NCBI RefSeq assembly: GCF_003002895.1
Contig: NZ_PVTI01000023.1
Coordinates: 1 to 64,000 of the forward strand
Length of the DNA stretch: 64,000 bases
Reading direction: 5' to 3'
From: Knoellia remsis
GTDB lineage: Bacteria; Actinomycetota; Actinomycetes; Actinomycetales; Dermatophilaceae
In this document: positions 1 to 64,000 of the stretch, piece after piece
Position numbering within the stretch: position 1 is the stretch's first letter
How the letters are laid out: each line of letters begins with the position of its first letter
Notes under the pieces: generated by a model
Databases searched by the model: none
Told to the model about the DNA's origin: nothing
What the model saw: only the letters and a program-made list of their open reading frames with translations
Made by a program: the position numbers and the translations under genes

Positions 1-246
1 AACTCCTTCCTCGCCCACCGCTACCGCCGCCTCGCCCGCCGCATCGGCAAACTCCGCGCGATCGTCGCCGTCAGCAGAACACTCCTGACCATCATCTGGC
101 ACCTCCTGACCGACCCGACCCAGAGCTACACCGACCTCGGCGCCGACTACTACGACCGCCACATCGACACCACACGCCGCACCCAGCGACACGTCCGCGA
201 CCTCCAAGCCCTCGGCTACCGCGTCACCCTCGAACCCGTCGCCTGA
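1..246 (+). CDS. IS110-family transposase, C-terminal fragment (runs off the left edge)
   Basis: The open frame from base 1 to a TGA at 244-246 encodes 81 residues beginning NSFLAHRYRRLARRIGKLRA and ending LEALGYRVTLEPVA-like (here LQALGYRVTLEPVA). The order AxRYRRLxxRxGKxRAxVAV, then IIWHLLTDP, then YTDLGxDYY matches the end of the transposase_20 domain of IS110/IS116/IS902 transposases, which move DNA by site-specific recombination with a DEDD plus serine active site. Only the tail is present, so activity cannot be judged. Codon choice (many AAA, ACA, AGA codons) differs from the neighbouring genes, consistent with a mobile element. The right end of the element should lie in 247-330 before the lnt stop codon, but I see no clear terminal repeat. 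Confidence 0.85.
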   Translation, partial: NSFLAHRYRRLARRIGKLRAIVAVSRTLLTIIWHLLTDPTQSYTDLGADYYDRHIDTTRRTQRHVRDLQALGYRVTLEPVA

Positions 247-330
247 CCAAAACCCCACACACCACCGCGCCACCCACAGCACTCACCCCTGCCCCCATCA
301 CCTTCATTTTCTGGATCAGTCGTCAGAACA

Positions 331-2034
331 TCACGTGGTGCGGCGACGGCGGAGGCGACGGTCACGCCGACCGCGCCACGCGGCATACGCCACGAGGAGC
401 ACGAGCACAGCCACGGCGACACGCTCGGGCCACGGACCGAGCCGGTCCGACACCGTCGTCTCCGTGCGGATCGTGGCCGTGTCGACGATCTGCTCGGCGG
501 TGAAGAGGCCGGTCTTCTTCGACGAGACCGACCCGTCCGGCGCGATGATCCCCGAGACCCCAACCGTCGAGACGTGCGCGACGGAGCGGCCGTGCTCGAT
601 CGCCCGAATCCGCGAGATCGCGAACTGCTGTTCCGACTCGGCCGTGTAGCCGAACGTCGCGTTGTTGGTCTGCACGACGAGCAGGCTCGCCTCCGCACCC
701 GGCTGGCCGACGGAGTCGCGCATGAGCTGGTCGTAGGCGACCTCGAAGCAGATCGTCGGCAGGGCCCAGAACGCCCCACCCGGCGCGTCGACGCGGAAGG
801 CCCCCAGCTCCGTGCCCGCGACGAAGTCCCTCGTCACGTAGTCGACCTTGTCGCTGAAGCGGCGGAAGAAGCTGCGGTACGGGATGTATTCGGCGAACGG
901 GACGGGGTGGTTCTTGATGTACCGCTCGGGCGCGGCACCATCGGCACCCGGACGGTAGAGCAGCGACGCGTTGGACAGGTTCGAGCCCGGCTCCTGCAGG
1001 ACGGCGCCGATGAGCAGCGGGACGCCGACCGCGCCGAGCGCGCGCTGGACCTGCGCTGCGGCGTCGGGGTTGCGCAGCGGGTCGATGTCGCTGGAGTTCT
1101 CCGGCCAGATGACGAGGCTGAGGTCGTCGGGCTTGTTCGCGCCGATGGCCTCGGTGCCGCGCACGTGGTTGTCGAGGACGGCCCGGCGCTCGGCGTTGAA
1201 GTCGAGACCCGCCCGGGGCGTGTTGCCCTGGACGAGCCCGATGGTGACCTGGCGTCCGTCCGTCGGCGGCACGAGCGTCACGCCGACGAGCGCCACGGCG
1301 ACGACGGCGGCCGCGAGGTGCAGCACCCCGGCCCGGCTCCCCCGACGAAGCTGCACGACCGTGACGAGCAGCGCGGTCCCGACGAGCGCGACCGCGGCGG
1401 TGACGCCGGGAGCGCCGAGGTAGCGGGCGACATACGCCATCGGGCTGTCGGCCTGGCTGAACGCGAGCCGGGCCCACGGGAACCCGCCGAACGGGGTTGT
1501 CCCGCGCGCCAGCTCCTGCGCCACCCACGCGAGCGGGATGAGCAGGTATGCCGTCCGCGCACTGAGCGGGTATGCCGTGTGCGGCCGCGGCGAGCGGCGA
1601 TCCGGTGCATTCGCCGCCCGTGAAAAACTCACCCAATTGAACGCTGGAGACGTGTCGCGAGCGTTCAATTGGGTGAGTTTTTCACCGGTGGTGTCGGCGG
1701 GCTGTCGGCTGCCGAGGCGCTGGGAGACGTACCCCACCACTGCACCCATCGCGCCGAAGTAGAGCGCCTCGAGGGTCGCCAGCGCGAACCACGGCAGCTT
1801 GCCGACGAAGATCCCCGACCAGGAGATGACCGGCACGAAGAACGCCAGCCCGGCCACGAACCCCAGCCCGAACCCGCCGCGCCCACCCGCACCCCAGGTG
1901 GCGCCACCGAGGAGCGCCACCCCGACCGGCGCGAGCCACCACAGGTTGTACTCCGGGAAGGCGAGCCACAGCGCGAGGCCGGCGACAACCGCGAGCAGCG
2001 CGCGGACGGCATACGGGAAGGATCGCGGCGGCAC
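331..2034 (-). CDS. lnt: Apolipoprotein N-acyltransferase with an in-frame palindromic insertion
   Basis: Membrane enzyme that adds the third acyl chain to the N-terminal cysteine of lipoproteins. The N-terminal half has several hydrophobic helices. The C-terminal nitrilase-type domain shows the three catalytic sites: Glu in VIWPENSSD, Lys in YIKNHPVPFAEY and Cys in LPTICFEVAY. A last transmembrane helix precedes an Arg-rich tail. About 567 residues, longer than usual, because roughly 50 residues between VVGYVSQRLGS and YLLIPLAWVAQEL are encoded by a perfect palindrome (1620-1685) plus two GTATGCCG copies; normal family members join these segments directly. I chose the GTG at 2034, six bases after TACCGT (leaderless pattern). 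ATG at 2040 and a start at 2058 are alternatives. Confidence 0.88.
   Translation of the reverse strand: MPPRSFPYAVRALLAVVAGLALWLAFPEYNLWWLAPVGVALLGGATWGAGGRGGFGLGFVAGLAFFVPVISWSGIFVGKLPWFALATLEALYFGAMGAVVGYVSQRLGSRQPADTTGEKLTQLNARDTSPAFNWVSFSRAANAPDRRSPRPHTAYPLSARTAYLLIPLAWVAQELARGTTPFGGFPWARLAFSQADSPMAYVARYLGAPGVTAAVALVGTALLVTVVQLRRGSRAGVLHLAAAVVAVALVGVTLVPPTDGRQVTIGLVQGNTPRAGLDFNAERRAVLDNHVRGTEAIGANKPDDLSLVIWPENSSDIDPLRNPDAAAQVQRALGAVGVPLLIGAVLQEPGSNLSNASLLYRPGADGAAPERYIKNHPVPFAEYIPYRSFFRRFSDKVDYVTRDFVAGTELGAFRVDAPGGAFWALPTICFEVAYDQLMRDSVGQPGAEASLLVVQTNNATFGYTAESEQQFAISRIRAIEHGRSVAHVSTVGVSGIIAPDGSVSSKKTGLFTAEQIVDTATIRTETTVSDRLGPWPERVAVAVLVLLVAYAAWRGRRDRRLRRRRTT
1620..1685. repeat. Perfect 26-bp inverted repeat inside lnt
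   Basis: Left arm 1620-1645 and right arm 1660-1685 are exact reverse complements around a 14-base loop. The arm contains AACTCACCCAATTG. The element keeps the lnt reading frame open and encodes EKLTQLNARD...FNWVSFS. The same 14-mer recurs in the tandem array at 49.1-49.3 kb. Confidence 0.95.
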
Positions 2035-2046
2035 GCGCATACGGTA
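2035..2046 (-). promoter_or_regulatory. Leaderless promoter -10 of lnt
   Basis: On the minus strand TACCGT is followed by six bases and then GTG at 2034. This fits the TANNNT-N6-RTG layout seen at most transcription-unit heads in this window. Confidence 0.45.
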
Positions 2047-2078
2047 GGCCACGAACACCGCGAGGACCCTGAGAGATG

Positions 2079-2118
2079 CCTGAGGGCACGATGCCGGTGT
2101 CGGCGTCGTGCCCTCAGG
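2079..2118. terminator. 13-bp hairpin between the dioxygenase gene and lnt
   Basis: CCTGAGGGCACGA at 2079-2091 pairs exactly with 2106-2118, loop 14 bases. No T run follows. It sits just after the G run and just before lnt, so it may end dioxygenase transcription. Confidence 0.5.
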
Positions 2119-2127
2119 GCGGTGCGG

Positions 2128-3060
<933 letters not shown>

Positions 3061-3138
3061 GCGGCAGAGCTCCCTGCGGTGGACTGGTCTGGTGGTCAGG
3101 TCCGGGTCGGATCGTGACCGGAATCTGATGCGTTTTTG

Positions 3139-3144
3139 ATGCTA
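3139..3144 (-). promoter_or_regulatory. Possible -10 (TAGCAT) of the dioxygenase gene
   Basis: TAGCAT on the minus strand, about 79 bases before the ATG. It would give a leadered transcript of roughly 70 untranslated bases. No clear -35. Confidence 0.3.
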
Positions 3145-3215
3145 CACCGGCGTGTCGCGGGTCTTGGGTATGCCGTCCGCGCGCGTATGCCGTTCGCGCC
3201 CCTTCCGCCTCGCAT

Positions 3216-3306
3216 CAACTTTCCCGCCCCATGCGACAACCTTGAGCGAATGAGGGGAACGGTTCCCCGCACTCACTCAACCTTCCGCCATGGGGCGGGA
3301 AAGTTG
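3216..3306. repeat. Long imperfect palindrome downstream of kal
   Basis: The outer 18 bp (CAACTTTCCCGCCCCATG at 3216-3233 and its complement at 3289-3306) pair perfectly. The inner part continues as an imperfect stem (CCTTGAGCGAATGAGGGG against its partner) to a small loop. It lies 16 bases past the kal stop and could end the kamDE-kal transcript. Two GTATGCCG copies stand just beside it (3168, 3185). Confidence 0.85.
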
Positions 3307-3322
3307 GGAGACGGTCGACGCG

Positions 3323-3772
3323 TCAGCGGGGCGGGACGACGACGACGCCGCGGGCGGTGGTCGCGACGACCGGCGGGTCGAGGACGTCGGCCGCTGACTC
3401 ACCGCGCTCGGGGTTGCCGCGGGCGACGACGCGCACCTCGAACTCCATCTCGCGGCTGCGCGAGCCCACCCGGACCAGGGTGGCCTCGATCTCGATGCAG
3501 TCCCCCGCGCGCACCGGGGCCCGGAACTGGACGTCGCTGTAGGAGGCGAACAGGCCCTCGTCCCCGTCGGTGATGATGCACATCTCGGTCGCGACGTCAC
3601 CGAACGCGGCGAGCGAGTAGGCGCCGTCGACGAGGTTCCCGGCGTAGTGGGCGTGGCTGTAGGGGACGTAGCGCCGGTGGAGGACCCGCTGACCCACCTT
3701 GGGCGTGCCGGAGGCGGTGCCCGCCGAGGTGGGCTGGTCCGCGGACTCGACCGAGCTGTTCATACGGCTCAT
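3323..3772 (-). CDS. kal: 3-aminobutyryl-CoA ammonia-lyase
   Basis: 149 residues with a hot-dog fold pattern: RRYVPYSHAHYAGNLVDGA near residues 35-53, then FASYSDVQFRAPVRAGDCIEIEA and a C-terminal VVATTARGVVVVPPR strand. In lysine fermentation Kal removes ammonia from L-3-aminobutyryl-CoA to give crotonyl-CoA. The start ATG overlaps the kamE stop by four bases (ATGA), so translation is coupled. The gene is third in kamD-kamE-kal. Position beside the aminomutase genes and length support the call; a generic MaoC-like hydratase is the alternative. Confidence 0.85.
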   Translation of the reverse strand: MSRMNSSVESADQPTSAGTASGTPKVGQRVLHRRYVPYSHAHYAGNLVDGAYSLAAFGDVATEMCIITDGDEGLFASYSDVQFRAPVRAGDCIEIEATLVRVGSRSREMEFEVRVVARGNPERGESAADVLDPPVVATTARGVVVVPPR

Positions 3773-4629
3773 GCTCCCTTGCTCTGCTGTTGCGCGGACT
3801 GCGTCGTGCTGGACTGCGTCGTGGCGCGCGGCGCGACGAGCGCGTGCACGAGGTAGCTCGCGACCTCGCCGGGAGTCGTCCCGCGACCGAAGATGCGATC
3901 CACGCCGAGCGCCCCGGCGCTGCCCTCCTCGAAGCGCGGACCGCCGACGACGAGGTGCGGCACCTTGCCCGCGGGGAACGCCTCGCGGAAGGCCGCCGAC
4001 ATCGCCGTCGTGTTGTGGATGTGCGCATCCCGTTGTGTCACAACCTGACTCACGAGGACGGCGTCGGCCTTCTCGGCACGGGCGCGTTCGACGAGATCGG
4101 GGATGAGGACCTGCGCGCCGAGGTTCACGACCGTGATCTCGCGGTGGTACTCCAGGCCCTTCTCCCCCGCGAACCCCTTGATGTTGAGGATCGCGTCGAT
4201 GCCGACGGTGTGCGCGTCGGTGCCGATGCACGCCCCGACGACGACGAGCTTGCGGCGCAGGTGCCGCTTGATCGCGGTGTTGATCTCCTTGCCGGAGAGC
4301 AGCGGGAACTCGCGCTCGACGACCTCGACGAGCCCGGGCTCGACGAGGTGCTTCACCGGGCCGTAGACGACGAAGAAGGTGAACCCCTCCCCGATCGGCT
4401 TGGAGTGCACGACGAGCGCCGGCTCGATGCCCATCTTCCCGGCGAGCTGGAGTGCGGCGCCCTCGGCGCGCTTGCCGTGCGGCATCGGGAGGGTGAAGGA
4501 GACCTGGACCATGCCGTCGCCGGTCTGGTCGCCATAGGGCCGTATGACGCTCGGCAGCTCGGTGACCGCCGCGCCCCGGGGCGACGGATCCGCCTGTGCC
4601 GCATCCCCTTTCGCGTTGCTCGTGCTCAT
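3769..4629 (-). CDS. kamE: Beta-lysine/D-lysine 5,6-aminomutase beta subunit
   Basis: 286 residues. Binds adenosylcobalamin in a Rossmann-like domain: the DxHxxG signature is DAHTVG near residue 136, followed by VVNLGAQVLIPDLV. The N-terminal part (VQVSFTLPMPHGKRAEGAALQLAGKMG) matches the beta-subunit entry domain that carries the PLP-binding lysine. With KamD it moves the 6-amino group of beta-lysine to C5. It overlaps kamD by four bases (ATGA) and is coupled to kal downstream. The C-terminal tail is low-complexity (TTQSSTTQSAQQQ) and probably disordered. Confidence 0.93.
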   Translation of the reverse strand: MSTSNAKGDAAQADPSPRGAAVTELPSVIRPYGDQTGDGMVQVSFTLPMPHGKRAEGAALQLAGKMGIEPALVVHSKPIGEGFTFFVVYGPVKHLVEPGLVEVVEREFPLLSGKEINTAIKRHLRRKLVVVGACIGTDAHTVGIDAILNIKGFAGEKGLEYHREITVVNLGAQVLIPDLVERARAEKADAVLVSQVVTQRDAHIHNTTAMSAAFREAFPAGKVPHLVVGGPRFEEGSAGALGVDRIFGRGTTPGEVASYLVHALVAPRATTQSSTTQSAQQQSKGA

Positions 4630-6215
4630 CGCGTGGCTCCGCTCTCGAGAAGGTCGATTGCCGGGTTGACGTAGCCGTCGGCGCGCTCGGCGACGCCGTC
4701 GAGGCCCTTGCCCGCCGTCGCTGGACGCTTCATCTCCCCGAAGGTGCCATCGGCGATGGCCTCGAGCAAGGGTGCCTTGCCGGGCTCGTCGGCGATCCGC
4801 TCGAGCAGGTCGATCGCCTCGCCGAGCACCTGTCGGGCACGCGTCTGGATGAACCCGTCACGCGGCGGGTGGAAGTCCTCGGTCAGTCCCCCGGCCGCGT
4901 TCAGGACGTAACGGACGTTCTGCAGCGCGATGTCGCGGTCGGAGATCCACGGCGTCACGACGGCCTCGGTCATCATTCCGACGAGCAGGATCCCTTGGCC
5001 GGTCAGTGCGCCGACGAGGTTGAAGAACCCGTCGAGCAGGTTCCCGCGGAAGACGTCGCCGGTCATGTGCTTCGTCGGCGGCATCCACTTCAAAGGTGCG
5101 TCCGGGAAGAGAGTGCGCGCGAGCAGCGCGTGCGCGAGCTCCATACGGAACGAGTCGGGCAGGTCGGGGTTGATCTCGAACGCGTGCCCGAGGCCGAGCT
5201 GCCAGTTCTCGAGCCCGGCCTCCTTGGCGAAGTACTCGTTGAGGAGCTGGCTCACCGTCACCGTGTGCGCGGCCTCGACGGCGTCGCTCGTCGTGAGGTA
5301 GTTGTCCTCGCCGGTGTTGATGATGATGCCGGCGCGCGCGTGGATCTGGCGGCTGAATCGCTGGTCGACGAACGTGCGGATCGGGTTGATGTCGCGGAAG
5401 AGGATTCCGTACATCGAGTCGTTGAGCATCATGTCGAGCCGCTCGAGCCCGGCCAGCGTCGCGATCTCCGGCATGCACAGGCCCGAGGCGTAGTTCGTGA
5501 GCCGGATGTAGCGGCCGAGTTCCTTGCTCGTCTCGTCGAGCGCGGCCCGCATGAGCCGGAAGTTCTCCTGGGTAGCGTAGGTGCCGGCATACCCCTCGCG
5601 GGTCGCGCCCTCCGGGACGTAGTCGAGAAGTGACTGCCCGGTGCTGCGGATGACGGCGATGATGTCGGCGCCCTCGCGGGCGGCGGCCTGCGCCTGCGGG
5701 ATGTCCTCGTAGATGTCGCCGGTCGCGACGATGAGGTAGATCCAAGGGCGCTGCTTCGGGTCGCCGTGGCGTGCGATGAGCCGGTCGCGCTGGGCGCGCT
5801 GCTTGTCGATCGTCCGTATGCCGGCCGCGGCGGCCTTGCGGGCCTGCTTGGCTGCCGTGGTCGCGGCCTTGCCGTCGGGGATGCGGAAGTCGACGCTGCG
5901 GCTGCTCGACTTCTGGGCGAGGGTGAGCAGGTCGGGTGCCTGACCGCGCGCGAGGGCGTCCCACACCGGCAGGGCGACGCCGTGTTCGAGGCCGACGCTC
6001 TCGCGGACCGCGTCGACGAGGTGGTTGACCCACGGGACGCGCTCGTGGTCGGCGCCGCTCAGGCCGGCGAGGCGGAGGGTGGCCCGCTCAACCGAGACCG
6101 TCGTGTGCTTGTTGGCGATGTCGACGACCGGCTTGCCGACCTTGCGCGCGAGGGTGCGGGCGCGGCGGACGTCGGCGCGGTCCAGCTCGAGGATGGGAGG
6201 GCGAGGTGAAGACAC
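4626..6215 (-). CDS. kamD: Beta-lysine/D-lysine 5,6-aminomutase alpha subunit
   Basis: 529 residues forming the TIM-barrel subunit of the B12/PLP-dependent aminomutase. Recognisable blocks include RSVDFRIPDGKAATTAAKQARKAA, YAGTYATQENFRLMRAALDE, INTGEDNYLTTSDAVEAAHTV and KWMPPTKHMTGD. The GTG start is favoured because TAGATT lies six bases before it, so this is a leaderless head of the operon kamD-kamE-kal. The upstream anti-sigma gene ends 77 bases away behind an inverted repeat (6241-6278), so the aminomutase operon is probably a separate unit. Confidence 0.93.
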   Translation of the reverse strand: MSSPRPPILELDRADVRRARTLARKVGKPVVDIANKHTTVSVERATLRLAGLSGADHERVPWVNHLVDAVRESVGLEHGVALPVWDALARGQAPDLLTLAQKSSSRSVDFRIPDGKAATTAAKQARKAAAAGIRTIDKQRAQRDRLIARHGDPKQRPWIYLIVATGDIYEDIPQAQAAAREGADIIAVIRSTGQSLLDYVPEGATREGYAGTYATQENFRLMRAALDETSKELGRYIRLTNYASGLCMPEIATLAGLERLDMMLNDSMYGILFRDINPIRTFVDQRFSRQIHARAGIIINTGEDNYLTTSDAVEAAHTVTVSQLLNEYFAKEAGLENWQLGLGHAFEINPDLPDSFRMELAHALLARTLFPDAPLKWMPPTKHMTGDVFRGNLLDGFFNLVGALTGQGILLVGMMTEAVVTPWISDRDIALQNVRYVLNAAGGLTEDFHPPRDGFIQTRARQVLGEAIDLLERIADEPGKAPLLEAIADGTFGEMKRPATAGKGLDGVAERADGYVNPAIDLLESGATR

Positions 6216-6227
6216 GAGGCGAATCTA
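6216..6227 (-). promoter_or_regulatory. Leaderless promoter -10 of kamD
   Basis: TAGATT, six-base gap, GTG start at 6215. Confidence 0.6.
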
Positions 6228-6240
6228 CCAATCGGAAGAG

Positions 6241-6278
6241 AGGACTTGCGGCCAGACGCCACCGAGGCCGCAAATCCT
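6241..6278. terminator. 13-bp inverted repeat between the anti-sigma gene and kamD
   Basis: AGGACTTGCGGCC (6241-6253) pairs with 6266-6278 with one mismatch. It lies 15-52 bases past the anti-sigma stop and could end that transcript. Confidence 0.5.
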
Positions 6279-6292
6279 CCCTACGGGTGGCT

Positions 6293-7258
6293 TCAGCCGG
6301 CGTAGTCCCCGGCCTTGGTCAGCACCTCAGCCGGGATCTCGTCCACGATCTCCGAGACCGTGGTGGCCGAGGTGAACCGCATGTTGTTGACCCGGCTCGT
6401 CGTCTCTTCCGCGACGAGTGCGGCGGTGCCGGTGTCGAAGACCAACGACTGCACCACGCCCGCTCGGATCTCCTCGTCGGCGAACGACAAGGTGGTGCGG
6501 CCCCCGGCCTGCGTCGCCGTCACCTCAGGGAGCGAGCCGGCCACCTCGATGGCGGCCGCGCGGGTCGCCGCCGGCACGTAGCCCATCCGGAGCACATCGC
6601 CCAAAGCGACGAAGACGGCCTCGTTGTGGCTCGACGACCCCTGGACGCGGGCATCGAGCAGCCGGCGCAATGCCCCGGGGTCGGAGGGCAGGCTCCGGGC
6701 TCCTGCCGGGCTGTAGTCGATGGGACCACGATCCAGGGCCGGGAAGCTGAAGTACTCGACCCCTTCGCGCCGCACGTCGCGGCGCCAGATGCGCCCATCG
6801 GGGGCAGTCCAGGACTCCAGGGTGCTGCGACCGGCATCCATCGACGGGTCCGGGCTCTGCTGGTCCTGCTCCACCACCCTGTGGAGGAACTTCCCGTCCG
6901 GGATCACCGCCGGCTCGGTACGACGCGCGGACGTCGCGAGCTGAGCCACGGCGGCACTCGCAGTCGCCGACTTGCTGTCCATGACCGCTGGCGCCACGAC
7001 GGCAACTGCTGCGAGGGCTGCCGCCACACCTCCCAAGGCGAGCACGCGCCGGCGAGTGGCGCGTCGCGGGAACCGCCTCGTGACGTCTGCGCGGCCGCGG
7101 TCGAACGGTTCGCGTCGTCGGTGCAGGTCATCGAGGACGGTGTCCAGCACGGAGGTCTCTCGGGCGAGTGTCCACGTCTCGGTGAGCTCGACGTCGCTGG
7201 GGCGCGACGCGGCGAGAACGTCGAATGGGTCACGGGTCTGGGTCGGGTTCGGGGTCAT
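6293..7258 (-). CDS. CU044_5270-type membrane protein, probable anti-sigma partner
   Basis: 321 residues. An N-terminal cytoplasmic stretch of about 65 residues (DPFDVLAASRPSDVEL) is followed by one membrane helix (RRVLALGGVAAALAAVAVVAP) and a long outside domain. This layout is typical of the actinobacterial CU044_5270 family encoded just after ECF sigma factors. It probably holds the sigma factor at the membrane, but no zinc-binding anti-sigma motif is visible, so the anti-sigma role is inferred from context. The ATG overlaps the sigma stop codon by four bases. Confidence 0.72.
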   Translation of the reverse strand: MTPNPTQTRDPFDVLAASRPSDVELTETWTLARETSVLDTVLDDLHRRREPFDRGRADVTRRFPRRATRRRVLALGGVAAALAAVAVVAPAVMDSKSATASAAVAQLATSARRTEPAVIPDGKFLHRVVEQDQQSPDPSMDAGRSTLESWTAPDGRIWRRDVRREGVEYFSFPALDRGPIDYSPAGARSLPSDPGALRRLLDARVQGSSSHNEAVFVALGDVLRMGYVPAATRAAAIEVAGSLPEVTATQAGGRTTLSFADEEIRAGVVQSLVFDTGTAALVAEETTSRVNNMRFTSATTVSEIVDEIPAEVLTKAGDYAG

Positions 7259-7890
7259 GAGGTCTCCTTGACGAGTCGGGGTGCGGCGACCGAACGACCT
7301 GCGCGCACGAGGTCAGGGGTGTCGCTCGTTGGCGGTGGGGCGGCATACGCCGCCTTGAGCCGGTTGCGCGCCCTGTGCAGCCGCACGGTGAAGGCGCGCA
7401 CGGAACAGTCCGCGACAGCGGCCGCTTGGGCAGGGGACAGTCCGTCCCATGCCGTGAGGAGGAGTGCCTCGCGCTCGGCGCGCGTGCACTGCGCCAGAGC
7501 CGCAAGGACGGTGTCGCGCTCGAGCACCGACTCGTCAGCGGACGGGCTCGTCGCGGTCCACCCCTGCCGGACCGCTGCGAACCACACGTCGTCGGCGCGC
7601 CGACTCGTCCTGCGCTGGTTGGCGATGACGTTGCGCGCCACGACGAGCAGCCACGGCAGCGGGTCGTCCGGCACCTTCTCCGGCCGCCGCCACGCGACGA
7701 GGAACGTCTCGGAGACGACGTCGTCACACTGGCTCTCCTCGACGTGTCTGCGTGCGTACGCGTAGACCCGTGCGGCGTGCGCACGGAAGGCGGAGGCGAC
7801 CCGGTCGGTCGGCTCGTCCGGCTGGACGTGATCCGGCGGTGGTGGCGTCATACCTGTGTATGTCCGCTCGTCCTCCCCGATCACGCCCAC
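7255..7890 (-). CDS. ECF-type RNA polymerase sigma factor
   Basis: 211 residues. Region 2 is seen in FRAHAARVYAYARRHVEESQCDDVVSETFLVAWRRPEKVPDDPLPWLLVVARN (residues about 34-86). Region 4 is seen in AEREALLLTAWDGLSPAQAAAVADCSVRAFTVRLHRARNRLKAA. It should direct polymerase to a small regulon; targets cannot be read here. The GTG at 7890 follows AAGAAT by six bases, so I prefer it. ATG at 7851 (MTPPPPDHV) is an alternative that keeps the whole domain. It sits between the two lysine-fermentation blocks, so lysine genes could be targets, but no shared -35 motif is evident. Confidence 0.88.
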   Translation of the reverse strand: MGVIGEDERTYTGMTPPPPDHVQPDEPTDRVASAFRAHAARVYAYARRHVEESQCDDVVSETFLVAWRRPEKVPDDPLPWLLVVARNVIANQRRTSRRADDVWFAAVRQGWTATSPSADESVLERDTVLAALAQCTRAEREALLLTAWDGLSPAQAAAVADCSVRAFTVRLHRARNRLKAAYAAPPPTSDTPDLVRAGRSVAAPRLVKETS

Positions 7891-7902
7891 GCACCGATTC
7901 TT
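7891..7902 (-). promoter_or_regulatory. Possible leaderless -10 of the sigma factor gene
   Basis: AAGAAT (relaxed NANNNT) six bases before GTG 7890. Confidence 0.35.
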
Positions 7903-7966
7903 GCGCCGAGCGCGCGGTCACGCGGACATAAAAGTCGGTTGTGCGGCATACGGACACTCCGGTGCG

Positions 7967-8764
7967 ATGGATGACATGGCACTCGACCTCACCCGGTTCG
8001 ACCACCTCACCCAGGACGAGCTGTGGGACGCGGACGCCGCGGCCCGCTACGACTCCCCCGGCGAGGGCATGTCCTCCCCCGAGGTGCTCGGTCCGACCGT
8101 CGACCGGCTCGTCGACCTCGCGGATGGTGGGCCGGTGCTCGAGTTCGCCGTGGGGACGGGCCGTGTCGCGATCCCGCTCGCCCGTCGCGGCGTGCCAGTG
8201 GCGGGGCTCGAGGCGAGCCGGCACATGATCGACCAGCTCCACCGCACCGACGGCGGCGACCTCCTCACCCCCGTCGTGCGGGGCGACATGGCGTCGACAC
8301 GGGTGCCGGGCGAGTTCTCGCTGGTCGTCCTCGTCTTCAACACCATCGCCAACCTGCTCACCCAGGACGCCCAGGTCGAGTGCTTCCGCAACGCTGCCGC
8401 GCACCTGCGGCCCGGCGGCCGGTTCGTCATCGAGCTGTGGGTGCCGGACCTGAGGGGTGTCTCGCCGTCGGTGCCGGCGCAGGTGTTCGGTGCGCGCGAC
8501 GACTACGTCGGACTCGACGTCATGGACACGGCGACGCAGCGACTCATGTCGCACCACGTCCACTTCGGGCCATCCGTCGGTGGGGACGACCGGGGTGCGG
8601 CGCGGATCGGCTTCACGCCGCACCGCTACATCTGGCCGTCCGAGCTCGACCTCATGGGGCGGCTCGCGGGGTTCGAGCTCGAGTCTCGGCATGCGGACTG
8701 GACGGGCGCGCCGTTCACGTCGGAGTCGGGGTCGCACGTCTCGGTCTATCGCCTGCCCGCCTGA
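7967..8764 (+). CDS. Class I SAM-dependent methyltransferase
   Basis: 265 residues. Motif I is VLEFAVGTGRVAIPLARRG (glycine-rich SAM loop), then GLEASRHMIDQL with the acidic residue contacting ribose, and a post-motif LVVLVFNTIANLLTQDAQVECFRNAAAHLRPGG. The substrate is unknown. It is divergent from the sigma gene and not obviously linked to lysine breakdown. ATG 7967 is used; ATG 7976 is also in frame. GACACT eight bases before the first ATG may be its -10. Confidence 0.83.
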   Translation: MDDMALDLTRFDHLTQDELWDADAAARYDSPGEGMSSPEVLGPTVDRLVDLADGGPVLEFAVGTGRVAIPLARRGVPVAGLEASRHMIDQLHRTDGGDLLTPVVRGDMASTRVPGEFSLVVLVFNTIANLLTQDAQVECFRNAAAHLRPGGRFVIELWVPDLRGVSPSVPAQVFGARDDYVGLDVMDTATQRLMSHHVHFGPSVGGDDRGAARIGFTPHRYIWPSELDLMGRLAGFELESRHADWTGAPFTSESGSHVSVYRLPA

Positions 8765-8779
8765 GTGTGTCGGTGTGGC

Positions 8780-8792
8780 TACAGTCGAAGGC
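8780..8792 (+). promoter_or_regulatory. Leaderless promoter -10 of the nitroreductase-like gene
   Basis: TACAGT, seven-base gap, ATG at 8793. The hexamer lies 15 bases past the methyltransferase stop, so this gene has its own start even though it follows closely. Confidence 0.6.
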
Positions 8793-9179
8793 ATGCCGAT
8801 CCCCCAGGTCGTGACCCGCTTCAACAAGGCTGTCGGCAACAAGGTGCTCATCCACCTCGCCGGCCTCGGGCCGTTCGTCGAGCTCGAGCACGTCGGTCGG
8901 AAGTCCGGCAAGACCTATCGCATCCCGCTCAACGCGTTCCGCCACGGCGACGTCGTGACCTTGGCGCTCACCTATGGGCCGAAGGTCGACTGGTACCGCA
9001 ATGTCGTTGCGGCACAAGGCTGCCGCATCCGGATGGGTGACGAGATCCTCACCCTGGGTGCGCCCCGCACGATCTCGACAGCGGAGGGGATGCGGCGTAT
9101 GCCGTTCGTCGCGCGGCCGATCTTACGCACCGCGAACGTCACCGACTTCGTCGAGCTCCCCGTCGTGTCGCGCGACTGA
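8793..9179 (+). CDS. Nitroreductase/quinone reductase family protein (deazaflavin-type split barrel)
   Basis: 128 residues. The pattern LEHVGRKSGKTYRIPLNAF, then VVTLALTYGPKVDWYRNVVA and CRIRMG matches the Ddn/DUF385 split-barrel family, whose members use F420H2 or related flavins in actinobacteria. Substrate unknown. The start follows a leaderless -10. Its TGA stop lies inside the first ACTGATTGC copy of the 32-bp repeat array that separates it from the convergent kdd gene. Confidence 0.8.
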   Translation: MPIPQVVTRFNKAVGNKVLIHLAGLGPFVELEHVGRKSGKTYRIPLNAFRHGDVVTLALTYGPKVDWYRNVVAAQGCRIRMGDEILTLGAPRTISTAEGMRRMPFVARPILRTANVTDFVELPVVSRD

Positions 9180-9330
9180 TTGCCCGTTCTGGTCGCTGCG
9201 TGCCAGCGCTGGCCGACCACAACGGGCAATCAGTCGGCCGGGCTACGGCCACAACGGGCAATCAGTCGAGCGGCCCACTGCCAGAACGGGCAATCAGTCG
9301 GCCGACCCACCGCCCGAACGGGCAATCAGT
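9174..9330. repeat. 32-bp tandem array with ACTGATTGC ends, between convergent genes
   Basis: AACGGGCAATCAGT starts at 9221, 9253, 9285 and 9317, an exact 32-base period with variable 17-18-base spacers. One inverted copy (ACTGATTGCCCGTTCTGG) opens the array at 9175 and can pair with any of the four, best with the third. The stop codons of both flanking genes (TGA 9177-9179 plus; TGA 9328-9326 minus) fall inside the outermost ACTGATTGC copies. Probably a bidirectional terminator-like or dispersed element; too few and too imperfect for CRISPR. Confidence 0.9.
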
Positions 9331-10453
9331 GGGATGACAGGCGGGACTCGAAGAGGCGGCGCACCTCCGCATTGCCGCGCAGGAGGTCGAGCGCGTATGC
9401 CGCGTGGCCGGGGACGTAGCCGTTGCCGACGAGCATCGTGACGTCGGCGGCGAGCCCTTCGGCCCCGAGTGCTGCGGCGGCGAAGTTCGTCGCCATCGAG
9501 AAGAAGATGACCGTGCCACCCTCGGCGGTCGCGAGGATCGCGGGCTGCTCGGCCCCGGTGACGTCGACGCAGACGACGGTGAGATCGGCCGGACCGCCCA
9601 CGGGGACAAGGGATTCCACGAGGGCGAGCGGGTGGCGGGCGTCGGCGACCACGATGTGCGTTGCGAGCCCGGTGCCTTCGAGCAGCGCCGCCTCGGCGTC
9701 GTCACGCACGACCGCGACACGACGGGTCGCGCCGGCGTCGGCGGCCGCGGCCAGCGACAGCGACCCGGACTTGCCCGCGCCCCCCAGGACCACGACCGAC
9801 GGCGCGCCGTCCTCGGAACCCGCGCGGCCGGCATACGAGCGGACGGTGCGCGAGACGAGCGCGGGTGCGCCGCAGACGTCCATCACCATGAGCGCGAGCT
9901 CGGGTGCCAGGTCGTCCGGCAGCACTGCCGCGATGGAGCGGCCGAAGAGGATCGCGTGGCCGCGGGCGGGCACCCGCTCCCCCAGGCCGTCCCAGCCCTC
10001 GAGGCCGTCAGTGATGGCGAGCGGGGTGAGTGACAGGGAGACGAGCGTGGCGACGCGGTCACCGACGGACAGGCCGAGGTCGGACTGCGGGCCAACCTCC
10101 GCGACGGTGCCGATGAGCATGCCGCCGCTGCCGGTGACGGGGTTCTGCATCTTGCCGCGGGTCGCGACGATGTCGAGGACCTCGGCGCGGATCGCGGCGC
10201 CGTCGCCGGAGTGCTTGTCGTGGAGCTGGCGATAGGACGCGGCGTCGAGATTGAGGGTCTCGACGTCGATGCGCACCTCGTCCGGCCACAGCTCGGGGCG
10301 GGTGTCGAGCACCCTCGCGGCCTGCGGGAGTGACTCCCCCGCGGGCTCGAGGACGCGGTGCACACCGAAGGGCGAGGACGCAGCAGACGGCGACGACGCG
10401 CCGCGAGGTGACGTCGCAGCGGACGGCGAGGCGGGCGGCATACCCGAAGACAT
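9326..10453 (-). CDS. kdd: L-erythro-3,5-diaminohexanoate dehydrogenase
   Basis: 375 residues. An MDR-like fold with a Rossmann segment SVVVLGGAGKSGSLSLAAAADAG that binds the pyridine nucleotide. Family blocks NLDAASYRQLHDKHSGDG, IVATRGKMQNPVTGSGGMLIGTV and FFSMATNFAAAALGAEG are conserved in Kdd of lysine fermenters. It oxidises 3,5-diaminohexanoate to 5-amino-3-oxohexanoate and ammonia. ATG 10453 is chosen for an ACAGGAGAA ribosome site seven bases upstream. A low-complexity Ala/Ser/Pro stretch follows the start. Divergent from kamA over 89 bases, so the two are probably co-regulated. Confidence 0.92.
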   Translation of the reverse strand: MSSGMPPASPSAATSPRGASSPSAASSPFGVHRVLEPAGESLPQAARVLDTRPELWPDEVRIDVETLNLDAASYRQLHDKHSGDGAAIRAEVLDIVATRGKMQNPVTGSGGMLIGTVAEVGPQSDLGLSVGDRVATLVSLSLTPLAITDGLEGWDGLGERVPARGHAILFGRSIAAVLPDDLAPELALMVMDVCGAPALVSRTVRSYAGRAGSEDGAPSVVVLGGAGKSGSLSLAAAADAGATRRVAVVRDDAEAALLEGTGLATHIVVADARHPLALVESLVPVGGPADLTVVCVDVTGAEQPAILATAEGGTVIFFSMATNFAAAALGAEGLAADVTMLVGNGYVPGHAAYALDLLRGNAEVRRLFESRLSSH

Positions 10454-10492
10454 CACGCAAGTTCTCCTGTATCGCGACACGCAGCAACAAAT

Positions 10493-10503
10493 ATTGCGGC
10501 AAT
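10493..10503. promoter_or_regulatory. Short palindrome between kdd and kamA
   Basis: ATTGC-G-GCAAT in an AT-richer part of the 89-base divergent region. It could be an operator for an Lrp-type or other regulator of lysine breakdown. Inference only. Confidence 0.25.
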
Positions 10504-10529
10504 GATGTGACTCAGCCGTGTTCTGTCCG

Positions 10530-10542
10530 TATCCTCGCACGT
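10530..10542 (+). promoter_or_regulatory. Leaderless promoter -10 of kamA
   Basis: TATCCT, seven-base gap, ATG at 10543. Confidence 0.6.
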
Positions 10543-11988
10543 ATGACGACGAACATCGAGCAGCCCTACGCCTACGCGCGCCGCGAGCTCGTCGAGCCCG
10601 ACTGGACGCGGTTCCCGGGCTGGCGCGACGTCACGGCGGAGGACTGGGCCAGCGCCCAGTGGCAGCGTGCGCACTGCGTCAAGAACCTCGCCCAGCTGCG
10701 CGACGTCATGGGCGACCTGCTCACCGACACGTTCTACGCCGACCTCGAGCGCGACCAGGCCGAGCGGGCGACGATGTCGATGCTCGTGCCACCGCAGATG
10801 GTCAACACGATGGTGCCGGCGACGTCGTCCCCCATGCCGGCCGCGGGCGTCGAGTTCACGCGCGCGTTCATGGCCGACCCGGTGCGGCGCTACATGCTCC
10901 CCGTCTTCAGCGACCGGCGCACCGACTGGCCGTCGCACCCGTTCGCCGCCCGCGACAGCCTCCACGAGCACGACATGTGGGCCGTCGAGGGGCTGACCCA
11001 CCGCTACCCCACCAAGGTCCTCGCCGAGATGCTGCCGACGTGCCCGCAGTACTGCGGCCACTGCACGCGCATGGACCTCGTCGGCAACTCGACGCCGCAG
11101 ATCGCCAAACTCAAGCTCGCCGGCAAGCCCGTCGACCGGCACGCGGCGATGCTCGACTACCTCCAGCGGACTCCCGGTGTGCGGGACGTCGTCGTGTCCG
11201 GCGGTGACGTCGCGAACATGCCGTGGAAGAACCTCGAGGGCTTCCTCGACAAGCTGCTGCGCATCGACTCGATCCGCGACATCCGGCTCGCGACGAAGGC
11301 GCTCATGGGCCTGCCGCAGCACTGGCTGCAGCCGGACGTCGTCGAGGGTGTGGCGCGGGTGTCGGCGCTGGCGCGTTCGCGCGGGGTGTCGCTGGCCATC
11401 CATACGCACGTCAACCACGCGCAGTCGGTGACGCCGCTCGTGGCCGAGGCGGCGCGCGCGATGCTCGAGGCGGGCGTGCGCGACGTACGCAATCAGGGCG
11501 TCCTCATGCGCGGCGTCAACGACTCGTCCGAGGACCTGCTCGACCTGTGCTTCGCGCTGCAGGACGACGCGATGATCACGCCGTACTACTTCTACATGTC
11601 TGACATGATCCCGTTCTCCGAGCACTGGCGGCTCTCGCTCGCAGAGGCGCAGCACCTGCAGCACTCGATCATGGGCTACCTGCCCGGGTTCGCGACGCCG
11701 CGCATCGTGTGCGACGTGCCGTTCGTCGGCAAGCGGTGGGTGCACCAGGTCGACTCGTACGACCGCGAGCGGGGAATGTCGTTCTGGCGCAAGAACTATC
11801 GGACTTCGATCGAGGGCTCGGACGAGCAGGCGCTGTCGCGCGAGTACGTCTACTACGACCCGATCTACACCCTCCCCGAGGCCGGCCAGGAGTGGTGGCG
11901 CTCGAACACCGACGTCGACGAGGTGCACGCCGCCGCGCTCGCCGGTGCCGGGGCGAGCCGCGAGGCGTCCGTCCGCGATCTCGGGTGA
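10543..11988 (+). CDS. kamA: Lysine 2,3-aminomutase (radical SAM, PLP)
   Basis: 481 residues. The radical-SAM cluster is CPQYCGHC (Cys 167, 171, 174; CxxxCxxC), placed after an N-terminal helical region (DWTRFPGWRDVTAEDWASAQWQ) typical of the KamA family. Further blocks: VVVSGGDVANMPWKNLEG, IHTHVNHAQSVTP, NQGVLMRGVND and ITPYYFYMSDMIPFSEHWR. It converts L-lysine to beta-lysine, the first step of the pathway finished by KamDE, Kdd and Kal nearby. The PLP lysine is probably in PFVGKRWVHQ. The ORF is leaderless and divergent from kdd. YodO- or EpmB-like aminomutases are close relatives, but gene context supports KamA. Confidence 0.92.
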   Translation: MTTNIEQPYAYARRELVEPDWTRFPGWRDVTAEDWASAQWQRAHCVKNLAQLRDVMGDLLTDTFYADLERDQAERATMSMLVPPQMVNTMVPATSSPMPAAGVEFTRAFMADPVRRYMLPVFSDRRTDWPSHPFAARDSLHEHDMWAVEGLTHRYPTKVLAEMLPTCPQYCGHCTRMDLVGNSTPQIAKLKLAGKPVDRHAAMLDYLQRTPGVRDVVVSGGDVANMPWKNLEGFLDKLLRIDSIRDIRLATKALMGLPQHWLQPDVVEGVARVSALARSRGVSLAIHTHVNHAQSVTPLVAEAARAMLEAGVRDVRNQGVLMRGVNDSSEDLLDLCFALQDDAMITPYYFYMSDMIPFSEHWRLSLAEAQHLQHSIMGYLPGFATPRIVCDVPFVGKRWVHQVDSYDRERGMSFWRKNYRTSIEGSDEQALSREYVYYDPIYTLPEAGQEWWRSNTDVDEVHAAALAGAGASREASVRDLG

Positions 11989-12055
11989 GCTGAGCATTGC
12001 CGCATGCCGGCGCACGCGGAGCGTGGGACCCGCGGGCCGAGGTGCGCGCACGGCA

Positions 12056-12067
12056 TACGGTGGGCGC
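12056..12067 (+). promoter_or_regulatory. Leaderless promoter -10 of ybaK
   Basis: TACGGT, six-base gap, ATG at 12068. The hexamer is the tail of a CGGCATAC copy. Confidence 0.55.
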
Positions 12068-12562
12068 ATGGGACGCAAGGACCGCGGTGGCTCGGTGGGC
12101 ACGCCGGCAACCGTCGCGCTGACGCGCGCCGGGATCTCGTATGCCGTCCGCGCCTACGAGCACGACCCTGCGGCTGAGTCGTTCGGTCTCGAAGCGGCGG
12201 AGGCCCTCGGGGTCGAACCGGGGCGGGTGTTCAAGACGCTGCTCGTCGACACGGGATCGGGTCTGGCCGTCGGGATCGTGCCCGTCGATCGGTCGCTCGA
12301 TCTCAAGGCCGTGGCGTCGGCTCTCGGTGTGAAGAAGGTGACGATGGCGGATCCTGTTGCGGCAGAACGCAGTTCGGGCTATGTCGTCGGCGGGATCTCA
12401 CCGATCGGTCAGAAGCGGGCGTTGCCGACGGTGGTCGACGCGACGGCCGAGTCGCACTCGACCGTGTTGGTGTCGGGTGGCCGGCGCGGGCTCGACCTCG
12501 AGCTCTCCCCTGCGGATCTCGTGGCCGTGACGGGTGCGGTCGTGGCACCCATCGCTCGCTGA
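12068..12562 (+). CDS. ybaK: Cys-tRNA(Pro) deacylase, YbaK/EbsC type
   Basis: 164 residues of a single YbaK domain: VFKTLLVDTGSGLAVGIVPVDRSLDLKAVASALGVKKVTMADP, then GYVVGGISPIGQKRALPTVVDATA (the GGISPxGqkk loop). The enzyme hydrolyses Cys mis-charged on tRNA-Pro. The start follows a leaderless TACGGT, and the gene ends 18 bases before the convergent hypothetical gene. Confidence 0.92.
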   Translation: MGRKDRGGSVGTPATVALTRAGISYAVRAYEHDPAAESFGLEAAEALGVEPGRVFKTLLVDTGSGLAVGIVPVDRSLDLKAVASALGVKKVTMADPVAAERSSGYVVGGISPIGQKRALPTVVDATAESHSTVLVSGGRRGLDLELSPADLVAVTGAVVAPIAR

Positions 12563-12580
12563 CGCGTTGCTGCAGCCGGA

Positions 12581-13000
12581 TCAGGACGCGAGGCGCAGGT
12601 GGTCCGGCAGCTCGCGCACGCAGTGCTCGGTGGCGACGTAGGTCCCGAGGAGCGTGATGTCGAGCTCGCGACACGTGTCGACCGCGACCTGGTGCACGGC
12701 GCGGTCGGTGTCGGTGAAGAGCGGTGAGCCGTCGCGGCCGAGAGTGATGACGACCGCGGGCGGGCGGGTCTCTTCGAGGAGGGTTCTCAGGACGTAGCGG
12801 ACGCTCTCGGGGATGGCCGGACCCATGTCGCCGATGACGATGGGTTGCAGGGCGCGGTGGTCGGCGTCGAGGAGAACGACGGACAGGCAGCCGTTCTCGC
12901 GGTCGGCGAGTCCGACGAAGAGGTCGACGGCGTCGCCGCGCAGGACGGGGTCGTCGAGGGACAGGTCGCGGAAGTTCTGGGGCAGGTTCTCGAAGGTCAT
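12581..13000 (-). CDS. Conserved hypothetical protein
   Basis: 139 residues starting MTFENLPQNFRDLSLDDPVL. I do not recognise a named family. It looks like a soluble alpha/beta domain: alternating hydrophobic strands (CLSVVLLDADHRALQPIVIGDMG, AVVITLGRDGSPLFTDTDRAVHQVAVDTC, ITLLGTYVATEHCVRELP) with one C-terminal Cys. No transmembrane helix or signal peptide. It is convergent with ybaK. CACGCT seven bases before the ATG fits the relaxed leaderless pattern. Confidence 0.6.
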   Translation of the reverse strand: MTFENLPQNFRDLSLDDPVLRGDAVDLFVGLADRENGCLSVVLLDADHRALQPIVIGDMGPAIPESVRYVLRTLLEETRPPAVVITLGRDGSPLFTDTDRAVHQVAVDTCRELDITLLGTYVATEHCVRELPDHLRLAS

Positions 13001-13013
13001 GCCGCAGAGCGTG
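13001..13013 (-). promoter_or_regulatory. Possible leaderless -10 of the hypothetical gene
   Basis: CACGCT (NANNNT), seven-base gap, ATG at 13000. Confidence 0.3.
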
Positions 13014-13057
13014 CCCGAAATCGCGGAACTCGCCGCAGACTTATCCACACCCCCACC

Positions 13058-13139
13058 ACTGATTGCCGATTCCGTTCACCCCGCTCCCCACTGATTGCCG
13101 AATCCGTTCGGCCCTAGCGCACGGAGCCAGCAATCAGTC
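13058..13139. repeat. Second ACTGATTGC repeat, 32-bp spacing
   Basis: ACTGATTGCCGATTCCGTTC at 13058 and ACTGATTGCCGAATCCGTTC at 13090 are 32 bases apart, the same period as at 9.2 kb. An inverted GCAATCAGT follows near 13130. Three CGGCATAC copies lie just downstream (13198, 13220, 13256). The region 13001-13290 has no gene. Confidence 0.85.
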
Positions 13140-13290
13140 GGGTTCAGGTTCGGGACCGGCGACGACCGGCGAGGGTCAGAGCGGCAGGTGCGCGGCCGGC
13201 ATACGGAACAGCGCCGGGGCGGCATACGGAACGCAGACCACAGTCGGCGCGCGGACGGCATACCGACCACCCCCCGCCGTCAGGCGCGGC

Positions 13291-13713
13291 TCACTCCCAC
13301 GGGGTGGAGAGCACGACGGTCGTGCGCGTCGAGACGTTGGCGACGGAGCGGATCGTCGCGAGCAGCTCCTCGAGCTCGAGCGGCGTCGCGACGCGGACCT
13401 TGAGGATGTAGTTCATGTCGCCGGCGACGGAGTGGCACTCCTCGATGGCGGCGATCTCGCGCAGCTTCTCCGGGACGTCGTCGGGCGCGGCCGGGTCGAA
13501 CGGCGCGACGGAGATGAACGCCGTCATCGCGACACCGATCGCGGCATGGTCGACGCGAGCCGTGTAGCCGGTGATGACGCCACGCTTCTCGAGGCGGCGA
13601 ACCCGCTGGTGCACGGCGGACGTGGACATGCCGAGGGCACGGCCGAGGTCGGTGTAGCTCATCCGCCCGTCGACGGTGAGCTGCTCGACGATCTTGCGGT
13701 CCAGGTCCTCCAC
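13291..13713 (-). CDS. Lrp/AsnC family transcriptional regulator
   Basis: 140 residues: an N-terminal winged helix-turn-helix (LDRKIVEQLTVDGRMSYTDLGRALGMSTSAVHQRVRRLEKRGVI) and a C-terminal RAM ligand domain (AFISVAPFDP...VAGDMNYILKVRVATPLELEELLATI). Such regulators sense amino acids. Being 2 kb from kamA it could control lysine breakdown, but that is inference. GTG 13713 is chosen because TAGGGT lies seven bases before it; a GTG at 13722 would add three residues. Divergent from the exonuclease gene. Confidence 0.88.
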   Translation of the reverse strand: MEDLDRKIVEQLTVDGRMSYTDLGRALGMSTSAVHQRVRRLEKRGVITGYTARVDHAAIGVAMTAFISVAPFDPAAPDDVPEKLREIAAIEECHSVAGDMNYILKVRVATPLELEELLATIRSVANVSTRTTVVLSTPWE

Positions 13714-13726
13714 GTCCGCCACCCTA
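13714..13726 (-). promoter_or_regulatory. Leaderless promoter -10 of the Lrp-type gene
   Basis: TAGGGT, seven-base gap, GTG 13713. Back to back with the exonuclease -10 (13745). Confidence 0.5.
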
Positions 13727-13744
13727 GTCGGGGACGCGCTCTCA

Positions 13745-13757
13745 TAGGCTGACCGCC
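13745..13757 (+). promoter_or_regulatory. Leaderless promoter -10 of the exonuclease gene
   Basis: TAGGCT, seven-base gap, ATG 13758. Confidence 0.6.
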
Positions 13758-14747
13758 ATGACGGACCGGCTGCTGCTGCTCGACTCGGCTTCGCTCTACT
13801 TCCGCGCGTTCTATGGCGTGCCGGACCGGCGGTCCTCCCCCGACGAGCCGCCGACGAACGCCGTGCGCGGCTTCCTCGACATGATCGCGACGCTGGTGAG
13901 TGCCCAGCACGCGACCCACCTCGTGGCTTGTTGGGACAACGACTGGCGGCCGCAGTGGCGCGTCGACCTCATCCCGAGCTACAAGGCGCATCGCGTCGCC
14001 GGGGCGGCGGACGACGTGGCGCCGGCGTCGCCGGGTGATGCCCCGGACCAGGCGCACCCGGCCTCGTCCGACACGGCCGCCGAGGAAGTCCCGGACGACC
14101 TCGAACCGCAGGTGCCGATCATCGCGGATGCGTTGCGCGCGTTGGGAATTGCGCGGCTCGGGGCGGACGGGTTCGAGGCCGACGACGTGATCGGGACGCT
14201 GGTCGAGCGGTACCGGGGGCGGATGCCGATCGACGTCGTCACGAGCGACCGCGACCTGTTGCAGCTCATCTCGGATGCCGATGGTGTGCGAGTGCTCTAC
14301 ACCGGCAAGGGTGGGGTGCGCGAGCCGGACCTGGGGACGCAGTCCTACCTCGAGGAGAGGTATGCCGTGTCTTCCGGTGACGCGTACCTCGACATGTCCG
14401 TGCTGCGCGGGGACACGAGCGACGGGTTGCCGGGGGTCAAGGGCATTGGGGACAAGACGGCGGCACAGCTCATCGTGACGTATGGCTCACTCGACGGGCT
14501 GCGCCGCGCTGTGGCCGATGGTGACCCGGCGATCAAGGGGGCGCGGCGGACCAACCTCGAGGCGGCGGCGGATTATCTGGATGTGGCTCCTCGTGTGGTT
14601 CGGGTGGCGCGCGATGCCCCGGTCGGGGACGTTGACGCGGCGCTGCCGACTGCTGTGGCGGACGCGCGGTTGCTCAGTGCGCTCGCCTCGGACTACGGGC
14701 TGACGAACCCGATCAACCGCGTGCTCTCGGCGCTGCAGATCCCCTGA
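13758..14747 (+). CDS. 5'-3' exonuclease (stand-alone PolA N-terminal/FEN domain)
   Basis: 329 residues. Acidic metal ligands are seen in LLLLDSASLYFRAFY, VACWDNDWRPQWR, GFEADDVIGTLV, VVTSDRDLLQLI and the H3TH region SDGLPGVKGIGDKTAAQLI. It matches the 5'-nuclease domain of DNA polymerase I without the polymerase. Such single-domain exonucleases are common beside polA in actinobacteria and process flaps or primers. An acidic, low-complexity insert (DDVAPASPGDAPDQAHPASS) splits the domain near residue 85. Leaderless start. Confidence 0.9.
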   Translation: MTDRLLLLDSASLYFRAFYGVPDRRSSPDEPPTNAVRGFLDMIATLVSAQHATHLVACWDNDWRPQWRVDLIPSYKAHRVAGAADDVAPASPGDAPDQAHPASSDTAAEEVPDDLEPQVPIIADALRALGIARLGADGFEADDVIGTLVERYRGRMPIDVVTSDRDLLQLISDADGVRVLYTGKGGVREPDLGTQSYLEERYAVSSGDAYLDMSVLRGDTSDGLPGVKGIGDKTAAQLIVTYGSLDGLRRAVADGDPAIKGARRTNLEAAADYLDVAPRVVRVARDAPVGDVDAALPTAVADARLLSALASDYGLTNPINRVLSALQIP

Positions 14748-14754
14748 CGCCCGG

Positions 14755-14778
14755 CTCTGTCAGTGGTCACTGACAGAG
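14755..14778. promoter_or_regulatory. Palindrome over the first promoter of the HNH unit
   Basis: CTCTGTCAGTG and CACTGACAGAG pair perfectly across two bases. Its right half contains the CAGAGT -10. A degenerate copy (CTGTCAGTGGTGGCTGACAG) overlaps the second promoter at about 14883-14902. Looks like an operator, or a terminator of the exonuclease gene, or both. Confidence 0.5.
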
Positions 14779-14785
14779 TGGGTCC
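14774..14785 (+). promoter_or_regulatory. Possible leaderless -10 of the small ORF
   Basis: CAGAGT, six-base gap, ATG 14786. Confidence 0.3.
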
Positions 14786-14914
14786 ATGGGGATGGGTATG
14801 CCGCGAGCGGCCTTCTGCGGGAGGCGTTTTCGTCGTGCGGTCGGTATGCCGTTGCGTGGTCCGGTGACGTTGTTCGTGTCACTGTCAGTGGTGGCTGACA
14901 GGGTGGTTCCATGA
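14786..14914 (+). CDS. Possible 42-residue leader ORF coupled to the HNH gene
   Basis: ATG 14786 opens a 42-codon frame (MGMGMPRAAFCGRRFRRAVG...) whose TGA overlaps the ATG of the HNH gene by four bases. Its upstream sequence (TGTCAGTGGTCACTGACAGAGTGGGTCCATG in part) is repeated, slightly changed, just before the HNH ATG. Basic N-terminal half, hydrophobic second half. No homology recognised; it may be a chance product of the duplicated start region. Confidence 0.3.
   Translation: MGMGMPRAAFCGRRFRRAVGMPLRGPVTLFVSLSVVADRVVP
14899..14910 (+). promoter_or_regulatory. Possible leaderless -10 of the HNH gene
   Basis: CAGGGT (relaxed), six-base gap, ATG 14911; degenerate copy of the promoter 125 bases upstream. 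Confidence 0.35.
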
Positions 14915-16584
14915 CCGCAGCGACACCGCTTCGACCCTCCCCGGTGGAGGCGGTTCGGGCTGCACTCTCGCGGGTGGACGCGGGGCTGGGTGATGCCCTG
15001 GGCGCACTCCGTCAGCTGGAGGACGGCGCACTGGCTGAGGTGTCGTCAGGTGAGTGTCGCGAGCTGCTGGACGCTGCCGAACGTGCGAAGCGACGTGCCG
15101 AGGCGGTGCGGTTGCGGGTCATCGCGGTGTCCGAGCGTGCTGGCGCGCATGCCACTGGTGGCTTCACGGATGTTTCGGCGTGGGTGTCGACTCGAGCCGG
15201 CACGAACCGGCCGACGGCTGCGGCGGATGCGGCTGTGGCATTGGCGCTGGGCGAGGAGGTGCCGGTCGATGAGTCTGCGGGCGACGGTTCGGCGGGCGAT
15301 GGGCCTGCAGGTAAGGGGACGAACGCAGGTGCGGACGGCGGCGCTGGCGCGGCTGGTGACGGCGCCGACGGCGAGGCAGCCGGAGCCATGGATGGCGCGG
15401 CCGCGTGCGAGCGAGCTCGGCGGCCCGTGGCGAGTGCCTTGGACGCCGGAGACATCTCGGCGGATCATGCCAAGGTCATTCTGCGGGCGCTGGGTGACCT
15501 CCCGGCCGACGTGACCGACGCCGAACGGCACACGTGCGAGTGCGAGCTCGTCCGGTTGGCCGGTGGGCGGTCGCCGGCTCAGCTGCGCAAGGCTGCGCGA
15601 CGCGTCATCGAGGTGCTCAAGCGTGATCGGGCTGCCGTCGACGGCGCGGAGAACGAGATCGTCGCGGCCACGGAGGCCGATGCACGGCGCAGGTCGGCGT
15701 TCTGGATCAAGGACAACCACGACGGCACGATGACCGGGCAGTTCACCGTGCCCTGGCTCGAAGGTGCCACGCTCAAGAAGATCATCGACTCGATGACGGC
15801 CCCACGCCGCTCCAGCCGCTCGAGCACGGTTCGGGCCACCGAGGCTGGGCCGGACAGGGGCTCCGTCGAGACTGGGCCGGTGGTGGGCGCGCGCGAGGCT
15901 GGACCGGGCAGAGGTTCGCGCGAGGCTGGTCCAGATGGGGACTTCGTCGCGTCCATGCCCGGCGACGCGGCTGCTGGGTGCGTGCCGGGCGACGTGATGG
16001 CGTCAGCGGCGTCGGTGTCGCGGGCTGAGCCGGAGGACTGGAAGGACACCCAGCTCGACTGGCAGCACCGGCGCGGCGGGGCGTTTGCGGATCTCCTGCG
16101 CCGGATTCCGACAGACCATCTGCACCCGAAGACCGCCGCGACCGTGCTCGTGTCCGTCGACCTGGAGACCCTCACGGGAGAGGTGCAGCAGGTCGCCGAA
16201 ACAGACGTCGGGGACGTGGTGTCGGCGGGTGAGGTGCGCCGGCTGGCGTGCGAGTCCGGGATCATCCCCGCGGTGCTCGGTGGTGAGTCACTGCCGCTCG
16301 ACCTCGGCCGGCAGCGCCGGTTCCACTCCGAGGCGCAGCGGATGGCGCTGTCACTGCTCTATGACTCGTGTGTGGCGGAAGGGTGTGACCGACCCTTCGC
16401 GTGGGGCGAGATCCACCACCTCACGGCATGGCGCGACGGGGGCGAGACGCGCGTCGACGACGGGGTTCCTCTGTGTGGGACACACCATCACTGGGTCGAT
16501 GACCCCGCATGCTCGCACGAGGTCGTGCGCGATGACGCCGGACGAGTGACCATCCGGTTCAGGCGAAGGCCCAAGGCTGCCTGA
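14911..16584 (+). CDS. DUF222 and HNH-domain protein (13E12-repeat type)
   Basis: 557 residues. The DUF222 region (ELLDAAERAKRRAEAVRLRVIAVSER...GGFTDVSAWV) is followed by a C-terminal HNH site: CDRPFAWGEIHHLTAWRDGG and VPLCGTHHHWVDDPACSHEV. This class forms large, recombining paralogue families in actinobacteria, including the 13E12 repeats of mycobacteria. Nuclease function is plausible but unproven. Two low-complexity Gly/Ala inserts (about residues 125-165 and 305-350, with repeated REAGPGRGS-type units) suggest repeat expansion. It is convergent with the helicase. Confidence 0.83.
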   Translation: MTAATPLRPSPVEAVRAALSRVDAGLGDALGALRQLEDGALAEVSSGECRELLDAAERAKRRAEAVRLRVIAVSERAGAHATGGFTDVSAWVSTRAGTNRPTAAADAAVALALGEEVPVDESAGDGSAGDGPAGKGTNAGADGGAGAAGDGADGEAAGAMDGAAACERARRPVASALDAGDISADHAKVILRALGDLPADVTDAERHTCECELVRLAGGRSPAQLRKAARRVIEVLKRDRAAVDGAENEIVAATEADARRRSAFWIKDNHDGTMTGQFTVPWLEGATLKKIIDSMTAPRRSSRSSTVRATEAGPDRGSVETGPVVGAREAGPGRGSREAGPDGDFVASMPGDAAAGCVPGDVMASAASVSRAEPEDWKDTQLDWQHRRGGAFADLLRRIPTDHLHPKTAATVLVSVDLETLTGEVQQVAETDVGDVVSAGEVRRLACESGIIPAVLGGESLPLDLGRQRRFHSEAQRMALSLLYDSCVAEGCDRPFAWGEIHHLTAWRDGGETRVDDGVPLCGTHHHWVDDPACSHEVVRDDAGRVTIRFRRRPKAA

Positions 16585-16996
16585 CTGGCGGCCGGACCCG
16601 ACACCACCCTCCACGTTGCCGTGCGCCACGCGGCCATGGGGTGCTGCTCGAGGGCCGCCCGGTGGGGACGCGAGGCACTGGTCCAACGGACGAGGCAAGA
16701 GACAGCGCAAGATCAGAGTGCCCAGCGCAAGGCGGCGCACCCACGAAGCGTGCTGCTCGCTGGCCCAAAGGACGGGGCAAGATCAGAGCGCCCAGCGCGA
16801 GGCGGCGCACGTACCGAGTCCGCGACCCACCGTTCCACAGCACGGGTCAAGACCCAAGCACTCCGCACGGTGCCGCGCGCCGGGATGACCCCACGCTGTT
16901 CCAGAGCACGGGTCAAGACCTGAGTACGTGCGTGCATCCATGTGAGGCGGCCCGTGAATGGACGACGCGGCTCTTCGTGGCACCTGGTCGAGTCGG
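16585..16996. repeat. 412-bp convergent intergenic region with degenerate 66-70-bp tandem repeats
   Basis: A 34-base unit beginning GCAAGATCAGAG occurs at 16707 and 16777 (period 70). A second unit, GTTCCA(C/G)AGCACGGGTCAAGACC, occurs at about 16832 and 16898 (period 66). Short frames here are not supported as genes. It separates the convergent HNH and helicase genes. Confidence 0.7.
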
Positions 16997-19957
16997 CTAG
17001 TCGAGGCGGTCGGCCGCCACCACGCCGCGCAGGACGCCGTCCATCGCCTTGCGGGCGGTGCGGCGCAGCTCAGTGTCCGGTGCGGCGTCGGCGATCTGGC
17101 CGAGGAGGTCGACGATCTGCTTGCAGCGGCGCACGAAATCACCCGCCGCCATGTCGGTTCCGCGCAGGACCGTGTCGAGCCGCTCCCCCGAAGCCCACCG
17201 ATGCACCATCCACGCCATCCCACCATCCGGAGCGTCGGTCGTCTCGAGACCGTGCTCGGACTCGAGGTCGTCCAGCTCGCTCCAGATCCGCTGCATGGCC
17301 GTGATCGCCTCCGAGACCTCCTCGGTCGGCATTCGCGGCGACGGGTCCGCCTGCTCACCGCGCGGTTCGTACACGAGCGTCGACACGCATGCCACCAGCG
17401 ACGGCCCGTCGAGCCGCTTCCACACGTCCCGGCGCAGGCACTCGGCCGCGAGCAGGTCCCGCTCGGTGTAGAGCCGCCGCAGTCGCTCCCCGCGCTCGGT
17501 CACCTCACCGCCGTCGAGGTACCCCAACCCCTCGAGGACGACACAGATCCGGTCGAAGGTCCGCGCCACCGAGTTCGTGCGTCCCTCGACCCGACGCTGC
17601 AGTGCCGACGTCTCGCGGCGCAACCGGTGCCACCGTTCGGCCCACCGCGCGTGGTCCTCGCGCTCCGGACAGGAGTGACACGGATGGGCGCGTAGCTCCT
17701 CACGCAGGTGCTGGATGCGGTCGTGCTCGCGGCCCGAACTCTCGGCCTCCACCGACGCAACCTCCCTGCCAGACTCGTCGGCTTCCGAGGACGCACCCTC
17801 ACGCGGCCGCTTCGGCGGCGGGTCGTGCGGCACGTTGATCCGCAGTGTCGTCGCGAGGTCGCGGCGGGCCTTGGGCGACTTGGCGTTGAAGTGCTTCGGG
17901 ACGGTGATCGTCGTCGCGGCCGTCACGGGCTCGGGGACATCGGTCAGGGTGAGGCGCCGGAACTGACGGTCCTCGGTCACGACGCCGGGACCGCTCGGCG
18001 CGCCCTTGCCCGGGCGACCCGTCTTGGCCGTCTGCACGACGACCGCCCAGCCTGCGCGACGACCGGCGGGAACCTTGATGACGTCGCCGATTCGCAGCGC
18101 TTCCAGGCTCAGGGCCGCCTCGGCACGCCGGCTCGCGGACCGCTTCTTGGCCCCCTCCTTCTCGGCGTCGGCGATCGCGCGCCGCAACGCGGCATACTCC
18201 CGGAAGTCGCCGCGGTCACAGTGCATCGCCTCGGCATACCCCTCGAGGGCTTCCTCGTTGCGCCGCACCTTCGTCGCGAGACCGACGACCGCGCGGTCGG
18301 CCTGGAACTGCGCGAACGACGTCTCGAGGATCTCGCGAGCCACCTGCCGCCCCACCTGCGCGACGAGGTTCACCGCCATGTTGTAGGTCGGCCGGAAGCT
18401 CGACCGCAGCGGATACGTGCGGGTCGACGCCAGCCCGCCGACAGCGAGCGGATCGAGTCCGCGCGACCACTGGACGACTGCGTGCCCTTCGATGTCGATG
18501 CCGCGGCGACCGGCACGACCGGTGAGCTGGGTGTACTCCGCCGGTGTGATGTCGGCGTGGGTCTCGCCGTTGAACTTCACGAGCTTCTCGAGGACGACGG
18601 TGCGCGCCGGCATGTTGATGCCGAGTGCAAGGGTCTCGGTCGCGAAGACCGCCCGGATCCGCCCGGCCGTGAACAGCTCCTCGACGAGCTCACGGAAGAG
18701 CGGCAGCATCCCCGCGTGGTGCGCCGCGAACCCGCGCGACAGCCCTTCGACGAAGTCGTAGTACCCGAGCACGCCGAGGTCCTCGTCGGCGAGTGAGCCC
18801 ATCCGTTCCTCGACGAACCGCCGGATCGCCTCGCCCTCACGGGCCGGGATGAGCCGCGTGTCGGCGGCGAGCAGCTGCCCGACGGCGGCCTCGCAGCCCA
18901 TCCGGCTGAAGATGAACGTGATCGCCGGAAGCAGCCCCTCGCGGTCGAGCAGCCCGATGACCTCCGCACGCGTCGCTCCCCCACCGGGCCGGCCGCCACG
19001 CGCGAACCCACCTTCGCGTCCACGGCCGACCGCGTCCTGACCGTATGCCGGCCCGCGCGCGTGCGTTGCTCCGCTCCCCCTGCCGCGGTGGTCGCGTTCG
19101 CGGTCACGTCCGCCGGCACCGCGCCGTCCGTCGCGGCCTCCGCGGCCGCCACGACCACGACGGTCATCACGATGTCCGCGACGGTCGAAGTCGCGGGTGC
19201 TGCCGCGCACCCAGCCGTCGTCGCCGCGGCGGTGCTCGGCGCTCTGGATCGCCTGCAGCAGCTCAGGATTGACTCGCGGGGTCGCCCCGTCCTCGCGCGG
19301 CTCGGCCGTCTCGTCGACGAAGAGGTCGAACATCGAGCGCCCGACGAGCATGTGCTGCCACAACGGAACCGGCCGGTGCTCGGAGACGACGATGGCGGTG
19401 TCGCCACGCACCTCCCCGAGCCACTCGCCGAACTCCTCGGCGTTGCTCACCGTCGCGGACAGCGAGACGACCTGCACGGACTCGGGGAGGTGGATGATGA
19501 CCTCCTCCCACACCGCCCCGCGGAAGCGGTCGGCGAGGTAGTGCACCTCGTCCATGACGACGAAGCCGAGCCCCTCGAGAGTGGACGACCCGGCATACAC
19601 CATGTTGCGCAGCACCTCGGTCGTCATGACGACGACCGGCGCCTCGCCGTTGATGGAGGAATCACCGGTGAGCAGGCCGACCTTGTCGGGGCCGTGCACG
19701 CGCACGAGGTCGTGGTACTTCTGGTTCGACAGCGCCTTGATCGGCGTCGTGTAGAACGCCTTGCGCCCGGTCTGCAGGGCGAGCCAGACGGCGAACTCGC
19801 CGACGATCGTCTTTCCCGCACCCGTGGGAGCGGCGACGAGGACACCCTGGCCCGCCTCGACCGCACGGCAGCCCTCGACCTGGAACTCGTCGAGGGGGAA
19901 GTCGAGCGTGGCCTCGAAGGCCGCGAGGTGCGAGGTCGACTCCGTGGGCCCGCTCAT
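16997..19957 (-). CDS. helY: HelY/Ski2-like DEVH-box RNA helicase
   Basis: 986 residues. Helicase motifs in order: APTGAGKT (Walker A, about residue 43), TTPIKALSNQK, DEVH in VVMDEVHYLAD, LSATVSN, and Q-L-T-G-R-A-G-R-R-G (motif VI). The C-terminal part matches the DSHCT/HelY domain (WASGERLDTVLRGTDMAAGDFVRRCKQIVDLL). A basic Arg/Gly/Asp insert rich in RGG-like words lies between motif III and the second RecA domain and may bind RNA. The gene classically follows the paf/tat genes in actinobacteria; here it has its own leaderless promoter. Confidence 0.9.
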   Translation of the reverse strand: MSGPTESTSHLAAFEATLDFPLDEFQVEGCRAVEAGQGVLVAAPTGAGKTIVGEFAVWLALQTGRKAFYTTPIKALSNQKYHDLVRVHGPDKVGLLTGDSSINGEAPVVVMTTEVLRNMVYAGSSTLEGLGFVVMDEVHYLADRFRGAVWEEVIIHLPESVQVVSLSATVSNAEEFGEWLGEVRGDTAIVVSEHRPVPLWQHMLVGRSMFDLFVDETAEPREDGATPRVNPELLQAIQSAEHRRGDDGWVRGSTRDFDRRGHRDDRRGRGGRGGRDGRRGAGGRDRERDHRGRGSGATHARGPAYGQDAVGRGREGGFARGGRPGGGATRAEVIGLLDREGLLPAITFIFSRMGCEAAVGQLLAADTRLIPAREGEAIRRFVEERMGSLADEDLGVLGYYDFVEGLSRGFAAHHAGMLPLFRELVEELFTAGRIRAVFATETLALGINMPARTVVLEKLVKFNGETHADITPAEYTQLTGRAGRRGIDIEGHAVVQWSRGLDPLAVGGLASTRTYPLRSSFRPTYNMAVNLVAQVGRQVAREILETSFAQFQADRAVVGLATKVRRNEEALEGYAEAMHCDRGDFREYAALRRAIADAEKEGAKKRSASRRAEAALSLEALRIGDVIKVPAGRRAGWAVVVQTAKTGRPGKGAPSGPGVVTEDRQFRRLTLTDVPEPVTAATTITVPKHFNAKSPKARRDLATTLRINVPHDPPPKRPREGASSEADESGREVASVEAESSGREHDRIQHLREELRAHPCHSCPEREDHARWAERWHRLRRETSALQRRVEGRTNSVARTFDRICVVLEGLGYLDGGEVTERGERLRRLYTERDLLAAECLRRDVWKRLDGPSLVACVSTLVYEPRGEQADPSPRMPTEEVSEAITAMQRIWSELDDLESEHGLETTDAPDGGMAWMVHRWASGERLDTVLRGTDMAAGDFVRRCKQIVDLLGQIADAAPDTELRRTARKAMDGVLRGVVAADRLD

Positions 19958-19969
19958 GCGTTCAGGCTA
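19958..19969 (-). promoter_or_regulatory. Leaderless promoter -10 of the helicase gene
   Basis: TAGCCT, six-base gap, ATG 19957. Confidence 0.6.
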
Positions 19970-19998
19970 CGTGAGCGCCCAGCCCGCGGCGTGAGGAC

Positions 19999-20898
19999 TC
20001 ACCCCAGGATGGTGACCGCACCGGGCACGACCTCGCAGGTCAGCGGCAGCGGCTGGAACCGTTCACCGTCGGCGTAGGCGACGATGCCGTTCGCCTCGAG
20101 CCGCACCCGACGTCCGCGCAGGATCTCGACCGCCGGGTGGTCCACGTGTCGCCCCGAGAAGACGCGCGGGAAGACCCGCAGCAGCGTCGGAATCGAGACC
20201 TCGTGCAGCACGAGGACGTCGAGCAACCCGTCGTCGAACGCGGCTCCCGGCACGATCTTCATGCCACCGCCGTATGCCGGCCCGTTGGCGACCGCGACGA
20301 GCATCGCCTTGGTCTCGTAGCGGCTTCCGTCGACCTCGACGACGTACGGGATGGGCCGGAAGACGCCGAGCTCGCGGGCGATGGCGAGGTTGTAGCGCAT
20401 CTGGCCCTTGGGCCAGCTCCACCCGTTGGCGCGCTCGTTGACGACGGCGTCGAACCCGGCGGCGAGCACGCCGGCGAACCACCGCTCGTCGCCATGCGGG
20501 TCGACGACGCGGGCCGCGTCGATCCGGCGACGCGCACCGTGGGTGATGCGCTCGACCGCCTTCGCCGCGTCGCGGACGGGCAGCCCCAGCTCGCGCGCGG
20601 TGTCATTGCCGGTGCCTGCCGCGATGACGCCCAACGGGACGTCGGTGCCGACGACGAGGTTGACCCCGAGGTGGACCATCCCGTCGCCGCCCGCGACAAC
20701 GATGCAGTCGACCGCGTCGTCGCGGATCGCCGCCCTGCCGCGTTCGAGGGCGTGTGCGCCGTCCATGGCCGAGAGGTCGACGACCTCGTGACCGTCCGCG
20801 GCGAGGAGAGCCGCGGCCTCTCGACCGATGCGCGCTCCCGTGTTCTTGCCCGCAGTCGGGTTGACCACCAGCCCGACCCGGGGCCGGGCCGCGGTCAC
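19999..20898 (-). CDS. Diacylglycerol/lipid kinase family protein
   Basis: 299 residues. The catalytic DAGK domain shows VGLVVNPTAGKNTG, the nucleotide loop VVAGGDGMVHLGVN and GVIAAGTGNDTARELG. The C-terminal part has GGGMKIVPGAAFDDGLLDVLVL. It phosphorylates diacylglycerol or a related lipid at the inner membrane. The GTG start overlaps the tatC stop by four bases (GTGA), so it is translated with the Tat genes. Sphingosine-kinase-like or YegS-type activity is the alternative. Confidence 0.88.
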   Translation of the reverse strand: MTAARPRVGLVVNPTAGKNTGARIGREAAALLAADGHEVVDLSAMDGAHALERGRAAIRDDAVDCIVVAGGDGMVHLGVNLVVGTDVPLGVIAAGTGNDTARELGLPVRDAAKAVERITHGARRRIDAARVVDPHGDERWFAGVLAAGFDAVVNERANGWSWPKGQMRYNLAIARELGVFRPIPYVVEVDGSRYETKAMLVAVANGPAYGGGMKIVPGAAFDDGLLDVLVLHEVSIPTLLRVFPRVFSGRHVDHPAVEILRGRRVRLEANGIVAYADGERFQPLPLTCEVVPGAVTILG

Positions 20899-21734
20899 AG
20901 CTCGGAGGCCTCGTCGTCCGCGACGTCGAGCCAGTCCGGCCGCGCCTTCTCGCGACGCCTGTCGATGAGGCGCGCCACGGCATACGCGACGAAGTAGAGG
21001 AGGATGAGCGGGATGGCGAGGAGGAACATCGTCATCGGGTCGGCCGTGGGGGTCGCGACCGCGGCGAAGACGAAGATCGCGACGACGGCGACACGCCAGC
21101 CCGCGAGCATCCGCGAGGCCGACAGGATCCCCACCGCGTTGAACGCGACGAGGAAGACCGGGAAGAGGAACCCGGCGCCGAAGACGAGGATAAAACGGGT
21201 GACGAAGGAGAAGTACGTCGACACCTGCTGGATGTTGGACGTGCCCTCCGGCGAGAACCCGTAGAGCAGCTGGAGCGACTGCGGCAGGACGACGTAGCCG
21301 AGCAGGCAACCGCCGAGGAAGAGCGGCACCGTCGCGGCGATGAAGGCCAGCGAGACCCGCTTCTCCTTCTTCGTCAGGCCCGGGACGATGAACGCCCACG
21401 CCTGGTACAGCCAGACCGGGCTCGCGGCCAGGACCCCGATGAAGACCGACAGGGTGATGAGGTTCGAGAACGCTGCCGTCGCCTCGGCGAAGTTGAGGCT
21501 GATGTCGCTCTGCGGGTTGGCTCGCTTGTAGTCGTTGAACGGCTCCGCGAGGAAGTCGAAGATCGCACCGTAGTTCAGGGCCGCGACGACCGCGCCCACG
21601 ACGACCGCGGCGGCGGCCACGAAGACGCGCCGCCGGAACTCGCGCAGGTGGTCGCCGAGGGACATCCGCCCTTCGGGGTCGCGGGGACGGCGTCGGGGCA
21701 GGCGTCGTCGCACCCCACCTGCGGCTTCGGTCAT
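20895..21734 (-). CDS. tatC: Sec-independent protein translocase TatC
   Basis: 279 residues. The start of the conserved domain, MSLGDHLREFRRRVFVAAAAVVVG, is preceded by 23 Arg-rich residues. Six hydrophobic segments follow, with the conserved PVWLYQAWAFIVPGLTKKEKR loop and PLxLFVFAA-like end. TatC binds twin-arginine signal peptides in the membrane. It follows tatA by 24 bases in pafB-pafC-tatA-tatC-dagK. Confidence 0.95.
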   Translation of the reverse strand: MTEAAGGVRRRLPRRRPRDPEGRMSLGDHLREFRRRVFVAAAAVVVGAVVAALNYGAIFDFLAEPFNDYKRANPQSDISLNFAEATAAFSNLITLSVFIGVLAASPVWLYQAWAFIVPGLTKKEKRVSLAFIAATVPLFLGGCLLGYVVLPQSLQLLYGFSPEGTSNIQQVSTYFSFVTRFILVFGAGFLFPVFLVAFNAVGILSASRMLAGWRVAVVAIFVFAAVATPTADPMTMFLLAIPLILLYFVAYAVARLIDRRREKARPDWLDVADDEASEL

Positions 21735-21758
21735 CTGTGTGGCTGTCGGGGCGTGGGA

Positions 21759-22067
21759 TCAGGAGGAGATGGGGCCGGACTGGTTGTCCGTCCGCGGGGC
21801 GTCCTCGTGGATGGGCGACGTGGAACGCGGTGCCGTCGGGTCGGTCTGCGTGCGGACCGTCTCGCCGGGAAGGGTGGACGTCGACGCGGTCGTGGTCGTG
21901 CTCCCCGCGTCCTTCTTGCCGTCGGTCTTCATCTCGTCGACCTCGGACTTGAACACGCGGGCCGACCGTCCGAGGCTGCGGGCCGCGTCAGGCAGCCGCT
22001 TCCAGCCGAAGATGACGATGAGCAGGACGGCGATGATGATGATCTCGGGAGCGCCGATGTTGCGCAT
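21759..22067 (-). CDS. tatA: Sec-independent translocase pore subunit TatA
   Basis: 102 residues. A single N-terminal membrane helix ([21 protein letters not shown]) with the FG hinge is followed by an amphipathic helix ([20 protein letters not shown]) and a Ser/Thr-rich tail. It multimerises with TatC to export folded proteins. GAGAGAAGG precedes the ATG. It sits 35 bases after pafC. Confidence 0.94.
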
Positions 22068-22102
22068 GATGAGGTGCCTTCTCTCGGATGAGCGGTCGGT
22101 TG

Positions 22103-23155
22103 TCAGTCTACGTCGTGGTCGGTGGGCGACAAGGCGGTCCTGGCGCGAGTGGCGATGCGCTCGGCCAGGTCGGGCGGGTCGAGCACGACGACGTGCCCGC
22201 CCATGCGGAGCACGAGCCGCTCGAGCCAGGCGGTGTCGGCGGTACGCACGGTGACGATCCTGGCCGGCGCAGCGTCCCCTGCCGTGACAGCGGCGGCACC
22301 TGCCGTGGGCGCAGCCTCCTCTGCCGTGGGCGCGGCATCACCCTCGGGGGCGACCACGTCCTCGATGCTCTCGACCGGGTAGTAGTCGGCCACCCAGAAC
22401 GCCCCCGGCAGCAGCCGCAGGGTCACGGCCAGGTCGTCCTCGCCCGGGCTGAACACCGACTCGCCGATGTCGCGCGGCGACACGTCGGCCGGAGGGGTCC
22501 CGTCCTCGTCGAGGGCCTCGAGCGCCTCGACCCGGTCGAGCCGGAACATCCGCACGCCCTGCGCGCGGTGACACCACCCCTCGAGGTACCAGTGGCCGTC
22601 GGCACCGACGACCCGCATCGGGTCGACGTCGCGCTCGGTTGCCTCGTCGCGCCCCGGCACGTGGTAGGTCAGGTGGACGCGGCGGTGGCGCGTCACGGCG
22701 TCGCGGGCCCGCTCGAGCAGCTCACCGGCCACTCCCCCGTCGGCGAGGTCGACCGACACCCGGGCGGCGGGCTCGGCCGAGGCACCCGCCGCTGCCTCGA
22801 GCTTGGCCAGCGCCCGCTCGATGGCGTCGCGTTCGGTGAGGCCGGGCACGTCGAGGAGCGTGCGCAGTCCGACGATGAGGGTCACGGCCTCGTCGACGCC
22901 GAGCCGGAGCGGGCGGGCGATCGTGTCGGCGTTGCCGACGAAGACCCGGCCCTCCTCCCAGTCGGCCTCGATGAGCTCGTCGGGCATCTGCCCGTAGCCG
23001 CAGAGGAAGAGGAGCTGGAGGTCCTGCTCAAGCTGCTCGACGCTGACGCCGAGACCCTCGGCCGCCTCGTCGAGGGCGATGCCCTGGCGGTTGACGAGCC
23101 ACGGCACCATCGTGAGGAGCCGGGCGACGCGCGTCGTCGCGGTCTCGCTGGCCAT
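22103..23155 (-). CDS. pafC: WYL-domain transcriptional activator subunit PafC
   Basis: 350 residues. The N-terminal winged helix ([43 protein letters not shown]) is followed by the WYL domain ([32 protein letters not shown]). PafBC is the heterodimeric activator of the LexA-independent DNA-damage response in mycobacteria. A low-complexity Ala/Pro/Thr insert ([19 protein letters not shown]) from a short DNA repeat interrupts the C-terminal part. The ATG shares one base with the pafB TGA (TGATG), so they are coupled. Confidence 0.92.
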
Positions 23156-24174
23156 CAGCCCGCGTCTCCCCTCGGCGAGTCGGCCCCACCGGAAGACGCG
23201 TGCGCCTCGAGAACCGCGCGCAGCAGCATACGGACGCGTTCGCCGAGCTCCTCCGGGCCGAGGACCTGCACGTCGTCGCCGTGCCCCGCGACCTCCTCGG
23301 CGAAGCCGTCGACGTCGCGGAAGTCCACGGTCACCTCGGTCCAGCCGCTGTCGGTCTCCTGGGTGGCGCTCGCGCGCCGGCGCAGGCTGTATGCCGCTCC
23401 CGGCCGGACGAGCAGCCGTGCCGGTCGCGCCTCGCCCGCTGGAGCGGAGCTCTCGACCATGACGCGTGGCTCGTGGTCGGCGGGCACCTCGAAGGACCCC
23501 GCCTTGCCAGTCCGCTTCACCGCGCCATCCACCCGCGAGAGGCGGAAGACACGCGGCGCCTCGCGGTCGAGGTCGTGCCCGGTGAGGTACCAGCGGCCGT
23601 GCCACTGCACGAGCGACCAGGGCTGGACCCGCCGCGTCGTCGACTCGCTGCTCTCGGGCCGGCGGTAGTCGAACGTCACCGGCGTGCGCGTGAGCACGGC
23701 GTCCTTCGTCGCCTCGAACGCCGGCTCGGTCGTGCGCAGCCTGGGTTCGATGCCGATGAGGGCGTCCTCGTCGCGCTCGACACCGGCCGCGCGCAGCTTG
23801 CGCAGGGCCTGCGCCGCGGGGCCGGCCATCGACGCCTGCGCCCAGCTGCGGCTCGCGAGGCCGAGGACGGCGAGCTCGTCGGGTGCGAAGTCGATGTCCG
23901 GCAGGGCGTAGTCGCGCTGGTGGATCCGGTAGCCCGGCTCGTCCTCGTGGAAGGCGTCGATCTCCTCGGTGACGAGCGGCACCCCGAGCGCACGCAGCTC
24001 GTCCTTGTCGCGCTCGAACATCCGATCGAAGGCGTCGATCGACGCGGTCTCGCCGTACTGCGGCACGAGCCCGCGGATCTGCGCCTTGGACAGCGGCCGC
24101 CGGGTGTAGAGCAGCACGAGGACGAGGTTGAGGAGGCGCTCGGTCTTCGCCGCCGTCCCCGTCGCTGCACTCAT
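23155..24174 (-). CDS. pafB: WYL-domain transcriptional activator subunit PafB
   Basis: 339 residues. The N-terminal winged helix (KTERLLNLVLVLLYTRRPLSKAQIRGLVPQYG) is followed by the WYL core (TRRVQPWSLVQWHGRWYLTGHDLDREAPRVFRLSRV). It works with PafC in the DNA-damage response. ATG 24174 is chosen: TAGCGT lies seven bases upstream, and the family begins about here. It is the first gene of pafB-pafC-tatA-tatC-dagK and is divergent from the DUF3866 gene with only five bases between the two -10 hexamers. Confidence 0.92.
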   Translation of the reverse strand: MSAATGTAAKTERLLNLVLVLLYTRRPLSKAQIRGLVPQYGETASIDAFDRMFERDKDELRALGVPLVTEEIDAFHEDEPGYRIHQRDYALPDIDFAPDELAVLGLASRSWAQASMAGPAAQALRKLRAAGVERDEDALIGIEPRLRTTEPAFEATKDAVLTRTPVTFDYRRPESSESTTRRVQPWSLVQWHGRWYLTGHDLDREAPRVFRLSRVDGAVKRTGKAGSFEVPADHEPRVMVESSAPAGEARPARLLVRPGAAYSLRRRASATQETDSGWTEVTVDFRDVDGFAEEVAGHGDDVQVLGPEELGERVRMLLRAVLEAHASSGGADSPRGDAG

Positions 24175-24187
24175 GCGCACGACGCTA
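24175..24187 (-). promoter_or_regulatory. Leaderless promoter -10 of pafB
   Basis: TAGCGT, seven-base gap, ATG 24174. A mycobacterial RecA-NDp-like site could not be identified. Confidence 0.6.
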
Positions 24188-24192
24188 CTCGA

Positions 24193-24205
24193 TAGCCTGC
24201 GTGAC
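24193..24205 (+). promoter_or_regulatory. Leaderless promoter -10 of the DUF3866 gene
   Basis: TAGCCT, seven-base gap, GTG 24206, immediately followed by ATG. Five bases from the divergent pafB hexamer. Confidence 0.55.
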
Positions 24206-25510
24206 GTGATGCAGTGGCGCGAGGGCGAGATCATCCGTGCGGTCCGGGAGTGGCCGGGGGCGGTCGAGTATGCCGTCCGCCTCCGTTCCGCTCCTCCCTC
24301 ACCGTCCGCTGACCCCACCTCCCCTCCCCGACTGATTGCGCAGGATTCGCAGGCGAGCGCCAGCGAGGATGCGAACCCTGCGCAATCAGACGCTGAAACC
24401 GGCCAAGCCAGGGAAGGCAGCGAGGTGCGCGCGCTGGCATACACCGCGATGGTGGGCCGTCCGGAGCTTGGCGACCGGGTCGTGCTCAACGCATCGGCGC
24501 TGCTCAAGGGTCTCGGCACCGGTGGGCTGGCGTTCGTCGTCGCGGTGCCGGACCGGTTGCCCGCCGACCCGCCGCCGAGCGAGGGGCACATCGTCAAGGC
24601 GCGCTACACGCCCCAGCAGCAGATGTTCCTCGCTGTCGACGAGCAGGACAGCCCGCACCACGCAACCCTGCGCGAGGCCGACTCCCTCGACGGCATGCCC
24701 GTCGTCGTCGCCGACCTGCACTCGGCACTGCCGGCGGTGGTGGCCGGGGTGCGTCTGGCGCGTCCCGACGCCCGGGTCGCCTATGTCATGACCGACGGCG
24801 GCGCGCTGCCGATCGCGTTCTCGCGCGCGGTGGCCGGCCTCAAGGACGCGGGGTGGCTCGCTGAAACGGTCACGGTGGGGCAGGCGTTCGGCGGTGACCA
24901 CGAAGCGGTGTCGCTGCACAGCGGGCTGCTCGCGGCGCGGCACGTCGTGGATGCTGACGTCGTCGTCGTCGCCCAGGGCCCGGGCAACGTCGGGACGGGG
25001 ACACCCTGGGGCTACTCCGGTGTCGCCGCAGCCGACGCGTTGCATGCCGTGCACGTCCTCGGCGGGACGGGCATCGCGTCCCTGCGCGTCTCGGGAGCCG
25101 ACCCCAGACCGCGGCACCGCGGGATCTCTCACCACAGCACGACGGCATACGGCAAGGCACTGCTCTCCCCCGCCCTGGTGCCGGTCCCCGCGCCGGGGCT
25201 GCAGGCCGCGCAGGCGCCGGAGCCCATGCACGAGCCGGAGCCCGCGCACGAGCCGGCCGGTGATCCGGTGACGGGTGTGGGGCGGAGAGGTGACGAGCTC
25301 TATGCGCTGGTGCGCGAGCAGGCGCGTGACTTGGCCGAGTCGTCACGAGCCGAGCTGGAGGTCGTCGAGGTCGGGACGGACGGGGTGCTCGACGCGCTGC
25401 GCGGCTCGCCGGTGGGGCTGTCGACGATGGGCCGCAGCCTCGACGAGGACCCGGCGCCGTTCGTCGCCGCTGCAGTGGCGGGCATCCTGGCCGCGGAGCG
25501 CGCTGACTGA
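24206..25510 (+). CDS. DUF3866 family protein with an in-frame palindromic insertion
   Basis: 434 residues starting M-M-Q-W-R-E-G-E-I. Conserved blocks: EIIRAVREWPGAVEYAV, LAYTAMVGRPELGDRVVLNASALLKGLGTGGLAFVVA, GTPWGYSGVAAADALHAVHVLGG and PRHRGISHHSTTAYGKALL. Function unknown; it is commonly near paf genes. Between YAVRLR and EVRALAYTA about 45 extra Ser/Ala/Pro-rich residues (SADPTSPPRLIAQDSQASAS...) come from the ACTGATTGC palindrome at 24331-24390 and a GTATGCCG copy. A second repeat (EPxPAHEPA) is near residue 335. Confidence 0.82.
   Translation: MMQWREGEIIRAVREWPGAVEYAVRLRSAPPSPSADPTSPPRLIAQDSQASASEDANPAQSDAETGQAREGSEVRALAYTAMVGRPELGDRVVLNASALLKGLGTGGLAFVVAVPDRLPADPPPSEGHIVKARYTPQQQMFLAVDEQDSPHHATLREADSLDGMPVVVADLHSALPAVVAGVRLARPDARVAYVMTDGGALPIAFSRAVAGLKDAGWLAETVTVGQAFGGDHEAVSLHSGLLAARHVVDADVVVVAQGPGNVGTGTPWGYSGVAAADALHAVHVLGGTGIASLRVSGADPRPRHRGISHHSTTAYGKALLSPALVPVPAPGLQAAQAPEPMHEPEPAHEPAGDPVTGVGRRGDELYALVREQARDLAESSRAELEVVEVGTDGVLDALRGSPVGLSTMGRSLDEDPAPFVAAAVAGILAAERAD
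24331..24390. repeat. ACTGATTGC palindrome inside the DUF3866 gene
   Basis: CTGATTGCGCAGGATTCGCA at 24332-24351 pairs with the complementary arm at about 24370-24389 (one mismatch). The 60-base element keeps the reading frame open. Same end motif as the intergenic elements at 9.2, 13.1 and 29.4 kb. Confidence 0.9.
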
Positions 25511-25512
25511 CA

Positions 25513-25588
25513 CGGGCGCGCCGAGCGAGGGACACGGGCGCGCTGAGGTACGTGGGCGCGCCGAGGTACGTGGGCGCGCCGAGCGAGG
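25513..25588. repeat. Short GC-rich tandem repeat (about 18 bp)
   Basis: CACGGGCGCGCCGAG-type words recur four times, the clearest being two adjacent GGTACGTGGGCGCGCCGA. In the convergent gap between DUF3866 and FKBP genes. Confidence 0.7.
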
Positions 25589-25594
25589 CAGAAG

Positions 25595-25632
25595 TTGCCG
25601 AGCCGACCACCCATCGGTGGCCGGCTCGGCAA
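25595..25632. terminator. 17-bp hairpin between convergent genes
   Basis: TTGCCGAGCCGACCACC (25595-25611) pairs with 25616-25632 with one mismatch over a four-base loop. It could end both the DUF3866 and the FKBP transcripts. No T run. Confidence 0.6.
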
Positions 25633-25697
25633 TCGGTGACTCGCTCGTGCGCTGACCGGCTCCGCGGCGGGCGCCCGAGGCTCGGTGACTCTGCGGG

Positions 25698-26084
25698 TCA
25701 GCTGACCTTGACGAGGTCGACGACGAAGATGAGGCTCTCGCCCGGCTTGATGACGGCACCCGCGCCGCGCTCACCGTAGGCGAGGTCGCTCGGGATGAGC
25801 AGGCGACGACGGCCGCCCTCCTTCATCCCGACGATGCCCTCGTCCCAGCCGCGGATGACTTGGCCGACGCCGAGGCGGAACTCGAGCGGGGCGCCGCGGT
25901 TCCATGACGCGTCGAACTCCTCCCCGGTGGAGTGGGCGACGCCGACGTAGTGGGCCTGGATCGTCGAGCCGACGGTGGCCTCGGCGCCGTCGCCGACGGT
26001 GATGTCCTCGATGACGAGCTCGGTGGGCGGCTCGTCGCCGGGAAAGTCGATCTCGGGGCGGGTCGTGTTGGGGTCGAACGGCAT
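25698..26084 (-). CDS. FKBP-type peptidyl-prolyl cis-trans isomerase (cytoplasmic)
   Basis: 128 residues of one FKBP domain: AHYVGVAHSTGEEFDASWNRGAPLEFRLGVGQVIRGWDEGIVGMKEGGRRRLLIPSDLAYGERGAG. Active-site aromatic and acidic residues (Tyr, Phe, Asp, Trp) are present. No signal peptide. A GGAAGGA ribosome site precedes the ATG. It follows a secreted FKBP lipoprotein gene on the same strand. Confidence 0.93.
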   Translation of the reverse strand: MPFDPNTTRPEIDFPGDEPPTELVIEDITVGDGAEATVGSTIQAHYVGVAHSTGEEFDASWNRGAPLEFRLGVGQVIRGWDEGIVGMKEGGRRRLLIPSDLAYGERGAGAVIKPGESLIFVVDLVKVS

Positions 26085-26174
26085 GGTGCTGGTCCTTCCG
26101 GGACGGGTGCGTGCCTGGTTCTGTTCGTGCTGCTGGTGCTGGTGCGGGGCGAGCGTGGTCGCGATGGCCCCGGC

Positions 26175-27116
26175 TCAGACGGCGCCGAGAATGTCGACGA
26201 CGAAGACCATGGTGTCGGTGCCCTTGATCTCGCCCTGCCCCTGCGGGCCGTAGCCGTCCGCCGGCGGGACGACGAGGAGCATCCGGCTGCCGACGGTCTG
26301 GCCGACGAGGGACTTGTCCCACCCGGGCACGACCTGGCCGACACCGATCGGGGTCGACCACGCCGGGTTGGAGTCGAAGACCTTGCCGTTGGCCCAGAGC
26401 GCGCCGGTGTACGCGATCCGGATGGTCTGGCCCTTCTCGACCTTGGGGCCCTTGCCCGTGATGAGGGGCTGGGCGACGAGCTTCGTCGGGGCCTTGGTCT
26501 TGGGCATGGTGATCGTGGCGGGCTTGCCCGGGTTCATCTTCACCGTCGGCAGGCCGGCCTTCGGGGGGACGGCGGTCCCCGTGGCCTCCTTGAGGCTCGG
26601 GGAGGCGCTCACGACGTCGATGAGGAAGACGAGCGGGTCCTCGGGCTTGAGCCCGAGCTGCTGGTTGCCCTGCGGTCCGTAGACGTCCTTGACCGGCGCG
26701 GCGAGCAGCACCCGGCCACCGGGCTTGGTGCCGGGCAGCTGGTTGGCGAAGATCGGCAGCATCTGCTGGTTGGTGAGGTCGAGCCCGAACGGCTGCTTGT
26801 CCGTCCAGGTGCTCGACGCGACCTTGCCGTCGACGCCGTTGATGAGCTGGACGTTGACCGACGCGAGGCTGTCCTTGGTCAGCGGCTCGCCCTTGCCCTC
26901 GGTGATGACGCGCTTGGTCTCGCTCGTGACCTTGAGCGGCAGCGGGGCGATGGTCACCTTGGGCTCGGCACCCGCGGCGCCCTCGACCTTGACCTGGGCG
27001 AGCGGACCGGAGTCCTTCTTCTCCCCCGCGCCGTCGGATGAGCTGCCACAGCCGGCGAGGGCGACGGCGCCGGCCACGAGGGCAGCGGAGAGGGTGGTGA
27101 AGCGGGGGCGGGACAC
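26175..27116 (-). CDS. Lipoprotein with two FKBP-like domains
   Basis: 313 residues. A signal peptide ends in the lipobox LAGC (FTTLSAALVAGAVALAGCGSS), so the protein is membrane-anchored outside, and its maturation would involve Lgt, LspA and Lnt. Two FKBP-type domains follow. The second (TIRIAYTGALWANGKVFDSNPAWSTPIGVGQVVPGWDKSLVGQ...LLVVPPADGYGPQGQG) is canonical; the first is more divergent. It probably helps extracellular folding. GTG 27116 fits the signal peptide; TATGGT at 27156-27161 may be the -10. It lies between pafA and the cytoplasmic FKBP gene. Confidence 0.87.
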   Translation of the reverse strand: MSRPRFTTLSAALVAGAVALAGCGSSSDGAGEKKDSGPLAQVKVEGAAGAEPKVTIAPLPLKVTSETKRVITEGKGEPLTKDSLASVNVQLINGVDGKVASSTWTDKQPFGLDLTNQQMLPIFANQLPGTKPGGRVLLAAPVKDVYGPQGNQQLGLKPEDPLVFLIDVVSASPSLKEATGTAVPPKAGLPTVKMNPGKPATITMPKTKAPTKLVAQPLITGKGPKVEKGQTIRIAYTGALWANGKVFDSNPAWSTPIGVGQVVPGWDKSLVGQTVGSRMLLVVPPADGYGPQGQGEIKGTDTMVFVVDILGAV

Positions 27117-27155
27117 AGGTGACACCTTCGGTCGAACGGGGTGGGCAAGGTCCCC

Positions 27156-27161
27156 ACCATA
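27156..27161 (-). promoter_or_regulatory. Possible -10 (TATGGT) of the FKBP lipoprotein gene
   Basis: TATGGT on the minus strand, about 40 bases before GTG 27116, in the 114-base gap after pafA. Confidence 0.4.
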
Positions 27162-27230
27162 ACCACAGCACCTGTCCCCTCCCTGAACCGCGAGCACGCC
27201 CGAGCCGCACGCGAGGGGCCGGGTCCGGGT

Positions 27231-28592
27231 CTACATCCCCGCGATGAGCCGCTCCACCCGCGGGTCCTCGTTGCGGAACGGGTCCTTGCACAGCACGGTG
27301 CGCTGCGCCTGGTCGTTGAGCTTGAGGTGCACCCAGTCGACGGTGAAGTCGCGCCGGTGCTCCTGGGCCGCCCGGATGAAGTCGCCGCGCAGCTTGGCTC
27401 GAGTCGTCTGCGGCGGACGGACCTTGGCCTCGAAGATCTCGGGGTCGCTGACTGCCCGCGCCGCCCGGCCTCGAGCCTGCAGGAGGTAGAAGAGGCCGCG
27501 CTGCCGGTTGATGTCGTGGTAGGCGAGGTCGATCTGGGCGAGCCGCGGGTGGTCGAGGTCCAGCCCGTGCTTGCCGGCGTAGTCAGTGATGAGGCGGTGC
27601 TTGATCATCCAGTCGATCTCGGTGTCGACCCGCGAGTGGTTCCCGGTCTCGACGGCGTCGAGCGTGCGCTCCCAGAGGTCGAGGACGGTCTTGTGGTCCG
27701 GGTCGGTGGCGCCTTCACGGTCGACGTATGCCGTTGCGGCAGTGAGGTATTCGCGTTGCAGGTCGAGGGCGCTCACCTGTCGACCGTTGGCCAGCCGCAC
27801 GGTCCGTCGGCCGGTGGGGTCGTGGCTGATCTCGCGGATGGCGCGGATGGGGTTCTCGAGGGTGAGGTCGCGCATGACGACGCCGTCCTCGATCATCCGC
27901 AGCACGAGGTCGCACGACCCCACCTTGAGCAGCGTCGTCGTCTCGCTCATGTTGGAGTCGCCGACGATGACGTGCAGGCGCCGGTAGTGCTCGGCGTCGG
28001 CGTGCGGCTCGTCGCGGGTGTTGATGATCGGCCGGCTGCGGGTCGTCGCCGACGAGACGCCCTCCCAGATGTGGTCCGCACGCTGGCTCACCGCAAACTC
28101 GACGCCCTTGGAGGTGCGGACGAGCTTGCCTGCGCCACAAGTGATCTGGCGGCTGATGAGGAACGGCAGGAGCGCGTCGGAGAACGTCTGGAAGTCCCCG
28201 CTGCGGCCGATGAGGTAGTTCTCGTGGCACCCGTAGGAGTTGCCGGCCGAGTCGGTGTTGTTCTTGAAGACGTAGATCTCGCCCGTGACGCCGTCCTCGT
28301 GCAGCCGGGCTTGGGCGTCGGCGACGAGGCCCTCGATGGTGCGCTCCCCTGCCTTGTCGTGGGCGACGAGCTGGCGCAGCGAGTCGCACTCGGCGGTCGC
28401 GTACTCCGGGTGGCTGCCCACGTCGAGGTAAAGGCGGGAGCCGTTGGCGAGGAAGACATTGCTCGAGCGACCCCACGCGACGACCTTGCGGAAGAGGTAG
28501 CGGGCGACCTCGTCGGGCGTGAGCGTGCGCTGGCCCTCGGACGAGGCGGTGATGCCGTACTCGTTCTCGATCCCGAAGATCCGACGCTCCAT
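27231..28592 (-). CDS. pafA: Pup-protein ligase PafA
   Basis: 453 residues. It starts [15 protein letters not shown], the PafA form of the carboxylate-amine ligase fold; Glu residues of the IENEYG and [14 protein letters not shown] segments bind Mg-ATP. Further blocks: [48 protein letters not shown]. It joins the C-terminal Glu of Pup to substrate lysines. Start supported by TAGAGT six bases upstream. It is separated from prcA by the peroxiredoxin and hydrolase genes, which lie on the opposite strand. Confidence 0.97.
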
Positions 28593-28604
28593 GAACTCAC
28601 TCTA
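28593..28604 (-). promoter_or_regulatory. Leaderless promoter -10 of pafA
   Basis: TAGAGT, six-base gap, ATG 28592. Confidence 0.6.
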
Positions 28605-28692
28605 TGCGTGCGTGGCCGCCTCGAGTGGCCCCCTCGGGGTCCACGATGCGGGACGCGAGTGCCGGATCGTGGGACTTAACGGCAGGTTGGGT

Positions 28693-28713
28693 TGTGACCA
28701 ACATGGTGTTACA
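28693..28713. promoter_or_regulatory. Possible operator upstream of the peroxiredoxin gene
   Basis: Imperfect dyad TGTGACCA-ACA-TGGTGTTACA in the 176-base divergent region between pafA and ahpE, 56 bases before the ATG. Inference only; no regulator is identified. Confidence 0.25.
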
Positions 28714-28768
28714 GGTCAGGCCGCCGGCCCGACGGACACCGACCGCCTTCCACAGTGAGGACCTGCTC

Positions 28769-29401
28769 ATGGCCACGCTCCGCCTCGGCGACGACGCACC
28801 CGACTTCACCGCCCAGACCACCGAGGGCGAGATCAGCTTCCACGACTGGAAGGGCGACGGCTGGGCCGTCCTCTTCAGCCACCCCGCGGACTTCACGCCG
28901 GTGTGCACGACCGAGCTCGGTCGCGTCGCGGCACTCAAGGACGAGTGGGCCCAGCGGAACGCCAAGGTGCTCGCCGTCTCCGTGGACGGCATCGACGACC
29001 ACAACGCCTGGAAGGGTGACATCGAGGAGGTCGGCGGGTCGGCCGTGGACTACCCCATCGTCGCCGATGGGGATCGCAAGGTCGCCGAGCTCTACGACAT
29101 GATCCACCCGGGCGAGGGCGACACCTCCAGCGTGCGCTCGGTCTTCCTCATCGACCCCAAGGGCAAGGTGCGCCTGTCGCTCACCTACCCCAAGAGTGTC
29201 GGCCGCAACTTCGACGAGATCGTGCGCGCGCTCGACGCGCTGCAGGTCAACGACGCGGGGCCGTTCTCCACCCCGGCCGACTGGAAGCAGGGCGAGCGGG
29301 TCATCGTCGCGCCGACGGTGTCCACCGAGGACGCCCGGGAGAAGTTCGGCGAGGTCGACGAGGTCAAGCCCTACCTCCGCTACGCCTCCGCCCCCAACTG
29401 A
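28769..29401 (+). CDS. Peroxiredoxin, 1-Cys (Prx6/AhpC type)
   Basis: 210 residues. The peroxidatic cysteine is Cys46 in HPADFTPVCTTEL, with the conserved Pro/Thr/Arg environment. No second cysteine is visible, so it is a 1-Cys enzyme reduced by an outside thiol (mycothiol is likely, since mshC is present). It reduces hydroperoxides. GTGAGGACC stands before the ATG as ribosome site. It is transcribed with or just before the hydrolase gene, with the palindrome 29405-29469 between them. Confidence 0.92.
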   Translation: MATLRLGDDAPDFTAQTTEGEISFHDWKGDGWAVLFSHPADFTPVCTTELGRVAALKDEWAQRNAKVLAVSVDGIDDHNAWKGDIEEVGGSAVDYPIVADGDRKVAELYDMIHPGEGDTSSVRSVFLIDPKGKVRLSLTYPKSVGRNFDEIVRALDALQVNDAGPFSTPADWKQGERVIVAPTVSTEDAREKFGEVDEVKPYLRYASAPN

Positions 29402-29404
29402 CCC

Positions 29405-29469
29405 CGACTGATTGCGACTTCGCAGAGTGAGGAGCGCCGCGACGAACTCTGCGAAGTCGCAATCAGTCG
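29405..29469. terminator. Perfect 24-bp ACTGATTGC palindrome after the peroxiredoxin gene
   Basis: Arms 29405-29428 and 29446-29469 are exact complements with a 17-base loop. The ends are CGACTGATTGC and GCAATCAGTCG. It starts four bases past the peroxiredoxin stop, so it may end transcription, but no T run follows. Confidence 0.85.
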
Positions 29470-29522
29470 TTCGGTGAGTGGCGGCATACGGGAAGCGGCG
29501 TACGTGAGCCAGGCGCGCGGCA

Positions 29523-29534
29523 TACGGTGAGTCC
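29523..29534 (+). promoter_or_regulatory. Leaderless promoter -10 of the dienelactone hydrolase gene
   Basis: TACGGT, six-base gap, ATG 29535. Part of a CGGCATAC copy. Confidence 0.55.
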
Positions 29535-30236
29535 ATGGTCGACAGTCCCTCGTCTGACAGCCCCACGCTCGACATCCCGGCCGATCTCGTCCTGCCCGAG
29601 GCGGGCACCGGCCCCGGCATCGTGCTCTTCCAGGAGATCTTCGGCGTCACCGACTACATCCGCTCGCGGGCCCGGGACCTCGCGGACCTCGGGTATGCCG
29701 TCCTCGTGCCGCACTTCTACGCGCACCTCGGCGACCCGGTCGTCACCGAGGACGAGGGCGGGCTGCCGCGCGCGATGGCGCTGCTCGAGGAGTTCGACTG
29801 GCCGCGCGGCGTGCGTGACGGCGTGGGTGCCCTCGAGGCGCTGCGGGCCCACCCGGCGGTCACCGGCGGAGTCGGCCTCGTGGGCTTCTGCTTCGGCGGC
29901 GGCCTGGCCTTCAACGTGGCCGCCGAGGCCGAGCTGAAGCCGGACGCGCTGGTGTCGTACTACGGCTCGGCACTGCCGACGCTGCTCGGCATCGCTGCGC
30001 AGGTGACGAGCCCGAGCCTGCACCACTTCGGCGACAGCGACTCCTACATCTCGCTCGACACCGTCCGCGAGATCGAGGACGCGGTCACCGAGAACAACGA
30101 GGACGTGACGTTCGTCGTCTACCCCGGCGCCGACCACGCGTTCGACAACCCGTCACCGACGTTCCACCACGCCGCCGCGTCCGAGGCGGCGTGGGACGAG
30201 ACGACGGCCTGGCTGCGGGAGAACCTGCCGGTCTGA
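29535..30236 (+). CDS. Dienelactone hydrolase family protein
   Basis: 233 residues, alpha/beta hydrolase fold. The nucleophile is Cys in VGLVGFCFGGGLAF; the acid and His follow in HHFGDSDSYI and YPGADHAFDN. Early Glu in LFQEIFGVTDYIRSRARDLADLGY is typical of DLH. It hydrolyses lactones or related esters; natural substrate unknown. Leaderless start, convergent with prcA. Confidence 0.88.
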   Translation: MVDSPSSDSPTLDIPADLVLPEAGTGPGIVLFQEIFGVTDYIRSRARDLADLGYAVLVPHFYAHLGDPVVTEDEGGLPRAMALLEEFDWPRGVRDGVGALEALRAHPAVTGGVGLVGFCFGGGLAFNVAAEAELKPDALVSYYGSALPTLLGIAAQVTSPSLHHFGDSDSYISLDTVREIEDAVTENNEDVTFVVYPGADHAFDNPSPTFHHAAASEAAWDETTAWLRENLPV

Positions 30237-30260
30237 GCGGTCGTCCCGTCCGCGACGGGT

Positions 30261-30292
30261 GGGGCACGTCACGGGAGGGGCACGCGACGGGA
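30261..30292. repeat. Two 16-bp tandem units in the convergent gap before prcA
   Basis: GGGGCACGTCACGGGA and GGGGCACGCGACGGGA are adjacent. Small, but the same kind of place (convergent junction) as the longer arrays. Confidence 0.6.
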
Positions 30293-30385
30293 GGGATCGC
30301 CAGCCGCAGGGACCTCGCCATGCGCCACCCGCGCGACGTGGACGTCCGCGACGTGACAGCTGTCCCGGCTGTCCGGAGCGGACGC

Positions 30386-31210
30386 TCAGTCGGCGTCCGG
30401 GGTCGCCTCGTCGCCGTGCCGTTGTGTCTGCGGGTTCGTGGAGGCCTGTCGGGGGCTGTCGTGCTCGGCCCTTCCCTGCTCGACCGCCGGGGCGTCGTCG
30501 GTGGGGTCCTGCTCGGAGAGCAGCTGTCCGAGCAGCTCGGCCGGGATGCGTCGGAAGAGCCGCCGTGCCCGCGTGCGGTCGAGGACGGCGACCTCGAGCG
30601 ACTCCGGACCGAGCTCACGGTCGGGCCCTCCGGCAGCGTCGAGGGACAGCCCACTGACCGCGAGCCGGAGCGCCGGCCCGAGGCTCATGCCGGGCTGCCA
30701 GTGCTGGGTGAGCCGCTCCTCGATCTGGTCCGAGGCGCCGCCCATCGCGACGAGACCGTGCTCGTCGGCGACCGACCCGTCATAGCTGAGCCGGTAGATC
30801 TGGTCGCGCGAGGAGTCCTCGCCGACCTCGGCGACGACGATCTCGACCTCGTACGGCTTGGACTCCTGCGTGAAGACCGTTCCGAGGGTCTGCGCGTACG
30901 CGTTCGCGAGCCCGCGCGCGGTGACGTCGCTGCGGTCGTAGGAGTAGCCGCGCAGGTCGGCATACCGCACTCCTGCGACGCGGAGGTTCTCGAACTCGTT
31001 GTACTTGCCGACCGCGGCGAACGCGATGCGGTCGTAGATCTCGCCGATCTTGTGCAGCGACCGCGACGGGTTCTCGGCGACGAACGCGATCCCGTTGTCG
31101 TAGGCGAGGACGACGACGGACCGGCCGCGGGCGATGCCCTTGCGCGCGAAGTCCGCCCGGTCCTTCATGAGCTGCTCGGGCGAGACGTAGAACGGCATAC
31201 CGGCGCTCAT
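30386..31210 (-). CDS. prcA: 20S proteasome alpha subunit
   Basis: 274 residues. It starts [37 protein letters not shown] and keeps the N-terminal gate helix and the [30 protein letters not shown] region of actinobacterial PrcA. It forms the outer, inactive rings that bind Mpa. The C-terminal 50 residues are acidic and polar (low complexity). Its ATG overlaps the prcB stop by four bases (ATGA). Last gene of dop-pup-prcB-prcA. Confidence 0.97.
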
Positions 31211-32130
31211 CGGGCACCTCCCTCGTGCTGCTGGGCGTTATGGCCGCCCGTGGGGCCGCCGGATGGGCCAGCCGTGGGGCCGCCGGGTCGCCCACCCGGC
31301 CGACCGCCGGGGTTGCCGACCCGTTCGGCGATGATCTGGTCGACGACGGGCGCGACCTGGTCGTCGGGCACGAACCGGGCACCCTCGACGGTGACGAGTG
31401 CGACGGTCGGCCAGATTCGCCGGCCCACGTCGGGGCCACCGGTGGCCGAGTCGTCGTCGGCGGCGTCGTAGAGCGCCTCGACGGCGACCCGGACCGCCTG
31501 CTCCGGCGTCATGTCGGGTCGGTACAGCTTCTTGAGCGAGCCGCGCGCGAAGAGCGACCCGGAGCCGACGCTGTGGTGGTCGTGCTCCTCGTAGCAGCCG
31601 CCCGTGACGTCGTAGGAGAAGATCCGGCCGATCCGCTCCTGCAGGTCGTAGCCGGCGAACACCGGGACGACCGAGAGGCCCTGCATCGCCATGCCGAGGT
31701 TGCCGCGGATCATCGACGCGAGCCGATTGGCCTTGCCCTCGAGGGACATCAGCGCGCCCTCGATCTTCTCGTAGTGCTCGAGCTCGACCTGGAAGAGCCG
31801 CACGAGCTCGATCGCGAGACCGGCCGTGCCGGCGATACCGACGACGGAGAACTCGTCGGTCGCGAAGACCTTCTCCATGTCGCGGTTGGCGATGATGTTG
31901 CCCATCGTCGCGCGCCGGTCACCGGCCATGAGCACGCCACCGTCGAACGTCAGCGTGACGATCGTCGTGCCGTGCGGAGCGTCGATGGTGCCGCCCGGTG
32001 GCAGGCCCCGGCGCGACGGGATGAGGCTTGGCTCGTGCTCGGCCACGAAGTCCGTGAACGATGAGGAACCCGTTCTCAGGTATGCCGCGGGGAGACCTCC
32101 GTCGCCCGCCGCTGGTCGCTGCCGGGTCAC
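31207..32130 (-). CDS. prcB: 20S proteasome beta subunit
   Basis: 307 residues. A propeptide of 54 residues ends in HG, and the mature protein begins with Thr55 ([23 protein letters not shown]), the catalytic nucleophile. Conserved [25 protein letters not shown] and [15 protein letters not shown] follow. A Gly/Pro-rich tail ([22 protein letters not shown]) comes after the fold. GTG 32130 overlaps the pup stop by four bases. Confidence 0.97.
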
Positions 32131-32321
32131 TGGCCGCCCTTCTGGACGAACCCGCGCACGAACTCCTCGGCGTTGGACTCGAGGACCCCGTCGATCTCGT
32201 CGAGGATGTCGTCGATGTCGGTGTCCTGCGCCTGCGCCGCGGGCGCCGCCGGGACGGGCTCGGGCGTGTCGTCGGGACCGTCGTCGCGTCGCTGGGGCTT
32301 GACCTGCTCCTGGCCGGCCAT
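32127..32321 (-). CDS. pup: Prokaryotic ubiquitin-like protein Pup
   Basis: 64 residues ending GFVQKGGQ. The C-terminal Gln must be deamidated to Glu by Dop before PafA can use it. The N-terminal half is disordered (Gln, Arg, Asp, Pro, Ala); the C-terminal part ([26 protein letters not shown]) is the Mpa-binding helix. A GAGGAGG ribosome site stands before the ATG. TAGGCT overlapping the dop stop may be a separate promoter. Confidence 0.98.
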
Positions 32322-32439
32322 GGGCTCCTCCTCGTGTCGGGACTGTGGCTTCGGACCGGGCGTCTCGGGGTCGAGTCGCCTCGGGACCGGGTCACCGTGC
32401 GTTCACCGTGGGCACCGGCGTCGATGCCCTGATCCGACG

Positions 32440-32445
32440 AGCCTA
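32440..32445 (-). promoter_or_regulatory. Possible -10 of pup overlapping the dop stop codon
   Basis: The dop TAG stop (32445-32443) plus GCT reads TAGGCT. The start of transcription would be about 110 bases before pup, which has its own ribosome site. Confidence 0.4.
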
Positions 32446-33978
32446 GTCGCCGCGACCGTCGGCCGCGGCGAGGGAGGCCAGCAGTGACCGGATGTCGGGC
32501 GCTCCCTCCACGAGGTCACCCACGGCGTCCTTGGTCCCGCGCAGCGGTTCGAGGATGGGGATGCGCTGCAGCGCCCGCTCCCCCGGCAGCTCGACGACGA
32601 CGGAGTCCCACGACGCGGCCATGACGGCGTCGGGGAACTTGCGCAGGCACGCGCCACGGAACCACGCCCGGGTGTCCTCGGGCGCCTCGTCCATCGCCCG
32701 GGCCGCCTCCGCCTCGGGGACGAGCACCTCGACGCGACCGGTCGCGGCAAGCCGGTTGGCCAGCCCGCGGTCGGCGCGCACGTCGGACCACTGGATGTCG
32801 ACGGCCTTGAGCCGCGGGTCGCCCCACCCGAGGGAGTCGCGCTCGCGGTAGCCCTCGAGGACGCTGAGCTTGGCGACCCAGTCGACCCAGCGGCGGGCGT
32901 CCATCGGGTCGCCCTCGAGAGCCGTGAGGACGGTGTTCCACCAGCGGAGCACCTCGGCGGTGTCGTCGTCGACGTCGCCACCGAGCCGGTCGTCCACCCA
33001 GCGGGCGGCGAGCTCGTGGTAGGTCCGGAGCAGCTCGACCCCGCGGACGGTGCGGCCGTCGGCGAGCTCGATGGTCGCCTGCAGCGTGGGGTCGTGCGAG
33101 ACCGTCTGGAGAGCCCGAACCGGCTGTCGCACAGTCAGATCCGTCGTCGCGCTCGTCAGCCAGTCGTCCTCGATCATGCCGAGGACGAGTGAGGTGGCGC
33201 CGAGCTTGAGCAGGTTCGCGACGTCGCAGTGGTTCGCGTCGCCAAGGATGACGTGGAGCCGCCGGTAGAGGTCGGCGACGGCGTGCGGCTCGTCGCGGGT
33301 GTTGATGATCGGCCGCTTCAACGTCGTCTCGAGCCCCACCTCGGTCTCGAAGAAGTCACTGCGCTGCGCGAGCTGGTAGCCGATCGTGCGGGAGTCGACC
33401 CCGATGCCGACCCGGCCGGACCCGCACATGACCTGACGGACGACGAAGAACGGCGTGAGCTGGGCGATGATCCGCGAGAACGGCGTCCGGCGCGACATGA
33501 GGTAGTTCTCGTGCGTGCCGTAGGACTGGCCCTTGCCGTCGGTGTTGTTCTTGTAGAGGTTGACCCCGGGCGGCATCGTCGCGAGCCGGGCCACCGCCTC
33601 GCGCATGACGAGCTCTCCGGCCTTGTCCCACACCACGCCGTCGCGGGGGTTCGTCACCTCCGGCGAGGAGTACTCCGGGTGGGCGTGGTCGACGTAGAGC
33701 CGGGCCCCGTTGGTGAGGACGACGTTGGCCATCGTCGGGTCCTCGACGTCGGTGAGCTGGCTCGGGTGCGCCACTCCCCTGCCCATGTCGAACCCCCGAG
33801 CGTCGCGCAGCGGCGCCTCATCCGCGTAGTCCCACGATGCCTGCGCGGGACGTATGCCGCGGCTCGCGGCATACGTCGTGACGACGTCACCGGAGAGGAC
33901 CATCGGGTTCGCGTTCGGCTGCCCCGGCACCGAGATGCCGTACTCCGTCTCGATGCCCATGACCCGTCGAACCGACAT
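32443..33978 (-). CDS. dop: Pup deamidase/depupylase Dop
   Basis: 511 residues. It starts MSVRRVMGIETEYGISVPG and has the Dop-specific loop (SWDYADEAPLRDARGFDMGRGVAHPSQLTDVEDP), which separates it from PafA. Later blocks YVDHAHPEYSSPEVTNPRD, LYKNNTDGKGQSYGTHENYL and [29 protein letters not shown]. It deamidates Pup and removes it from substrates. Start supported by TACTGT seven bases upstream. Confidence 0.97.
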   Translation of the reverse strand: MSVRRVMGIETEYGISVPGQPNANPMVLSGDVVTTYAASRGIRPAQASWDYADEAPLRDARGFDMGRGVAHPSQLTDVEDPTMANVVLTNGARLYVDHAHPEYSSPEVTNPRDGVVWDKAGELVMREAVARLATMPPGVNLYKNNTDGKGQSYGTHENYLMSRRTPFSRIIAQLTPFFVVRQVMCGSGRVGIGVDSRTIGYQLAQRSDFFETEVGLETTLKRPIINTRDEPHAVADLYRRLHVILGDANHCDVANLLKLGATSLVLGMIEDDWLTSATTDLTVRQPVRALQTVSHDPTLQATIELADGRTVRGVELLRTYHELAARWVDDRLGGDVDDDTAEVLRWWNTVLTALEGDPMDARRWVDWVAKLSVLEGYRERDSLGWGDPRLKAVDIQWSDVRADRGLANRLAATGRVEVLVPEAEAARAMDEAPEDTRAWFRGACLRKFPDAVMAASWDSVVVELPGERALQRIPILEPLRGTKDAVGDLVEGAPDIRSLLASLAAADGRGD

Positions 33979-33991
33979 GGCCGCGACAGTA
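33979..33991 (-). promoter_or_regulatory. Leaderless promoter -10 of dop
   Basis: TACTGT, seven-base gap, ATG 33978. Confidence 0.6.
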
Positions 33992-34055
33992 GCAACGGCA
34001 CGAGAGGCTCGCGCGCACGCACACCGGAACTCCGTCGCGGTAGGCGGGCGGACGG

Positions 34056-34068
34056 CATACTGCCGCGT
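34056..34068 (+). promoter_or_regulatory. Possible leaderless -10 of the esterase gene
   Basis: CATACT (from a CGGCATAC copy), seven-base gap, ATG 34069. Confidence 0.4.
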
Positions 34069-35037
34069 ATGCGCAACTATCGCGGGATGGCACCGGTGAC
34101 GACGGCTGCCGTGGCCGTCATCGACCGGATGCGGCAGCCGGTCGAGACGATGGATGACGCGGACCGGCAGAAGGCCCGGGCCGAGGTCTACCCGCGCGTG
34201 CCGCCGTGGTCGTGGGTCACGGGGAAGGTCGACCGCGGCGTCGGGATCACGTTCGGGACGGCGCCCGCGCGGGACGGCTACGAAATCCCGCTGCGGATCT
34301 ACCGGCCGCGATCCATCCGCGACTCCCAGACCGACGTGCCCGTCATCGTCTACTTCCACGGTGGCGGCTGGGTGCTCGGCAACGTCGTCAACTACGACCC
34401 GCTGTGCACGCACCTCGCGGCCCGGGTCGGTGCCGTTGTCGTGTCGGTGGACTACCGGATGGGGCCCGAGCACGCAGCGCCGGTGGCCGCCCACGACGCG
34501 GTCGACGCCACGACGTGGGTCGCTGCCCAGTCGGACGTGCTCCGCGCCGACGCACACCGGCTGGCCGTGGCCGGGGACTCCGCCGGCGGCAACCTCGCGA
34601 CCGTCGTCGCGCAGGTCGTCGGCGCGTCGGGCGCGGACTGGATCCGGCACCAGGCGCTCATCTACCCCGCGACGGACATGACCTTCGGGTCGCCGTCGAT
34701 CGAGGAACACGCCGATGCCCCGATCCTCACCAAGGCGTCGATGGTCGCGTTCCGTGAGCTGTATGCCGCGGGGCAGGACTGGCGTGACCCGCTCCTGTCG
34801 CCGTTGTTCGGTGTGCTGGAGGGGCTGCCGCCGGCGCTGGTGCAGACGGCCGACCTCGACCCGATCCGCGACGACGGGGTGCGGTATGCGGACGCGCTGC
34901 GGATCGCGGGGGTAAGCGTGCGGCATACGAACTACCTGCGCGTGCCGCACGGGTTCGCGTCGTTCCCCGGCGCGTGCGCGGCCGGTGAGCAGCACCGATG
35001 GGAGCTCGTGTCCGAACTGCGACGTCATCTCGGGTGA
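34069..35037 (+). CDS. Alpha/beta hydrolase, HSL-type esterase/lipase
   Basis: 322 residues. The oxyanion motif is HGGGW in VIVYFHGGGWVLGN, the nucleophile Ser is in AVAGDSAGGNLA, and DPIRDDG and HGFASFPG hold the acid and base. This is the hormone-sensitive-lipase (bacterial family IV) type; it hydrolyses short acyl esters. It stands between dop and mpa, where these two genes are often neighbours in actinobacteria, so it looks like an insertion into the locus. Confidence 0.9.
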   Translation: MRNYRGMAPVTTAAVAVIDRMRQPVETMDDADRQKARAEVYPRVPPWSWVTGKVDRGVGITFGTAPARDGYEIPLRIYRPRSIRDSQTDVPVIVYFHGGGWVLGNVVNYDPLCTHLAARVGAVVVSVDYRMGPEHAAPVAAHDAVDATTWVAAQSDVLRADAHRLAVAGDSAGGNLATVVAQVVGASGADWIRHQALIYPATDMTFGSPSIEEHADAPILTKASMVAFRELYAAGQDWRDPLLSPLFGVLEGLPPALVQTADLDPIRDDGVRYADALRIAGVSVRHTNYLRVPHGFASFPGACAAGEQHRWELVSELRRHLG

Positions 35038-35064
35038 GTCTCCCGCTCGCGCGGCGTCAACGCT

Positions 35065-35076
35065 TAGGGTCAGGGC
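35065..35076 (+). promoter_or_regulatory. Leaderless promoter -10 of the PRPP-synthetase-like gene
   Basis: TAGGGT, six-base gap, ATG 35077. Confidence 0.6.
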
Positions 35077-36066
35077 ATGCGAGAGATCGTCGTCTTCTCC
35101 GGCAGTGCGCACCCGGGGCTGGCCCGGCAGATCTGTGACCGTCTCGGGGTGCCGCTCTCGCCCGTCGACATCAAGCGGTTCAGCAACGACTGCCTCCAGG
35201 CGCAGCTGCTCGCGAACTGCCGCCAGCGCGACGTCTACATCGTCCAGCCGCTCGTGCCCCCGACGCAGGAGCACCTCATGGAGCTGCTCCTCATGATCGA
35301 CGCGGCGCGGGGTGCGTCGGCTGCGCAGATCACCGCCGTCATCCCGCACTTCGCGTATGCCCGCTCGGACAAGAAGGATGCCTCGCGCATCTCGCTCGGT
35401 GGTCGCCTCGTCGCCGACCTCATCGCGACGTCGGGCGCGCACCGCGTGCTGACGATGAACCTGCATGCGCCGCAGGTGCATGGGTTCTTCTCGGTGCCCG
35501 TGGACCACCTCACGGCGCTCGGGGTGCTCGCGGACCACTTCCGCGGGACGGACCTCACGGACTCCGTCGTCGTGTCACCGGACCTCGGCAACGCCAAGGA
35601 GGCGACCCAGTTCTCGCGGCTGCTCGGTCTGCCGGTCGCGGCCGGGAGCAAGCAGCGCAAGAGCGACGACAAGGTGGTCATCGACTCGATCGTCGGCGAC
35701 GTCGCGGGGAAGAGGGCGATCGTGCTCGACGACGAGATCGCGACCGGTGGCTCGATCATCGAGTTGCTCGACAAGCTGGCGGAGGTGGGCGTGACCGAGG
35801 CGGCGGTGGCGTGCACGCACGGGCTGTTCGCGGGGCGCGCGGTGGAGCGGTTGCGCTCGCACCCCATGGTGTCGCAGGTCGTGACGACGGACACCGTGCC
35901 GTCGCCGGCCGGTTGGCCCGAGCTGCAGGTGCGCACCGTGTCGGGGTTGTTCGCCGAGGCGATCACGCGGATCCACGGGGGTGAGTCGGTGAGCATCCTC
36001 TTCGACGGGGTCGACCCGACGCACGCGCCGCCGCAGGGTTCGCTCTTCGACAAGGTGGGTGGTTGA
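35077..36066 (+). CDS. Ribose-phosphate diphosphokinase-like protein
   Basis: 329 residues. It follows the PRPP synthetase fold: FSGSAHPGLARQICDRLG, DVYIVQPLVPPTQEHLMELLLMIDAARGASA, VIPHFAYARSDKKD, and the PRPP loop AIVLDDEIATGGSIIELLDKL. The Lys/Arg-rich RSDKKD differs from canonical Prs, which has RQDRK. It may make PRPP or may be a divergent paralogue; a second, standard prs elsewhere would be expected. It is followed at once by a DUF3054 gene. Confidence 0.83.
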   Translation: MREIVVFSGSAHPGLARQICDRLGVPLSPVDIKRFSNDCLQAQLLANCRQRDVYIVQPLVPPTQEHLMELLLMIDAARGASAAQITAVIPHFAYARSDKKDASRISLGGRLVADLIATSGAHRVLTMNLHAPQVHGFFSVPVDHLTALGVLADHFRGTDLTDSVVVSPDLGNAKEATQFSRLLGLPVAAGSKQRKSDDKVVIDSIVGDVAGKRAIVLDDEIATGGSIIELLDKLAEVGVTEAAVACTHGLFAGRAVERLRSHPMVSQVVTTDTVPSPAGWPELQVRTVSGLFAEAITRIHGGESVSILFDGVDPTHAPPQGSLFDKVGG

Positions 36067-36415
36067 GGTGGGACGGTTCGTTCCGGTGCTGCTCGACGTC
36101 GTGGCCGTCGTGGTGTTCGCTGTGGTGGGGCGGCGCTCGCACGCGGAGGGGCTGACGCTGAGTGGCGTGCTGCAGACGGCCGGGCCGTTCCTCGTGGGGA
36201 CGGCGGCGGGTTGGCTGCTCGCGTCGGTGACCTTGGACGTCTCGCCGCGGTCGTGGCAGTTCGGTGTCGTCGTCGTGGCGGCGACCGTCGTGGTCGGGAT
36301 GCTGCTGCGTCGGCTGGCCGCGGCCGGCACGGCGCCGTCGTTCATCGTCGTGGCGACGGTGTTCCTCGCGGTGACGATGCTCGGCTGGCGCCTGCTCGCC
36401 CGCCTCGTCAACTGA
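36059..36415 (+). CDS. DUF3054 family membrane protein
   Basis: 118 residues with four hydrophobic segments (VPVLLDVVAVVVFAVVGR, GPFLVGTAAGWLLA, FGVVVVAATVVVGMLL, FIVVATVFLAVTMLGW). The opening (RxxxVLLDVVAVVVFAxxGRRSHAEG) is typical of DUF3054. Function unknown. GTG 36059 overlaps the end of the previous gene; GTG 36068, just after that stop, is an equally good start. Confidence 0.82.
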   Translation: MVEVGRFVPVLLDVVAVVVFAVVGRRSHAEGLTLSGVLQTAGPFLVGTAAGWLLASVTLDVSPRSWQFGVVVVAATVVVGMLLRRLAAAGTAPSFIVVATVFLAVTMLGWRLLARLVN

Positions 36416-36451
36416 CGTGACCAGCTTCGTCGCCTGTCGTTGCCCTCTCCG

Positions 36452-37051
36452 TCAGCTGAGGGGTACCCCCGGACCGTCGTAGCCCCACGCGGCCGCATCC
36501 TCGTGTGGCCCGAGGCGAACCGGAGCACCGACGAGAAGGTGGATGCGCGCGCCAGCGACGAGCAGGTCCATGGACTCGACCGCAGGTGCCAGAACGACAC
36601 CAATGAACAGGGTCGAGTCCACGCCTTCGCTGCCATCCGCGACGTCGCCGTAGAGTCGTGGCTCGCTCGCTCCGGTCCCGGCGATGAGGGTGAGTACCTT
36701 CTCGAGGTTCTCGGTCAACCGCCGCCCGATCGGCCCCGGGAACCGGTCGTCGACCAAAGCCGCTCCACCAGCCTCCCGGGTGTTCCTCAGGCTCCATTCG
36801 AGTTCATACCCGCACACGGCGACGAGTCGCTCCAGCGCGGCGACCGTCGGCTGTTGACGCCCCGACTCGTAGCGCGCGACCACCCCCTGTGTCACCCCGG
36901 CGCGCTCGGCGAGCTCATCCTGGCTGAGCCGCTGAAGTCGGCGCGCACGGCGCAGCACGTCGCGCGCGGTGCTCGATGCGTTGGGGCGAGACGTGCGCGG
37001 TGCTCCGAGGCGAGAAGTGCCACGTGGGCCCTGATGCGCTGCGGGAGTCAT
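36452..37051 (-). CDS. XRE-family HTH regulator with a C-terminal nucleotidyltransferase-like segment
   Basis: 199 residues. After a 28-residue lead, the HTH is DVLRRARRLQRLSQDELAERAGVTQGVVARYESGRQQPTVAALERLV. The remainder (PRLYGDVADGSEGVDSTLFIGVVL) recalls the G-S-x-A-R-G-x-x-x-x-x-S-D-x-D of minimal nucleotidyltransferases, but the catalytic residues are not conserved, so it is at most a degenerate domain. Such fusions occur in toxin-antitoxin-like loci. The ATG follows CAGTCT by six bases. A 41-bp palindrome lies 121 bases upstream. Confidence 0.75.
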   Translation of the reverse strand: MTPAAHQGPRGTSRLGAPRTSRPNASSTARDVLRRARRLQRLSQDELAERAGVTQGVVARYESGRQQPTVAALERLVAVCGYELEWSLRNTREAGGAALVDDRFPGPIGRRLTENLEKVLTLIAGTGASEPRLYGDVADGSEGVDSTLFIGVVLAPAVESMDLLVAGARIHLLVGAPVRLGPHEDAAAWGYDGPGVPLS

Positions 37052-37063
37052 GGGTCAAGACTG
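37052..37063 (-). promoter_or_regulatory. Possible leaderless -10 of the XRE gene
   Basis: CAGTCT (relaxed), six-base gap, ATG 37051. Confidence 0.3.
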
Positions 37064-37171
37064 CTCGACACGACCAGTTTCGCCGCCGACTTTTCCACAG
37101 CCAGCTGCCGACCGACCCTGACGACCACGGGGGGCACAGCTCGCTCGACCTCCACACGCCCCTCTTGGACC

Positions 37172-37212
37172 CATGGCCTATAGGTACGCAATCTACGTAT
37201 CTATAGGCCATG
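37172..37212. promoter_or_regulatory. AT-rich nested palindrome upstream of the XRE gene
   Basis: CATGGCCTATAG (37172-37183) and CTATAGGCCATG (37201-37212) are perfect arms. Inside, TACG...CGTA repeats the symmetry. It is by far the most AT-rich short region nearby. Probably an operator or promoter; it contains several TATA-like hexamers on both strands. Confidence 0.55.
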
Positions 37213-37291
37213 CGTCTGGAGAGCGGACATGTCGATTCACCTGGCCGCCCGCTGACGGCCTGGTCGGCGCGGGCTCGGACGGGGCTACGGC

Positions 37292-38956
37292 CTAGAGATA
37301 CTGGCCGGTGTTGGCGATGTTGGCGATGGACCGGCCGGGCTCGTTGCCCTCCTTGGTCTTGATGAGGGTGCGGATGTAGACGATCCGCTCCCCCTTCTTG
37401 CCGGAGATGCGCGCCCAGTCGTCGGGGTTGGTCGTGTTAGGCAGGTCCTCGTTCTCCTTGAACTCGTCGACGAGGCTCTGCAGCAGGTGGTCGACCCGCA
37501 GACCCCGCTGACCGGTCGTCAGCAGGTCCTTGATCGCCATCTTCTTCGCCCGGTCGACGATGTTCTGGATCATCGCGCCGGAGTTGAAGTCCTTGAAGTA
37601 CAGGACCTCCTTGTCCCCACCGGCGTACGTGACCTCGAGGAACTCGTTCTCCGCGTCCTCGGCATACATGCGCGTCACGACGGCCTCGGTCATCGCCTCG
37701 ACCGTCGCCTCCGGTGACCCGCCGTTCTCGGCGAGGTCCTCGGGGTGCAGTGGGAGGTCGGCGGTGAGGTACTTGCCGAAGATCTCCGTCGCGGCCTCGG
37801 CGTCGGGCCGCTCGATCTTGATCTTCACGTCGAGCCGGCCGGGGCGCAGGATCGCGGGGTCGATCATGTCCTCGCGGTTCGAGGCGCCGATGACGATGAC
37901 GTTCTCGAGGCCCTCGACTCCGTCGATCTCGGACAGCAGCTGCGGCACGATCGTCGTCTCGACGTCCGACGAGACCCCCGAGCCGCGGGTGCGGAACAGC
38001 GAGTCCATCTCGTCGAAGAACACGACGACGGGCAGGCCCTCGTTGGACTTCTCCCGCGCCCGCTGGAAGATCAGCCGGATGTGCCGCTCGGTCTCCCCGA
38101 CGTACTTGTTGAGCAGCTCGGGTCCCTTGATGTTGAGGAAGTAGCTCTTGCCGGGCTCACGGCCCTCCTTCTCCGCGATCTTGCGCGAGAGCGACGCAGC
38201 CACGGCCTTGGCGATCATCGTCTTGCCGCAGCCGGGCGGGCCGTAGAGGAGCACTCCCTTCGGCGGCTTGAGGTGGTGCTCGGTGAACAGGTCCGGGTGC
38301 AGGTAGGGCAGCTCGACGGCGTCGCGGATGAGCTCGATCTGCCCCGACAGCCCACCGATGTCCTGGTAGTCGATGTCCGGGACCTCCTCGAGGACGAGGT
38401 CGGCGACCTCGGCCTTCGGGATCTGCTCGTAGACGAAGGCGCTGCGCGGCTCCATGAGCAGCGCATCCCCGACGCGCAGGTGCACGTCCGCGAGCGAAGC
38501 GGCCACCCGGCATACGCGCTCCTCGTCGGCGCGCGACAGCACGAGGACGCGGTCCTCGCCCAGCAGCTCCTTGAGCAGCACGACCTCGCCCGCGCGCTCC
38601 CACCCGTGGACAGCGACGACATTCATCGCCTCGTTGAGCATGACCTCGCGGCCGACCTCGATCTCGTGCGGCTCGATCGTCGGGCTCACCGCGACGTGCA
38701 TCTTGCGACCGCCGGTGAGGACGTCGACGGTCTTGTCGTCGAACGTCTCGACAACGACGCCGTACCCGGACGGCGGCTGGCCGAGGCGGTCGACCTCGGT
38801 CTTGAGGGTGACGATCTGCTCGCGGGCGTCCTTGAGGGTGCGCACGAGGCGCTCGTTCTGGGCCGAGACGGTGCCGAGCTGCGAGCGCAGGTCGGTCACG
38901 GTGTCCTCGAGGCGGCGCACGGCACCACTCTCGCCGGGCGGTGGGGTCTGGCTCAT
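37292..38956 (-). CDS. mpa: Proteasome-associated ATPase Mpa/ARC
   Basis: 554 residues. An N-terminal coiled coil ([47 protein letters not shown]) binds Pup. Two OB domains follow, then the AAA domain: GPPGCGKT (Walker A), [11 protein letters not shown] (Walker B), and [18 protein letters not shown] (sensor/arginine fingers). The protein ends in GQYL, the motif that opens the PrcA gate. ATG 38956 has AGGAGG seven bases before it. A TAGCGT that uses the trmI stop may be its promoter. Confidence 0.97.
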
Positions 38957-38987
38957 GACGGGCCTCCTCAGGTGTGGCTCTCCCTCA

Positions 38988-38993
38988 ACGCTA
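38988..38993 (-). promoter_or_regulatory. Possible -10 of mpa overlapping the trmI stop codon
   Basis: The trmI TAG stop (38993-38991) plus CGT reads TAGCGT. Transcription would begin about 25 bases before the mpa ATG. Confidence 0.45.
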
Positions 38994-40073
38994 ACCCGTG
39001 AGCCCGCGCCGCACCTTCCTGACTCGCTTGTCGGACGGGACACGTTCACCGATGGCCTCCGCGGTCCACTCGTCGTCGGGGACGCCGGCGAAGCCCGGTT
39101 CCGGTGACGGCGGGGTCGCCGTCGAGTCGTCCGTATGCCGTCCGCTCGGGGTCGTCGTCGGCGCGCCGTCCGCTCTGCTCACCTCGGCGGTCTCACCGGT
39201 CTCGGTGGCCTCGTACCCCTTGCCCGGGCGGCGGGTCCGGCGCGGCGGCGTCACGCCCGGTGCGAGCAGTCGCGTCGTGATGAGGAAGCCGGTGTGGCCG
39301 TGCATCCGGTGCTGCGGGCGTACTGCGAGGCCCTCGAGGTGCCAGCCGCGCACGAGGGACTCCCACGCGTTCGGCTCGGTCCACCGGCCCGCGTCGCGCA
39401 TCGCCTCGGCGACCTTGGACAGCTGGGTCGCCGTCGCGACGTAGCAGATGAGCACGCCACCGGGGGCGAGCGCCTCGGCGACGACGTCGAGGCACTCCCA
39501 CGGGGCGAGCATGTCGAGGACGACGCGGTCGACGGTCCCCGGCTCCACCGTCACAGGCAGCGCCTCGACGAGGTCGCCGACGGTCACGGTCCACGCCGGG
39601 TGGTCCTCACCGAAGTAGGCGCGCGCGTTGGCCTTCGCGATGTCGGCGAAGTCCTCACGCCGCTCGAACGAGTGCACCCGCCCCGACTCGCCCACGGCCC
39701 GGAGCAGCGACATCGACAGGGCGCCCGAGCCCACGCCCGCCTCGACGACGACCGCGCCGGGGAAGATGTCGGCCATCGTGACGATCTGGCCCGCGTCCTT
39801 GGGGTAGACGACCGCGGCACCGCGTGGCATGGACATGACGTAGTCCGCGAGGAGCGGCCGGAGCGCGAGGTACTCGAAGCCCGCCGTGTTGGTCACCGTC
39901 GTGCCGTCGGGCGCGCCGATGAGGTCGTCGTGGAGCAGGTAGCCCCGGTGGGTGTGGAACTGCTTGCCCGGGGCGAGCGTGATGGTGTGCATCCGCCCCT
40001 TGGCGTCGGTGAGCTGCACCCGCTCCCCTTCGGCGAAGGGTCCACGTCGCAGGTCGGCACCGGTCGCAGTCAT
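38991..40073 (-). CDS. trmI: tRNA (adenine(58)-N1)-methyltransferase TrmI
   Basis: 360 residues. The N-terminal small domain ([25 protein letters not shown]) is followed by a SAM domain with motif [22 protein letters not shown], the acidic residue in [15 protein letters not shown], and [17 protein letters not shown]. It makes m1A58 in the T-loop of tRNA. The C-terminal 90 residues are a disordered, Thr/Pro-rich tail, longer than usual. In actinobacteria it is often beside mpa, as here. Leaderless start (TAGACT, eight-base gap). Confidence 0.93.
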
Positions 40074-40087
40074 GGCCGGTGAGTCTA
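40074..40087 (-). promoter_or_regulatory. Leaderless promoter -10 of trmI
   Basis: TAGACT, eight-base gap, ATG 40073. Confidence 0.5.
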
Positions 40088-40118
40088 GTTGTCGCCCGAC
40101 CTCGCCCCGGTCACGAGG

Positions 40119-41225
40119 TCAGCGGCCCTCGAGGACGGCGTTGACGGCCTCCACCGTCGCGATGCCGAGCACGCGGCCGGCCTCGTCGACCGCGACGACG
40201 ACCGGGCTCTGCGACTCCTGGATCGCCGTCACAACCTCGGTGAGGTCGTCGTCGCGGCGCGTCGTCGCGACCCAGCCGGCCGGCTGCACCCGGGCCAGCG
40301 CCGACACCGGCGTCGAGACCCAGCGGTCGCGCGGGACGTTCGCGGCGTCCTGGGGGAAGACGAGCGACTGCGGGGCGCCCCGGTCGTCCACGACGACGGC
40401 GAGCCCGCCTGTCGCGGCGGTTGTCTCGAGCACGTCCCCGGCGCGCACGACCGGCACGGGACGCACGACCTGGGCGACCGTGCCGCGGCCGAGCATGCGG
40501 CGGGCCTGGCCGGTCCGGATCGCCGCGGTCGCGCCCTGCCACATGAACATCCCGACGAGGGCCATCCAGATGAGCGAGGTCAGCGACGGCTGGTGGCCGA
40601 GGACGAGCGGGCGCACGACGAACCACAGCAGCACGCCGACCGTGACGACCCGTCCGGTCCATCCGGCGGCGATGAGGCCGGTCTCCCGGCTGCCGGTGAC
40701 CTTCCAGACGAGGGCGTCGACGAGCTGTCCACCGTCGAGCGGCAGCCCGGGCAGCAGGTTGAAGGCGGCGAGCAGGACGTTGACGAACGCGACGCCGAAG
40801 AGCATCCGCTGCGGGATGTCGGCGGTGACGGCGTTCGAGGCGACCCAGGCCACGGCACCGAGCGCGAAGTTCGAGATCGGGCCGACGATCGCGATGAGCG
40901 CGGCCTTGCCCGGTGTCGAGAGGCGTCCGTCGTATGCCGTGTGCCCACCCCACAGGTCGGCCACGACGCGGTGGACCGGCAGTCCGACGCCGCGGGCTGC
41001 CGCGGCGTGCGCCCCCTCGTGGACGAGGACGGAGACGAGGAGCGCCACGGCATACACGCCACCGAGCAGGTAGGCGGTGCTACCCAGCTCAGGTGACCCG
41101 CTGCCCACGACGAAGGTGATCACCGCCGCAAGGAGCAGCCAGCTGGCGCCGATGACGACCGGGACGCCACCGATCCGGGCGATGACGAGACCGGACGGGG
41201 TCGTCTCGGTGGCGGGCGCACTCAT
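40119..41225 (-). CDS. Site-2 protease (M50) with CBS domains
   Basis: 368 residues. The zinc site HExxH is VHEGAH near residue 63, and the second motif is FNLLPGLPLDGGQLVDAL. About five membrane helices surround them. Two CBS domains follow (VAQVVRPVPVVRAGD...; PVVVAVDEAGRVLGIATVEAV). It probably cuts membrane proteins, for example an anti-sigma factor; the substrate is unknown. ATG 41225 is chosen because TACCCT lies seven bases upstream. Confidence 0.9.
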   Translation of the reverse strand: MSAPATETTPSGLVIARIGGVPVVIGASWLLLAAVITFVVGSGSPELGSTAYLLGGVYAVALLVSVLVHEGAHAAAARGVGLPVHRVVADLWGGHTAYDGRLSTPGKAALIAIVGPISNFALGAVAWVASNAVTADIPQRMLFGVAFVNVLLAAFNLLPGLPLDGGQLVDALVWKVTGSRETGLIAAGWTGRVVTVGVLLWFVVRPLVLGHQPSLTSLIWMALVGMFMWQGATAAIRTGQARRMLGRGTVAQVVRPVPVVRAGDVLETTAATGGLAVVVDDRGAPQSLVFPQDAANVPRDRWVSTPVSALARVQPAGWVATTRRDDDLTEVVTAIQESQSPVVVAVDEAGRVLGIATVEAVNAVLEGR

Positions 41226-41238
41226 AGGCGTCAGGGTA
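41226..41238 (-). promoter_or_regulatory. Leaderless promoter -10 of the site-2 protease gene
   Basis: TACCCT, seven-base gap, ATG 41225. Confidence 0.6.
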
Positions 41239-41309
41239 CGGGTCCAGACCGCTTGCCTATGACTCGTGCCCGGTGACGTTCTCGCATGGCGCGCACGGGC
41301 GACTGCCCC

Positions 41310-41315
41310 TAGCGT
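41310..41315 (+). promoter_or_regulatory. Possible -10 (TAGCGT) of the alpha/beta hydrolase gene
   Basis: About 62 bases before ATG 41377, which has a GAAAGGG ribosome site; so this unit would be leadered. Confidence 0.4.
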
Positions 41316-41376
41316 GACGACCGCGAGCACCCGCGGCCCCGTGGGCACCGCATCGACCGAAAGGGTTCGACACGTC

Positions 41377-42066
41377 ATGGCCGACAAGCCCACCATCGTC
41401 CTCGTCCACGGCTTCTGGGGAGGCGCCGCCCACTGGGCCGGCGTCATCAACGAGCTGACCCAGCGCGGCTACGACAAGATCCGCGCCGTCGAGCTGCCGC
41501 TCACCGGTCTCGCCGACGACGCCGAGCGCACCCGCAAGATGGTCGCCCAGGTCGACGGACCCGTCGTCCTCGTCGGCCACTCCTACGGCGGGGCCGTCAT
41601 CACCGAGGCAGGCGACCAGCCCAACGTCCAGGGCCTCGTCTACGTCGCGGCCTTCGCCCCGGACGCCGGCGAGTCGCCCGGCCAGATCAGTGAGGAGCAC
41701 AAGCCGGCCGCGTTCGACGCCATCGCGCCGGACTCCGACGGCTACCTCTGGATCGCCCAGGACAAGTACCGCGAGAGCTTCGCCCAGGACCTCGACGAGG
41801 AGCAGGCCCACGTCATGGCGGTCACCCAGAAGGCGCCGCTCGGCTCGACGTTCGGCGACGCCGTCACCGCTCCCGCGTGGAAGAACAAGCCGGTCTGGTA
41901 CCAGGTCTCGACCCAGGACCGGATGATCGACCCGGATAACGAGCGCCGCATGGCGGAGCGGATGAACCCCAAGAAGGTCATCGAGCTCGACGCCTCCCAC
42001 GCGTCGCTGGCCTCGCAGCCCGCCGCGATCTGCGACCTCATCGACGAGGCCGTCGCCGCGCTCTGA
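41377..42066 (+). CDS. Alpha/beta hydrolase (EstC/hydroxynitrile-lyase-like)
   Basis: 229 residues. [10 protein letters not shown] forms the oxyanion turn, Ser is in [10 protein letters not shown], and His in LDASHASLA. The short cap domain fits small esterases and haloperoxidase- or HNL-type hydrolases. Substrate unknown. A hairpin at 42086-42127 lies just downstream, before the metH start. Confidence 0.87.
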
Positions 42067-42085
42067 CGTCACGGAGACATGGCGT

Positions 42086-42127
42086 CCGTCCGCTGACCTG
42101 CACCGACGCGTGCAGGTCGGCGGACGG
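42086..42127. terminator. 18-bp hairpin after the hydrolase, touching the metH promoter
   Basis: CCGTCCGCTGACCTGCAC (42086-42103) pairs with 42110-42127 with one wobble position. The right arm ends exactly where the metH -10 (CATACT, 42128) begins and covers its -35 region. Confidence 0.7.
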
Positions 42128-42139
42128 CATACTGACGCG
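42128..42139 (+). promoter_or_regulatory. Possible leaderless -10 of metH
   Basis: CATACT, six-base gap, GTG 42140. It is a CGGCATAC copy. Confidence 0.45.
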
Positions 42140-45958
<3,819 letters not shown>

Positions 45959-45964
45959 CCCGGT

Positions 45965-46480
45965 TCAGCGCAGCCGGCGGGCGATCCCGGGGTAGTCGAG
46001 AACCAGACCGGAGGGGTCGTAGGCGATCCGGGCGGTGAAGGCGAACTCCGGTGCGGCGTAGTCGAATTGGCGCGCGTCATCGGTCGTCCTGGGATGGGCC
46101 TCGTAGGTCTGCTCCAGGCGCGTCACCGTGCCGGTGGCGCGGACGTATGCCGCGGGTGCCGCGAATCGGGCGCCGTCACCGGGCGATCCGCGCAGGACCG
46201 GGAACGCATTGGTCAGGGCGGACGTCTCGAGGTCGACGTCGAGGCACCCGTCGAGCTCCGGGCGCTGCTCGCCGTCGACCCGCCAGTGGCCGGCTCCGTC
46301 GTGGTCGAGTCGGACCTGGCGGCGCCCAGAGGCGTCCACGATGGCGACGTCGGCGGACCGGGTGACCCAGTCAGGCCCGACCTCGATCTCGTAGCGCACC
46401 GACCACCCGGAGTCGCCGTCGAGGGCCGTCGCGCCGCCGTGGAACGTCCACGAGTCCTCCGCGTGGCCCACGAAGGCCAC
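45965..46480 (-). CDS. Putative glycolipid-binding (PF06475) protein, possibly frameshifted at its N-terminus
   Basis: 171 residues as an intact frame. GATALDGDSGWSVRYEIEVGPDWVTRSADV is typical of the PF06475 family, whose role is unknown. The family's first strand (W-R-x...G-x-E-V) is missing from this frame but is found upstream in another frame: ATG 46544 gives MSASLPATAAWRFAPPA followed at once by TGA (46493-46491); one base less would read on into EGTEVAFVGH. A relaxed leaderless -10 (CAGGAT) precedes 46544. Either the locus carries a one-base insertion, or translation restarts at GTG 46480, which has GAGGGAACA before it. Confidence 0.65.
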   Translation of the reverse strand: MAFVGHAEDSWTFHGGATALDGDSGWSVRYEIEVGPDWVTRSADVAIVDASGRRQVRLDHDGAGHWRVDGEQRPELDGCLDVDLETSALTNAFPVLRGSPGDGARFAAPAAYVRATGTVTRLEQTYEAHPRTTDDARQFDYAAPEFAFTARIAYDPSGLVLDYPGIARRLR

Positions 46481-46544
46481 TTCTGTTCCCTCACGCGGGC
46501 GGCGCGAAACGCCACGCCGCAGTGGCCGGAAGGGATGCGCTCAT

Positions 46545-46556
46545 GCCGACATCCTG
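46545..46556 (-). promoter_or_regulatory. Possible leaderless -10 for the upstream ATG of the PF06475 gene
   Basis: CAGGAT, six-base gap, ATG 46544. Confidence 0.3.
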
Positions 46557-46637
46557 CCGCTGAGGGCCGACGGATTGTCGCTGAGGGGCGGCTGATTGCC
46601 GAAAGGTGACGCGGACGGGACTGTCGGTGGGACGGCA

Positions 46638-46650
46638 TACGGTGTCGTCC
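46638..46650 (+). promoter_or_regulatory. Leaderless promoter -10 of the RecB-type nuclease gene
   Basis: TACGGT, seven-base gap, ATG 46651. It is part of a CGGCATAC copy. Confidence 0.55.
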
Positions 46651-47496
46651 ATGGTTCCCGCCCTGTCCCCGAGCCGCGCAGCGGACTTCAAGCAGTGCCC
46701 GCTGCTGTTCCGCTTCCGGACGATCGACAAGCTCGACGGGCCGCCCTCCCCCGCGGCGGCCCGGGGCACGTTGGTGCACGAGGTGCTCGAGCACCTCTTC
46801 GAGCTGCCAGCGGAGCAGCGGACTCCCGACGCCGCGCTCGCCCTGCTCCAGCCGCGCTGGGAGTCGCTCGTCACCGAGCGGCCGGAGCTGGCGACGATGC
46901 TCGAGGAGGACGAGTCGCTCACCGAGGACGGCTGGTTCACCGCGGCGGGTGCTCTCGTGGAGCGGTGGTTCACCCTCGAGAACCCGCAGTGGCTGGAGCC
47001 GGCCGAGCGCGAGCTCTACGTCGAGACCGACGTCGACGGGCTGACGCTGCGCGGCTACGTGGACCGGCTCGACATCGCCCCGGACGGTGCGATGCGGGTC
47101 GTCGACTACAAGACGGGGCGCTCGCCGCGGGAGGCGTTCGAGGGCAAGGCCCTCTTCCAGATGAAGTTCTACGCGCTCGTGCTGTGGCGCCAGCGCGGGG
47201 TCGTGCCGCGGATGCTGCAGCTCGTCTACCTCGGGGACGGCGAGATCGTTCGCTACGAGCCGGACGAGCGTGACCTGCTCGCGCTCGAGCGCAACGTCAA
47301 GGCCGTCTGGGCGGCCATCGTGCGAGCCAGCGAGACCGGTGACTGGCGGCCGAGCCGGTCCAAGCTGTGCGGCTGGTGCGACTTCCAGGAGCTGTGCCCC
47401 GAGTTCGGTGGCACTCCCCCGCCGCTACCCGAGGGTGCGGGAAGCCTCGTCCTCCACCCGGAGGTCACCGGTGACGCGGAGGTCGGCGACGACTGA
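46651..47496 (+). CDS. RecB-family PD-(D/E)XK exonuclease with a 4Fe-4S site
   Basis: 281 residues. The catalytic core is RGTLVHEVLEHLFEL (His/Glu), GYVDRLDIAPDG and MRVVDYKTGRSP (D...D-Y-K). Four cysteines can hold an iron-sulfur cluster: one in FKQCPLLFRF and three in KLCGWCDFQELCPEFG, as in AddB, Cas4 and related proteins. It should cut DNA ends. Stand-alone copies are common in actinobacteria. The last 72 bases overlap the convergent HAD gene. Confidence 0.9.
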   Translation: MVPALSPSRAADFKQCPLLFRFRTIDKLDGPPSPAAARGTLVHEVLEHLFELPAEQRTPDAALALLQPRWESLVTERPELATMLEEDESLTEDGWFTAAGALVERWFTLENPQWLEPAERELYVETDVDGLTLRGYVDRLDIAPDGAMRVVDYKTGRSPREAFEGKALFQMKFYALVLWRQRGVVPRMLQLVYLGDGEIVRYEPDERDLLALERNVKAVWAAIVRASETGDWRPSRSKLCGWCDFQELCPEFGGTPPPLPEGAGSLVLHPEVTGDAEVGDD

Positions 47497-48132
47497 CGTC
47501 AGGTCCGCCGGGGTCAGGCCCCGCAGGCTGGGCAGCTGCACGGCCCCGCGCGTCACCGGCACAGGCACAACGTGTGGCACCGCGATCGTCGGGACGCCTG
47601 CGGCGACGGCGGACCGCACGCCGGTCGGTGAGTCCTCGATGGCGACGCAGTTGCGCGGCTCGACGCCGAGCAGGCGGGCTGCTGCGTGGTAGGGCTCGGG
47701 GTGCGGCTTGCCGTGCTCGACCTCGTCCCCGGTGACGACCGCGGCGAACGTCCCCTCCGGCAGGGCCGCGACGACGGCGACTGCGAGCGACCTCCACGAC
47801 ATCGTGACGAGGGCGTTCGGCACCCCCTGCTCGAGCAGCGCGGCGAGGAGTTCGCGGGCGCCGGGCCGCCACGGGACGTGCTCGCGCACCCGCTTCGTGA
47901 CACGGAGCAGGAGCTCGTCGATGATCCGTTCCGGCTCCCAGGTGATCGGCGAGTTGTCCCGGATGAACTGGGCGCTGACCATGAGGTCGTTGCCAACGAG
48001 CTGGTGGGCGTACTCGTCGCTCCACGTGCCGCCGTGCTCCTCGACGATGTCGTGCTCGGCCTCGATCCAGTACGGCTCGGTGTCGACGAGGGTCCCGTCC
48101 ATGTCCCAGAGAACGGCGGCAGGCAACGTCAT
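47425..48132 (-). CDS. HAD-family hydrolase (phosphatase/phosphoglucomutase type)
   Basis: 235 residues. Motif I WDMDGTLVDTEP, motif II VTMSW, motif III K in GKPHPEPY and motif IV IEDSPTGVRSAVAAG are all present, with a helical cap between I and II. It dephosphorylates a sugar phosphate or similar. ATG 48132 is set by TACCCT six bases upstream. The 3' end overlaps the nuclease gene tail to tail by 72 bases, and it diverges from the PAC2 gene. Confidence 0.92.
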   Translation of the reverse strand: MTLPAAVLWDMDGTLVDTEPYWIEAEHDIVEEHGGTWSDEYAHQLVGNDLMVSAQFIRDNSPITWEPERIIDELLLRVTKRVREHVPWRPGARELLAALLEQGVPNALVTMSWRSLAVAVVAALPEGTFAAVVTGDEVEHGKPHPEPYHAAARLLGVEPRNCVAIEDSPTGVRSAVAAGVPTIAVPHVVPVPVTRGAVQLPSLRGLTPADLTSVVADLRVTGDLRVEDEASRTLG

Positions 48133-48144
48133 ACGAGGAGGGTA
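48133..48144 (-). promoter_or_regulatory. Leaderless promoter -10 of the HAD gene
   Basis: TACCCT, six-base gap, ATG 48132. Only four bases separate it from the divergent PAC2 hexamer. Confidence 0.6.
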
Positions 48145-48148
48145 CGCA

Positions 48149-48154
48149 TAGGCT
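48149..48154 (+). promoter_or_regulatory. -10 (TAGGCT) of the PAC2 gene
   Basis: About 43 bases before GTG 48197, which has an AGGAGG ribosome site. So the two divergent units differ: one leaderless, one leadered. Confidence 0.45.
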
Positions 48155-48196
48155 CGGAGCAGGCACTCACGAGGACGACCCGACGAGGAGGACGCG

Positions 48197-49042
48197 GTGA
48201 TCGAGATCGACGACCTGCCCGAGCTGGACAACGCCGTGATGATCGCGGCCTTCGAGGGCTGGAACGACGCCGGTGAGGCGGCGAGCGGTGTCATCGAGCA
48301 CCTCGCCGAGGCGTGGGGCGCCGAGCCCGTCGCCGCCCTCGACCCGGAGGACTACTACGACTTCCAGGTCAACCGGCCACGGGTCGTCTCCGACGGCGGA
48401 CAGCGCCGCATCTCGTGGCGCACGACTCGGGTGCTCGTCGCGACGGACACGCCCATCGGCCGCGACATCGTGCTCGTGCAGGGTGTGGAACCGTCGTTCC
48501 GCTGGCGCTCGTTCGCGATCGAGCTGATGGAGCTCGCCCAGCAGGCCGACGTCACGACGGTCATCACGCTCGGGGCGCTACTCGCCGACGTCGCACACAC
48601 CCGCCCGATCCAGGTGAGCGTCACCTCCGACAGCGAGGACACCCGTCACCGCCTCGACATCGAGTCGAGCACGTATGAAGGGCCCACCGGGATCGTGGGC
48701 GTCCTCGCCGACGCGGCCGTGCAGGTCGGCCTGTCGTCGGTCTCGGTGTGGGCGGCGGTCCCCCACTACGCGCACCACACGCCCTCACCCAAGGCGACCC
48801 GCGCGATCCTCACCAGGCTCGAGGAGCTGCTCGACGGTCCGATCGAGCACAGCTCCCTCGACGACGACGCCCGCGCGTGGGAGCGCGGCCTCGACGCGCT
48901 GGCCTCCGAGGATGCGGAGGTGGCGGAGTACGTCGAGTCGCTCGAGGAGGCGCAGGACACGGCCGAGCTCCCGGAGGCGTCGGGCGACGCCATCGCCAAG
49001 GAGTTCGAGCGCTACCTGCGCCGCCGCGGCACGACCGACTGA
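48197..49042 (+). CDS. PAC2 family protein
   Basis: 281 residues. MIEIDDLPELDNAVMIAAFEGWNDAGEAASGVIEHL and YYDFQVNRPRV are signatures of the actinobacterial PAC2 family, related to eukaryotic proteasome assembly chaperones. TLGALLADVAHTRP and GPTGIVGVLADAA are also conserved. Its link with the Pup-proteasome is unproven. GTG 48197 has AGGAGG five bases upstream. Convergent with mshC across a tandem array. Confidence 0.9.
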   Translation: MIEIDDLPELDNAVMIAAFEGWNDAGEAASGVIEHLAEAWGAEPVAALDPEDYYDFQVNRPRVVSDGGQRRISWRTTRVLVATDTPIGRDIVLVQGVEPSFRWRSFAIELMELAQQADVTTVITLGALLADVAHTRPIQVSVTSDSEDTRHRLDIESSTYEGPTGIVGVLADAAVQVGLSSVSVWAAVPHYAHHTPSPKATRAILTRLEELLDGPIEHSSLDDDARAWERGLDALASEDAEVAEYVESLEEAQDTAELPEASGDAIAKEFERYLRRRGTTD

Positions 49043-49090
49043 TCGACGCGTCACCGCGCTCGCACGGCGTACCCAGCCGTCTGTCCCCAA

Positions 49091-49316
49091 CCGTCCACTT
49101 GGGTGAGATCGGGACGGGAGCGGCGCCACACGGCATACCCGAGCGGCTGTGCCCAACCGTCCAATTGGGTGAGTTCGGGACGGGAGCGGCGCCACACGGC
49201 ATACCCGAGCGCCTGTCCCCCAACCGTCCAATTGGGTGAGTTCGGGACGCGAGCCGTGCCACACGGCATAGCCGACCCCTGTCCCCAACCGTCCAATTGG
49301 GTGAGTTCGGGACGGG
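49091..49316. repeat. Tandem array of about 66-bp units with CCAATTGGGTGAGTTCGGGAC
   Basis: Units start at 49091, 49157, 49224 and 49289 (periods 66, 67, 65). Each starts CCGTCCA(A/C)TTGGGTGAG, and the first three carry a CGGCATA copy. The first unit is the most diverged. CAATTGGGTGAGTT is shared with the palindrome inside lnt. The array fills the convergent gap between PAC2 and mshC. Confidence 0.9.
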
Positions 49317-49325
49317 AGCCCGAGG

Positions 49326-50603
49326 TCAGATGCGGAGGCCGAGGAGGGCGTCGAGGGCGCGTGCAAGGACACCCGGTGCGGCGGGGTCGAGGTCGCCCGA
49401 ACCGACCGCGCTCTCGTCCCTGTTCGCGGCGAGGGTCTGCTCGGCCCAGGCGTCGACCGCCCGCAGGGCAGCGGGTGCGTCGAGGTCGTCGGCCAGTGCC
49501 TCGCGGATCGCGGTCACGGTCGCATCGGCCGATGGCGCGGCGTTGACCGACAGGGCCTCACGCCACTGCTCGAGCCGGGCCTGCGCCTGCGCCAGCAGCT
49601 CCGGCGTATGGTCCCAGTCCTTGCGGTAGTGCTGCGCCAGCAGCTCAAGCCGGATCGCCATCGGGTCGACCCCGTCGCGGCGCAGCGCGGACACGAGGAC
49701 GAGGTTGCCGCGGGACTTGCTCATCTTGTGACCGTCGAGCCCGACCATCCCGGCGTGGGCCTGGAGGCGGGCGTAGTCGTCGACGCCGAGCGCCCGCGCG
49801 TGCGCCACGGTCATCTCGTGGTGCGGGAAGACGAGGTCCGAACCGCCGCCGTTGACATCGAGCGGCACCCCGGTCCGGTCGAGCGCGATCGCCGCGCACT
49901 CCACGTGCCATCCCGGCCGGCCCGCGGGCAGCCCGTCGAGCTCCCACGAGGGCTCGCCGTCCCGCGCCGCGCGCCACAGCAGCGGATCCAGCGCGTCGCG
50001 CTTGCCGACGCGGTCCGGGTCGCCGCCACGGTCGGCGTACACCTCGAGCATCTGCTCGCGCGTCCAGCCGGACACGTCGCCGAAACCGGGCACCTTCGCG
50101 ACGTCGAGGTAGAGGTCCGGGCCGTCCGCGTCGTCGTTCTCGAGCTCGTATGCCGCCCCGCTCGCCACCGTGCGCCGCACCAGCTCGCCGATCGTGCCCA
50201 TGGCCTCGACGACCCCGACGTAGTCACGCGGCGGGATGACCTGCAGTGCCGTCATGTCCTCCCGGAAGAGGTCGGCCTCGGCGACGGCGAGGTCCTGCCA
50301 GTCGACGCCGTCGCGGGCGGCACGCTCGAGCAGCGGGTCGTCGACGTCCGTGACGTTCTGCGTGTAGTGCACCTCGTGGCCGTTGTCGCGCAGGACCCGG
50401 TTCACGAGGTCGAAGGCGACATACGTGGCGGCATGACCGAGGTGCGTGGCGTCATACGGCGTGATCCCACAGACGTAGAGCCGCGCGACGTCACCGGTCG
50501 CCGGCACGACCTCGCGCTGCTCCCCCGTGCTCGTGTCGTGCAGCCGGAGCGCGGCCCCGTCTCCGGGGATGGCGGGCAGGAACGGAGGCGGCCACGAGAT
50601 CAC
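49326..50603 (-). CDS. mshC: L-cysteine:1D-myo-inositol 2-amino-2-deoxy-glucopyranoside ligase
   Basis: 425 residues, a class I CysRS-like fold. The zinc/HIGH region is [24 protein letters not shown] and the KMSKS loop is [15 protein letters not shown]. MshC joins cysteine to GlcN-Ins in mycothiol synthesis. CysS is excluded by the length and the MshC-type [21 protein letters not shown] context. GTG 50603 is set by TAGGCT six bases before it. Followed upstream by SCO1664 and DUF3090 genes, the usual actinobacterial order. Confidence 0.95.
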
Positions 50604-50615
50604 GCCCGAAGCCTA
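50604..50615 (-). promoter_or_regulatory. Leaderless promoter -10 of mshC
   Basis: TAGGCT, six-base gap, GTG 50603. Confidence 0.55.
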
Positions 50616-50625
50616 CGGCGCGACG

Positions 50626-51417
50626 TCACATCGCCGGCCACGGGATCGGCGGCCAACCGGGCACGGGCACCGGGTGCCGGCGGTCCTCGAGCAGCGTCCG
50701 GGCCCTCGTCGCGAGGGCTGATACCTCGGAGAGCGTCAACAGCTCGTCCAGCTCGTCGGCGAGGGTGCCGGTCTCGAGGGCGTCCCGGACGCGAGCCACG
50801 CGGGCGAGGTCGTCATCCTCGATCGGCTGCCCGGCCCAGCCCCACAGGACGGTCCGCAGCTTGGGCTCGACACCGAGGCTCACGCCGTGGTCGACGCCCC
50901 ACAGGTCGTCGCCGACGAGCAGGAGGTGGCCGCCCTTGCGGTCGGAGTTGTTGATGAGCGCGTCGAAGACCGCCGTCGTGCGCACCGCCGCGTCACTGGA
51001 GTGGGCGACGACGACCTCGGAGCCGTCGGGTGCCTCTCCGCGCAGGACCTCGCGCCAGCCCGCGGGCACCTCGTCGGGGTCGACGACGTCGACGACGTAC
51101 TCGGGTTCGCGCGCCGGGTCACCGACCCACATCTGCGTCGCGGCGGGGCCCCACGGTCCGTCGTGCAGGACCGTCGGGGGAACGACGTCGAAGCCGCCTG
51201 CCGCGGAGACGAGGTATGCCGCCCGCTCGCGTGCCGCGAGCGTGCCGTCCGGGTAGTCCCACAGCGGCCGTTCCAGAGCCACCGGTTTGTGGATCGCGAG
51301 CCGGGAACCGGTGTCTCCCGTGACGCGCACGAGCACGGCGCCGTTGGAGGAGTCGACGACCCGGCCGAGGAGCTCGACCTCGCCGCCGGCCAGGAGCCGC
51401 TCGACGTCGGTGCCCAC
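50626..51417 (-). CDS. SCO1664 family protein (PI3K/HipA-like fold)
   Basis: 263 residues. VDSSNGAVLVRVTGDTGSRLAIHKP (nucleotide loop), RTTAVFDALINNSDRKGGHLLL and LWGVDHGVSLGVEPKLRTVLWG recall an atypical kinase: Asn-x-Asp-Arg-K-x-G-H and D-H-G metal residues. Function not established. GTG 51417 starts two bases after the DUF3090 stop, so they form one unit. It ends 10 bases before the mshC promoter. Confidence 0.85.
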   Translation of the reverse strand: MGTDVERLLAGGEVELLGRVVDSSNGAVLVRVTGDTGSRLAIHKPVALERPLWDYPDGTLAARERAAYLVSAAGGFDVVPPTVLHDGPWGPAATQMWVGDPAREPEYVVDVVDPDEVPAGWREVLRGEAPDGSEVVVAHSSDAAVRTTAVFDALINNSDRKGGHLLLVGDDLWGVDHGVSLGVEPKLRTVLWGWAGQPIEDDDLARVARVRDALETGTLADELDELLTLSEVSALATRARTLLEDRRHPVPVPGWPPIPWPAM

Positions 51418-51419
51418 CG

Positions 51420-51929
51420 TCAGCGCTTGTAGCCGTTGGCGCGCGGGCAGATGTGGCCCTCGGGGTCGAGGGGCTGGCCGCAGAAGGGGCAGGGCGGGCG
51501 GCCCGCGGCGATGATCGCCTGGCAGCGGCGCGCGAAGGCGCGAGCGCTCGTCGGGTCGAGGACGACCCGCACGGTCTCGCCTCCCGCGTCCTCCTCGGGG
51601 TCGCGGTCGTGGCACTCGATGACGACGCTCGACCGGTCGGGGTCCCAGGCGAGGCTCACCGTGTCGACGCGGAACTCGTCCTCGATGGGCGTGTCCAGTG
51701 CCTCGTTGTCGGCGGCGTGCTCAGCGACGGCGTCCGAGCCTTCGATCCCGCCGACCGAGTCGAGTAGGTCGGCGATGCGGTCGGCGAGGATCCCCACCTG
51801 GACCTTCTCGATGGACACCGAGACGAGCCGGCCGCCGCCCCTGGCCTGGAGGAAGAAGGTGCGCCCACCGGGCGGGCCCACGGTGCCGGCCACGAACCGC
51901 TCGGGCGGGTCGAAGTCAGTGATCGCCAT
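51420..51929 (-). CDS. DUF3090 family protein
   Basis: 169 residues. MAITDFDPPERFVAGTVGPPGGRTFFLQARGGGRLVSVSIEKVQV is typical of DUF3090. The C-terminus CPFCGQPLDPEGHICPRANGYKR holds a CxxC...H-x-C zinc knuckle. Function unknown. It is always near SCO1664 and mshC in actinobacteria. The start follows TAGTCT by seven bases; that hexamer begins with the TAG stop of the ATPase gene upstream. Confidence 0.88.
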   Translation of the reverse strand: MAITDFDPPERFVAGTVGPPGGRTFFLQARGGGRLVSVSIEKVQVGILADRIADLLDSVGGIEGSDAVAEHAADNEALDTPIEDEFRVDTVSLAWDPDRSSVVIECHDRDPEEDAGGETVRVVLDPTSARAFARRCQAIIAAGRPPCPFCGQPLDPEGHICPRANGYKR

Positions 51930-51942
51930 GAATCCGAGACTA
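51930..51942 (-). promoter_or_regulatory. Leaderless -10 of DUF3090 formed by the upstream stop codon
   Basis: The TAG stop of nikO (51942-51940) plus TCT reads TAGTCT; seven-base gap; ATG 51929. Confidence 0.55.
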
Positions 51943-52716
51943 TCCCGGCTGGTCCGGGCGGTCTCGGGCACTGCGCAGCGCGGCCTCGACGGAGAAGCCC
52001 CACGGCAGCTCGAGCCGGTGCTCGTGCAGCAGGGCGGCGTCGGAGAGGAGTTCCGCCGTGGGCCGGTCGGCGGCGACGACGCCGCCGGAGAGGACGACGG
52101 AGCGTTCGCACAGCTCCAGGGCGAAAGGCAGGTCGTGAGTGACCATGAGCAGGGTGACGTCGAGGGCGGTGAGCAGCTCGGCGAGCTCGCGTCGGGCTGT
52201 CGGGTCAAGGTTGCTCGAGGGCTCGTCGAGGACGAGGATCTCCGGGTCCATCGCAAGAACCGTGGCGATCGCGACGCGGCGGCGCTGGCCGAAGGACAGG
52301 TGGTGCGGAGGGCGCTCGGCGAACTCACTCATCCCCACGGCGTCGAGGGCTGCCGCGACCCGCGTGTCGAGGGCGTCGCCGCGGATGCCGAGGTTCGCCG
52401 GGCCGAACGCGACGTCGTCGCGCACCGTCGGCATGAAGAGCTGGTCGTCGGGGTCCTGGAAGACGATGCCGACGCGGCGCCGGATCTCGAGGTGGTTCGC
52501 GGGCTCGACGGGAAGTCCGGAGACCGCGACCGACCCGGCACCGGCCTCGAGGATGCCGTTGAGGTGCAGGACGAGTGTCGTCTTGCCGGCCCCGTTCGGG
52601 CCGAGGAGGGCGACCCGCTCCCCGGCGTGCACGTGGAGGTCGACCCCGAAGAGCGCCTGGTGTCCGTCGGGGTAGGCGAAGGCGAGCCCGCGGACGTCGA
52701 GAACCGGCGTGCTCAT
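51940..52716 (-). CDS. nikO: ECF-type nickel/cobalt transporter ATPase
   Basis: 258 residues of one ABC ATPase. Walker A GPNGAGKTTLVLHLNG, Q-loop VFQDPDDQLFMPTV, signature LSFGQRRRVAIA, Walker B PEILVLDEPSSNLD. It energises the NikMNQ transporter. It is 73 bases after nikQ and is last in nikM-nikN-nikQ-nikO. Cobalt (CbiO) cannot be excluded; the Nur-like box upstream favours nickel. Confidence 0.9.
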   Translation of the reverse strand: MSTPVLDVRGLAFAYPDGHQALFGVDLHVHAGERVALLGPNGAGKTTLVLHLNGILEAGAGSVAVSGLPVEPANHLEIRRRVGIVFQDPDDQLFMPTVRDDVAFGPANLGIRGDALDTRVAAALDAVGMSEFAERPPHHLSFGQRRRVAIATVLAMDPEILVLDEPSSNLDPTARRELAELLTALDVTLLMVTHDLPFALELCERSVVLSGGVVAADRPTAELLSDAALLHEHRLELPWGFSVEAALRSARDRPDQPG

Positions 52717-52789
52717 CGGGGCCACCCGGTGTGGCGGGCCGCGGGCACGAGGTCCCCTTCGGCACCGCTGAAGACCGACCGCGCTTCGG

Positions 52790-53563
52790 TCACGAGCCCC
52801 ACCCGGACACGAGGACGGCGGCCCCGGCCGCCACGGCACACACTGCCGGCGTCAGCGCCAGCGTCCACTGGCCTGCTGTGGCGCGCAGCGGCTCGATGAC
52901 CGGCAGGCGCCCGCTGTACCCCCGGGACATCATCGCGAGATGGACCCGCTCCCCACGTTCGTAGCTGCGGACGAAGAGCGCGCCGGCACTGGAGGCGATG
53001 ACCGGCCACGACCGCACCGTGCGCGCCTCGAACGCGCGCGACTCACGGGCGACCTTCATGCGCTGCGACTGGGCGGTGACGACACCGAGGTATCGCACCA
53101 TGAACGCGAGGATCTGGACCAACCGGTCCGGGACGCGGAGGTGTTGCAACGCACGCACGAGGTCGCGGGTCGAGGTCGTGACGGCGAAGGCGATCGCCGT
53201 GAGGACGCTGACGGTTGCGGTCACGAGGAGCGTCAGGGCCGCCTCGAGGCCCGACGCCGAGACGGTGACCGGACCGAGTGCCCGGCGCGGTCCCGTCGCG
53301 ACGAAGGGCAGCACGATCGCGAAGACGACGAACGGCACCTCGACAACCATGCGGCGGACGACGTGGCGCCACGGCACCCGTGTCGCCGCGACGACCAGGA
53401 CAGCCAGCGCGAGCATGGCCAAGCGTGCCAGGTGCGCCGACGAGGGCAGGGCGACGACACCGAGGACGAAGGCGAGCAGCCCGACGAGCTTGGTGTGGGC
53501 CGGGAGCCGGTGCACGAGCGAGTCGCCCTCGACGTGCAGGTGCGGCCCCTGCTGTGAGCCCAC
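52790..53563 (-). CDS. nikQ: ECF-type nickel/cobalt transporter T component
   Basis: 257 residues. Five or six hydrophobic helices (LVGLLAFVLGVVALPSSAHLARLAMLALAVLVVAATRVPW). The coupling motif is RESRAFEART and, near the end, SYERGERVHLAMMSRGYSGRLP, the A-R-G pair typical of CbiQ/NikQ. GTG 53563 starts two bases after the nikN stop. Confidence 0.9.
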   Translation of the reverse strand: MGSQQGPHLHVEGDSLVHRLPAHTKLVGLLAFVLGVVALPSSAHLARLAMLALAVLVVAATRVPWRHVVRRMVVEVPFVVFAIVLPFVATGPRRALGPVTVSASGLEAALTLLVTATVSVLTAIAFAVTTSTRDLVRALQHLRVPDRLVQILAFMVRYLGVVTAQSQRMKVARESRAFEARTVRSWPVIASSAGALFVRSYERGERVHLAMMSRGYSGRLPVIEPLRATAGQWTLALTPAVCAVAAGAAVLVSGWGS

Positions 53564-53565
53564 CG

Positions 53566-53976
53566 TCAGCCGTCGTCGCGGGAGCCGCTGCGCTCGTCGG
53601 TGGTCACGGCATCGGCGGTCAGGGCATCGCGCGGGCCGCGCCGAGCCAGCAGGTGCATGAGCCCGAAGGCGACGCCCGCGACGACGAGCACGCCGACCAC
53701 TCCGGCGATGGCGCCGGACAGGCGCTCCTGGCCGATGCCGGCCACGAGGTAGTCGGCGAACGGCGAGCCCGCGGTGGCGTGCTCGCCCGCGGTGGTGTCG
53801 AAGCCGAGCTTCGCGGCGACGTACTCCAAACCGTCCGGATTGCTCGACGCCCAGATCGAGACGACCCCGGCGAGCACGAGGCACACGGCCAGGCCCGAGA
53901 GGACGAGGCCGCGCACGCTGAGACGGCGACCGGACGAGGCGGTGGCCGTGCCGGCCATGCGGGTCGTGCGGGTCAT
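53566..53976 (-). CDS. nikN: Nickel/cobalt transporter auxiliary protein with PDGLE domain
   Basis: 136 residues. Two membrane helices flank an outside loop with NPDGLEYVAAKLGF, the PDGLE signature of NikN/CbiN. It helps load metal onto NikM. ATG overlaps the nikM stop by four bases. Confidence 0.9.
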   Translation of the reverse strand: MTRTTRMAGTATASSGRRLSVRGLVLSGLAVCLVLAGVVSIWASSNPDGLEYVAAKLGFDTTAGEHATAGSPFADYLVAGIGQERLSGAIAGVVGVLVVAGVAFGLMHLLARRGPRDALTADAVTTDERSGSRDDG

Positions 53977-54662
53977 GCGTTCACCGCCCTGATCTCGAGG
54001 GGGCGCGCGCTCGCGAGGCCGCGGGCGCCGTGGACGAGGTCGGGTCGGGTCGCGAGGACGGTCCCGACGGCGAGGGTCGTGATCGCTGCCTCACCGAGGC
54101 CGATGAGGCTGTGCCAGCCGACCATGGCGGTGGCGAGCGCGTCGAGCGGGATGTCGGCACGCCCACCCACGGCATACAGGAGGGTGAAGGCGAGGGCGGT
54201 CGCGGGGACGGACACGAAGGCGGCGACCCCGGCGAGCGGTGCGACGAGCGCGGGACGGCTGGGCCCGGCGAGCCGGCGCAGCAGGACGAAGACGCCCCAG
54301 CCGACCCAGACACCGACGATCGCCATGAGCGTGATGTTCGTGCCGAGGGCCGTCACGCCGCCGTCGGCGAAGAGCAGCGACTGGACGGTGAGGACCACGG
54401 TCATGCAGAGGGTCGCGGTCCACGGCCCCACGAGGATGGCCGCGAGGGCGCCGCCGAGGAGGTGGCCCGACGTTCCGGCGCCGACGGGGAAGTTGAGCAG
54501 CTGCGCCGCGAAGATGAAGACGGCGACGAGGCCGGCCAGTGGTGCGGTGCGCTCGTCGAGCTCACGGGACGAGCGACGCAGCGCCACGGCGACTCCGGCC
54601 ACCGCGACGACAGCGGTGCCGACCGACGTCGGTGCGTCGAAGAACCCGTCGGGGACGTGCAT
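53973..54662 (-). CDS. nikM: Nickel/cobalt transporter substrate-binding membrane protein
   Basis: 229 residues. It starts MHVPDGFFDAPT: the N-terminal Met-His is the metal-binding end of CbiM/NikM. Seven hydrophobic helices follow; NFPVGAGTSGHLLGGALAAILVGPWTA holds the inner conserved His residues. First gene of nikMNQO. AGGAGG stands ten bases before the ATG. A Nur-like box overlaps the predicted start of transcription. Confidence 0.92.
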   Translation of the reverse strand: MHVPDGFFDAPTSVGTAVVAVAGVAVALRRSSRELDERTAPLAGLVAVFIFAAQLLNFPVGAGTSGHLLGGALAAILVGPWTATLCMTVVLTVQSLLFADGGVTALGTNITLMAIVGVWVGWGVFVLLRRLAGPSRPALVAPLAGVAAFVSVPATALAFTLLYAVGGRADIPLDALATAMVGWHSLIGLGEAAITTLAVGTVLATRPDLVHGARGLASARPLEIRAVNA

Positions 54663-54695
54663 GAGGTCGTGCCTCCTCGGAAGCCAAGATCCTTG

Positions 54696-54712
54696 TTGCC
54701 AATGATTTGCAA
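54696..54712. promoter_or_regulatory. Nur-like operator upstream of nikM
   Basis: Read toward nikM: TTGCAA-ATCAT-TGGCAA. It matches the nickel regulator Nur box (tTGCaa-N5-ttGCAA) at 11 of 12 positions. With -10 at 54723-54718, transcription starts at about 54711, inside the box, which suits repression. Confidence 0.65.
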
Positions 54713-54717
54713 CTAGG

Positions 54718-54723
54718 ACTCTA
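54718..54723 (-). promoter_or_regulatory. -10 of nikMNQO, overlapping the upstream stop codon
   Basis: The TAG stop (54723-54721) of the phosphatase gene plus AGT reads TAGAGT. A leader of about 49 bases with a ribosome site follows. Confidence 0.55.
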
Positions 54724-55440
54724 GCCCGTCCCGCCCCCGACCGTGGAGTCCGCGTCGGGCACATCGGCACGCTTCGCGGCGGCGCTCAGCGCGCGTAGCC
54801 GGTCGGCGAGCCCGTCCCCCGAGGAGTTCACCGCAAGGACGAGCCCACGGTCCCTCGCGCGGCGCACGACCGAGACCGAGGCCGGGTCGACGTGCACCCG
54901 CTGGAGTCCGGGCAGACCCGCCCCCATCGCGTCCGCAACGACGGCCTTGATCGGGTCGCCGTGGCTCACGACCACCCAGACCGCGTCGGCCCCGTGTTCG
55001 GCCTCGACCTCTGCGTCGAGGCGCGTCACGGCCGCAACCATCCGGTCGGACATCTCGCGAAGCGACTCCGCGGCATACGTCTCGCTGTCCGGGAAGCGCG
55101 CGGAGGCCGGATCGTCCTGGACGGTGCGCCACAGCGGCTCCCTGGTGAGCTCGGCGATGCGCCGCCCCGTCCACGCGCCGTAGTGACACTCCCCCAGGTC
55201 GTCGGCGACGTCGACGCCCACAGCACCCAGCGACGGCAGCAGCAGCTCGGCCGTCTCGCGGCAGCGCTGGAGCGGGCTCGAGACGACCCGAACGACCTCG
55301 AGGTCGGCGAGCCGGTCGGCCAGCCGCTCGACCTCGCCGCGGCCTCGGTCGGTCAGGCCGACACCGTCGCTCCAGCCCGCGAGCACGGCGTCGGCGTTCG
55401 CCGTGGAGTGCCCGTGACGGACGAGGAGGAGAACTGCCAC
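54721..55440 (-). CDS. Histidine phosphatase (phosphoglycerate-mutase-like, MSMEG_4193 type)
   Basis: 239 residues. The phosphate-binding motif is LLVRHGHSTANADAVLAG; the second Arg is in VVSSPLQRCRETAELLLP, the Glu in LGECHYGAWTGR, and the second His in WVVVSHGDPIKAVVADAMG. The specific substrate is unknown; mycobacterial members of this subgroup are annotated as probable phosphatases. GTG 55440 is set by TAGAGT seven bases upstream. Confidence 0.9.
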   Translation of the reverse strand: MAVLLLVRHGHSTANADAVLAGWSDGVGLTDRGRGEVERLADRLADLEVVRVVSSPLQRCRETAELLLPSLGAVGVDVADDLGECHYGAWTGRRIAELTREPLWRTVQDDPASARFPDSETYAAESLREMSDRMVAAVTRLDAEVEAEHGADAVWVVVSHGDPIKAVVADAMGAGLPGLQRVHVDPASVSVVRRARDRGLVLAVNSSGDGLADRLRALSAAAKRADVPDADSTVGGGTG

Positions 55441-55453
55441 GGCGCCAACTCTA
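55441..55453 (-). promoter_or_regulatory. Leaderless -10 of the phosphatase gene, overlapping a corA -10
   Basis: TAGAGT, seven-base gap, GTG 55440. The opposite strand reads AACTCT (55447-55452), eight bases before the corA ATG, so the two divergent -10 elements share the same bases. Confidence 0.5.
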
Positions 55454-55460
55454 GGCAACA

Positions 55461-56453
55461 ATGGCCCGCGTGATCATCGACAAGGCCCTCTACCGGGGCG
55501 GCAAGCGCGAGGCCTGCGGGGACCTCAGTGACGAGCTCGGCGTGCTTCGCGAGACGGGCCAGCAGACCGATTTCCTCTGGATCGGCCTCAAGGACCCGTC
55601 GATGGAGGAGCTCGAGTCCGTCAACGAGGAGCTCGGTCTGGGACTGCACCCCCTCGCCGTCGAGGACGCCGTCAATGGACGCCAGCGCGCCAAGATCGAG
55701 CCCTACGGCCGGACCGTGTTCGTCGTCCTCAAGACGCTGAGCTACATCGAGGCGACGTCCGACATCGAGACCGGCGAGCTCATGGTCCACGTCGGCGAGC
55801 ACTTCGTCCTCACGATCCGCCGCGGCGAGCTCAGCCCCCTCGCCGGCGTCCGCAAGGAGCTCGAGGCCGACCCCAAGAAGCTCGCCCTCGGACCGTTGTC
55901 CGCGCTGCACGCCGTCATGGACCGTGTCGTCGACCAGTACCGCGAGATCGAGGTCGAGGTCGCCCGGGACGTCGACGAGATCGAGGAGGGCGTCTTCTCG
56001 GACCACCTCGTCTCCTCCGACGACATCTACCGGCTCAAGCGTGAGGTGCTCGAGTTCCGTCGGGCGATCCAGCCGCTCATCGCTCCGCTGCGCACCTTGT
56101 ATGCCGGCCAGCGCACCCCCGTGCGCGACGAGGAGCTGCGGCTGCTCTACCGCGACGTCGACGACCACCTGCACTTCGTCTCGGACCGCATCGACTCCTA
56201 CGACCGGCTGCTCAGCGACGTCCTCAGCGCGAACCTCGCGAAGATCTCGGTGCAGCAGAACGCCGACATGCGCCGCATCTCGGCGTGGGTCGCGATCGTC
56301 GCCGTGCCGACGATGATCGCCGGGATCTACGGCATGAACTTCGAGAACATGCCCGAGCTGTCCTGGCGCTACGGCTACTTCATCGTCCTCGGCGTCATGG
56401 CCACGGCCTGCGCCGTGCTCTACGCGGTGTTCAAGAAGGTGAAGTGGCTCTAG
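55461..56453 (+). CDS. corA: Magnesium/cobalt transporter CorA
   Basis: 330 residues. A long cytoplasmic domain ends in the stalk helix (SVQQNADMRRISAWVAIVAVPTMIAGIYGMNF). The selectivity motif GMN is in IYGMNFENMPEL, followed by a second membrane helix and the basic KKVKWL end. It takes up Mg2+ (or Co2+/Ni2+). It diverges from the phosphatase gene with 20 bases between starts. Confidence 0.95.
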   Translation: MARVIIDKALYRGGKREACGDLSDELGVLRETGQQTDFLWIGLKDPSMEELESVNEELGLGLHPLAVEDAVNGRQRAKIEPYGRTVFVVLKTLSYIEATSDIETGELMVHVGEHFVLTIRRGELSPLAGVRKELEADPKKLALGPLSALHAVMDRVVDQYREIEVEVARDVDEIEEGVFSDHLVSSDDIYRLKREVLEFRRAIQPLIAPLRTLYAGQRTPVRDEELRLLYRDVDDHLHFVSDRIDSYDRLLSDVLSANLAKISVQQNADMRRISAWVAIVAVPTMIAGIYGMNFENMPELSWRYGYFIVLGVMATACAVLYAVFKKVKWL

Positions 56454-56483
56454 CCTCGCGGCTCGGTCATGACCCGGTCGCGG

Positions 56484-57545
56484 TCACGACTCGGCAGGCG
56501 CCGGCACGAGGTCGGCCATGACGCGCAGCGTCTCCAGCCTGTCCTCCACCGACAGGGCGAACGGCGCGACCGACAGCGTCGTCACCCCGGCGTCGGCATA
56601 GCGTCCGACCCGTTCGCCGATCCGCTCGCGGGTGCCGATGAGTGCGGTGGAGTCGATGAACTCGCGTGGCACGGCCTCGGCCGCCTCCCGGTGCCGCCCG
56701 TCGAGGAAGAGGTCCTGGACGCGGGCGGCCTCCTCGTCGAAGCCCATCCGGACGGCGAGCTGGTTGTAGAAGTTCTTCTCGCGCGAGCCCATGCCGCCGA
56801 TGTAGAGCGCGGAGTACGCAGCGATCATGGCGTAGCCGGTCTCGAGGTCGTCGGTGACGACGACCGGGACGGTCGGCACGACGTCGAACCCGTCGAGCGG
56901 GTCGTCCTCGGTGCCCGCGCCCGCGGCCCGCCGACCCGCTGCGATGGACTCGAGCAGGTCGCCGGAGTGCTCCGGTGAGTAGAAGATCGCGAGCCAGCCG
57001 TCGGCGATCTCCCCGGTGAGCTCGAGGTTCTTCGGCCCGACCGCGGCGAGGTAGACCGGCACCCGCTCCCGCGTCGGCCGGAACATCAGCTTGAGCGCCT
57101 TGCCGGGACCGTCCGGCAGCGGCAGCGTGAAGTGCTCACCGGCATACGACACCCGCTCGCGCGCCAGCGCGCTGCGGACGATCTCGACGTACTCGCGCGT
57201 GCGCGACAGCGGCTTGGCGAACCGCACACCGTGCCAGCCCTCGCTCACCTGCGGCCCGGAGACACCGAGCCCGAGACGGAACCGGCCACCCGAGAGGTGA
57301 TCGAGCGTCGCCGCGGTCATCGCGGTCATCGCCGGGGTCCGCGCCGGGATCTGCATGACCGCCGCGCCCAGGCCGATGCGCTGGGTCGTCGCGCCGATCC
57401 ACGACAGGAACGTCACGACGTCGCTGCCGTACGCCTCCGCGACCCACGCCGAGTCGTAGCCGAGGCGCTCGGCCTCGTGGGCGAGGGCGAGCATGTCCTC
57501 CGCGGACGACTGGCCCAGGTAGCTGAGGTTGACTCCGAGTCGCAT
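56484..57545 (-). CDS. LLM-class F420-dependent oxidoreductase
   Basis: 353 residues, luciferase-like TIM barrel: LGVNLSYLGQSSAEDMLALAHEAERLGYDSAWVAEAYGSD, IGLGAAVMQIPARTPAMTAMTAATLDHLSGGRFRLGLGVSGPQVSEGWHG and VYLAAVGPKNLELTGEIADGWL are standard for actinobacterial F420 members. Substrate unknown. ATG 57545 is set by TAGGTT six bases upstream. Confidence 0.9.
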   Translation of the reverse strand: MRLGVNLSYLGQSSAEDMLALAHEAERLGYDSAWVAEAYGSDVVTFLSWIGATTQRIGLGAAVMQIPARTPAMTAMTAATLDHLSGGRFRLGLGVSGPQVSEGWHGVRFAKPLSRTREYVEIVRSALARERVSYAGEHFTLPLPDGPGKALKLMFRPTRERVPVYLAAVGPKNLELTGEIADGWLAIFYSPEHSGDLLESIAAGRRAAGAGTEDDPLDGFDVVPTVPVVVTDDLETGYAMIAAYSALYIGGMGSREKNFYNQLAVRMGFDEEAARVQDLFLDGRHREAAEAVPREFIDSTALIGTRERIGERVGRYADAGVTTLSVAPFALSVEDRLETLRVMADLVPAPAES

Positions 57546-57557
57546 GGGCTCAACCTA
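57546..57557 (-). promoter_or_regulatory. Leaderless promoter -10 of the LLM gene
   Basis: TAGGTT, six-base gap, ATG 57545. Confidence 0.6.
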
Positions 57558-57592
57558 ACGGCGCCGGTATGCCGTGCGGTCACCGAGGTGAG

Positions 57593-57988
57593 TCAGCGCA
57601 CCCGGCCGTCCGGGCCGGCGTCGTCCTCGTCCTCGTCCTCGTCGAGGTCGTCCTCATCGTCGAACTCCTCGTCGTCGAGACCGGAGTAGACGCCGTCGTC
57701 ATCGTCGTCGTCCTCGTCGAGGTCGTCTTCGTCGTCCGCGTCGTCGAAGTCGTCGGACTCGTCCTCGCCGTCCTCACCCTCGTCATCGCCGGTGTAGGCG
57801 TCGAGCGGCGTCATCTCGCCGTAGGCCTCGTAGAGCGCGTTGTCGTAGGTCTCGAAGGCGTCGAGCAGGTCGTCGTAGGCCGCGGCCACGCTCGGGTCGT
57901 CCTCTCCGCGGCGGCCCGAGCACGCCTCGAGGTGGCGCTCGAAGGCGGACACGAGGGAGGACAGTGCGGCACGCGGGTCGGCGCTCAT
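57593..57988 (-). CDS. Small protein with a very acidic Asp/Glu tail
   Basis: 131 residues. The first 60 form helices (LSSLVSAFERHLEACSGRR...VAAAYDDLLDAFETYDNALYEAYGEMTPLD). The rest is almost only Asp and Glu (DDEGEDGEDESDDFDD...), a polyanionic tail that may mimic nucleic acid or be a chaperone. No named family recognised, but it lies beside a DUF5703 gene as in related genomes. The tail is coded mostly by GAC/GAG. Start supported by TACGGT six bases upstream. Confidence 0.75.
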   Translation of the reverse strand: MSADPRAALSSLVSAFERHLEACSGRRGEDDPSVAAAYDDLLDAFETYDNALYEAYGEMTPLDAYTGDDEGEDGEDESDDFDDADDEDDLDEDDDDDDGVYSGLDDEEFDDEDDLDEDEDEDDAGPDGRVR

Positions 57989-58000
57989 GTCAGAACCGTA
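57989..58000 (-). promoter_or_regulatory. Leaderless promoter -10 of the acidic protein gene
   Basis: TACGGT, six-base gap, ATG 57988. Confidence 0.55.
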
Positions 58001-58013
58001 GCGTCTCGTGTCG

Positions 58014-58025
58014 CACAATGGGTCG
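58014..58025 (+). promoter_or_regulatory. Leaderless -10 of the DUF5703 gene
   Basis: CACAAT, six-base gap, ATG 58026. Confidence 0.45.
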
Positions 58026-58211
58026 ATGGTCGAGTACGAGTACCGCGTGCTGTCCTTCGGACGCGACGCCCACCGACGTGAGATCCGCCAGGCCCTCACC
58101 GACCACGCCGAGTACGGCCACTGGGAGCTGCACCGGACACGCGTCTACCTCGGCGGCACGACGCGAACGTGGTTGCGTCGCAAGATCATTCGGGTCCCCC
58201 GCGCCAGCTGA
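58026..58211 (+). CDS. DUF5703 family small protein
   Basis: 61 residues: MVEYEYRVLSFGRDAHRREI, then HAEYGHWELHRTRVYLGGTT and WLRRKIIRV. The EYGHWEL and WLRRKIIR blocks mark DUF5703. Basic, soluble, function unknown. Conserved in many actinobacteria, here divergent from the acidic protein gene. Confidence 0.88.
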   Translation: MVEYEYRVLSFGRDAHRREIRQALTDHAEYGHWELHRTRVYLGGTTRTWLRRKIIRVPRAS

Positions 58212-58265
58212 CGCGCACGGCGCGAAGGCGCGCACACGGCATACGCGCCACGCCCGGAGGGCGCC

Positions 58266-59594
58266 TCAGCTGGTTTCGATGAACCGCTGCAGCACGCGCG
58301 CCCCGAACTTCAGCGAGTCCACGGGGACGCGCTCGTTGATGCCGTGGAACATCGGCGCGAAGTCGAGGTCGGCCGGGAGGCGCAGCGGCGCGAAGCCGTA
58401 GCCGGTGATACCGAGCAGCGACAGCGCCTTGTTGTCGGTGCCGCCGGAGAGGCAGTACGGCAGGACCTCGGCCTCGGGGTCCTCGGTCTGGAGCGCCGCG
58501 ACCATCGCCTCGACGAGCGGACCCTCGAAGGGTGCGTCGAGGGCGATGTCGCGGTGGATCACCTCGATGGTGACGTGCTCGCCGACGAGGTCCGTGATCG
58601 TCGCCATGAGCTCCTCCTCGTGTCCGGGGAGGAAGCGGCAGTCGACGTTGGCGTGGGCCTGCTGCGGGATGACGTTGTGCTTGTAGCCGGCGTCGAGCAT
58701 CGTCGGGTTGCTCGTGTCCTGGAGGGTGCCGCGGACGAACCCCTGCGCCCCGCCGAGGTTCTCGAGCAGCTCGTCAAGGTCCTCGTCGGACCAGGTGACG
58801 CCGGTGATCTCGCTGAGCCGGTCGAGCAGGGTGCGCACCGACGGGATGAACTCCCGCGGCCACTTGTGCGCGGCGAGCCGGCTCAGGGCCTCGGCGAGGC
58901 GCGCGACGGCGTTCTCGTCGTTGGGGACCGAGCCGTGGCCGGCCCGCCCGTTGGCGGTGAGGCGCAGCCAGAGGATGCCCTTCTCGGCGGTCTGGAGGAG
59001 GTAGGCCCGCTTCTCGCCGCCGTCCTTCGTCGGCACGGTGACGCTGTAGCCGCCGACCTCGCTCACCGCCTCGGTGACGCCCTCGAAGAGGTCGGGCCGG
59101 TGTTCGACGAGGTGGTGCGAGCCGAGCTTGCCGCCGGCCTCCTCGTCGGCGAAGAGCGCGATGACGAGGTCGCGCGGCGGCGTGATGCCCTGGCGGGCGA
59201 TGTGTCGGACGCAGGCGATGATCATCGCGTCCATGTCCTTCATGTCGACGGCGCCGCGGCCCCAGATCATGCCGTCGCGCTCGACGCCCTCGAACGGGTC
59301 GACGTCCCAGTCCTCGGCGTTGGCCGGGACGACGTCGAGGTGGCCGTGGACGCAGAGGGCGCCGCGCTCGCGGTCGGCGCCGGGGATGCGCACGACGAGG
59401 GACGCGCGGCCCGGCTCGGACTCGACGATCTCGGGCTCGAGACCGACCTCGCGGAACAGCCGGTCGACGTAGTCGGCGGCGGCCCGCTCTCCCGGTCCGG
59501 AGCCGTCACCGTAGTTCGACGTGTCGATCGCGATGAGCTCGCGGCAGATGTCGACGACCTCGTCCTCGGGGCGGATGCTCGTGCTCGGCGTCAT
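58266..59594 (-). CDS. M20/M25/M40 metallopeptidase (dipeptidase or deacylase)
   Basis: 442 residues. Zinc ligands: His in CVHGHLDVVPA, Asp in IWGRGAVDMKDMDAM, Glu-Glu in LFADEEAGGKLGS, His in FHGINERVPV. The lid domain lies between (GRAGHGSVPNDENAVARL). It hydrolyses a dipeptide or N-acyl amino acid; the exact substrate is unknown. ATG 59594 is chosen because TAGTGT lies seven bases before it. Confidence 0.9.
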   Translation of the reverse strand: MTPSTSIRPEDEVVDICRELIAIDTSNYGDGSGPGERAAADYVDRLFREVGLEPEIVESEPGRASLVVRIPGADRERGALCVHGHLDVVPANAEDWDVDPFEGVERDGMIWGRGAVDMKDMDAMIIACVRHIARQGITPPRDLVIALFADEEAGGKLGSHHLVEHRPDLFEGVTEAVSEVGGYSVTVPTKDGGEKRAYLLQTAEKGILWLRLTANGRAGHGSVPNDENAVARLAEALSRLAAHKWPREFIPSVRTLLDRLSEITGVTWSDEDLDELLENLGGAQGFVRGTLQDTSNPTMLDAGYKHNVIPQQAHANVDCRFLPGHEEELMATITDLVGEHVTIEVIHRDIALDAPFEGPLVEAMVAALQTEDPEAEVLPYCLSGGTDNKALSLLGITGYGFAPLRLPADLDFAPMFHGINERVPVDSLKFGARVLQRFIETS

Positions 59595-59607
59595 GCCCCC
59601 CACACTA
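59595..59607 (-). promoter_or_regulatory. Leaderless promoter -10 of the M20 peptidase gene
   Basis: TAGTGT, seven-base gap, ATG 59594. Confidence 0.6.
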
Positions 59608-59673
59608 CGGCCGACACGACGACGTATGCCGTCCGCTCACCACCCGCGGACCGACCCGGTCCGCACATGCGAA

Positions 59674-59704
59674 CCGGCCCCGGTCCGCTGGGGACCGGGG
59701 CCGG
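59674..59704. terminator. 13-bp hairpin after the tRNA-Leu gene
   Basis: CCGGCCCCGGTCC (59674-59686) pairs perfectly with 59692-59704 over five bases. It stands 7 bases past the tRNA 3' end on the minus strand. No T run, as is usual in this genome. Confidence 0.7.
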
Positions 59705-59711
59705 CTCACAC

Positions 59712-59799
59712 TGGTGTCCGAGGGGGGACTTGAACCCCCACCCTCTATACGAGGACTAGCACCTCAAGCTAGCGCGTCTGCCAATTCCGCCACCCGGAC
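59712..59799 (-). tRNA. tRNA-Leu (anticodon GAG)
   Basis: 88 bases including an encoded CCA. The acceptor arms GTCCGGG and CTCGGAC pair. The D arm GTGGCGGAATTGGCAGACGC and T arm GGGGGTTCAAGTCCCCC are standard for a long-variable-arm class II tRNA. The anticodon loop CTTGAGG gives GAG, which reads CTC and CTT codons. Confidence 0.97.
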
Positions 59800-60112
59800 G
59801 AGTGGTCGATCAGCACCTGGGGAGGTGCCGTGCAACAGCCCGGAACTCTACACGGCATACGGCTGCATCGAGAAATCGCCGCCGCCAGCCGGCCGGCCCG
59901 CCTCACAACCTGGGCTCACCGGGACACAGCCGCGGACCGACGGACGTGCAATGGCCTGCGGCCAGCCGTGTGCCCACGCTCGCCGACCTCGCGCCGCGCC
60001 GCATCGAGCGGCCCATTGCACGTCCGTGCGTCCGGTCAGCCAACGCTCGCGCCGGCAGACCGGACCAGGCTGCCAGCCGGCCGCCGCCGCCCGCCGCCGG
60101 ACGAGCGGCCGC
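59800..60112. other. 313-bp region between the tRNA and the symporter gene, no gene seen
   Basis: It holds a 15-bp perfect inverted repeat (59940-60027) and one CGGCATAC copy (59852). Short open frames here show no family features. The tRNA promoter (minus strand) should start near 59810-59850, but I could not fix it. Confidence 0.6.
59940..60027. repeat. 15-bp perfect inverted repeat with a 58-base loop
   Basis: ACGGACGTGCAATGG (59940-59954) and its complement at 60013-60027. It starts 85 bases past the symporter stop. Confidence 0.8.
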
Positions 60113-60988
60113 TCAGACCTCGGCGCGGGCGCGCAGGATGGCGCGGTTGCGCACCACCATCCCGAAGACCGCGGCGATGGGGAACATCAGCACCCCGTAG
60201 ACCGCCGACGGCACGGACATCTGGGCGCTGCCGATGACGGTGAGGGCCATGGCGATCGCGAGCGTGCTGTTGTGGATGCCGATCTCGAAGCCGCTCGCGA
60301 CGGCCTGGTCCTCCGACATCCCGAGCCGCTGCGGGACGATGTAGCCGATCGTCAGCGAGAGCACGCAGAAGAGCGCCGCGACGAGGCCGACCTCCGCGAG
60401 GTACTCGCTGATGTTCTCGCGCTCGGTCCACATCGCACCCAGCACGACGAGGAGCAGCATGACCGCCGACGCGGTGCGCACCGGCCGGTCCATGCGGTCC
60501 GCGAACTGCGGCGAGCGGCGGCGCACGACCATCCCGAGCGCCACTGGGATGAGCACGATCGCGAAGACCTGGAGCAGCTTGTCGTAGTGCAGGCCGATCC
60601 GCTCGGAACCGTCGAGGAAGTGGCCGAGGGCGAAGTTCGTGATGAGCGGCAGGGTGAACAGCGCGATGAGCGAGTTGATCGCCGTGAGTGTGATGTTGAG
60701 GGCGACGTCGCCGCGGAAGAGGTGACTGTAGAGGTTCGCCGTCGTTCCGCCCGGCGAGGCCGCGAGGATCATGAAACCGACGGCGAGCAGCGGTGCCAGG
60801 CCGAAGCCCTTGACGAGCAGGAACGCGATGATCGGCAGGACGAGGAGCTGGCAGGCGAGGGCGACGACGACGATCGTCGGGTTCTGCCGGACCCGCCGGA
60901 AGTCGGCGGGCGTGAGCGAGAGCCCGAGGCCGAACATGATGACGGCGAGCGGGATCGGCAGTCCGATCGTCAGGAGGGCGGAGTCCAC
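60113..60988 (-). CDS. Bile acid:sodium symporter family transporter
   Basis: 291 residues, nine to ten hydrophobic segments. Characteristic are the early GLSLTPADFRRVRQNPTIVVVALACQLLVLP and ILAASPGGTTANLYSHLFRGDVALNITLTAINSLIALFTLPLI, and the end GFEIGIHNSTLAIAMALT (the crossover region with the Na+ sites). Substrate unknown; the family includes organic-anion and pantothenate/ketopantoate carriers. GTG 60988 is set by TAGCCT six bases upstream. Confidence 0.92.
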   Translation of the reverse strand: MDSALLTIGLPIPLAVIMFGLGLSLTPADFRRVRQNPTIVVVALACQLLVLPIIAFLLVKGFGLAPLLAVGFMILAASPGGTTANLYSHLFRGDVALNITLTAINSLIALFTLPLITNFALGHFLDGSERIGLHYDKLLQVFAIVLIPVALGMVVRRRSPQFADRMDRPVRTASAVMLLLVVLGAMWTERENISEYLAEVGLVAALFCVLSLTIGYIVPQRLGMSEDQAVASGFEIGIHNSTLAIAMALTVIGSAQMSVPSAVYGVLMFPIAAVFGMVVRNRAILRARAEV

Positions 60989-61000
60989 CCGCGGAGGCTA
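60989..61000 (-). promoter_or_regulatory. Leaderless promoter -10 of the symporter gene
   Basis: TAGCCT, six-base gap, GTG 60988. Confidence 0.6.
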
Positions 61001-61072
61001 CCGGCGAGTCACCACCGCGCGGGCCGGAATCCGAGAACTGCTCGCCGTGCGGTCGTATGCCGTCCGCGCGCC

Positions 61073-61162
61073 ACCGTGGTCGGAGCCACCGTGGTCGGAG
61101 CCACCGTGGTCGGAGCCATCGTGGTCGGAGCCACCGTGGTCGGAGCCGCGGTGGTCAGGGCT
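61073..61162. repeat. 15-bp minisatellite, six units
   Basis: ACCGTGGTCGGAGCC repeats at 61073, 61088, 61103, 61118 (one base changed) and 61133, then a decayed unit to 61162. The last unit runs over the stop codon of the kinase gene. The array stands 73 bases or more behind the symporter promoter. Confidence 0.95.
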
Positions 61163-62723
61163 GGTAGGCATCCGCGGCCGCACGCAGGTCCTGCACGGGT
61201 CCGCTGAGGCGTTCCCCGCCCTGCGGCGTCAGCTCACCCTGCTCCTGGGCCTGGCGCAGCTCGCCCTCGATGTCTCCGGTGAGGCTGCGCACCGCGTCGG
61301 CGTCCCCGTCGCGGAGCGCCTTCTCGATGTCCTTGAGCTTGCCGTCGATGGTCTTGGCGATGTCGCCGTCGATCTCCTCGTTCTGCTGGGCCTCGCGGAG
61401 CGCACCGGACATGCCGGACACCGCGTTGGTGACGGCCCCTGCTCCCCCGTCCCCGGGGGGCGCCGGCGTCGTGGACGTGGGCGTCGAGGTCACCGTCTCG
61501 CGGACGGTCTCGGTGGGTGCCGGAGTTGACGAGGTCGGTTCCTCCGACGGAGTCGTCTCCTCGACAGTGGGCGTCGGTGCCGACGTCGCCACGGTCGGCG
61601 AAGAGCTCGCGGGGTTCGGGGTGTCGGTGTCGTCCTGGTTGCCGAGGACGTACCAGATCCCAGCGGCCGCCAACGCGGCCGCGAGCAGCAGGAACCACAC
61701 CCACGCCTTGGACCCGCGCCGGTCGTCGAGGGCACCGTAGCGGTCGTCCCGCCCGTCGTCGTAGGGCTCGTCGCGCAGGTCGCTCCGCGACGGGTAGGCG
61801 CCGGCGGCGCCCCCCGCGACCCCGGCACCGGCCGGCATACGCCTCGTCGCCGCGGTCGCGGGGGCGAGCACCTCTGTGACCGCCGGAGCGCGGTGCGAGC
61901 GGAGCAGGCCGGCGACGTCCCGACCGGACTGGGGGCGGTTGGCAGGGTCCTTGGCGAGCAGCGCGGTCACGAGGTCGGCCATGTCGGCCGGGGTGTCCGG
62001 CCGCTTCTCCCGCACGTCCGGCGCCGGGTCGTTCGCCTGCTTCATGAGGATCGACACCGGTGTCGGACCGGTGAACGGCGGCTCGCCCGTGAGCAACGTC
62101 GTGAGCACGCACCCCAGGGCGTAGAGGTCGGCACGCGAGTCGACTCGCTGGCCGGTCGCCTGCTCCGGCGCGAGGTACTCGGCCGTGCCGACGATGGTGT
62201 TCGTCATCGTGAGCTGCGCCTGGTGCCCGAGCGCCTCGTCGACGATCTGGGTGATGCCGAAGTCGAGGACCTTGACGGTGCCGTCGGCGGCATACGAGAT
62301 GTTGCCCGGCTTGATGTCGCGGTGGACGATGCCCGCGTCGTGCGCGGCCTGGAGCGCGCCCGCGACCTCGATGCCGATGGTGCGCACCTCCTCGACGGGC
62401 AGCGGGCCGCTGTCCCGGACCTGCTCGGCGAGCGTCGGGCCGGGCAGCAGCTCCATGACGAGGTAGGCGGTGTCGTCCTCGACACCGGTGTCGTAGACCG
62501 TGACGATGTGCGGGTGGTTGAGCGCGGCCGTCGCGCGCGCCTCGCGGCGGAACCGCTCCCCCGCGTTGTCGCTGTCGGGACCGGTGAGGTCGAGCGTCTT
62601 GATCGCGACCTCGCGCCCGAGCATCTCATCGGTCGCCCGCCACACGACGGCCATGCCGCCGCGGCCGAGCGGCGCGAGCAGTCGGTAGCGCCCCCCGAGC
62701 AGCCGCCCTTGGGTCTCGGTCAC
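61155..62723 (-). CDS. Membrane-anchored Ser/Thr protein kinase (PknB type)
   Basis: 522 residues. Kinase domain residues about 12-270: G-loop LGRGGMAVVW, Lys in EVAIKTLD, HRDIKPGN catalytic loop, DFGITQ, and the activation loop ending GTAEYLAPEQ. A basic linker, one membrane helix (WVWFLLLAAALAAAGIWYVLG), then an outside Ser/Thr/Pro-rich stretch and a helical domain (ALREAQQNEEIDGDIAKTIDGKLKDIEKALRDG). No PASTA repeats. GTG 62723 has AGGAGA just upstream. Confidence 0.93.
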   Translation of the reverse strand: MTETQGRLLGGRYRLLAPLGRGGMAVVWRATDEMLGREVAIKTLDLTGPDSDNAGERFRREARATAALNHPHIVTVYDTGVEDDTAYLVMELLPGPTLAEQVRDSGPLPVEEVRTIGIEVAGALQAAHDAGIVHRDIKPGNISYAADGTVKVLDFGITQIVDEALGHQAQLTMTNTIVGTAEYLAPEQATGQRVDSRADLYALGCVLTTLLTGEPPFTGPTPVSILMKQANDPAPDVREKRPDTPADMADLVTALLAKDPANRPQSGRDVAGLLRSHRAPAVTEVLAPATAATRRMPAGAGVAGGAAGAYPSRSDLRDEPYDDGRDDRYGALDDRRGSKAWVWFLLLAAALAAAGIWYVLGNQDDTDTPNPASSSPTVATSAPTPTVEETTPSEEPTSSTPAPTETVRETVTSTPTSTTPAPPGDGGAGAVTNAVSGMSGALREAQQNEEIDGDIAKTIDGKLKDIEKALRDGDADAVRSLTGDIEGELRQAQEQGELTPQGGERLSGPVQDLRAAADAYQP

Positions 62724-62800
62724 GGGTTCTCCTCGCGGGTTGTCCGACAGCTTCGTGCGCTCGTATGCCGTCCGCGCGCCTCTCGCGCGGCACCTCACCT

Positions 62801-62851
62801 CGTGAGGTGCGGCAACTCGTGAGGCGCGGCACCTCGTGAGGTGCGCACCCG
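62801..62851. repeat. 17-bp palindromic tandem repeat between kinase and HipA genes
   Basis: CGTGAGG(T/C)GCGGCA-type units start at 62801, 62818 and 62835. Each unit holds CACCTCGTGAGGTG-like symmetry. In the 174-base divergent region, upstream of the HipA -10. Confidence 0.75.
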
Positions 62852-62885
62852 GCATACGTGCTCCGACGACCCTAACGGCTGCAGC

Positions 62886-62897
62886 TAGCCTGTCAGC
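62886..62897 (+). promoter_or_regulatory. Leaderless promoter -10 of the HipA-like gene
   Basis: TAGCCT, six-base gap, GTG 62898. Confidence 0.6.
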
Positions 62898-63662
62898 GTG
62901 CTGCCCCGGATCACCGCGACGCGGTTCGTCACGCCCCTGCGCGAGGGCGGGTCGCTGCCGGGCGTCGTCGAGGCGTCCGACGACGGGACGTACGTCGTGA
63001 AGTTCCGCGGCGCCGGGCAGGGGCTCAAGGTGCTTGTCGCCGAGGTCATCGTCGGTGAGCTGGCGAGGCGGCTCGGCATCCGTGTCCCCGACATGGCGGT
63101 CATCGACATGCCGACGGCGATCGCGCGCTACGAGGCCGACGAGGAAGTGCAGGACCTGCTCAACGCCAGTCCCGGGACGAACCTCGCGGTGGACTTCCTG
63201 CCGGGCTCGTTCGGGTACGACGGGTCGCGTCCGCCGAGCGCCGAGGAGGCCGCGGACATCATGTGGCTCGACGCGTTCACGGCGAACGTCGACAGGACAT
63301 GGTCGAACCCGAACCTGCTCGTGTGGCACCGGCAGGTGTGGGCCATCGACCACGGAGCGGCGATCTTCTTCCACCACTCGTGGCCGAGCCGTGGTGCGGA
63401 CGCGGGGCGGTTCGCGGGGCAGCCGTTCGACCTGTCCGAGCACGTCCTGCGCGATGTCGCCGGCGACCTCTCGGCGGCGCACGAGCGGGCGGTCGCGGTG
63501 CTGACCCCCGAGGTCATCGCGGAGGTCGTCGGTCTGGTGCCGGACGAGTGGCTGGAGGCGGCACCCGGTCTCGACGACCCGGATGCCGTGCGGACGGCAT
63601 ACGTCGACCACCTCGTGCGGCGACTCGAGAACGCCCCGGCGTGGTGGGAGGCCGTGTCATGA
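62898..63662 (+). CDS. HipA-family kinase-like protein
   Basis: 254 residues. VVEASDDGTYVVKFRGAGQGLKVLVAEVIVGELARRLGIRVPD looks like a HipA/PI3K-type nucleotide region; LDAFTANVDRTWSNPNLLVWHRQVWAIDHGAAIFFHHSW carries the N-x-D-R and D-H-G catalytic and metal residues. Function unknown; no HTH antitoxin (HipB) lies next to it. GTG start follows TAGCCT. Coupled (ATGA) to the DUF3037 gene downstream, a common actinobacterial pair. Confidence 0.85.
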   Translation: MLPRITATRFVTPLREGGSLPGVVEASDDGTYVVKFRGAGQGLKVLVAEVIVGELARRLGIRVPDMAVIDMPTAIARYEADEEVQDLLNASPGTNLAVDFLPGSFGYDGSRPPSAEEAADIMWLDAFTANVDRTWSNPNLLVWHRQVWAIDHGAAIFFHHSWPSRGADAGRFAGQPFDLSEHVLRDVAGDLSAAHERAVAVLTPEVIAEVVGLVPDEWLEAAPGLDDPDAVRTAYVDHLVRRLENAPAWWEAVS

Positions 63663-64000
63663 GTGGGCACCCCTATCAGTACGTCGTCCTCAAGTGCGTG
63701 CCGCGCGTCGACCGGGGTGAGTGCCTCAACGTCGGCGTCGTGCTGTTCTCGCAGTCGGCGGGGTTCCTGCGGGCGGCGACGTGGGTGGACGAGGCTCGGC
63801 TGCGGGCGTTCGCTCCGGACCTCGACGTCGAGGCGGTGTCGGCGTCGCTCGCGGTCATCGACGAGGTGTGCACGGGTGCGTCGGGTGGGGGTCGGCCGAC
63901 GCTGGCGACGCCCGGCAAGCGGTTCGGGTGGCTGTCGGCGCCGCGCAGCACGGTGATCCAGCCGTCTGCGGTGCACGGCGGCACGGCCGAGGACCCCGAG
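63659..64000 (+). CDS. DUF3037 family protein (cut by the window end)
   Basis: The first 114 residues are present: YQYVVLKCVPRVDRGECLNVGVVLFSQSAGFL is the DUF3037 core. Function unknown. The ATG overlaps the HipA-like stop by four bases, so the two are translated together. The frame is still open at base 64000. Confidence 0.87.
   Translation, partial: MSGHPYQYVVLKCVPRVDRGECLNVGVVLFSQSAGFLRAATWVDEARLRAFAPDLDVEAVSASLAVIDEVCTGASGGGRPTLATPGKRFGWLSAPRSTVIQPSAVHGGTAEDPE

Follow-up and report, generated by a model that had tools for sequence, protein, structure and literature searches.

Dispersed palindromic units in Knoellia, with an in-frame copy in a DUF3866 gene and a candidate nuclease partner gene

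A 60-bp palindrome lies in frame within a DUF3866 protein gene of Knoellia remsis and is one copy of a short paired unit that is dispersed through the genome; units of the same kind are found on both sides of a gene encoding a predicted nuclease (referred to as the partner gene). These components probably form a two-part system resembling REP/REPIN, in which the predicted nuclease is the partner of the units and the DUF3866 copy is one in-frame REPIN-like insertion. The 64-kb stretch of K. remsis DNA analysed as a whole is referred to as the window, and was compared with the remainder of the genome and with eight congeners (G001 to G008).

The DUF3866 insertion and other in-frame copies

The element (24331..24390, + strand) is an inverted pair of units: the head ACTGATTGC at 24331-24339 is followed by a stem, a loop with GCGAGCGCCAGCGAG, the partner arm, and the inverted partner head GCAATCAGA at 24382-24390 with one mismatch. 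The inner arms also pair, with small mismatches. The host gene (24209..25510, + strand) encodes 433 amino acids, and its frame is open throughout the element, which is read as residues 41-61. The product was assigned to DUF3866 (PF12982, E 4e-123) by a Pfam match starting at residue 74, i.e. past the insert. The proposal in the initial annotation that a palindrome is located in frame inside such a gene was confirmed. The same source had described an insert of roughly 45 residues between conserved blocks; the gap between VEYAV.L and EVR.LAY was 46 residues in K. remsis (24284..24421, + strand) and 8 residues in each of the eight congeners. Among the nine Knoellia genomes, the insert was confined to K. 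remsis: in the orthologue alignment suggested earlier, it was absent from 8/8 congeners, and the orthologues did not all share identical residues at this place. Most simply, the insertion occurred in a length-variable stretch after K. remsis had split from the eight congeners.

The element itself accounts for about 20 of the 46 insert residues, and the remainder corresponds to a C-rich linker and flank; the C-rich stretch ahead of the head is similar to linkers ahead of heads elsewhere. Two intergenic copies in K. remsis (L029:1624-1683 and L174:1572-1631) have arms similar to those of the DUF3866 copy, and their loop, GCGAGCGCCAGCGAG, is identical. CGCTGA flanks the insert on either side, a possible duplication that may also be due to chance. 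No clean target duplication was found in the DUF3866 comparison or in that of the hydratase described below, for both of which the congeners are too diverged.

If the start site were wrong or the gene broken, with translation beginning downstream of the element, the insert would lie outside the protein, and a codon model did score the insert negatively and place the gene start at 24425. On the other hand, codons 1-25, ahead of the insert, are conserved in 8/8 congeners and score positively, and the frame is open throughout, so that we consider this explanation very unlikely.

The search for the element in other protein genes, also suggested in the initial annotation, revealed three more K. remsis ORFs with in-frame units. 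When 91 K. remsis clusters were scanned with a loosened head, using an open frame with coding-like sequence on both sides as the criterion, three clear tandem arrays were obtained (L015, L214, and L182), giving four in-frame cases in this species: one pair (DUF3866) and three arrays. The first array is located in AtuA, between its two domains (PF07287, residues 5-430, and PF23544, residues 483-587), the second follows GADLGDVGVSG in an enoyl-CoA hydratase (PF00378), and the third lies in an unnamed ORF with no match in Pfam. All are translated as GNQSG..ANGI-like repeats of 11 residues each. The comparison with congeners covered the DUF3866 and hydratase cases; the hydratase array was missing in 8/8 congeners, and a relative in PDB (3p5m_A) is contiguous at the array site. 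In-frame copies in metabolic enzymes show a route from repeat to protein sequence.

Among spacings of 31-33 nt, those of the in-gene arrays were 33 nt in 6/6 cases versus 6/49 elsewhere; this period is no proof of selection because the arrays were found by their open frame, and the same scan would miss arrays that disrupt the frame of their gene. The count excludes ORFs in L181 and L202, the weakly scoring L203, lone head-like matches in L180, L303, and L321, and the second frame of L214. In G005, the same scan of 46 clusters yielded no array and two lone head-like matches.

A dispersed family of head-and-stem units

The K. remsis genome (3.57 Mb, 62 contigs) contains 213 exact copies of ACTGATTGC; the reversed pattern does not occur. 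Counts of this head were 8-213 in the nine Knoellia genomes (only 8 in G005), 28-38 in three genomes from another genus, and at most 17 in the remaining genomes of the 149 surveyed; among the matches listed, many of those outside Knoellia look unrelated. From 86 K. remsis clusters, examined in 58 stretches around matches and in the loci from the searches (199 distinct heads out of 213), the unit was defined as a 9-base head (ACT[G/T]NNTGC in Knoellia) and a stem of ~12 bases, which occurs in several types: GCACAGTTCG in 53 of the 199 heads, CGATTCCGTT in 24, CGATTCCGTG and CCGTTCTGGT in 9 each, and CGGTTCCCGG and GACTTCGCAG in 7 each.

Units are arranged as inverted dimers (64 pairs in K. remsis loci with the loosened head, and 21 in G005 loci) and as tandem arrays, in which the commonest period is 32 nt (34/81 spacings of up to 60 nt) and an inverted partner is often absent. 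The two arms of a pair covary: 490/572 cells were paired in K. remsis (52 distinct arm pairs, positions 10-20) versus a mean of 275 and a maximum of 357 in 2000 shuffles, and 163/176 cells in G005 (16 arm pairs) versus a mean of 138 and a maximum of 154, in counts that treat related copies as separate rather than as independent events. Pairing is not kept at head position 4 in K. remsis (32/52).

In the window, all 11 exact copies of the 9-mer ACTGATTGC are at 9.2, 13.1, 24.3, and 29.4 kb, and 16 copies were found with at most one mismatch, whereas 100 shuffles gave 5.1 on average and 11 at most. The initial annotation had noted common ends among the elements at these four places, and this holds for the heads and the layout, while the inner arms differ. 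The element at 9175..9330, between convergent genes, comprises one inverted pair and three further inverted units with a 32-nt period, and the TGA within its outer heads is the predicted stop of both neighbours (8793-9179, + strand; 9326-10363, - strand). The intergenic element at 13058..13138 has two units in tandem, spaced at 32 nt, and one inverted unit; no unit was found at the corresponding place in the stretches inspected from six congeners. The inverted pair at 29407..29467, just past a stop codon, has the stem GACTTCGC, which is also the stem adjoining the partner gene of G007. At the equivalent place, a hairpin with an unrelated stem and the head ACTTCTTGC or ACTTATTGC is found in G003, G005, G007, and G002; G008, G004, and G006 carry a different hairpin with a CGTATGCCG-type start, and G001 carries neither.

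A separate octamer, GTATGCCG, occurs 73 times on both strands of the 64-kb window versus 1.0 expected from dinucleotide shuffles (e.g. 24268-24275 and 9395-9402), and also begins intergenic hairpins in G008, G004, and G006; a Chi-, KOPS-, or methylation-like role is possible.

According to a home-made gene caller, units mostly sit shortly 3' of stop codons. The 86 cluster sites were distributed between convergent genes (31), tandem genes (36), and divergent genes (9), within a called ORF (5), and at edges (5). A head lies no more than 90 nt from 85 K. remsis gene ends; of these, 26 take the TGA inside ACTGATTGC as their stop, 57 stop 3-83 nt ahead of the head, and two run into or past it. In G005, 44/46 gene ends precede the head, 43/46 of them by 2-27 nt. 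A preference of the units for the stop codon itself was weakened as an explanation by G005, because its head has no TGA and these 43 gene ends lie 2-27 nt ahead of the head; perhaps flush insertions survive only if the head supplies a stop.

The location of most units at gene ends (26 and 57 of 85 in K. remsis; 44/46 in G005), the covarying arms, and the hairpin kept at the 29.4-kb place in four congeners despite an unrelated stem are also the features of host-owned 3'-end hairpins, i.e. terminators or protectors of mRNA 3' ends under selection, among which the partner gene would lie by chance and the in-gene copies would be recombination accidents. However, no TTTT was present within 12 nt past any of the 126 K. 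remsis and 42 G005 pair ends, and the form of an intrinsic terminator (a G+C-rich hairpin and then a T-run) was therefore not seen at these ends. Tandem arrays often without an inverted partner, three arrays and one pair within open coding frames, a copy number varying from 8 to 213 among congeners, and the sharing of units with the flanks of the partner gene also argue against host hairpins, which we judge to be an unlikely origin.

The candidate partner gene and its protein

At 36411..37292, the place of the partner gene in four congeners, the window has another ORF, and the last bases of the gene upstream, at 36415, are ACTGA. G003, G004, G006, and G007 carry an extra gene between inverted units at this place; neither the window nor G008 or G002 has the gene with its units there, and the G001 and G005 stretches contained no exact unit. 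Each of the nine Knoellia genomes has one or two partner genes, amounting to 12 close homologues (profile row >230 bits). Units were present on both sides in 11/11 close homologues with both flanks in sequence; the partner gene of G008, at a contig edge, has units on the one available flank. The close homologue of K. remsis (C3:100424-101479) is accompanied by three direct and two inverted units with the stem CGATTCCGTT. The heads beside partner genes were ACTGATTGC, ACTTATTGC, ACTTCTTGC, ACTTCGTGC, and ACTTTGTGC, and the stems differ. The longest inverted repeat common to both flanks was at least 17 nt in 9/11 partner genes versus 1/183 control genes (Fisher 6e-13), the controls being from one region of nine genomes and many of them orthologous to each other; one close homologue, L246, was not significant in the flank-repeat test (p 0.13). 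The second G003 copy (L246/L253; G003:C4:51511-52565) is split, apparently by a frameshift, and still has units on both sides.

The partner protein has ~355 amino acids with an AbiEi-like start and a conserved E..D..ExD..K pattern. E205, D238, E249, D251, and K255 are invariant in 11 partner sequences, as are four cysteines (C322, C324, C325, and C332). AbiEi_4 was detected by Pfam in 3/11 members (best E 2e-6), the K. remsis member being below the cut-off, and the putative nuclease domain had no match in Pfam (11 members), NCBIfam (two members), or PDB sequences. The invariant residues, together with known family patterns, suggest that the protein begins with a winged helix and is a PD-(D/E)XK-like nuclease. 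A viral origin of the partner was rejected, as a scan of viral contigs contained no relative, and comparison with plasmids gave one weak partial match (a Collinsella record).

The association between gene and units extends to their sequence in G005. In a test set beforehand, this genome, in which the partner gene has the head ACTTCGTGC, contained 160 copies of ACTTCGTGCCC versus 1-14 in the other eight, and in 40 stretches its commonest dispersed stem, CCCGCACGGACA, was the stem beside its own partner gene. On the other hand, G008 has ACTTCGTGC at its partner gene and yet only 11 copies of the 11-mer ACTTCGTGCCC, which does not fit head specificity. The commonest stem of K. remsis, GCACAGTTCG (53/199), has no matching partner gene, since the close homologue carries CGATTCCGTT and the flanks of seven distant homologues contained no GCACAGTTCG-type units; the DUF3866 copy is thus matched by stem to no resident gene.

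In the mechanism that we propose, the partner protein would recognise the head and stem and nick or cut at units or targets, and repair would copy the units elsewhere, as a rule to the 3' ends of genes, where they may do little harm, and rarely in frame into genes. Mobilisation by the partner is the leading step of this proposal, and we infer it, together with nuclease activity, unit recognition, and target choice. With head and stem legible in the gene flanks, repeats that have a predicted nuclease as their partner offer directly testable protein-DNA pairs.

The finding that gene and units are at different places in different species, and that in several other genera apparent phosphate-transport genes often stand on both sides of the gene, would also be consistent with a homing-endonuclease-like or addiction-like selfish gene; the units would be its sites, multiplied when cuts are repaired, and not transposable elements. 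However, up to about two hundred units coexist with the gene in one genome, a number not compatible with a plain cutter unless cutting has a further requirement, and we regard this explanation as rather improbable.

The terminal inverted structure of the units, their dispersal, and their absence at orthologous places resemble non-autonomous MITEs of an ordinary IS with a DDE or HUH transposase that has since been lost from K. remsis. However, conserved heads with variable inner arms, tandem arrays of single units, and the lack of a Y1 transposase match in the K. remsis genome argue against MITEs. The genes found between inverted units were the nuclease-like ones, from which the search began, and no parent IS with unit ends was seen among the loci examined. 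This origin appears highly improbable. RAYT, the candidate engine of REPINs, was rejected as the partner: PF01797 (RAYT/Y1 transposase) had no match in the K. remsis genome, and 5/14 control genomes were matched.

Relation to known repeats and wider distribution

GTAG and CGTC REPs, REPtrons, and TIRtrons have been described (PMC3733652, in a text from which the word Actinobacteria is absent), and REPINs have been counted among the most common repeat families of bacteria (PMC8049555). Like REP/REPIN with RAYT (PMC3733652), the Knoellia units are short dispersed tagged palindromes, many opposed, mostly 3' of genes with some inside, and accompanied by a repeat-flanked partner gene. They share with this kind a high-copy, short, paired and mostly extragenic unit, inverted dimers, and a partner gene with cognate flanking repeats. 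They differ in the tag (ACT[G/T]NNTGC heads instead of GTAG or CGTC), in the partner (an AbiEi-like, predicted PD-(D/E)XK protein instead of a Y1 (HUH) transposase, PF01797 having no match in K. remsis), in tandem arrays with a ~32-nt period, and in heads and stems that vary between species. CGTC REPs (PMC3733652) are likewise dispersed palindromes with a tag that do not flank a transposase gene, although they have another tag, have mainly been reported from alpha-proteobacteria and apparently have no dedicated transposase, whereas the Knoellia units have a candidate partner. TIRtrons (PMC3733652) also have a gene between inverted repeats, some of them dispersed, and differ in the enzyme superfamily.

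The initial annotation had compared the DUF3866 copy with Rickettsia palindromic elements (RPE), of ~150 bp, with ten families and 44 integrations in Rickettsia conorii (PMC10969869). The likeness holds in that palindromic repeats are present in frame in unrelated protein genes, here in a conserved gene and in further ORFs. Membership of RPE does not: the Knoellia units are 60-bp pairs or arrays of 33-nt units, with four in-frame cases, in another phylum, mostly placed shortly 3' of stop codons, and with a candidate partner gene. RPE may thus be taken as the right analogy rather than as the class to which the units belong, and REP/REPIN as the closer known kind. Because, among the papers listed in an open-access literature search, none was seen to report palindromes of this type from Knoellia or a protein of this kind as the partner of REP-like repeats, the Knoellia system is referred to as a new form of the REP kind.

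The partner profile matched 56/186 genomes of the family at E 1e-40 and, at E 1e-30, 4/396 genomes phylum-wide, including K. remsis and one other of its family. In other genera, the partner gene was near palindromes with related heads, e.g. ACTTATTGC, ACTTGTTGC, and ACTTCTGGCC (13 loci inspected out of 21, L271-L291). At L283, the two sequence displays cover a single stretch. An ACT[G/T] hairpin was present in a flank in 13/23 loci (21 from other genera and two of other families) versus 7/181 controls, two of the 13 (L280 and L288) possibly by chance; the same count finds only 2/12 Knoellia partner genes, the units of which mostly form arrays. The flank-repeat test, with crude gene boundaries, reached p 0.01 in 8/22 loci of other genera, 10/11 close, and 10/17 distant Knoellia loci.

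The assumption that flanking inverted repeats are restricted to the close subgroup proved wrong, because distant paralogues are often flanked by inverted repeats too, of other sequence: a flank inverted repeat of at least 17 nt was found in 7/17 distant Knoellia paralogues versus 1/183 controls (Fisher 7e-8). It is possible, as a tentative extension of the REP/REPIN-like reading, that a large actinobacterial AbiEi-like, PD-(D/E)XK-like family, represented by several divergent paralogues in each genome, drives REP-like repeats alongside RAYTs; each lineage would amplify its own gene-flanking palindrome and sometimes seed in-frame peptide repeats, with the ACTGATTGC units and the DUF3866 insertion as one case of many.

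Inverted repeats of 14 to 30 nt on both flanks, unrelated in sequence and some alike across species, were observed at the distant paralogues of the partner gene in L248, L250, L257, L258, L260, L262, L263, and L264. Several contigs of the Calditrichia MAG T11 (L075, L090, L091, L095, L096, and L098) carry a dispersed double palindrome of another kind, located around CTGACTGATTGCTATCAGTCAG and GACTGATAGCAATCAGTC.
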